Below are positions 1-27,431 of a DNA stretch of 27,431 nt, piece after piece; position 1 is the stretch's first letter; the number at the start of each line of letters is the position of its first letter. Location of the stretch: NCBI GenBank assembly GCA_020345785.1, contig CP070771.1, forward strand, positions 67,790 through 95,220. Reading direction: 5' to 3'. The position numbers and the translations under genes are program-made. This DNA is from Desulfobacterales bacterium. GTDB lineage: Bacteria; Desulfobacterota; Desulfobacteria; Desulfobacterales; JAFDCJ01. The notes below the pieces were generated by a model. The model saw nothing but the letters and a program-made list of their open reading frames with translations. It did not search any database and had not been told where the DNA came from.

Positions 1-861
1 CCGATGCATATCGGCCATGAGTTTGTCGGCGTCATTGCCGAAATCGGCGACAACGTGCATGACTTTAAACCCGGCGATATCGTTTCCGGCGAGGGGCATC
101 TGGTCTGCGGACGCTGCCGCAATTGTTTAGCGGGGCGCCGCCACCTTTGCATGAAAACCAGCGGGGTGGGTGTGAATCGTCCTGGGGCCTTTGCCGAATA
201 TTTGAGGATTCCGGTGACCAACGTCTGGTACTGCGACCCCAATATTCCTCTGGACATTCTTTCCTGCTTTGATCCGCTGGGAAACGCGACCCACACAGCC
301 CTCTCCTTTGATGTGCTGGGTGAAGACGTTCTGATCACCGGTGCGGGACCCATTGGGTGTATGGCTGCCGCCATCGCCAAACATGCCGGTGCACGATATG
401 TCGTAGTGACCGATGTCAATCCCTATCGTTTGAAACTGGCCCAAAAAATGGGAGCTACCCTGGCCCTGGATGTTCGTCATAAAAAAATAGAGGATGCACA
501 GAAAAAATTGGGTATGAAAGAAGGCTTTGACGTGGGCATGGAAATGTCCGGCAATCCCGATGCGTTGCGCTCGATGCTGCCCAACATGTGCCACGGTGCC
601 AAGATAGCGCTGCTGGGAATCCTGCCACCGGCTACCGCCATTGACTGGGACTATGTCGTCTTCAACGGGCTGACTATCAAGGGAATCTACGGACGTGAAA
701 TGTACGAAACCTGGTATAAAATGACGGTCATGATCCAGACCGGACTGGATATCAATCCCGTCATTACCCATCGCTTCCACTATACCGAGTATGAGGAAGG
801 TTTTAAGGTGATGCGGTCGGGCAAGTCCGGCAAGGTTATTTTAAGCTGGGTGGATGACTAG
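1..861 (+). CDS. tdh: L-threonine 3-dehydrogenase, 5' end outside window
   Basis: Zinc-dependent medium-chain dehydrogenase that oxidises L-threonine to 2-amino-3-ketobutyrate with NAD+, the first step of threonine conversion to glycine and acetyl-CoA. About 286 residues are visible, and roughly the first 55-60 residues of the family are cut off by the window edge. Visible marks are the catalytic-zinc motif GHEFVG, the structural-zinc cysteine cluster (C-G-R-C-R-N-C ... C), the NAD-binding GAGPIG loop, GVGVNRPG, and the C-terminal KGIYGREM and [11 protein letters not shown] blocks typical of Tdh rather than other alcohol dehydrogenases. The open frame extends upstream of the first ATG, so that ATG is internal. 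The usual partner gene kbl is not downstream and could lie upstream. The stop is TAG at 859-861. Confidence 0.93.
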
Positions 862-864
862 GCG

Positions 865-937
865 CTTAGCAGTGCGGTATTGAAAATCCCGCCTGCAATG
901 CCAGGCACGAGCGGGCAGGTTGTTGTCGATTGCTAAG
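865..937 (+). other. Long stem-loop downstream of tdh
   Basis: CTTAGCA (865-871) pairs perfectly with TGCTAAG (931-937) and encloses GC-rich arms that can form CCTGC/GCAGG and CCGC/GCGG stems. It starts just 3 nt after the tdh stop, so it may act as a 3' mRNA end structure. No T run follows, so a classic intrinsic terminator is not supported. Confidence 0.4.
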
Positions 938-1008
938 AGAGGTTTCAGGTGTCAGGTTTCTGGTGTCAGCGGCGCTTCAAGAGCCAGTTTGATCGATAAA
1001 ATAAACTA

Positions 1009-1263
1009 TCGAACATCGAACGTCCAACTTTGAACATACAATATTGATGGCGCTGCGCTTTTTCTATTAAATTATACGAAAAACATCCTACAGCAAGCTC
1101 CCCTCGACATGCTCGGGGCCTGCGCTTGTCGAAGGCAGCCGAGCGAATCCTTCATGGCAGATCCGCCAGCGGCGGACCGCAGGATCGATTCGCCCTGCTT
1201 GTTATTTTTTTAAATTGACAAAATTCCTTATTCGATGTTGGTCGTTGGACGTTCGATGTTCGA
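1009..1263. repeat. Perfect 20-bp inverted repeat pair
   Basis: Left arm 1009-1028 (TCGAACATCGAACGTCCAAC) is the exact reverse complement of right arm 1244-1263. Related degenerate words (GTTGGTCGTTGGAC, CGACGTTCAAA) flank the right arm. The arms are 215 bp apart and enclose no transposase, so this looks like a dispersed intergenic repeat rather than insertion sequence ends. Confidence 0.75.
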
Positions 1264-1438
1264 CGTTCAAACTTTTCACTATTTCGAACACTTGAAGTTT
1301 CATAAGAGGTTTCACGTGTCAGTCCATTGCCGTCGCAATGCCCAATTTGATCAACTGAAACCCATTCAAATGACCTTTTGATAAATTTGTAATCCTGCGC
1401 CGTCACTTAGCCCAAGACTCGTCTCGGAAGGATCACTT

Positions 1439-2605
1439 TTACTTTTTCCTATGAAAATCGACAATTTCTGCGACGGCTTCTATGGCAGCTCTGATGTGGT
1501 CCTCCGTATTGAAAGGGCCGATACCCATCCGGACCGATCCTCCGATCTTATCGGTACCCAGTTGTTCGTGCACCAGGGGCGCGCAGTGCAGCCCTGTGCG
1601 GCAGGCAATATTATACTCGCCGTCCAGGAGGGTGCCCGTATCGAGGGCTTCCATTCCGTCGATATTGAAGGCGACGACTGCGATATGATCACTAAGATCC
1701 TCCTGACAATATAGTGACACGCCTTCCAGTTCGCCGAGCCCGTCTACCAGCATACGGGCCAGATTCATTTCATGCCGATGGATGTTATCGATACCTTTGC
1801 CCTCGATCCACTTCAGACCGGCGTGCAGTCCGGCAATGCCCATGACATTGCCGGTACCGTACTCAAGTCGATAGGGATACTCGTCCAGGTGCAAGCGATC
1901 GCCCGACCGAACCCCCGTTCCGCCGGCACGGGTATGCCGAATCTCGATTCCCTCCCTGACATAAAGTCCCCCGATGCCGGTCGGCCCCAACAGGGATTTG
2001 TGGCCGGTAAAGGCCACAATATCAACGTTTAATTTATCGATGTCGATCGGTACCTTCCCGGCGGACTGAGAGGCATCAATGGCAAACGGAACACCCTGCT
2101 CGCGGCAGATGCGCCCGATCGTCCCGATCGGTTGAAGCGTTCCGATGACATTGGAGGCATGGTTTGCAATGACCAGACGGGTATTGGACTTGATCTTTTG
2201 CTTGATATCGTCCGGGTCCACAAATCCGTTGGCATCGAAAGGAGCGTAGTCAATCTCGACCCCGTTGAATTTGTTCTGGTGATAGAGGGGCCGCAGGACG
2301 GAATTGTGCTCAAGCGTTGTTGTGACGGCATGATCGCCCCGTTGCAGCATCCCGAAAATTATAAGGTTAAGGGCGTCGGTGGAGTTATACGAAAAGCACA
2401 GCCGATTGGGATCATGGCCACTAAAAAAGTCGGCCAGCATCCTGCGGGTGTTGTCCACCAATGCCCCGGTTTGCATGCAGAGGTCATAGCCGGAACGTCC
2501 CGGGTTGACCCCGAAGTTACGGTAAAACGAATCCATAAAAGTATACACTTCATTCGGTTTGGGATACGAGGTGGCGCCATTGTCAAGATATATCAAGTTT
2601 TCCAT
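1439..2605 (-). CDS. Cysteine desulfurase family protein (class V aminotransferase fold)
   Basis: A 388-residue PLP enzyme of the cysteine desulfurase / selenocysteine lyase group, expected to release sulfur (or selenium) from cysteine (or selenocysteine) in the cytoplasm. It begins with the family-typical YLDNGATS. H100 (LEHNS) stacks on the cofactor, D177 lies in AIDASQ, and the PLP-binding lysine is K203 in TGHKSLLGP. The persulfide-carrying position is probably C341 in CRTGLHCAP. Length is normal. The RCRTGLHCAP form and full length suggest the stand-alone desulfurase-like subfamily rather than IscS or SufS; no iscU, sufE or sufU homologue is adjacent. The ATG at 2605 has GGAG eight bases upstream on the minus strand. 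Whether it handles sulfur or selenium cannot be decided from sequence; this matters because of the possible selenoprotein 7 kb away. Confidence 0.85.
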   Translation of the reverse strand: MENLIYLDNGATSYPKPNEVYTFMDSFYRNFGVNPGRSGYDLCMQTGALVDNTRRMLADFFSGHDPNRLCFSYNSTDALNLIIFGMLQRGDHAVTTTLEHNSVLRPLYHQNKFNGVEIDYAPFDANGFVDPDDIKQKIKSNTRLVIANHASNVIGTLQPIGTIGRICREQGVPFAIDASQSAGKVPIDIDKLNVDIVAFTGHKSLLGPTGIGGLYVREGIEIRHTRAGGTGVRSGDRLHLDEYPYRLEYGTGNVMGIAGLHAGLKWIEGKGIDNIHRHEMNLARMLVDGLGELEGVSLYCQEDLSDHIAVVAFNIDGMEALDTGTLLDGEYNIACRTGLHCAPLVHEQLGTDKIGGSVRMGIGPFNTEDHIRAAIEAVAEIVDFHRKK

Positions 2606-2647
2606 TACAGAAACTCCAGGTTTTAGTAAAGATCATGTTCGGTTTAC

Positions 2648-2778
2648 CGCCCGGCTTCCGTCTCCGCTTCCAGCCCGACTCCGTCCGTCAGGGGACTGCT
2701 CCCCGCAGGACAGGGTCGACTATCTGGTTTCCGGCTCGTAGCGCCTACAGCCCGAAAAGAGGGAGGACCGGGTTTTTT
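2648..2778 (+). ncRNA. Candidate three-way-junction RNA ending in a T run
   Basis: This GC-rich gap between divergent genes folds as a closed structure. P1 pairs CCCGGCTTCC (2650-2659) with GGAGG-A-CCGGG (2762-2772), with one bulged A. P2 is a rod closed by CGACTC/GGGTCG (2676-2681/2713-2718) with inner GTCC/GGAC and GGGG/CCCC (2691-2694/2701-2704). P3 is GGCT-C-GTAG, loop CGC, CTAC-AGCC (2733-2752). Six T residues (2773-2778) directly follow P1, which favours plus-strand transcription and intrinsic termination. No known family was recognised, and 4.5S and tRNA-Sec signatures are absent. On the minus strand it would instead be the leader of the desulfurase gene, but without a T run. The promoter is uncertain. 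Confidence 0.45.
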
Positions 2779-2885
2779 ACGTTTGATTAAAGTTGGGTAA
2801 CATATGTAAATCCTCACAATTTTGCAAGAACAAATAATTAGAAATTTGGCTTTACTTTGAAACATCTATATCGGATAATAATTGA

Positions 2886-3977
2886 ATGAATTCAAATCAT
2901 TCTAAAAAATTCGGGCATCTACTGGTTGATTTCATTAATGCCGACAGTACCGAAAAGGCGCTCCATTCCTTTCTTTATAATCTTCAGCAACACTTCTCTT
3001 TTTCAACGGATTTTTATGAAAGGATAAAGAATCTGTTTCCATCCATCAATATCTTTGCCGCCTCCCTGAATAATGACGAATATAGGCTCTTGGAATTGAT
3101 ATTAATGAAAAAAGGGATCGTTGAAAAGCTGAATGACCAGTTCAAATTAATCAACTACAGTATCGAAAATTATGATCCGTTTTCCAGGACGATCAGTCTG
3201 ATAAGCCTTGAATGGAATCGTGATTCGGCCGGCAAGGAGGAGAAGGAAGGACAAATGGGTGCGCCTGAACCGGACGGCGGCGGTTTTTTGCAGACGTTAA
3301 ACCTGCTGGGACTTTCGATCGTTGATGGGCCTGTCAGCATAAAGGTCGACGCCATCAGAAGCGAAATCGAAGAACTCTTGGGACCGCTGGCGGCAGGTCA
3401 AATTAACAATCTTATCGAAGCGGGACATGCTATCGAAGAATTGATTCGCGGACTACCCGCCAGAAAATATGAAGCACTGCAATCCCTGGCAGAAGAACAT
3501 CGGGAGCTTATAAATTTTCATAAAAAAGTCGGCGGTATTCAATCCGACTGCGAAGAGACCCTAAGAATGCTTATGGGCGGAAGGCCTTATCATGATATTC
3601 CTCCTCTCATTGCATTCCTGGAAAAATACAACACGGCTGAATATCAACGATTAATTATTGCCGATAACAATCGCCTGGTGGCTGTATTCCCAATCGACGA
3701 ACGCAAATATTTTGCAATCAGGGAAATAGAGGGTTGGCTGGACGCATTGCAAAAAGTCATTGCCTATTGCCTGATTGAATTTTTGAAATCTGCAAAAAAC
3801 ATAAATTATCTAAAAAAATGCCGGGCGTGCAGCCGTTATTTCATCGCTCGCCAGCCCAAAAGACAAAAGTTTTGCCGTAAAGCGTGTCGCGAAAAGCGGC
3901 AGCCGCCCGCCATATCAACACCGTATACCGAAGTAAAGAATCCTGACCCAAAGGCCCTGCCTCTAAGAGGGGTTTGA
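2886..3977 (+). CDS. Hypothetical protein with C-terminal zinc-finger-like motif
   Basis: A 363-residue protein not recognised. The N-terminal 200 residues or so are charged and predicted mostly helical, with no signal peptide or membrane segment. The distinctive part is the C-terminus, where KKCRACSRYF...KFCRKACREK gives a C-x2-C-x14-C-x3-C arrangement embedded in Arg/Lys, resembling the treble-clef style zinc ribbons at the ends of CGNR-type regulators. A nucleic-acid-binding or regulatory role is an inference from that motif alone. The ATG at 2886 follows an AT-rich leader with no strong ribosome binding site. It is transcribed alone; the next gene begins some 400 bp downstream after a separate promoter. 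AT content is higher than in the nuo genes, which could reflect a different origin. Confidence 0.7.
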   Translation: MNSNHSKKFGHLLVDFINADSTEKALHSFLYNLQQHFSFSTDFYERIKNLFPSINIFAASLNNDEYRLLELILMKKGIVEKLNDQFKLINYSIENYDPFSRTISLISLEWNRDSAGKEEKEGQMGAPEPDGGGFLQTLNLLGLSIVDGPVSIKVDAIRSEIEELLGPLAAGQINNLIEAGHAIEELIRGLPARKYEALQSLAEEHRELINFHKKVGGIQSDCEETLRMLMGGRPYHDIPPLIAFLEKYNTAEYQRLIIADNNRLVAVFPIDERKYFAIREIEGWLDALQKVIAYCLIEFLKSAKNINYLKKCRACSRYFIARQPKRQKFCRKACREKRQPPAISTPYTEVKNPDPKALPLRGV

Positions 3978-3996
3978 CTTCACCGGCCAATTTAAT

Positions 3997-4026
3997 TTGA
4001 CATATTTCTTAAATTCCCGTTATATA
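3997..4026 (+). promoter_or_regulatory. Sigma70-type promoter upstream of structured RNA
   Basis: A perfect -35 box TTGACA (3997-4002) is followed by 17 bp and TTATAT (4020-4025), or by 18 bp and TATATA (4021-4026). Transcription would start near 4031-4033, at the first base of the hairpin-rich segment. It lies 20 bp after the stop of the preceding gene. Confidence 0.6.
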
Positions 4027-4030
4027 ACAT

Positions 4031-4300
4031 GAGCCGGACGAACCGGTCATAACGCACCGGAGAGCCCGCTCCCGAGGTTGGAGCAAAGCGGAAATCCCGA
4101 TGTGACGGGGAACCCGGCAGGTGAACATTGCAGTAACTTGTGATAGCTCGCTGCAGCCTGTTTGAATAATGGGTCGATAATCGAAATAGGCCCAATCAGC
4201 GACCACCAGCAGAGCTGGGGGTACAAGGAAGGCCCCTGGAAGGGGCCGGAACCACCTCCATTTATAGGCCAGCGGCATGGTGTAAGTTTAGACTACCAAA
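4031..4300 (+). ncRNA. Multi-hairpin structured RNA of unknown family
   Basis: About 270 nt with no good ORF but many consecutive stems. These are CCGGT/ACCGG (4043-4060), GCTCC/GGAGC with a 7-nt loop (4068-4084), a CCC/GGG hairpin (4095-4111), CAGG...GCAG/CTGC..CCTG (4118-4160), ACCACCAGC-AGA-GCTGGGGGT with one mismatch (4202-4222), and a perfect 7-bp GGCCCCT-GGA-AGGGGCC (4231-4247). The 3' limit is uncertain. It could be a stand-alone regulatory RNA, a long leader of the PAS gene, or the 5' domain-I portion of a decayed group II intron; the style of the sequence hints at the last, but no domain V or reverse transcriptase is present. RNase P, tmRNA, 4.5S and common riboswitch motifs were looked for and not found. 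Confidence 0.5.
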
Positions 4301-4339
4301 AAATACTTTCGCGGGAACGCCAAAACCTTTTCAATTCTC

Positions 4340-4359
4340 ATCCCGCGATAGAGCGGGAT
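4340..4359 (+). other. 7-bp hairpin at the 5' end of the PAS gene
   Basis: ATCCCGC (4340-4346), loop GATAGA, GCGGGAT (4353-4359) is a perfect palindrome. It ends just upstream of the ribosome binding site of the PAS ORF and has no T run. It could influence translation or be the remnant of a repeat. Confidence 0.4.
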
Positions 4360-4382
4360 GGCTTGTGAATGGAGTCAGGAAG

Positions 4383-4931
4383 GTGAAGAAAGTGACCTCA
4401 ACGTCCTCTAAAGGTAAATCTGCCAATAAGCCAAAGCCGTCTCCTACAACAAACAGAGCCTTGAATATGGCCAAAGTGGCGCTGCGGGAAGTTGAAGAAA
4501 AAGTCCAGGCGATCATTGATAATATCGAAGACGGTTATTACGAGGTGGACCTGGCCGGAAATTTCACGTTTTTCAACAACGCCATGGCCAAAATTACCGG
4601 CTATGCCCGCGATGAATTAATGGGAATGAATAACCGCAAAATCATGGACGAATATACCGCCCGGCAGGTTTATAAAATTTTTAACAAGGTCTATCAAACC
4701 GGTATGGCAACCAAGGCGTTTGACTGGGAACTGACAACAAAAGACGGTTCCAGACGCATCATCGAAGTATCGGTTACCTTGAAAAAAGATCTGAATGCCA
4801 ATCCGATCGGCTTTATGGGAATCGCCCGCGATATCACCGAACGCCGAAGGTATGTCGAAACCCTGGAAGCCAGGGAAAAAGAACTGGAGAACAAAACCAG
4901 CCTCAGACCCCACCTGTTGTCCCTCGGCTAG
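4383..4931 (+). CDS. PAS-domain protein, probably truncated sensor
   Basis: One PAS domain occupies most of the protein: AIIDNIEDGYYEVDL starts it, NNAMAKITGYARDELMG is the central block, and GFMGIARDITERR is the usual PAS/PAC end. It is followed by a short coiled segment (ETLEAREKELENK) where related proteins continue into a helical linker and a LuxR-type, histidine kinase or GGDEF output domain. Here the frame runs into an unrelated tail (SLRPHLLSLG) and stops, so the output domain is missing. I prefer the GTG at 4383 because GGAG lies eight bases upstream; an in-frame GTG at 4365 is also possible. The broken end abuts a repeat-filled gap, which suggests the 3' part was lost. It may still act as a free PAS protein beside the response regulator downstream. 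Confidence 0.65.
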   Translation: MKKVTSTSSKGKSANKPKPSPTTNRALNMAKVALREVEEKVQAIIDNIEDGYYEVDLAGNFTFFNNAMAKITGYARDELMGMNNRKIMDEYTARQVYKIFNKVYQTGMATKAFDWELTTKDGSRRIIEVSVTLKKDLNANPIGFMGIARDITERRRYVETLEAREKELENKTSLRPHLLSLG

Positions 4932-5288
4932 ACTATTGAATATTGAAGAATGAAGATTGACGATTTATGGCATGCTGTCGATTTCAAATTTAGGCACCAG
5001 ATATTCTTAAATGAGCCACTATTGCAGTCAATTCTTCAGTGTTCAATATTTCCAGACATACAATTGTGTAGCGATTAGACCAAATCCTGAAATAAAAACG
5101 ACAGAATACCTTAAATATTCAATCTTAAATATTCAATCTTCAATGATCACCTCCCCGTAGACCGTCTAAGTGATTTTTACGTGATTTAAGGGGGTTGACC
5201 TTACCGTCATTAACGGTTTTAGTGTAACCTGTCAGAAATAACGTCTGTTGTTTTTCAGAAGGGATTAATTTGCAGAAAGGCGGCGGCA
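4932..5288. repeat. 357-bp repeat-rich gap with a 14-bp tandem repeat
   Basis: TTAAATATTCAATC occurs twice in perfect tandem (5111-5124 and 5125-5138). Inverse-sense relatives (TTGAATATTGAAGAATGAAGATTGA) begin at 4935, straight after the PAS stop, and further relatives occur around 5030-5050. No gene is seen. The last 70 bp before the response regulator are free of repeats and could hold its promoter, but no clear -35/-10 pair stands out. Confidence 0.6.
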
Positions 5289-5744
5289 ATGGATGCATTC
5301 AAAAAGCTGACAGATTTAAAGACCCTGCTCATCGACGATAACGAAATAATCCGTGATACCCTGACAATGGTTTTTGCATATAAAAAATGCTTTATTAAGG
5401 CGGTCGCAAGCGCCGAGGAAGGGTTGTGCGCCCTTGAAGGGGAGCGCTTTGATATCATCATCTGTGATTTCAGGTTACCCGGCATCAATGGGACTGAGTT
5501 TTTCAGGCGCGTGATGGCTTCTTACCCGAACACCGTACGGATGATTCTCATTTCCGGTTATGCAGGCGAAAATGAGGTTGCTGAGGCTCTTGAAATGGGC
5601 GTGGATGCATTCATTAAAAAGCCCTTCTCACTTTTTGCTTTGCTGGAACAATTGAAACCACTGGTAGAAAAATACCGGGCCGCAAAACACGATCACCATC
5701 ATCCATCCAAAAAAAAACCACAATTAAAATCAAAAAGCAGATGA
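5289..5744 (+). CDS. Single-domain response regulator (receiver only)
   Basis: A CheY-like receiver of 151 residues, expected to take phosphate from a histidine kinase and signal through protein contacts. Acidic pocket D16-D17, phosphoacceptor D60 (IIICDFRLPG), switch S89 (ILISGY) and conserved K111 (IKKPF) are all present, so phosphorylation should be possible. After the receiver comes only a short His- and Lys-rich tail (about 20 residues) with no DNA-binding or enzymatic domain. The start ATG follows AAAGGCGGC. No kinase gene is in the window; the nearest signalling gene is the PAS fragment upstream, which lacks a kinase domain, so the pair could be what is left of a larger system. Confidence 0.88.
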   Translation: MDAFKKLTDLKTLLIDDNEIIRDTLTMVFAYKKCFIKAVASAEEGLCALEGERFDIIICDFRLPGINGTEFFRRVMASYPNTVRMILISGYAGENEVAEALEMGVDAFIKKPFSLFALLEQLKPLVEKYRAAKHDHHHPSKKKPQLKSKSR

Positions 5745-5778
5745 TTAAAGGCACGGACTCAAACGTTTCTTCAGCCTA

Positions 5779-6513
5779 TTACCAGGGTATCGGCTGACGA
5801 TCGCGGAAAAAGCCGCCGGTGGGCCCGCCATCCGACAGCGTGGCCAGCCATACCGGGGTATCAGCGCCCTGCTCCGGCGACAGCGGTGCCTGATTTCCGC
5901 CCATATCCGTGCGCACCCATCCCGGGCAGGCGGAATTAATCAGAATGTTGGTGCCGCGCATCTCCGCTGCAAGCAAAACTGTAATTCCGTTGAGCACTGT
6001 TTTTGACAGACGGTAGGCGGGTGAGCGGACTTCGGCATGAGGAGAATCCGGACTGGCAATATCGGTCAAAGATCCCAGGGTGCTGGATATGTTGACGATG
6101 CGGCCGTAGTTGTTGGCTTTCATCAGGGGAATGCAGGTCTGGCTCAGGAGCAAAGGGCCAAAGGCGTTGGTCTCGAGCGTATTTTGAAAAATTGTGATAT
6201 TCAACTCTCTGATGCCGGCCTGTGAATCAATCATGATGCCGGCGTTATTGACTAGAATATCCAGCCGCTTAAACTCATCTTTGATCCTGCCGACGGCGGC
6301 CTGAATGGACAGAGAATCCGTTACATCGAGGAGAATGGAGCGCAAATCCAGGCCATGGGACATCAATTTTTCCTGCGCTTTTAAACCTTTCTCCCGGTCG
6401 CGGGCACCAATCAATACGGTTGTTTCCCTGATCGCAAGTTGGCGGGCAATCTCAAATCCGATGCCCTTGCTGGCACCGGTTACCAAAGCAACCCGTTTTT
6501 TTGAATCGTGCAT
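5779..6513 (-). CDS. SDR-family NAD(P)-dependent oxidoreductase
   Basis: A 244-residue classical short-chain dehydrogenase/reductase. The cofactor motif TGASKGIG is at 12-19, D63-V64 precede the adenine pocket, NNAG is at 89-92, catalytic Ser is near 143-144 (NISST), and Y167xxxK171 completes the active site. The sequence after the catalytic site (PGWVRTDMGG) and the C-terminal GGFFRDRQPIPW resemble carbonyl-reductase-like SDRs. The substrate cannot be told from sequence. The ATG at 6513 has AGGAG upstream on the minus strand. It faces the response regulator gene convergently across about 35 bp and follows the HAD gene on the same strand after 281 bp. Confidence 0.88.
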   Translation of the reverse strand: MHDSKKRVALVTGASKGIGFEIARQLAIRETTVLIGARDREKGLKAQEKLMSHGLDLRSILLDVTDSLSIQAAVGRIKDEFKRLDILVNNAGIMIDSQAGIRELNITIFQNTLETNAFGPLLLSQTCIPLMKANNYGRIVNISSTLGSLTDIASPDSPHAEVRSPAYRLSKTVLNGITVLLAAEMRGTNILINSACPGWVRTDMGGNQAPLSPEQGADTPVWLATLSDGGPTGGFFRDRQPIPW

Positions 6514-6590
6514 GCCATCTTACTCCTGATAAAATTTAAGGTTTTCCCGTTACAGCGGAAGTACTTATCGGTGGTCCAAACTTAAACGAT

Positions 6591-6652
6591 GTCGGTGGCA
6601 TATGATAGAGATAGGTCCGCTGGGTTTCGATCCCAGCTTCGAGCACACCGAC
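6591..6652. other. Imperfect cruciform with tRNA T-arm-like hairpin
   Basis: GTCGGTG (6591-6597) pairs with CACCGAC (6646-6652). Inside is CTGGG-TTTCGAT-CCCAG (6620-6636), a 5-bp stem with a 7-nt loop that imitates a tRNA T arm. There are no D or anticodon arms and a 9-nt gap separates the inner and outer stems, so it is not a tRNA. It may be a transcript-end structure of the HAD gene or a tRNA-derived relic. Confidence 0.35.
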
Positions 6653-6794
6653 GGTTTGGAACATTTGAATTTCAGCTATTAGCTATTGTTTCGGATTTCG
6701 TGCTCCGGATTTATAACCATTGGCATCATTATGCAGCGCCAATTACCTCTGACCCGGCCCAGATGGCCAGAATTTCTGCACTGCATTAGACAAA

Positions 6795-7502
6795 TTAATA
6801 AGGATGGATGGAATCGAGGTCAAGCAATTGCTCCAGGCTTGTGATTACGGGCACAGGCGTTTGAATCTCCGGCCAGTTGCGGCGCACGCTGTGATGTTGC
6901 AGCCATATGGGATGCAATCCGGCATCCCGCGCCCCGCAAATGTCGATGCGATAGTCATCCCCTACATAAACCGCCTCTGAGGCTTTAATTTGAAGTTTCT
7001 CAAGACATATACGGAAAGGTTCCGCATCTGGTTTGGGAGGAATTCCGCCTTCACCGGCCACGATGATTACACTAAAATATTTGTCGAGTTCAGGGAATAA
7101 ACTGATGCGATGGTTGCCGGCCGTTTTCTGCCCCTGGGTGTTGGTAATCAACGCAACCTTATATTTTTTGTTAAGGGAGTCGAGCACCTGCCGTGCCTCG
7201 GGAAACAGAGATGTGCGCGTCTTCACCGTTTCCCAGTATTCGGCTTCCCACATATCAAGCGATTTTTCATCCGGCGCGAGACAGTAGTAAAAATAAATTT
7301 CATGAAACAGTGATTTTCTCGAAAAATTGGATTGCTCGTGAAACGCCTTTCGCAGTCGCCGGTAGACATTCATAAAATCTTCCCGGATCGTGAGGCCAAG
7401 ATTTGAAAAAAGCTTGTCCTGGGCCTTCTTTTCGGCCGTGCGAAAACCGTTGGCCGAATCCACCAGGGTCTGTCCGAAATCGAAAATAATTGCTTTGATC
7501 AT
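6795..7502 (-). CDS. HAD-superfamily hydrolase
   Basis: A 235-residue haloacid-dehalogenase-like hydrolase with a helical cap inserted after motif I. Motif I is FDFGQTL with nucleophile D8; motif II is ITNTQG, motif III is the KPDAEPF lysine, and motif IV is GDDYRIDICGA. The residue two after the nucleophile is Gly rather than the usual Asp acid/base, as in some HAD subgroups that are not standard phosphatases, so activity is uncertain. YVGDDYRIDICGARDAGL is typical of the REG-2/phosphoglycolate-phosphatase-like branch. The ATG start has only a weak ribosome binding site. It lies between the SDR and the EamA transporter on the same strand, but the gaps of more than 200 bp do not indicate a tight operon. 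Confidence 0.85.
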   Translation of the reverse strand: MIKAIIFDFGQTLVDSANGFRTAEKKAQDKLFSNLGLTIREDFMNVYRRLRKAFHEQSNFSRKSLFHEIYFYYCLAPDEKSLDMWEAEYWETVKTRTSLFPEARQVLDSLNKKYKVALITNTQGQKTAGNHRISLFPELDKYFSVIIVAGEGGIPPKPDAEPFRICLEKLQIKASEAVYVGDDYRIDICGARDAGLHPIWLQHHSVRRNWPEIQTPVPVITSLEQLLDLDSIHPY

Positions 7503-7734
7503 CGTAAGTATCAGTTGTTTGGTGTTTTGTTCTTAGTTTTAGGCGTTGAGCGCAGCCTCCTCAAGTTCGCCGAAGATCGGACGCTCCTCGAGGCCGCACA
7601 CCGCTCCTCTAGCGAAGCGCTCCCTTTGTCCTTTATCCTTTAACCTTTTGCCTTTAACCTCAGTCCTCCTCCAATTTCCGACTTCGATAATGCCTCCCGG
7701 CATCCCGGTTTTCCAGCCTCCTGGCCTTCTCGCC
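7503..7734. other. Gap with pyrimidine-rich low-complexity segment
   Basis: Between the HAD and transporter genes is a run of loosely repeated CCTTT(A/G)(A/T)CC words (about 7622-7665) typical of degenerate intergenic repeats in these genomes. The 191-codon plus-strand ORF crossing here runs antisense into the transporter gene and is not a gene. Confidence 0.45.
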
Positions 7735-8613
7735 TTATCGTGCCAGCGAAATAAGAAACCCTCCGCTGAATATGATCAACGCACCGGCCAGTCGAATCCC
7801 CCTGTGCTTTTCTTTGAGAAAGTGACTTCCCATGAGAACGGCAAAAACAATGCTGGTTTGTCGCAGCCCCACGATGTAGCTGACCCGCTCGATGGTGAAC
7901 GCAATCAAAATCAGCGCGTATCCGGTGATACCGATGCCGCCCGCCATGATAACCTTTACGTGGCCCGAATTCCATTCTTTTCTGATCAAATCAGCATTTT
8001 TGGTGAGCATGATATAGGGGGTATAGTAGCACATTCCGAAGAAAAGATGAAAAAAGGCAAAAAGGATGGGGTGGATGATTGCGACCGCCATTTTGTCCAC
8101 GATCGAATAAAGGGCCACTGAAATCAACGTCAAAAACGCAAACTGAGTGGAGCGATCATGGGCAATGGATTTGATGGGTGCGAGCAATTCTTTCACGGAA
8201 ATCTGCTTCATATTAATGCAATATACGCCCACAGCCACCAGCAGTATACCGGCAACTCCCTGAATCGATACTTGCTCGCCAAGAAAAAGGACGGCAATTA
8301 CCAACACCAGGGCCGGTGATGAGCGCATGATCGGATAAACATGCGAGAGATCCCCTTCTTTGTAGGAATGGGTTAAAAAAATCCAGTATAAAAAGTGAAT
8401 AAAACCGGAGCCCGCACACCAGGCATAAGCCTCGGCATTCGTGATACCGACGCGAAAAAGAAAATACACAAATAATGGTAGGAAAAAAATGAGTGCGAAG
8501 ATTGAGTATAACCACAGAAAAACCTGCTTGTCCCCGGATTCCTTGGTAAACAGACTCCGAAGGGCATGGAATACAGCTGAGAGCAGTACGAGGGCAATGG
8601 CAAGGGTGCTCAT
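7735..8613 (-). CDS. EamA/DMT-family membrane transporter
   Basis: A 292-residue integral inner-membrane protein with the two-fold repeated EamA layout of about ten hydrophobic helices. Each half ends in the characteristic FLGEQVSIQGVAGILLVAVGV- and FLKEKHRGIRLAGALIIFSGG-type segments. It begins with a helix directly at the N-terminus (LAIALVLLSAVFHALR) and carries the early SLFTKESGDK loop. Members export or import small metabolites; the substrate is not predictable. The ATG at 8613 is chosen as the first one before the hydrophobic segment. It is divergent from the nuo operon, and the 425-bp gap between them contains the nuo promoter and leader. A second, only distantly similar EamA gene lies on the far side of the nuo cluster. 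Confidence 0.85.
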   Translation of the reverse strand: MSTLAIALVLLSAVFHALRSLFTKESGDKQVFLWLYSIFALIFFLPLFVYFLFRVGITNAEAYAWCAGSGFIHFLYWIFLTHSYKEGDLSHVYPIMRSSPALVLVIAVLFLGEQVSIQGVAGILLVAVGVYCINMKQISVKELLAPIKSIAHDRSTQFAFLTLISVALYSIVDKMAVAIIHPILFAFFHLFFGMCYYTPYIMLTKNADLIRKEWNSGHVKVIMAGGIGITGYALILIAFTIERVSYIVGLRQTSIVFAVLMGSHFLKEKHRGIRLAGALIIFSGGFLISLAR

Positions 8614-8800
8614 GGGTCACCGTCGAAATTTACTGATAAAAATAAAAGCATCTTTTACATGAATTTACCGCCTTTTGCCAGTCTAAAAACCTGTATTTGT
8701 CTAAGATGAAGGTACAATCAATAATGCCAATTATTTTCGACGGAACAGACTGTGTCTGGGGCAATATTTTATGGAATTATAGCGTTAATTAAGGTAACCG

Positions 8801-8828
8801 TTGACAAGCAAAAATCTTGTGCTAATAT
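8801..8828 (+). promoter_or_regulatory. Probable promoter of the nuo operon
   Basis: TTGACA (8801-8806), 16-bp spacer, TAATAT (8823-8828) form a near-consensus sigma70 promoter pointing toward nuoA. The predicted start near 8835 gives a leader of about 200 nt. The rest of the 8614-8800 gap toward the divergent transporter is AT-rich and shows nothing else recognisable. Confidence 0.6.
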
Positions 8829-8879
8829 TCCTACCGTTCTGGTCTGGTATAGCCGATATTTGTTTGACCGAATCTGCTG

Positions 8880-9032
8880 CCGACGGCCAGATAAAAGGTG
8901 ATGCAGCCGCAGGCGGCGACCACCTATAAAGGTGAGAGGATTCGTCCTGCACTTGGCCCGCCGCTTTCCTCTGTATGAAAATGCCAATTTTTCCTCCCAA
9001 GCCCTGAGGGGAGTCTTAGAGAGGTTGGAGGA
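8880..9032 (+). promoter_or_regulatory. Structured nuo leader with alternative hairpins
   Basis: P1 GGCCA/TGGCC (8885-8889/8954-8958) closes a junction. P2 AGGTG/CACCT (8896-8900/8921-8925) encloses GCCG-CAGG-CGGC (8906-8917), and P3 is AGGA-TTCG-TCCT (8937-8948), a UUCG tetraloop hairpin. A second AGGTG (8930-8934) can instead pair with the same CACCT, giving two mutually exclusive folds. Further down, TCCTCC (8992-8997) is complementary to GGAGGA (9027-9032), which contains the nuoA ribosome binding site. This is the layout of a regulated leader, but no known riboswitch class was recognised. Confidence 0.45.
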
Positions 9033-9038
9033 TGTCAT

Positions 9039-9476
9039 TTGTTATTTGATTATGCCAACGTTTTCATTTTCATCATCCTGGGATTTCTGATGACCTTTAT
9101 GATCATCATGCTTTCCCGGCTGCTTGCTCCCCGTAAGCAAGACGTTTCCGACAAATTCACCACCTATGAATGCGGCGAACGCCCGGTAGGGCCAGCCTGG
9201 ATTCTTTTCAATTTCAGGTTTTATGCGGTCGCACTGGCTTTTTTGATCTTCGATATCGAGTTGGCGCTGGTTTTTCCTTGCGTCAGCGTTTTTAGAAAGT
9301 GGCTTCAGGAGGGCCGGGGTCTGCTTGTTTTGAGCGAAATCCTTATATTTGTGGGAATCCTGTTTATGGGCCTGGTCTATATGTGGAACCGCGGTGATCT
9401 TAAATGGAGCAAAGAAGTTCCGGAAAAATCGGCCAGGGAAAACCTGCTGGAAGAAGAAAAACCGGTCGTTTTTTAA
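9039..9476 (+). CDS. nuoA: NADH-quinone oxidoreductase subunit A
   Basis: Small membrane subunit of complex I located beside the quinone cavity at the junction of the membrane and peripheral arms. At 145 residues it has three hydrophobic helices (from about residues 7, 58 and 88). The hallmark loop between helices 1 and 2 (YECGERPVGPAW) carries the conserved cysteine and acidic residues, followed by FNFRFYAVALAFLIFDIE. I use the TTG at 9039 because GGAGG (9027-9031) sits seven bases upstream; the nearby ATG at 9032 is out of frame and stops after five codons. It is the first gene of the nuo operon. The C-terminus carries a charged tail of about 30 residues. Confidence 0.93.
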   Translation: MLFDYANVFIFIILGFLMTFMIIMLSRLLAPRKQDVSDKFTTYECGERPVGPAWILFNFRFYAVALAFLIFDIELALVFPCVSVFRKWLQEGRGLLVLSEILIFVGILFMGLVYMWNRGDLKWSKEVPEKSARENLLEEEKPVVF

Positions 9477-9493
9477 GCAACAGGCAAAAATCG

Positions 9494-9991
9494 ATGCGCC
9501 CTATTTACAATACGATGCCGTCGGAAGGGTTTCTGGGAGCGGTTTTCACCAGGTTGGATCAAGCGCTCAACTGGTGCCGGCTGTCTTCGGTCTGGTATCT
9601 TCTTTTTGGCTTGGCCTGCTGAGCGATTGAACTGATGCAGACCGGCGGTCCGCGAACCGATATCGATCGAATTGGCTCCGTGTTTCGGGCAACCCCGCGT
9701 CAATCGGACCTGATGATCGTGGCCGGGACCCTCACCTACAAAATGGCCTCCCGGCTGCGCCTGCTCTACGATCAGATGGCGGAGCCCAAGTATGTCATTG
9801 CCATGGGAAGCTGTGCCAATTGCGGCGGTCTTTTTCAGCCGACCTATTCCGTGGTCAAAGGGGTGGACAAAATAGTACCTGTCGATGTTTATGTCCCCGG
9901 ATGCCCTCCCAGACCTGAGGCCCTGACGGAGGCTATCTTGAAACTGCAGGAAAAGATCAGACGGGAGCGTTTTTTGGTTAAAAAGAGCTGA
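9494..9991 (+). CDS. nuoB: NADH-quinone oxidoreductase subunit B, candidate selenoprotein (in-frame UGA at codon 43)
   Basis: NuoB carries [4Fe-4S] cluster N2, the last electron carrier before quinone. Family ligands are a tandem Cys-Cys, a Cys in GSC and a Cys in PGCPP. Here the frame reads FGLAC at 38-42, then TGA (9620-9622) as codon 43, then [20 protein letters not shown] (C107) and [11 protein letters not shown] (C137) supply the other two ligands. The TGA thus replaces exactly the second Cys of the pair. With TGA read through, the protein is 165 residues, the normal NuoB length, and no other disruption is seen. A SECIS-like hairpin follows at 9637-9653. I interpret codon 43 as selenocysteine; a TGC-to-TGA nonsense mutation or sequencing error is the alternative. 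A conventional gene caller would split this into a useless 42-residue piece and a 118-residue piece from 9635. The real stop TGA overlaps the nuoC ATG by one base. Confidence 0.85.
9620..9622 (+). other. In-frame TGA, candidate selenocysteine codon
   Basis: TGA directly after TGC (9617-9619) within the nuoB frame, at the position of the second cluster-N2 cysteine. Upstream codons from 9494 and downstream codons to 9988 are in one frame with conserved NuoB sequence on both sides. Confidence 0.7.
9636..9654 (+). promoter_or_regulatory. Candidate bacterial SECIS element in nuoB
   Basis: The upper stem GACC (9640-9643)/GGTC (9647-9650) has the 3-nt loop GGC. Below an A-C mismatch, GC (9637-9638) pairs with GC (9652-9653), and U9636/G9654 adds a wobble. 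The loop begins 21 nt after the TGA and its first base is G. This fits the published bacterial SECIS pattern of a short stem, a G among the first two loop bases, and a UGA-to-loop spacing of about 16-37 nt. The bulged U of the E. coli fdhF element is not present. Confidence 0.5.
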
Positions 9992-10530
9992 TGCATATCC
10001 CGGACATTCTTACAAAAATCAGGCAGCAATTCGGCGAAACCGATATGGATTGGATCGCCGATGGAGGAGCAGATCCCTACCTGGTGATTCCCCGGGCAAG
10101 CCTGCGGCCTTTGGCCGCTTTCTTAAAGGAAGATCCGCAGCTTTTCTTCGATACCCTCATGAGCCTTAGCGGAGTCCACCAGATCGGTGAGCCGGAAACA
10201 CTGGAAGTGGTCTATCACCTCTATTCGATTCGCCACCGGCATCGTTTCATTTTCAAAGTCCGGTTGGAGGGCTCCCTCGGTTTGCCTCATTTCCAACTGC
10301 GGGTGGATACCCTCTCGGATATCTGGCCGGCAGCCGGCTGGATGGAAAGAGAAGTTTATGACATGTTCGGCATTCATTTTACAGAGCATGCAGATTTTCG
10401 CCGGCTGCTGCTTCCTCCCGACTGGGAAGGTCACCCGTTGCTGAAAGATTATCAGGAGCCGGCAACCTATCAGGGCATCAGTACCAGCCGCGAGGAGGTC
10501 GACCCCTGTGCGAAACTTTACGAGGTTTGA
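9991..10530 (+). CDS. nuoC: NADH-quinone oxidoreductase subunit C
   Basis: Peripheral-arm subunit of complex I (30-kDa family), which packs against NuoB and NuoD and carries no cofactor. It has 179 residues; the conserved core is HFQLRVDTLSDIWPAAGWMEREVYDMFGI, followed by HADFRRLLLPPDWEGHPLLKDY, the family signature. It is a separate polypeptide, not fused to NuoD as in enterobacteria. Its ATG overlaps the nuoB stop (TGATG), so its translation is probably coupled to ribosomes finishing nuoB. If so, successful decoding of the nuoB UGA would also affect nuoC output. It ends with TGA at 10528-10530, before an unusual 328-bp gap. Confidence 0.95.
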   Translation: MHIPDILTKIRQQFGETDMDWIADGGADPYLVIPRASLRPLAAFLKEDPQLFFDTLMSLSGVHQIGEPETLEVVYHLYSIRHRHRFIFKVRLEGSLGLPHFQLRVDTLSDIWPAAGWMEREVYDMFGIHFTEHADFRRLLLPPDWEGHPLLKDYQEPATYQGISTSREEVDPCAKLYEV

Positions 10531-10858
10531 ACAGCGAACCGCAGAATGTCGAAGGGTGGTTTCGCCTTGCTCAGTCTTTTTTGCAAAATAGATTGAATAC
10601 CTTCCTTCGACATTCGATAATTCGCGCCTTGGCGTGATTCGATATTCGATATTTATCCGCCTCTGGTGGATTCGCTTTTTTTTAGAGTTTCCTTTCCGAT
10701 CAAACTGGCCGCCCTCCCAAAGTGGGTAAAATTCGGCCGTCAGCGGGGGTACTGACACCTGAAACCTTACGTTTCTGACGACATGTTGTTAGATAAAATG
10801 ACCTAAGCGCCAAAGCCTCAGAAATAACTGCACCTGAACCGAACTGGAAGATCGATAG
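10531..10858. repeat. 328-bp repeat-bearing gap inside the nuo operon
   Basis: No gene is seen. GAATGTCGAAGG (10544-10555) is mirrored by CCTTCGACATTC about 50 bp later, followed by ATTCGATATTCGATATTTATC words. CTGACACCTGAAACC (10752-10766) is the exact reverse complement of the repeat at 941-955 beyond tdh. The last bases (GGAAG at 10846-10850) serve as the nuoD ribosome binding site. The gap splits nuoABC from nuoDHIJKLMN, so a second promoter may be needed; none is obvious. Confidence 0.65.
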
Positions 10859-11974
10859 ATGCCGCTGACCACCGAAGAAATGATTCTCAACATGGGTCCG
10901 CACCATCCCAGTACCCATGGCGTACTGCGCTTTATTCTGCGCACGGATGGCGAGGTGATCTACAGTTGCCTTCCGGATGTGGGGTTCCTGCATCGCGGCC
11001 TTGAAAAAATCGCTGAGAAAGTCAGCTATGCTCAATTCATGCCTTACACGGACCGCATCGATTACCTGGCGGCCATGAACTGCAACCTGGGATATGCCAT
11101 TACGGTGGAGCGGTTGGCCGGGATCGAAGTACCCCTGCGGGCAGAATACATCCGGGTGATGGTGGCGGAGCTGAACCGCATCATCAGCCATCTGATTTCA
11201 GTTGGAACCTTTGCCCTCGACATCGGAGCCGTCACCCCCTTTACCCATGCCTTGCGGGAAAGGGAGCGGGTCAATGACCTGTTCGAAGAGCTCTGCGGGG
11301 CACGACTCACCTACAACTACGTTCGCTTCGGCGGGGTGGCGTTTGATCTGCCCGCAGGATTTCTGGAAGGTGTCAACCGTTTCCTGGACTACTTTCTGCC
11401 GCGCCTGACGCAATTCAACCGTTTGATCTCCAAAAACAAAATTTTCAAAGAACGCCTGTCGGGGGTGGGTGTCATCAGCGCCGCAGATGCGCTCGGTTAC
11501 GCGCTGGCTGGACCCAATTTGCGGGCATCCGGCGTCGACTGGGACCTCCGGCGCGATGAGCCCTATTCCATATATGCTGATTTGGACTTCGAAGTGCCTG
11601 TTGGAAGCGCTGAATTCGGACAGATAGGGGACTGTTACAATCGCTATTGGCTGCGCATCCGGGAAATGGAGCAAAGTGTCCGCATTCTGCGCCAGTGTGT
11701 CGCCGCTATGCCCGACGGTGCCTTTTGGAACCGGTCCAAAAAAAAATTAAAATTGCCGCCCGGCGAAATTTACGTGCGCACCGAGGCACCGCGGGGCGAG
11801 TTGGGCTTCTACCTCATCAGCCGGGGAGACGACCGCCCCTACCGGCTGAAAATACGCACCGGCTCCTTTACGGCCATGAGCATTGTTGAAAAAATATCTC
11901 CGGGACTGATGGTCGCCGACCTGGTGGCCCTGATCGCCAGCCTGGATGTGATCGCGCCGGAAATTGATCGCTAA
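10859..11974 (+). CDS. nuoD: NADH-quinone oxidoreductase subunit D
   Basis: The 49-kDa subunit, a relative of the [NiFe]-hydrogenase large subunit that forms most of the quinone-binding cavity with NuoB. At 371 residues it lacks long extensions. It starts right at the fold with MILNMGPHHPSTHG, whose histidine is the quinone headgroup ligand in characterised complexes. The conserved tyrosine is in YTDRIDYLAAM. Hydrogenase-type nickel cysteines are absent, as expected for NuoD. C-terminal RTEAPRGELGFYLIS and FTAMSIVEKISPGLMVAD are family blocks, and the chain ends with the usual IAPEIDR, close to the family's GEIDR end. The ATG has GGAAG eight bases upstream. Confidence 0.95.
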   Translation: MPLTTEEMILNMGPHHPSTHGVLRFILRTDGEVIYSCLPDVGFLHRGLEKIAEKVSYAQFMPYTDRIDYLAAMNCNLGYAITVERLAGIEVPLRAEYIRVMVAELNRIISHLISVGTFALDIGAVTPFTHALRERERVNDLFEELCGARLTYNYVRFGGVAFDLPAGFLEGVNRFLDYFLPRLTQFNRLISKNKIFKERLSGVGVISAADALGYALAGPNLRASGVDWDLRRDEPYSIYADLDFEVPVGSAEFGQIGDCYNRYWLRIREMEQSVRILRQCVAAMPDGAFWNRSKKKLKLPPGEIYVRTEAPRGELGFYLISRGDDRPYRLKIRTGSFTAMSIVEKISPGLMVADLVALIASLDVIAPEIDR

Positions 11975-11985
11975 AGGTCCTAATA

Positions 11986-13326
11986 GTGGAAAGCTTTATC
12001 AATTATCTTTTTCTTAAGTTCGGGATTTTTCAGCAAGTGGGCTATGTGCCCACCGCAGCAGTCGTGATGCTGGTCTTCTGCCTGTTGGTTCTCAATTTTT
12101 TCGGCTTGGTGTCGGGGTTTCTGACCTTCTTCGAGCGCAAACTCGCCGGATGGACCAACTCGCGGCGCGGCCCCAACAGGGTGGGACCTTACGGGCTGAT
12201 GCAATTCGTGGCCGACGGTGTAAAGCTAATCCTGAAAGAAGACATCATTCCCGCCGCCGCAGATCGAAATTACTTCAAGTTTGCGCCTTACCTGGTCCTG
12301 CTGGGCACCGCGCTTTCCTTTGTGGTTATTCCCTTCGGTCCCCAATGGATTATCAGCGATCTGAATGTTGGGATTTTCTACCTGATTGCCACCGGCTCTT
12401 TCACCGTGGTGGGACTGATCATGGCCGGCTGGGCCTCCAACAACAAATGGTCCCTGCTGGGAGGCATGCGTTCGGCCGCCCAGATCATCAGCTACGAAAT
12501 TCCCAACGCACTGGCCGTTCTGGTGGTGGTGCTCACCGCCGGGACCATGAGCGTCCAGGGCATCATTCAGGCCCAGTCCGGAGGCGTTCATCACTGGCTG
12601 CTTTTCAGCAGTCCCTTCAGCTTCCTGGCTTTCTTTATCTACAGCATCTCCTCTATTGCCGAAATCAACCGCATCCCCTTTGATATCCCTGAGGCCGAAT
12701 CCGAGCTGGTCGCCGGCTATAACATCGAGTACAGCGGGATGCGCTTCGGTGCTTTTTTTGCGGCAGAGTTCGGCAATATCTACGTGGTCAGCGCGGTGGC
12801 GACAACTTGCTTCCTTGGCGGCTGGCAGATTCCGCTGGTTGAAAAAGGGGAGATGCTCGATCCCATCGGCCGGGCCGTGGGAGGGTTCCTGAGCCGCCCG
12901 CCTGTTCTGGTGGTTCTGCTGCTGGGTGCGCTGCCGTTCATGTACCTGGCGTTTAAGGCCCTGCGGGCTTTTATCCGGGACCTGCGCTACAAGCGCGATT
13001 ATTTTGGAAGTCGCTTCGTGCGCCTTAATTCCGAACTTCTCATTCTGGGACTGCTTTTTGGCGCCAACGCCCTGATCATGGTCTTGCACGTACCCCTACG
13101 GGGTCTGCTGCCGGAAATTTATCGTCTGATGTTCCAGTATCTGCTGCCCTTTTTGTCCTTCTTTCTAAAAGCAATGCTGATCTCGTTCGTGGTGCTCTGG
13201 TTGCGCTGGACCCTCCCCCGGCTGCGGGTGGACCAATTGATGGGCGTATGCTGGAGATATCTGATACCCTTGGGATTCTTCTGCCTGATCGGTCAGGGTG
13301 TGTGGATGTGTTTGTTCGAAGCCTAG
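11986..13326 (+). CDS. nuoH: NADH-quinone oxidoreductase subunit H, with an extra membrane segment
   Basis: Membrane subunit at the base of the peripheral arm, linking quinone reduction to proton pumping. Conserved blocks are ERKLAGWTNSRRGPNRVGPYG, the KEDIIP loop, SNNKWSLLGGMRSAAQIISYE, and FDIPEAESELVAGYNIEYSGMRF, with the quinone-site acidic loop intact. It is 446 residues against about 325-350 in most bacteria. The excess lies between GGW (280) and the last conserved helix beginning FFLKAM (393). Normally about 25 residues separate these points; here there are 113, including at least two additional hydrophobic segments (around FLSRPPVLVVLLLGALPFMY and LLILGLLFGANALIMVL) and a basic loop. 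The GTG at 11986 is used, 11 bp after the nuoD stop; no ATG fits. The ribosome binding site is weak (AAAGG). Confidence 0.92.
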   Translation: MESFINYLFLKFGIFQQVGYVPTAAVVMLVFCLLVLNFFGLVSGFLTFFERKLAGWTNSRRGPNRVGPYGLMQFVADGVKLILKEDIIPAAADRNYFKFAPYLVLLGTALSFVVIPFGPQWIISDLNVGIFYLIATGSFTVVGLIMAGWASNNKWSLLGGMRSAAQIISYEIPNALAVLVVVLTAGTMSVQGIIQAQSGGVHHWLLFSSPFSFLAFFIYSISSIAEINRIPFDIPEAESELVAGYNIEYSGMRFGAFFAAEFGNIYVVSAVATTCFLGGWQIPLVEKGEMLDPIGRAVGGFLSRPPVLVVLLLGALPFMYLAFKALRAFIRDLRYKRDYFGSRFVRLNSELLILGLLFGANALIMVLHVPLRGLLPEIYRLMFQYLLPFLSFFLKAMLISFVVLWLRWTLPRLRVDQLMGVCWRYLIPLGFFCLIGQGVWMCLFEA

Positions 13327-13370
13327 AATCTTAATAGCGAATTCTTTGTATGTTATGAATAACTTTTTTC

Positions 13371-13451
13371 ATCATGAAAGCACGAAAGGCAGAAAACACG
13401 AAAAAGAGAATAACCAGATTTCGTGCTTTCTAAATTTCGTGCTTTCGTGAT
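13371..13451. repeat. Inverted repeat between nuoH and nuoI
   Basis: ATCATGAAAGCACGAAA (13371-13387) is the reverse complement, with one mismatch, of TTTCGTGCTTTCGTGAT (13435-13451), and a partial copy TTTCGTGCTTTC lies at 13419-13430. The 167-bp gap holds no gene. Similar ATTTCGTGCT words occur near 6695. It is probably a dispersed intergenic repeat inserted into the operon. Confidence 0.65.
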
Positions 13452-13493
13452 TAATTTTTTGGATCCCACGCCATCTGAATTATGGATTGAAAA

Positions 13494-14126
13494 GTGAAAT
13501 TTCCTCATGACATAAGCAACTATTTTCGCAATATCTACGAAAGTGTCACCACAATTGCTTCGGGCATGTGGATTACATACAAAACCGCAATGTTCGAACG
13601 CAAGGTAACGTTGCAGTATCCTTCGCATGATCCGGTGGAAGGCAGACTCAAAGACCAGGAACTTTTCCCGGCGGGCAGCCCCAAGCCGCCTTTTGAACAC
13701 CTGCTGGGGGCCGGCCAAAGCTACAAAGGACCCCTGCGTCCCCGTCTGTCTGAACGCTACCGGGGGCTTCTGGGCTACGATGAACCCAAGTGCATCTCCT
13801 GTCTGCTGTGCGCCCAAATCTGCCCCATCGATGTGATCACAGTGAAAGGGATTAAAATTGAAGGCCGCAAAACCAAGGCGCCCGTGACCTATACAATCAA
13901 TTATGCCAAGTGTATGTTTTGCGGTCTTTGTGTGGAGATTTGCCCCACGGACGCCGTTTTCTTTACCCGCCGGTTTGAAGGGGCGACTTTTAATTTTCGC
14001 TCCCTGGTCACAGAATTCATCAGCGCCGAGTTGCGGCGTGAACGCCTCGAGCTGGCCGCGGAGGCCAAACAAAAAGCCGCACAGAACAACAAGGGGAAGG
14101 ACATTGGTGAAACAGGTAATTTTTAA
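13494..14126 (+). CDS. nuoI: NADH-quinone oxidoreductase subunit I (2x[4Fe-4S])
   Basis: Ferredoxin-like peripheral-arm subunit carrying clusters N6a and N6b, which hand electrons to N2 in NuoB. Two complete motifs are seen: CISCLLCAQICP and CMFCGLCVEICP, each CxxCxxCxxxCP, so both clusters are expected. The N-terminal amphipathic part (SGMWITYKTAMFERKVTLQYP) anchors it to the membrane arm. At 210 residues it is slightly long because of its C-terminal charged tail. In this operon without NuoEFG, NuoI is the most upstream cluster protein and thus the likely docking point for a ferredoxin or another donor. The GTG at 13494 is the best start, because a nearby ATG (13482) meets a stop after two codons. 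Its end overlaps nuoJ. Confidence 0.94.
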   Translation: MKFPHDISNYFRNIYESVTTIASGMWITYKTAMFERKVTLQYPSHDPVEGRLKDQELFPAGSPKPPFEHLLGAGQSYKGPLRPRLSERYRGLLGYDEPKCISCLLCAQICPIDVITVKGIKIEGRKTKAPVTYTINYAKCMFCGLCVEICPTDAVFFTRRFEGATFNFRSLVTEFISAELRRERLELAAEAKQKAAQNNKGKDIGETGNF

Positions 14127-14610
14127 CGTTTTTATATTGATAACGATTATTCCTTCATTTTGGGTAGCGCTCTCCAGCAATATCGTCCATGCCGCCTTTT
14201 CTCTGCTGTTCACCTTTTTCGGGATTGCCGGTCTTTACGTGCTGCTGGGGGCCGACTTCATCGGCGTCGTCCAGGTAATCATCTACATCGGCGGGATTCT
14301 GGTTCTGATTGTATTCGGTGTCATGATGACCCAACGGGGCCGGGTACTGTCGCTATCGGTCCAACTGCCGGGCAGAATTTTAGGAGCCGTCCTTTCCGCG
14401 ATCATCCTGGCGGCTCTTTTTTTTGCGGCCGCCAATTCCCTGTGGCCGCTGGGACCGTCAGGCAATGAGCTTGGTCCCACCTCGGCCGCCATCGGCGACC
14501 TCTTGCTGGGCAAGTACCTGATCCCGTTTGAGGCGGCCTCGCTCCTGCTGCTGGCAGCGCTTGTCGGAGCGCTTCTGATCGTCCGCAAAAGTGTCAAAGG
14601 AGAGAAGTAA
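14107..14610 (+). CDS. nuoJ: NADH-quinone oxidoreductase subunit J
   Basis: Membrane subunit of complex I next to NuoK and NuoA, with about five helices; its third helix takes part in coupling. At 167 residues its length is normal. Conserved stretch: LYVLLGADFIGVVQVIIYIGGILVLIVFGVMM, including the conserved Tyr in the pi-bulge helix. I chose the GTG at 14107, with AAGGGGAAGG (14091-14100) six bases upstream; this start lies inside nuoI, giving a 20-bp overlap. Much longer open frames starting near 13903 are only the alternative frame of nuoI. The stop TAA shares one base with the nuoK ATG (TAATG), indicating translational coupling. Confidence 0.92.
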   Translation: MKQVIFNVFILITIIPSFWVALSSNIVHAAFSLLFTFFGIAGLYVLLGADFIGVVQVIIYIGGILVLIVFGVMMTQRGRVLSLSVQLPGRILGAVLSAIILAALFFAAANSLWPLGPSGNELGPTSAAIGDLLLGKYLIPFEAASLLLLAALVGALLIVRKSVKGEK

Positions 14611-14933
14611 TGCCGTACAACCTAACCAGTTTCTTGCTGGTCAGTTCACTGCTTTTCTGTCTGGGAGTGTTCACGGTGCTGACGCGTCGCAATGCCATCG
14701 GAATTCTCATGGGCATCGAACTGGTCCTGAATGCCGCCGGCCTTAATTTTGTGGCCTTTTCCCGATTCGGGAACGCATTAAACTTGAGCAATCCATTGAG
14801 CGGTCAGGTTTTTACTCTGTTCGTGATTGCGATTGCCGCGGCCGAAGTCGCCGTGGCCCTGGCGATCGTCCTGTCGCTCTACAGCCGGGTAAAGACCATT
14901 GATGTGGCCGAGTTTAAAGACCTGCAAAGATGA
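14610..14933 (+). CDS. nuoK: NADH-quinone oxidoreductase subunit K
   Basis: A 107-residue three-helix membrane subunit (MrpC-like) contributing buried glutamates to the proton path. The family blocks GILMGIELVLNAAGLNFVAF and FTLFVIAIAAAEVAVALAIV contain the conserved Glu of helix 2 (GIE) and of helix 3 (AAAE). Its ATG overlaps the nuoJ stop by one base, and its TGA is directly followed by the nuoL ATG (TGAAATG), so translation of J, K and L is tightly linked. Nothing is unusual. Confidence 0.95.
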   Translation: MPYNLTSFLLVSSLLFCLGVFTVLTRRNAIGILMGIELVLNAAGLNFVAFSRFGNALNLSNPLSGQVFTLFVIAIAAAEVAVALAIVLSLYSRVKTIDVAEFKDLQR

Positions 14934-14934
14934 A

Positions 14935-17016
14935 ATGGATACTCTCTTGAACGCACAGATCATCCAAAAATCACTCTGGCTGATTCCCTGTCTCCCACTG
15001 GCAGGCGGAGTTATCAATGGGTTGCTGGGGCGGCGGTTTTCCGGCCGTCTCATTCATTGGATCGGCTGCACCAGTGTGTTTTTGGCCTTTGCGATCACAG
15101 CGGCGGGACTTTTCACGCTGGTCGCCATTAAAGAGCCGTCGCAGCGGCTGCTGATCCAGCCGCTGTATCAGTGGCTGCTCACCGTCTGGCCCCAGGGACA
15201 ATTCAGCCTGGAGGCAGCCCTGCGGCTGGATCCGCTCTCGGTGGTCCTGTGCCTGGTGGTGACCGGCGTCGGATTTCTCATCCACCTTTATTCCGTGGGC
15301 TACATGGCGGGCGACCCGAGCCAGGCCCGTTACTTTGCCTACCTGAACCTGTTTACCTTTGCCATGCTGCTGCTCGTGCTGGCCGACAACCTGCTGCTGA
15401 TGTTTGTGGGATGGGAAGGAGTGGGGCTGTGCTCCTATCTGCTCATCGGCTTCTGGTTCAGCGACCTGGAAAAGGCCCGGGCCGGAATGAAGGCGTTTAT
15501 CGTCAACCGCGTGGGAGATTTTGGTTTCTTTGTGGGCTTGATGCTTCTGTTTTGGTCGCTTTATGCGGCCGGGGGCGGGGGGATCAGCGGCCTTGATTTT
15601 AATCAGCTGAAGGCGGCCGTACCGTTGCTGACCTCGGCGGATCCCATCGGCGGGGTCGACATCACGACCTGGGTGGCGCTGCTGCTGTTTGTAGGCGCCA
15701 CCGGCAAATCGGCCCAAATCCCCCTTTATGTCTGGCTGCCCGACGCCATGGCCGGCCCGACCCCTGTCAGTGCCTTTATCCACGCGGCCACTATGGTGAC
15801 GGCCGGCGCGTATATGATCGTTCGGCTCAATTTTCTCTATCTGGCCGCCCCGGCTGCTCTGGCGGTCGTGGCCACGGTGGGATGTCTCACTGCGGTCTAT
15901 GCCGCCGTGATCGCCATGACGCAGAACGATATCAAGCGGGTTCTGGCTTACTCCACCATCAGTCAGTTAGGCTACATGTTTCTGGCGATCGGTCTGGCGG
16001 CTTTCGACACCGGCATTTTTCATCTGGTCACCCACGCTTTTTTCAAGGCCCTGCTCTTTCTGGGGGCCGGCAGCATCATTCACGCCGTCCACCACAACGA
16101 CCTGCAGGCCATGGGCGGGCTTCGCAAATATATGCCCCTGACGTTCGGCACGTTCCTGGTCGCCTACCTGGCCATTGCCGGGGTCCCGCCGTTTGCGGGT
16201 TTTTTCAGCAAAGACGAGATCCTCTGGGAAGCTTTCAATCGTCAGCTCGCGGTGCCGGGACTGAATATGGCGTTGTATATCCTGGGCCTGCTGGGAGCGG
16301 GCATCACGGCGTTTTATATGACCCGTCTCATGGTACTTGCCTTTGCCGGCACCTTCCGGGGCGATGCACAACAGGCCCAACATCTGCATGAATCCCCGGC
16401 GGTCATGACGCTGCCCCTTGTTGTTTTGGCGCTGCTTTCGGCGGTCGGCGGCGTCATCGGCCTGCCCGCGTTGACCCACCTGCCCAAATTGCTGCACCGC
16501 TTCTTAAGCCCCGTCCTGGGTGCGGCTGAAGCTTCGCACCCTGCGACCGGCGCCAATGCATTGGAGCTGCTCCTGATTCTAATTTCGATTGCCGTGGCCT
16601 TCGGCGGCATTTTTCTGGGTTGGCTTTTTTATGTAATACGGCCGGGCCTTCCCGGTCTGGTAACCGCCCGCTTCAACGGAATATACCGGTTGATTGCGCA
16701 AAAGTTCTATGTGGATGAGATCTACCACGCGCTCTTTGTGCGCCCAGTTTTAAAACTTGTGGCGCTGAGCGGCCGTTTTGACCTAAGCGGCATCGATGCG
16801 GCCGTCAACCTTTCTTCACGGCTCACCGCCAAACTGGCCTTTGTGGTGGGCTGGGAGGATCTGCAGATTCTGGATGGCGCGGTGAACGGATTGTCAGCGG
16901 TGGTCCAAAAGTGGGGCGCCGGACTGCAGCGCCTGCAGACGGGAAAAGTCCAGCACTACCTGTATTCGGTGGTGCTGGGGCTGTTCGTGCTTTACGTGAT
17001 CATGCAGCTGACTTAG
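14935..17016 (+). CDS. nuoL: NADH-quinone oxidoreductase subunit L
   Basis: Distal antiporter-like proton-pumping subunit (MrpA-related) with the long lateral helix at its C-terminus. It has 693 residues. The key Glu is in MFVGWEGVGLCSYLLIGFW, the pumping Lys in GKSAQIPLYVWLPDAMAGPTP, and the His-rich helix in AFIHAATMVTAG; the second half contains AMTQNDIKRVLAYSTISQLGYM with a conserved Lys. The C-terminal 150 residues or so include the motif FNGIYRLIAQKFYVDEIY typical of NuoL, distinguishing it from NuoM and from MrpA. I start at the ATG 14935, one base after the nuoK stop, rather than at the more upstream in-frame codon inside nuoK. An 88-bp gap follows before nuoM. Confidence 0.95.
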   Translation: MDTLLNAQIIQKSLWLIPCLPLAGGVINGLLGRRFSGRLIHWIGCTSVFLAFAITAAGLFTLVAIKEPSQRLLIQPLYQWLLTVWPQGQFSLEAALRLDPLSVVLCLVVTGVGFLIHLYSVGYMAGDPSQARYFAYLNLFTFAMLLLVLADNLLLMFVGWEGVGLCSYLLIGFWFSDLEKARAGMKAFIVNRVGDFGFFVGLMLLFWSLYAAGGGGISGLDFNQLKAAVPLLTSADPIGGVDITTWVALLLFVGATGKSAQIPLYVWLPDAMAGPTPVSAFIHAATMVTAGAYMIVRLNFLYLAAPAALAVVATVGCLTAVYAAVIAMTQNDIKRVLAYSTISQLGYMFLAIGLAAFDTGIFHLVTHAFFKALLFLGAGSIIHAVHHNDLQAMGGLRKYMPLTFGTFLVAYLAIAGVPPFAGFFSKDEILWEAFNRQLAVPGLNMALYILGLLGAGITAFYMTRLMVLAFAGTFRGDAQQAQHLHESPAVMTLPLVVLALLSAVGGVIGLPALTHLPKLLHRFLSPVLGAAEASHPATGANALELLLILISIAVAFGGIFLGWLFYVIRPGLPGLVTARFNGIYRLIAQKFYVDEIYHALFVRPVLKLVALSGRFDLSGIDAAVNLSSRLTAKLAFVVGWEDLQILDGAVNGLSAVVQKWGAGLQRLQTGKVQHYLYSVVLGLFVLYVIMQLT

Positions 17017-17104
17017 CGATGCGGGCATCAGAGTACGGCTGCAAACCGCTTGAAGAGAAAATCGACCTAATTCTCGAGCCCTTAAAACAGAGGAGGTTTT
17101 GTCG

Positions 17105-18607
17105 ATGTTACCGGAGCACCTATTGAGTTGGATGATATTCTTTCCGGTGATTGGCGCCTGTCTGATATTGGTGGTGCCGAAGAAATACCCCGCCTTGATG
17201 AAATTTACGGCACTGGCTGCAACCATCCCGCCTCTCGGCTGGGCGGTGCAGCTTTTTGTTCAGTTTGACCGCTGGGACACGGGATTTCAGTATGTGGAAA
17301 AGGTTCCCTGGATCAGGGCTTTCAACATTCACTACTTCATCGGAATCGACGGCATCAGCATCCCCATGGTCCTGCTGACGGCATTGCTCGCCTTTATCTG
17401 CGTCATTGCCTCCTGGAACATCAATCAATACGTGCGGGGCTACTTTGCCCTGTTTCTTTTGCTGGATACCAGCATGATGGGAGTCTTCTGTTCGCTGGAC
17501 TTTTTCCTGTTCTATGTCTTCTGGGAATTGATGCTGTTGCCCATGTATTTTTTGATCGGGGTCTGGGGCGGTCCGCGCAAGGAATATGCCGCCATCAAGT
17601 TTTTCCTGTTCACCCTGGTGGGCAGCGTTCTGATGCTGGTGGTCATGCTGGTGTTCTATTTCGGTTCAGCGGAGCCGGTTACCGGCCTGCACTCCTTTGA
17701 TCTTACCGTTTTAGCCGATCAGGGGGCGCACCTGTCTCTGCTGCAAACCAATATCGTCCGCTGGCTGAGTTATCTGGCACTGCTGATCGGCTTTGCCATC
17801 AAGATTCCCGTGGTGCCCTTTCACACCTGGCTGCCGGACGCCCACGTCGAAGCACCCACTGCCATCAGCGTCATCCTGGCCGGTGTGCTGTTGAAGATGG
17901 GAACTTACGGAATCCTGCGAATCTCTTATCCACTGCTGCCGGATATGGTGCTGCGGTTTGCGCCGTACGTGGCCTTTTTCGGTCTGCTCAGCATCATCTA
18001 TGGTGCCCTGTGCGCCATGGCACAAAAAGATTTAAAAAAGCTGATTGCCTATTCCAGCATCAGCCACATGGGATTTGTGGTGCTGGGCATGTCGGTATTT
18101 ACCAATACCACCGCCATCAACGGAGCCGTGCTGCAGATGTTCAACCACGGGACGGTCACGGCCATGCTGTTTCTGCTGGTGGGAGTCATATATGATCGTG
18201 CTCACCACCGGGACATTGACGGCTTCGGCGGGCTTGCCAAGATCATGCCGGTTTACGCGGGCTACACGGGGCTGGCATTTTTTGCCGCTCTGGGACTGCC
18301 GGGACTCTCCAGCTTTATCAGTGAAGCCCTGGTTCTGCTGGGCTCCTTTCAGCAGTACCGGGCGTTTACCATTGTTGCCACCACCGGCATCATACTGACC
18401 GCCGGCTACTTTCTGTGGACCATGCAGCGGGTGTTCCTGGGTCCGACCAACGAGCAGTACGCTAAGCTGCCCGAAATCAGTCTCCGCGAAGTATTTACCC
18501 TGACCCCGCTGGCAGTGATTGTAATTGTGCTGGGATTCTATCCCATGCCGGTGTTGAACCTGATTGCAACCACGCTGCAGCAAACCGTGGCCTTGGTGGC
18601 CCGTTAA
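17105..18607 (+). CDS. nuoM: NADH-quinone oxidoreductase subunit M
   Basis: Central antiporter-like proton-pumping subunit of the membrane arm (MrpD-related), 500 residues and about 14 helices. Characteristic elements: YFIGIDGISIPMVLL near the N-terminus, the conserved Glu in FWELMLLPMYFLIGVWGG, the pumping Lys in AIKIPVVPFHTWLPDAHVEAP, and the second Lys in MAQKDLKKLIAYSSISHMGFV. A strong AGGAGG (17091-17096) lies eight bases before the ATG at 17105; a TTG two codons earlier is too close to it. This is the best ribosome binding site in the operon, fitting a gene that is not translationally coupled to the one before. Confidence 0.95.
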   Translation: MLPEHLLSWMIFFPVIGACLILVVPKKYPALMKFTALAATIPPLGWAVQLFVQFDRWDTGFQYVEKVPWIRAFNIHYFIGIDGISIPMVLLTALLAFICVIASWNINQYVRGYFALFLLLDTSMMGVFCSLDFFLFYVFWELMLLPMYFLIGVWGGPRKEYAAIKFFLFTLVGSVLMLVVMLVFYFGSAEPVTGLHSFDLTVLADQGAHLSLLQTNIVRWLSYLALLIGFAIKIPVVPFHTWLPDAHVEAPTAISVILAGVLLKMGTYGILRISYPLLPDMVLRFAPYVAFFGLLSIIYGALCAMAQKDLKKLIAYSSISHMGFVVLGMSVFTNTTAINGAVLQMFNHGTVTAMLFLLVGVIYDRAHHRDIDGFGGLAKIMPVYAGYTGLAFFAALGLPGLSSFISEALVLLGSFQQYRAFTIVATTGIILTAGYFLWTMQRVFLGPTNEQYAKLPEISLREVFTLTPLAVIVIVLGFYPMPVLNLIATTLQQTVALVAR

Positions 18608-18648
18608 ACCCTTAAGTTGCATAGTTGGATTAAAATGGATCTGAGATC

Positions 18649-20145
18649 GTGATTCCTGACACCTTTATACACAGCAATCTTCAGAAACTTGCCTTTATCG
18701 GACCGGAGATGATTCTCACCTTGGCGATTTTAATTTTGCTGGGTGTGGGCATGATTTTCTCCCTCCAGCGCCAGCGGCTGCTGTGCACGCTTCTGGCGGT
18801 GGCCGCGTTGGCCGGATCGCTGCTGACCCTGCTGCGGTTGCCGGCGCCCGCAGCGAATCTCGGCTATCTCTCCGAGCTTTTTGTTTGGGATTGGTTGTCC
18901 TGCTTTTTTAAGATATTTTTCGGCGTGGCGGCGGCTTTCACCATTCTGCTGACCCAGGCAAGCCGGAGCGAAATCGGCGACACCGAGTACAATGAAAGCA
19001 TTCTTCTGATTCTGGCCGTTACTACCGGCATGATGCTCCTGGTGGCTGCCAACGACCTGTTGATGATCTACCTGGCATTTGAAACCATGGGGATATTAAG
19101 CTATTTGCTGGTTGGGATCAGGGGCGACGACGCACGCAGCGGCGAAGCCGCGCTGAAATATGTTCTTTATGGTGCCTTTACTTCGGGCACCATGCTGTTT
19201 GGTTTCTCCCTGCTCTTCGGGCTGGCGGGAAGCACCGATCTGCCCGCCGTAAGCCGGCAGGTGGCGGCCGCGGCCTTGCTTCCTCAGGACCATCTGCTGC
19301 TGGTTTTAGCGATGCTGTTTCTCCTGGCTGGGTTGCTCTATAAAACCGCTTCATTCCCGTTCCACTTCTGGTGCCCGGACGTTTATGAGGGAGCGCCCAC
19401 GCCCGTCACTGCCTTTCTCAGTGTGAGTCCGAAGGCGGCGGGATTTGGTCTCTTTATCCGGCTGTTTTATCCCCTCTTTGCTACCGGTCCGGTATCCGAC
19501 ACCTATGCCGCCGTTGCAGGGTTGAACTGGCCGCAGATCCTGGCCTGGGTTTCCGCCATTACGATGACCCTGGGAAACTTGAGCGCGATCCACCAGAAAA
19601 ATATTAAAAGACTCCTGGCGTATTCCAGCATCGCGCATGCCGGCTATCTGTTTATGGGAATATGCAGCTTGAGTAATTTGGGCCTGAGGGCGGTGGTTTT
19701 TTATCTGGTGATTTATCTTTTCATGAACCTGGGCGCCTTTACCGTTGTGGCCGCTGTGGCCGAAGCAGGGGGAACCGAAGAAATTCAGTCCTACCGCGGT
19801 CTGGGCAGCAAAACCCCGTTCACCTGCCTGGTCATGACTGTTTTTTTGTTTTCCCTGATCGGAATTCCTCCGTTTGCGGGCTTTGTGGGCAAAATCTACC
19901 TTTTTGCGGCCGTCATTTCCCAAAAGCTTTACTGGCTGGCGATCGTGGCCGCTCTCAATACTGTGGTATCCCTCTATTATTACCTGCGAATTGTAAAAGC
20001 CATGTTTTTGGAAACGGCCGCCGATGCCTTCCAGCCCCAGGTTGCCCCGGGTTCGCAAATCCTGCTGACCGTGCTGCTGATACCCACCCTGGGGCTCGGC
20101 ATCTACTGGCAACCCCTGGCCAATCTGGCCGGGCTGGTTTTCTAA
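18649..20145 (+). CDS. nuoN: NADH-quinone oxidoreductase subunit N
   Basis: Third antiporter-like proton-pumping subunit, 498 residues and about 14 helices, packing against NuoK. Conserved Glu in YLAFETMGILSYLLVGI, Lys in LYKTASFPFHFWCPDVYEGAPTP, and the second Lys in HQKNIKRLLAYSSIAHAGYLF. The PTPVTAFLSVSPKAAG block is specific to NuoN. The GTG at 18649 is used; the closest ATG (18635) opens a five-codon frame that stops at the GTG itself (CGTGA), which could couple translation. It is the last gene of the nuo operon, and its final four bases overlap the end of the converging flavin reductase gene. Confidence 0.94.
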   Translation: MIPDTFIHSNLQKLAFIGPEMILTLAILILLGVGMIFSLQRQRLLCTLLAVAALAGSLLTLLRLPAPAANLGYLSELFVWDWLSCFFKIFFGVAAAFTILLTQASRSEIGDTEYNESILLILAVTTGMMLLVAANDLLMIYLAFETMGILSYLLVGIRGDDARSGEAALKYVLYGAFTSGTMLFGFSLLFGLAGSTDLPAVSRQVAAAALLPQDHLLLVLAMLFLLAGLLYKTASFPFHFWCPDVYEGAPTPVTAFLSVSPKAAGFGLFIRLFYPLFATGPVSDTYAAVAGLNWPQILAWVSAITMTLGNLSAIHQKNIKRLLAYSSIAHAGYLFMGICSLSNLGLRAVVFYLVIYLFMNLGAFTVVAAVAEAGGTEEIQSYRGLGSKTPFTCLVMTVFLFSLIGIPPFAGFVGKIYLFAAVISQKLYWLAIVAALNTVVSLYYYLRIVKAMFLETAADAFQPQVAPGSQILLTVLLIPTLGLGIYWQPLANLAGLVF

Positions 20146-20699
20146 ACCTTTTTTCCAATGCTGAACGCCCGGCCCACAATCTCGCCCAGGCGACAGTATT
20201 GCTGGCTTCCGGTAACGTAGATAAGCGGATTGATTTTGGCGGCATCCGGCTGTCCGTCGGTGATGCAGTCGCTGCGAACATAGCTTTCGACGATCTCTCC
20301 CACAATCAGGCGGTGGCTCTTCAGATCCAGCACATGCAACACCTGGCACTCCATATTCACCGGGCATTCCCGAACCAGCGGCGCAGTTTGCAAAACGCCG
20401 TAATCCACTTGAAACAGGCCGGATTTGTCGTGCTTATGGCCGGAATAGATCCCACAATAGTCCACCACTTTTGCCATGTCGGCTGAAGGCACGTTGATGG
20501 AAAAGGTGCCGGCGGCCTGGATTCCTGCAAGCGTGAAACGCGCCGGGCGCAGCGCAACGGTCACAGCCGGCGGCGCAGAGGCTGCGATCCCGCACCAGGC
20601 TGCGGTCATGAAGTTCGCGGTTTCATTCACGCGGGCTCCGACCAGCACGGCCGGCATCGGGAAGAGCAGGGTCTGAGCTCCAAGTTTGGTTTTTTCCAT
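20142..20699 (-). CDS. Flavin reductase / flavoredoxin family protein
   Basis: A 185-residue protein of the FMN-binding split-barrel flavin reductase-like family, to which the flavoredoxin of sulfate reducers belongs. Recognisable parts are PAVLVGARV-NETANFMTAAWCGIA, where the flavin phosphate site begins, the PPAVTVALRP turn, the GTFSINVPS segment, and the H-R-L-I-V-G-E-I-V block near the C-terminus. Family members bind FMN and move electrons between donors such as ferredoxin or cytochrome and acceptors in the cytoplasm. The ATG at 20699 has GGAGG six bases upstream on the minus strand. The start lies 77 bp inside the preceding EamA gene on the same strand, so the two are cotranscribed. Converges with nuoN. 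Confidence 0.85.
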   Translation of the reverse strand: MEKTKLGAQTLLFPMPAVLVGARVNETANFMTAAWCGIAASAPPAVTVALRPARFTLAGIQAAGTFSINVPSADMAKVVDYCGIYSGHKHDKSGLFQVDYGVLQTAPLVRECPVNMECQVLHVLDLKSHRLIVGEIVESYVRSDCITDGQPDAAKINPLIYVTGSQQYCRLGEIVGRAFSIGKKV

Positions 20700-21555
20700 G
20701 ACTTACCTCCCCAAAAAATACGATTGCGGCAACGCCGATAATTATAAACAGCCCGCCGATCAGGGTGCGAATATCGGGTCGCTCACCTAAAAATAGGACG
20801 GCACCCAATATCGACGAAACCGGGAGCAGCAAGAGAAAGGGCATCACCTGGTTAACGTCATACTTTTTTAGAAGATGATACCAGATCGCGTAACCAAGCG
20901 CCGTCATAACGATCCCCATGTAAATGACGGTTCCCCATCCGACGATGGTGGCGTTTTTAAGTGCGCTGATGTGCCCTTTCTCCAATATTAACGACGAGAA
21001 AAACATCTGCGGACCCGCAAAAACGGCAACCCAGGTAATGAGTTGAAAACCGGTGGCCGTCACCATCTTTTTTATCATCACCTGGCCGAGAGACCAGGTT
21101 AAGGCACCGGACATCACCAAAAATGCAGAAAACAATTGTTTGCGCAAGTTCGGGGCTCCGGCGATCAGGCTGACGCCGAAAAATGCCAGAGCCATTCCCA
21201 AAGTGCGTTTCCAACCGAGTTTGTCATTTAAAAAAAGGGCCGCTAAAAGCGCACCGAAAGGAACCTCCAACTGTACCAGCAAGACAGCAGTCGAGGCATC
21301 CAGTCCTGCAAGACCGGTAAACGTCAGACCGTATTGGATCGTAGCGCTGACCAGCGCAACACTGAAAATTGCCCGCAGCTGCCCGACAGGGGGTGGGAAG
21401 AACCAGCACAACAACAGCGCTGAAAGGCTGAAACGCATGCTCATCAAAAAAAGCGGCGGGAATTCACCTAAACCCGCCTTGGCCAACGTAAACCCCATGC
21501 CCCAATTGATGGGTAGCGAGATCGCCAAAAAGATGTCTTTAATAGTGATGCGCAT
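20623..21555 (-). CDS. EamA/DMT-family membrane transporter
   Basis: A 310-residue ten-helix inner-membrane transporter of the drug/metabolite superfamily. It starts with LPINWGMGFTLAKAGLGEFPPLFLMSMRF, the normal EamA opening. The half-repeats end at ALFLNDKLGWKRTLGMALAFFGV and FLGERPDIRTLIGGLFIIIGV. The substrate is unknown; relatives include O-acetylserine/cysteine exporters. The C-terminal 25 residues or so after the last helix are hydrophilic (HGKNQTWSSDPALPD...) and overlap the beginning of the flavin reductase gene in another frame, so this tail may be an addition caused by loss of an earlier stop. The ATG at 21555 is the natural start before the first helix. Confidence 0.86.
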   Translation of the reverse strand: MRITIKDIFLAISLPINWGMGFTLAKAGLGEFPPLFLMSMRFSLSALLLCWFFPPPVGQLRAIFSVALVSATIQYGLTFTGLAGLDASTAVLLVQLEVPFGALLAALFLNDKLGWKRTLGMALAFFGVSLIAGAPNLRKQLFSAFLVMSGALTWSLGQVMIKKMVTATGFQLITWVAVFAGPQMFFSSLILEKGHISALKNATIVGWGTVIYMGIVMTALGYAIWYHLLKKYDVNQVMPFLLLLPVSSILGAVLFLGERPDIRTLIGGLFIIIGVAAIVFFGEVSHGKNQTWSSDPALPDAGRAGRSPRE

Positions 21556-21741
21556 TTTGATCGTGCAGCTATGCCAGATTGTCTGAAAGGTGTCAATAAT
21601 TGACTTGAAATGGAAACTTGCCCTTAAGTAAAGAATCCTGTCCCAAAGGACCAGGTTTTCAATCTTAGAATAAATCCAGCCGCCGGCATACCGCCGGGGA
21701 ATGCTCTAATTTACCGAAGTTCTCAATTCCAGTCCAAAAAA

Positions 21742-22104
21742 ATTAATATTGACAATTCAGCCCGCTTTCGTTATCCGCTTGTAAAAAAGCCCCCTGTGAT
21801 CAATTCCAGCGAGGGGGAATCAGAACATCTGGTGGGCACCCTTCCCTTTAAGGCTGAACATAATACCAAGGTCATTGGGCTTTGATAAACGGAGGATACT
21901 ATGGCCGAAACGGCTGAAGTCAAACCGAACGTGGCCGGACGATTGGTAAATAAGGTTTCAGCCGCCGGCGTCCCTATTGATATCCTATACATCGACCCGC
22001 TCTTGTACCCACTTGCGGCCAACATGAAACCGGCTTTAGCCACTTTAGAAGCTATTGAACAGATTATGAAGGAGTTACCGGGCGTTCATACCGCCTTTGG
22101 ATAA
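21742..22104 (+). pseudogene. Decayed methyltetrahydrofolate:corrinoid methyltransferase fragment
   Basis: One frame runs from about 21742 through 22104 and matches the middle of a pterin-binding methyltransferase of the AcsE/MtgA type (about 260-300 residues when complete). IDNSARFRYPLVKKPPVINS corresponds to the conserved IDS...P.VKKP.(L/V)INS strand, HNTKVIGL to the (Y)NTKVIAL strand, and AGRLVNKVSAAGVPIDILYIDPLLYPL to the AGxPxxDIYIDPL segment. After VIGL come two consecutive stops, TGA TAA (21883-21888), where the family has Cys-Met. At the end GVHT is followed by a frameshift: the next frame gives WISLPAGK, echoing the family's NxSxGLPxR. The N-terminal third and the C-terminus are missing. 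The ORF 21901-22104 (67 codons, with a plausible GGAGG upstream) would be only a fragment. Confidence 0.75.
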
Positions 22105-22171
22105 GCTTGCCGGCAGGTAAAGCTATTGGGGGGGAATTGGCTTAAACAAATGAAAGAAGGGAGGTAATCTC

Positions 22172-23479
22172 ATGGAAAATAACAGAAGAGAATTTCTGAA
22201 GATGGCCGGCGTCGGCGTTTTAGGGGCTGGTGCAGCAGCAGTTTTAGGGACTCATGAAGTTTTCGCGGCTCCTGCTAAAGGGGTTCCGCAGGATCCTGTA
22301 AAAATCGGGGTCCTGGCGGCTCAGGCCGGCGTGATGGCCGTGCCCGGAACCGCGGCCATGCACGCCTGCGAGATGTGGGCTGAACAGGTCAACAACTCGG
22401 GCGGCATCCTGGGACGAACGGTTGAATTGCTCATTGAAGAGGAGACCAATGCCAAGGAGACGGTTGAAAAATTTAGAAAGCTCACCATCAAGGACCGCTG
22501 CGACATGGTCACGGGCATTGTCTCTACGGGAAACGGACAGGCTGTAGGAATGGAATGCACCAAGCTCAAACAGATCTGGCTGGCTTGGGACGGCACGACT
22601 CAGAAGGGTCTCATAGAAACCCAACCCGATATGTTCTGGGGCTTTCGAAGTGTGGACAACGAACTGGAAGCCATCGCCGGCGCCTTGACCACTGCGCGGC
22701 TGTTCCCGGACATCAAAAGGGTCGCCGGCTTGGGAAATGACTATTCCTATGGAAGAAACTGCTGGGATGCCTATCAGAGGGTCCTCTCCATGTACAATCC
22801 GAATGTCCAATATGAAGAGGGCCTCTTCACCAAACTGGGCGAAACCGACTTCTCAGCAGCCATTGACGCGTTGCAGGCCAAAAAGCCGGACCTGATCATG
22901 AACAGTTTCTGGTCCGGGGATGCGACGGTCTTCATGAAACAGGCCGCAGCCAAAAATCTTTTCCAGGACATAAAAGGTTGCTTCACCACGGCCGGAGGCG
23001 TCCATGACACCTTGAAGAAGGAATTTACCCCTGAAGGCCTGATCCTCGGCTATAACTCCTATTATTTCAGGGCAACGGACAGCTGGCCCTTGAGCAATGA
23101 ATTCTGCCAGACATTCTATGACAGATACAAGACCTATCCGGTCTATGAGTGTGATCATGCCTACTTCACACTCCAGGCCTACAAGGCGGCCGTGGAGAAG
23201 TGTTATGCCCTCACCGGCAAATGGCCGAGCAAAAATGATGTGATTGCAGCCCTGAGGGGGATCAGCGTACCATCCCTGAGCGGCTACAGGGGTTACCGGG
23301 AAGACAACAAGCAGGAATGCTGCTTCTATATGGGCATAACGACCCACGATAATCCCTATGATTTTGTTACCATTAAGCAAATGCAAATTCTTCCTTCGGT
23401 TTATATACAAAAGCCGGTGGACTACACCTTTGATCAGTGGATGGATGCTTGGGCCAAGCAGGCCAAGCTCGGGAAATAG
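22172..23479 (+). CDS. ABC transporter substrate-binding protein (branched-chain amino acid/urea/amide type)
   Basis: Periplasmic binding protein of the LivK/UrtA/AmiC type I fold, 435 residues. The N-terminus carries a Tat-like signal: NNRREFLKMAGVGVLGAGAAAVLG with the twin Arg at 5-6 and a likely cleavage after AFA-like FAA at about residue 33. The mature part starts PVKIGVLAAQAG, typical of the family, followed by GG-ILGRTVELLIEEE. Substrate could be a branched-chain amino acid, urea or a short-chain amide; the sequence does not settle it. A Tat signal is unusual for LivK itself but common in the urea/amide relatives. The ATG follows GGGAGG six to eight bases upstream. It is the first gene of a five-gene transporter operon; a 177-bp GC-rich gap with hairpin potential separates it from the permease genes, fitting the higher expression usual for binding proteins. 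Confidence 0.88.
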   Translation: MENNRREFLKMAGVGVLGAGAAAVLGTHEVFAAPAKGVPQDPVKIGVLAAQAGVMAVPGTAAMHACEMWAEQVNNSGGILGRTVELLIEEETNAKETVEKFRKLTIKDRCDMVTGIVSTGNGQAVGMECTKLKQIWLAWDGTTQKGLIETQPDMFWGFRSVDNELEAIAGALTTARLFPDIKRVAGLGNDYSYGRNCWDAYQRVLSMYNPNVQYEEGLFTKLGETDFSAAIDALQAKKPDLIMNSFWSGDATVFMKQAAAKNLFQDIKGCFTTAGGVHDTLKKEFTPEGLILGYNSYYFRATDSWPLSNEFCQTFYDRYKTYPVYECDHAYFTLQAYKAAVEKCYALTGKWPSKNDVIAALRGISVPSLSGYRGYREDNKQECCFYMGITTHDNPYDFVTIKQMQILPSVYIQKPVDYTFDQWMDAWAKQAKLGK

Positions 23480-23656
23480 ATTGGATGGCAAGGGGCGGCA
23501 GGCCGCGGCCCGACGTCCCTGTAAAGTTGTGTCGCCGTCCGGGGGTGGCCGCTCAAGAAAGCGATCGCGCCTTGCCGGGAGAAGACCATCCCCGGGCGGA
23601 CCTTTAAAGGCCCGGGTATTCAAAGCCGAAATGAAACACGGAATACCGAGAGAATC

Positions 23657-24544
23657 ATGCTAGCAAACATTGTCAACATTCTTTCGAGCGGGATTTATCA
23701 TGCCGCGGTCCTCTTCTTGGTGGCCGCCGGGCTGCAGCTCGTATTCGGTGTGCAGAAGATCTTCAACCTGGCATGCGGGAGTTTTTACGCCCTCGGCGCC
23801 TACCTGGGCATCGTTTTCGTTAAAGCTTTTTTATCCATGGGAGGCCCGGCCGTCTTATCCTTCCTCCCGCTCCTTGCGGCCGGATTTGTGCTGGCCGCTA
23901 TTGGTCCGGTCATTGAAAGAGGCGTGCTGCGATTCGTCTATGGTCGGGATGAGCATTTCCAGCTTCTCTTGACCTTCGCTCTGGTCCTGATCATTGAAGA
24001 CATCATAAAGCTGATCTGGTCCACCTATCCCCAGTCCACCAAAGGCGTGTATGTCGCCTTCGGTACACTGAACATCCTTGGAGGAACGGTTCCTGTCTAT
24101 AACCTGGTTGTCATCCTCGCCTCAATCATTATCGCCGGCATCATGGCGTACATCCTGACCCATACCCGTTTCGGCAGAACGGTGCGCGCCACGGCCGACA
24201 ATGATGATGTTGCGCAGGCTATGGGCATTAATGTCCAAGGAATTTATATGAAAGTGTTCACGCTCGGCACGGTTCTGGGAACCATCGGAGGCGCGCTCGT
24301 AATTCCTTCGACGGCAGCCATGAGCGGGATGGCCGTGGACCTCATCGTGCTGGCCTTTGCCGTTGTCGTCATCGGAGGCCTCGGCAGTATGAAAGGCGCC
24401 TTTGTCGGTGCTCTCCTTGTGGGCATCCTGAAATCCCTTGCCTTTGCCGTTTATCCTGAACTGGAAATGCTGCTGATTTATCTCATTGTAATTGCGGTCT
24501 TGGTCTTCAAACCGCAGGGGCTGTTCGGGGTTGCAACTCATTAA
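23657..24544 (+). CDS. Branched-chain amino acid/urea ABC transporter permease, LivH type
   Basis: A 295-residue inner-membrane permease of the LivH/UrtB family. Diagnostic: GLQLVFGVQKIFNLACGSFYALGAYLG near the N-terminus, and the cytoplasmic coupling segment TRFGRTVRATADNDDVAQAMGINV that contacts the ATPase, followed by GGLGSMKGAFVGALLVGI near the end. It forms a heterodimer with the LivM-type permease encoded next. The ATG at 23657 is preceded by GAGAG. Gap to the next gene is 56 bp. Confidence 0.9.
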   Translation: MLANIVNILSSGIYHAAVLFLVAAGLQLVFGVQKIFNLACGSFYALGAYLGIVFVKAFLSMGGPAVLSFLPLLAAGFVLAAIGPVIERGVLRFVYGRDEHFQLLLTFALVLIIEDIIKLIWSTYPQSTKGVYVAFGTLNILGGTVPVYNLVVILASIIIAGIMAYILTHTRFGRTVRATADNDDVAQAMGINVQGIYMKVFTLGTVLGTIGGALVIPSTAAMSGMAVDLIVLAFAVVVIGGLGSMKGAFVGALLVGILKSLAFAVYPELEMLLIYLIVIAVLVFKPQGLFGVATH

Positions 24545-24600
24545 ATCAGCCCAAAAAAAGATCCCGAGATCAGGGCGCCACTATTTTTAAGGATAGGCCT

Positions 24601-25575
24601 ATGGAAAAACCCCAAATCATTCTGATATGCGTCATCCTGGCCTTCCTATTGGTCTGGCCGTTTATCGGACCGGAGTACCAGATCTACTTGACCCTTTCCA
24701 TCTTCGGTTACTCCGTGGCCCTCCTGGGCCTTAATCTCCTGTTTAACTATACGGGGCTTCTCTCCTTCGGGCATGCCCTGTTTATCGGTTTCGGAGGATA
24801 TACGGCCGCCTTCCTCACATCGAAGTATCACATCTTCCATATGGAAATCGCTTTGCTTGCCGCGATTGTGCTGGCTGCAGTCATCGGAACGCTTATTGGA
24901 ATGATTTGTGTCCGCTATATCAAGATTTATTTTGCCATGCTGACCTTGGCCTTCGGCATGCTCTTTCATTCCTTTCTCATCAAGACCTACTATCTCACGG
25001 GTGGAGATGAAGGCATGCCCGTTTTGCAGCCCAGTCTGCTGGGAATGGATTTCAGCAGTATGGATCCCACGACCTTTTTAATCCGGCCCTTCTATTTTTA
25101 CAGCCTCGGCATTCTCGTACTCGCCTCCATTGTGATGTGGCGCATTGTCCACTCCCCTTTCGGGCTTTGCATTCAATCCATCCGGGACAATCCGGATAAG
25201 GCAAAGTACCTGGGTGTCGGGATTAGAAAATACCGGCTGTTTGCTTTTGTCATTTCCGGGTGCTTTACCGCCGTGGGCGGCGTCCTTCTGGCACCGGTCA
25301 CCGGGCATATGGACCCCGGCATGGTCTTTTGGACCCATTCGGGCGAAATGGTCTTCATGACCCTCCTTGGCGGATTTACCAATTTTTTCGGCCCCATGCT
25401 CGGGTCGGTTGTCTTTATTTTTTTGCGGGATGAGATCAGCTCCGTCACCCAGTACTGGCGGCTGATCTTTGGAGCGCTCTTGGCGGCTATCGTCATCCTC
25501 GCCCCGGGCGGCATCATTGAGGTCATTTGGAAATCCTTCGGCTTCCTAAAGAAAAAAGTCCAAGCAGGAGACTAG
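24601..25575 (+). CDS. Branched-chain amino acid/urea ABC transporter permease, LivM type
   Basis: A 324-residue inner-membrane permease of the LivM/UrtC family. LLFNYTGLLSFGHALFIGFGGYTAAFL is the family fingerprint. The cytoplasmic coupling block is SPFGLCIQSIRDNPDKAKYLGVGIRKYRLFAFVISG, and GGFTNFFGPMLGSVVFIF is the late conserved segment. The ATG at 24601 directly follows GGATAGGCCT. The stop lies two bases before the GTG of the ATPase gene, so the two are translationally close. Confidence 0.9.
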   Translation: MEKPQIILICVILAFLLVWPFIGPEYQIYLTLSIFGYSVALLGLNLLFNYTGLLSFGHALFIGFGGYTAAFLTSKYHIFHMEIALLAAIVLAAVIGTLIGMICVRYIKIYFAMLTLAFGMLFHSFLIKTYYLTGGDEGMPVLQPSLLGMDFSSMDPTTFLIRPFYFYSLGILVLASIVMWRIVHSPFGLCIQSIRDNPDKAKYLGVGIRKYRLFAFVISGCFTAVGGVLLAPVTGHMDPGMVFWTHSGEMVFMTLLGGFTNFFGPMLGSVVFIFLRDEISSVTQYWRLIFGALLAAIVILAPGGIIEVIWKSFGFLKKKVQAGD

Positions 25576-25577
25576 GC

Positions 25578-26369
25578 GTGGTCATTCTCGAAGCAACGAA
25601 TATCCAGAAATATTATGGGGACTTCTGTGCCCTGGCCGGTGTGGATATCCGCATCCATGAGGGTGAATTTATGTCGGTCATCGGGCCCAACGGGGCCGGC
25701 AAAACGACCCTGATTAATTGCCTGACCGGCTTCCTGAAACCGGATACCGGTCAGGTGAAATTTAAGGGGCAGGACATCGCCGGGATGGGCCCTGAAAAAT
25801 TAAGCAAAATGGGCATTGCGCGAAGCTTCCAACTCGTAAATATCTTCCCGGAATTATCCCTCATCGATACCCTCAAGGTGGCCATTATTTCCCGCGAGGG
25901 AAAAGGGGGAAGAATTTTTGCAAGCCTCTCCAAGGACAAGGCCCTTCATCAACAGGCGTTGGAGGTTGCCGAACTCTTCGGTCTAAGCGATCGACTGAAA
26001 GAGACGTCCAAAAATTGTCCCCAAGGTATCAAAAAGCTGCTGGATGTGGCCTCGGCCTTTGCCCTTCATCCGGAGATTATCCTCCTGGATGAACCGACAA
26101 GCGGCGTGAGCACCAGCGATAAGAACAAAATTATGCAGGTACTGCTGGACGCCTCGGAAAAAATTGGCATTAAGACCATCCTCCAGGTCGAACATGATAT
26201 GGATATCGTCTTCGCCTATTCAGACCGGATCATTGCCGTTCAACAGGGTAAGATATTGGCCGACGGTCTGCCGGGCGAAATAGAACGAAACGAAGATGTG
26301 ATCTGTAATGTAGTGGGCCAGAAGGAGTGTTTTCAGACCTTTAGCCGCATCATGGACGCGGCTCGATAG
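25578..26369 (+). CDS. ABC transporter ATP-binding protein, LivG type
   Basis: A 263-residue cytoplasmic ATPase of the LivG/UrtD family. Walker A GPNGAGKTT at 36-44, Q-loop region ARSFQLVNIFPELSL, Walker B IILLDEPTSGV, H-loop EHDMDIVF, and the LivG-specific KMGIARSFQ segment. The ABC signature is odd: where LSxGQ(Q/R) is expected, the protein reads CPQGIKK, so the signature Ser and second Gly context are altered. In heterodimeric ABC ATPases one composite site is often degenerate, and the partner LivF here has a canonical VSGGERK. The start is GTG 25578 with GGAG seven bases upstream; a longer in-frame extension overlaps livM and is rejected. Confidence 0.9.
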   Translation: MVILEATNIQKYYGDFCALAGVDIRIHEGEFMSVIGPNGAGKTTLINCLTGFLKPDTGQVKFKGQDIAGMGPEKLSKMGIARSFQLVNIFPELSLIDTLKVAIISREGKGGRIFASLSKDKALHQQALEVAELFGLSDRLKETSKNCPQGIKKLLDVASAFALHPEIILLDEPTSGVSTSDKNKIMQVLLDASEKIGIKTILQVEHDMDIVFAYSDRIIAVQQGKILADGLPGEIERNEDVICNVVGQKECFQTFSRIMDAAR

Positions 26370-26381
26370 CTAAAGACATAC

Positions 26382-27095
26382 ATGATGATATTACAAGTTG
26401 AATCGATTGAGGTGTTCATAAAGGCGAGCCGCATTTTGCGGAATGTCTCCTTGGAAGTCGGCGAGGGTGAAGTGGTCTGCCTGATCGGTCGGAACGGCGC
26501 GGGCAAAACGACCACCCTGAGATCCATCATGGGCTACCTGAGACCGGAAAAGGGACGCATCCTCTTTCAGGGACAAGATATTACCGATAAAAAGCCCTTT
26601 GAGATCGGCCGCATGGGAATCGGCCATGCCCCGGAAGACAGCGGCATATTCCCTGACCTGACGATCCACGAAAATATAGAGATTTCGACCTGGAACCGGC
26701 AGACCAACCGCTCTGTTTCTGAAAGGCTGGCGCTTGCCTATAAGGTGTTTCCGGTCCTCACAAAATACAAAGCCCGCAAAGGGACCCAGGTGAGCGGCGG
26801 GGAGCGTAAGATGCTTTCCATTGCCAGGTCCCTGGCGCTCGATCCGGAGCTGTTCATCCTGGACGAACCTTTTGAAGGTCTGGCCCCGGCCATTGTTACC
26901 GAAGTGGCGAACAGCATCCAGGAGATTACCAAGATGGGACCTTCCATCGTCATAGCGGAGTCAAACATCTATCACGTGCCGGACTTTGCGGATCGTCTAT
27001 ACGTAATCGAAAGAGGAGAAATCATTTTTTCGGGCAAATTGGAGGAGGTTGCTCGGGAAAGAGATATTTTAAGGATAATTGCGGGAACAACGTGA
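26382..27095 (+). CDS. ABC transporter ATP-binding protein, LivF type
   Basis: A 237-residue cytoplasmic ATPase of the LivF/UrtE family. Walker A GRNGAGKTT at 36-44, the LivF-specific GIGHAPEDSGIFPDLTIHENI stretch, signature VSGGERKMLSIARSL, Walker B LFILDEPFEGLAP. The H-loop position reads AESNIYH rather than the LivF consensus VEQN, so the residue normally His in the switch region deserves attention; many LivF proteins also lack a typical H-loop His. It starts 12 bp after the LivG stop with two ATG codons in a row. Last gene of the transporter operon. Confidence 0.9.
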   Translation: MMILQVESIEVFIKASRILRNVSLEVGEGEVVCLIGRNGAGKTTTLRSIMGYLRPEKGRILFQGQDITDKKPFEIGRMGIGHAPEDSGIFPDLTIHENIEISTWNRQTNRSVSERLALAYKVFPVLTKYKARKGTQVSGGERKMLSIARSLALDPELFILDEPFEGLAPAIVTEVANSIQEITKMGPSIVIAESNIYHVPDFADRLYVIERGEIIFSGKLEEVARERDILRIIAGTT

Positions 27096-27291
27096 TGTAA
27101 AGATAGAACTGAGTTCGCTTCGCTCACAATTGAAATAATGGAATAGAGGAATAATGGAATGATGGGCTGATTTTATTATCTAATGCGTGCCATCCATATA
27201 AAAACAGATCGCATTCCGCCAAACCCATTATTCCAACATTCCAGTGTTCTACCATTCCATGAGGATGGTAAAAAAATGGCGTCGTTAAAAG
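27096..27291. repeat. Repeat-rich gap after the transporter operon
   Basis: AATAATGGAAT occurs at 27134-27144 and 27150-27160. Inverse-sense relatives (CCCATTATTCCAACATTCCAG...CCATTCCAT) lie around 27226-27260, so the segment can fold back on itself. No gene is seen. It may serve as a bidirectional transcript end between the convergent LivF gene and the unknown gene at the window edge. Confidence 0.5.
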
Positions 27292-27431
27292 CTATATGAT
27301 TTCATTAGGTTGTAGAATTTCGGGCACGTTGATCCTTCCAAGTGCGAGGATATTGACGTACGCATCGCTTTGGAGTAAAATCCCTCGCCCTTCACACCCA
27401 TGGGTCATATTATGAAATCCATCATCCAAAC
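27292..27431 (-). CDS. C-terminal end of an unrecognised gene, cut by the window edge
   Basis: Reading the minus strand from the window edge, 45 codons are open and end with TAG at 27294-27292. The translation (LDDGFHNMTHGCEGRGILLQ, then SDAYVNILALGRINVPEILQ, then PNEII) has ordinary protein composition, unlike the repeats beside it, so it is probably the C-terminus of a real protein. No family was recognised. Short length makes this tentative. Confidence 0.4.
   Translation of the reverse strand, partial: LDDGFHNMTHGCEGRGILLQSDAYVNILALGRINVPEILQPNEII

Follow-up and report, generated by a model that had tools for sequence, protein, structure and literature searches.

The nuo operon and the in-frame TGA of nuoB

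The window, by which the whole analysed stretch of 27,431 nucleotides from a Desulfobacterales bacterium (contig CP070771.1) is meant, carries on its forward strand a nuo operon of eleven genes in the order A-B-C-D-H-I-J-K-L-M-N. The nuoB gene (9494..9991) lies behind nuoA (9039..9476), and its TGA terminator overlaps the ATG of nuoC (9991..10530). There follow nuoD (10859..11974), nuoH (11986..13326), nuoI (13494..14126), nuoJ (14107..14610, with a GTG start of our choice), nuoK (14610..14933), nuoL (14899..17016, start uncertain), nuoM (17099..18607) and nuoN (18649..20145), and no nuoEFG was seen beside these genes. A preliminary description of this DNA had called all the other nuo genes intact; this holds for the nine subunits that pass their Pfam cut-offs (NuoA, C, D, H, J, K, L, M and N), and NuoI matches the NCBIfam NuoI models below their cut-offs. 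Two further properties of the operon were observed. The otherwise tight arrangement has a gap of 328 bases between nuoC and nuoD (10531-10858) that holds no convincing gene, and NuoH (446 residues), of which residues 33-435 match a profile of 298 positions, apparently contains about 100 extra residues.

Translation of nuoB gives 165 codons before the TGA terminator and one internal stop, TGA at 9620-9622, directly 3′ of TGC at 9617-9619; residue 43 is therefore annotated here as putative selenocysteine (Sec). With the TGA read through, the product scores 272.3 bits against PRK14818 (cut-off 255) and 226.7 bits against TIGR01957 (cut-off 142.7) and is also matched by Pfam PF01058, which confirms the previously described full-length NuoB frame with a single in-frame stop. 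Solved NDUFS7/PSST chains match residues 17-161, and residues 15-159 align with residues 58-202 of Yarrowia NUKM (6gcs_K), a segment of equal length. The four ligands of cluster N2 in NUKM are C85, C86, C150 and C180, of which C85 and C86 form an unusual, strained tandem pair (PMC8042128). In the alignment they correspond to residues 42, 43, 107 and 137 of the window NuoB: three cysteines are kept, Cys42 as the first of the tandem pair, Cys107 (9812..9814) as the third and Cys137 (9902..9904) as the fourth ligand position, and the TGA takes the place of C86, the second Cys of the pair. The earlier placement of the stop at the tandem Cys ligating N2 is thereby borne out. TGA is also an ordinary stop here, since 7 of the 26 genes counted in the window, nuoB among them, end with it.

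Recurrence of TGA at the tandem-Cys codons of NuoB

The contigs of 84,980 species were scanned for the exact pattern with TGA at the second Cys, a motif to which TGA at the first Cys is invisible. Three loci were found, in a Nitrospirae MAG (L001), a Ca. Tectomicrobia MAG (L002) and Desulfobacterales bin60 (L003, CP070694.1). The last of these, sister genome G003, is the window's organism, separately assembled: the TGA is kept, and among 160 codons compared on both sides of it there is one difference from the window nuoB, which is synonymous. In CP070694.1 short N runs stand between unrelated pieces, for example inside nuoH, and look like contig joins or masking; the absence of a gene there is therefore weak evidence.

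The first-Cys form surfaced through protein search; the names Nitrospirota order and Desulfobacterota used here follow the record titles of the three loci and the names borne by similar proteins. The L001 protein was searched against the 176 genomes of its Nitrospirota order and gave matches in 171; all 40 TGA matches listed were read, together with 98 listed without TGA, leaving about a dozen stop-free matches unread. Among the 138 NuoB genes read, 98 have Cys-Cys, 39 have TGA at the first Cys and one (L001) has it at the second, which amounts to at least 40 TGA-bearing NuoB genes in 38 genomes among the matches listed. In Desulfobacterota, the phylum of G003 (395 genomes, 342 with matches), there are at least 20 further TGA genes, 20 of 20 with TGA at the first Cys. 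Tectomicrobia contributes one gene, L002, with TGA at the second Cys; its class and phylum consist of that single genome in the set searched. Closer to the window, a sample of 291 genomes from the order of G003 (195 with a match) has TGA only in G003 among the matches listed, where two distant matches carry TAA (G044 and G286), and in the family of six genomes TGA is again confined to G003. For Cys matches in this order and phylum, DNA was read where a locus was given.

In all 62 genes (40 from the Nitrospirota order, 20 from Desulfobacterota, L002 and the window), checked from 30 codons 5′ of the pair to the terminator, the sole stop is one of the two tandem-Cys codons. The argument made from the window alone, that the stop is not randomly placed, is thus upheld; TGA at this very codon is shared by L001, L002 and L003, and the commoner form has it at the first Cys.

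Hairpin and codon conservation downstream of the UGA

In bacteria, the SECIS element has a loop of 3-9 nt with G in the first two positions, situated 16-37 nt from the UGA (PMC13188914, section 5). The scan used here accepted hairpins of at least 4 bp with a loop of 3-7 nt and a spacing of 16-30, the rule of -7.5 kcal/mol not being applied hairpin by hairpin; the strict test compared them with synonymous shuffles in 225 genes after removal of 20 duplicate loci, with identical stretches counted once. A perfect hairpin of SECIS geometry is present in 50 of 52 distinct first-Cys stretches, with 31 at p≤0.05 and a median p of 0.025; of the Cys stretches, 59 of 155 have a hairpin and 8 reach p 0.05 (median p 1.0). 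The two first-Cys exceptions, in which the strict test finds no hairpin, are L253 and L265; p 0.05 is missed by 21 of the 52. The second-Cys stretches give p values of 0.007 (L002), 0.063 (the L001 gene) and 0.203 (window).

Codon usage in the Nitrospirota order points to the same region. There, 27 putative Sec genes share the peptide TTGSSHYDL after the pair, and codons +7, +8, +10, +11 and +12 (ACG ACG. TCG TCA CAC) are identical in 27 of 27, whereas the pairwise agreement of the same codons is 0.26-0.52 in 32 Cys genes with the peptide T[T/A]GSSHYDL. The remaining codons mostly agree at 0.2 to 0.6 in the Sec and Cys sets alike, some being higher (-4, +1, +16, +22 and +28). The conserved stretch, TGACGA-CGGG(A/T/C)-TCGTCA, folds into a stem of six base pairs whose loop lies 22 nt after the UGA, and the loop codon is variable at its third base. 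In other Sec groups the place of the hairpin is kept and its sequence is not (GGCTGCT-GGA-AGCAGCC, GCTACT-AGTTTG-AGTAGC, GGCTGC-AGGT-GCAGCC), and sub-groups differ in loop length and offset. The SECIS geometry of PMC13188914 (section 5) fits the hairpins of Nitrospirota and of the other Sec groups.

The candidate bSECIS hairpin of the window (9636..9654, forward strand) also fits the published geometry. Its core GACC-GGC-GGTC at 9640-9650 has 4 perfect base pairs and a GGC loop 21 nt after the UGA, with G first in the loop, and the lower stem has one mismatch. Taken alone, it does not stand out from synonymous shuffles (p 0.20), the fold of the stretch is not unusual (z -0.42; MFE of the hairpin-holding 48-nt stretch -10.5), the whole window gave no match in Rfam, and the Cys relative L025 can form a hairpin of this type too. 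With p 0.203, the window hairpin is therefore compatible with a SECIS element, not diagnostic of one.

Selection after the TGA and exchange of putative Sec and Cys forms

Between the window and L025, the part of nuoB after the TGA has dN 0.038 and dS 1.58, and this purifying selection supports the predicted decoding as Sec. When 5.8 billion proteins were searched with the post-TGA part of the window NuoB, 29 of the best 120 clusters listed started exactly at the first Met after the TGA (P0001-P0014, P0016, P0019-P0028, P0032-P0034 and P0070; several on contigs of 14-57 kb). Gene callers choose such an internal Met when the frame is interrupted by a stop further 5′, and they seem to shorten Sec-NuoB genes as a rule, the upstream stop of the 29 clusters being deduced from their start Met. 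In 23 clusters of equal length, 7 of the core columns 1-113 vary, as against 11 of the 15 tail columns 119-133, which lie behind the window's terminator (columns 114-118 were left out). The near-invariance of the core next to a drifting tail shows selection on the core, although a NuoB chain lacking its first two ligands would scarcely function. On a weak tree of the 120 clusters and the window (112 columns, 2 starred branches) the labels change 4 times, with 1 change forced, so the shortened clusters are not cleanly one clade.

The labels Sec and Cys change 19 times on a DNA tree of the 138 Nitrospirota-order genes from which the Sec codons and the hairpin were left out, 8 changes being forced by starred branches; shuffled labels change 35 times. 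The only second-Cys gene of the order falls among first-Cys and Cys genes on this tree. Putative Sec forms and Cys forms are thus interchanged repeatedly. On a protein tree (FastTree, 143 rows: 62 Sec and 81 Cys, the Cys rows subsampled), the window gene groups with Cys relatives, apart from the first-Cys groups, and Cys is found at this site in L025 and L215 (both 89%), the genome relatives closest to it among the matches listed. Two kinds of Cys gene were seen beside Sec genes: the Cys-Cys NuoB of L057/L123 (G428) still has a complete hairpin, and in L055/L056 one base of the hairpin stem is changed. L057 and L055/L056 look as expected of recent changes from Sec to Cys, which they possibly are.

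Selenocysteine machinery and other NuoB copies

All three genomes with exact-scan loci have SelB over its cut-off, versus 2 of 14 controls, and SelA is over its cut-off in the genome of L001 and in G003; SelA was not found in G002, the genome of L002. A clear tRNA-Sec is present in one of the three, the genome of L001. G002 has three matches at or above the gathering score for tRNA-Sec, of which the two fetched are tRNA-Trp and tRNA-Ser according to ARAGORN; in the sister genome G003, where one search scored 150 of 591 candidates, no tRNA-Sec was found. The earlier expectation of Sec genes in the same genome is thus realized for SelA and SelB of the sister genome and not for its tRNA-Sec. In the Nitrospirota order SelB is over its cut-off in 159 of 176 genomes, because of which its presence hardly discriminates there; by E-value it is found in 36 of the 38 TGA genomes, the TGA genomes G326 and G460 having none at cut-off level. 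Five genomes (G398, G385, G386, G391 and G399) have two full-length SelB matches over the cut-off each.

The window itself encodes on its reverse strand (1439-2605) a cysteine desulfurase family protein of TIGR01977 (435 bits, cut-off 377), which also resembles selenocysteine lyase SclA below the cut-off. Cysteine desulfurases of this type adjoin selD in some genomes, and a role of this product in selenium delivery is possible.

A second intact nuoB had been named as an argument against Sec. Such a gene is present: G003 also has a Cys NuoB, as a NuoBCD fusion, and G002 likewise holds a Cys NuoB. This does not refute Sec: in the Nitrospirota order, 10 of the 38 genomes with TGA have that NuoB as their sole one among the matches listed. 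With a single NuoB-like match in these ten, the TGA-bearing gene is unlikely to be dispensable there if the assemblies are near complete. In G329 both NuoB matches carry TGA, among the matches listed.

The link drawn earlier between Sec and a complex I lacking the NADH module is not general, because the operons of L090 and L116 run past nuoD into ORFs that resemble nuoE, nuoF and nuoG, as judged by size, order and sequence start. An unusual gene order was seen in L002 (4550-8000), where the TGA-bearing nuoB stands between a nuoI-like ORF and ORFs resembling nuoE, nuoF and the start of nuoG.

Proposed function of the UGA and alternative explanations

It is proposed that UGA codon 43 is decoded as Sec by the bacterial SelA/SelB route, helped by the hairpin just downstream, and that the resulting full-length NuoB would hold the [4Fe-4S] cluster N2 with three cysteines and one selenolate. 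That the window nuoB is a selenoprotein gene of this kind is considered very probable. Selenocysteine at the N2-ligand codon, as first suggested from the window, is supported by tandem-Cys TGA in three phyla, the conserved hairpin in the large sets, SelA/SelB and purifying selection. There is a high probability that NuoB constitutes an undescribed selenoprotein family and, equally, that the window gene is a member with Sec at the second position; for the window alone the case is thinner, because its hairpin has p 0.20, its nearest relatives have Cys, and the sister genome contains a Cys NuoBCD and no tRNA-Sec that was found. The gene would belong to a wider Sec-NuoB set that spans Nitrospirota, Desulfobacterota and Tectomicrobia, in which either position of the tandem pair can be Sec, and Sec and Cys have repeatedly replaced each other. 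A selenium-dependent complex I is likely to be widespread in anaerobic Nitrospirota and Desulfobacterota, with a selenolate ligating N2 at either position and lineages flipping between Sec and Cys and between positions. From sequence, we infer Sec insertion in NuoB and selenolate ligation of N2; selenium could then shift the N2 potential. More broadly, it could tune the cluster's potential or pH-dependence, the lability of its ligands or its oxygen tolerance for work with low-potential quinones in anaerobes.

Even if NuoB is a selenoprotein elsewhere, the TGA in the window lineage could be a nonsense mutation that struck a second complex I which is redundant. The Cys NuoBCD of the sister genome, the Cys of the closest genome relatives among the matches listed and the non-significant window hairpin would agree with such a loss. 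However, the site is one of the two codons that are predicted Sec elsewhere, the sister assembly keeps the TGA and has SelA and SelB, dN is far below dS towards L025 downstream, the 29 shortened clusters include 23 whose core is nearly invariant while the tail drifts, and nine other nuo subunits pass their Pfam cut-offs; we regard a nonsense mutation as distinctly unlikely. For the NuoB family as a whole, a simple pseudogene was rejected. It is also unlikely that the UGA encodes Sec and the selenium is not an N2 ligand in the resting enzyme, or that Cys is inserted when selenium is scarce: the ligation is read from an alignment, and the strained tandem-Cys pair comes loose in a mutant (PMC8042128), but in solved complexes the residue that Sec would replace does ligate the cluster, and the other three ligands are kept.

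Two other origins of the TGA receive next to no credence. A genome-wide reassignment of UGA to Trp, Gly or Cys would account for the in-frame TGA itself and found no further support; it was rejected as contradicted by ordinary TGA terminators, 7 among the 26 window genes counted with nuoB among them, and in the NuoB genes read TGA interrupts the frame at a tandem-Cys codon and nowhere else, with SelB present. Sequencing or assembly error might be suspected since the window and its relatives are mostly metagenome assemblies, but two separate assemblies of one organism agree with 61 further genes in three phyla, and TGA-bearing L090 and L257 sit on contigs of more than 2.3 Mb. The recurrence at one of two codons and the conserved hairpin led to the rejection of error.

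Relation to known systems and significance

Decoding as Sec would set the window NuoB apart within a well-known family. With NuoB/PSST/NDUFS7 (PF01058, TIGR01957) it shares the full length, the place in the operon, three of the four N2 cysteines and whole-chain homology, and it differs in the UGA at one N2-ligand codon, where two solved chains and the Cys relatives read have Cys-Cys. Like bacterial selenoproteins, it has an in-frame UGA at a Cys position, Cys homologues, a candidate hairpin 16-37 nt downstream and at least part of the Sec machinery in the genomes; unlike them, NuoB is absent from Table 1 as excerpted from PMC13188914 (2026; 119 families by its count). The NCBIfam scan of the window NuoB gave no selenoprotein model. 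The PF02508 'subunit E' is presumably of the Nqr/Rnf type and not part of complex I. This PF02508 is the 'NADH:ubiquinone oxidoreductase subunit E' of Table 1 in PMC13188914. NuoB is not named as a selenoprotein in the excerpts of PMC13188914, PMC8042128, PMC4893023, PMC10779653, PMC5109826 and PMC5736913. The earlier remark that no NuoB selenoprotein has been described therefore agrees with the open-licence PMC literature, to the extent of these excerpts and of that catalogue.

The HdrA selenoprotein (CxxU) is similar in carrying Sec in an iron-sulfur electron-transfer protein and different in being unrelated to NuoB. The preliminary description cites HdrA of some methanogens as a precedent for Sec as a cluster ligand. 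A Sec gene for HdrA also occurs in the sulfate reducer Desulfococcus multivorans, which has five Sec genes, its Nuo, a NuoBCD fusion, not being among them (PMC5109826, as excerpted). The [NiFeSe] hydrogenases are comparable in that selenium replaces sulfur at a metal-ligating Cys and redox behaviour is changed (PMC10779653). Hydrogenases are related to complex I, but the Sec of the [NiFeSe] enzymes ligates Ni in the large subunit and not a cluster in the small subunit, the one that resembles NuoB.

N2, which passes electrons to quinone, is a cluster with a pH-dependent potential, and its strained tandem-Cys ligation and possible changes of its ligands have been discussed for coupling (PMC8042128, PMC4893023). 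A selenium-for-sulfur swap at N2 ligands would offer a direct test, through paired Sec and Cys enzymes of near relatives and a 77Se spectroscopic handle. If Sec-NuoB is real, it would provide a natural graded ligand-swap experiment where electron transfer meets proton pumping and would extend the selenoproteome to a core respiratory complex. In this bacterium and many other anaerobic ones, a central respiratory enzyme appears to have a selenium-dependent variant that has been overlooked. It would also explain why many public NuoB entries begin at an internal Met, with neither the N-terminus nor the first two ligands. Other NuoB entries that begin at the Met behind the tandem-Cys pair are P0123, P0135, P0144, P0172, P0181, P0196, P0204 and P0208.
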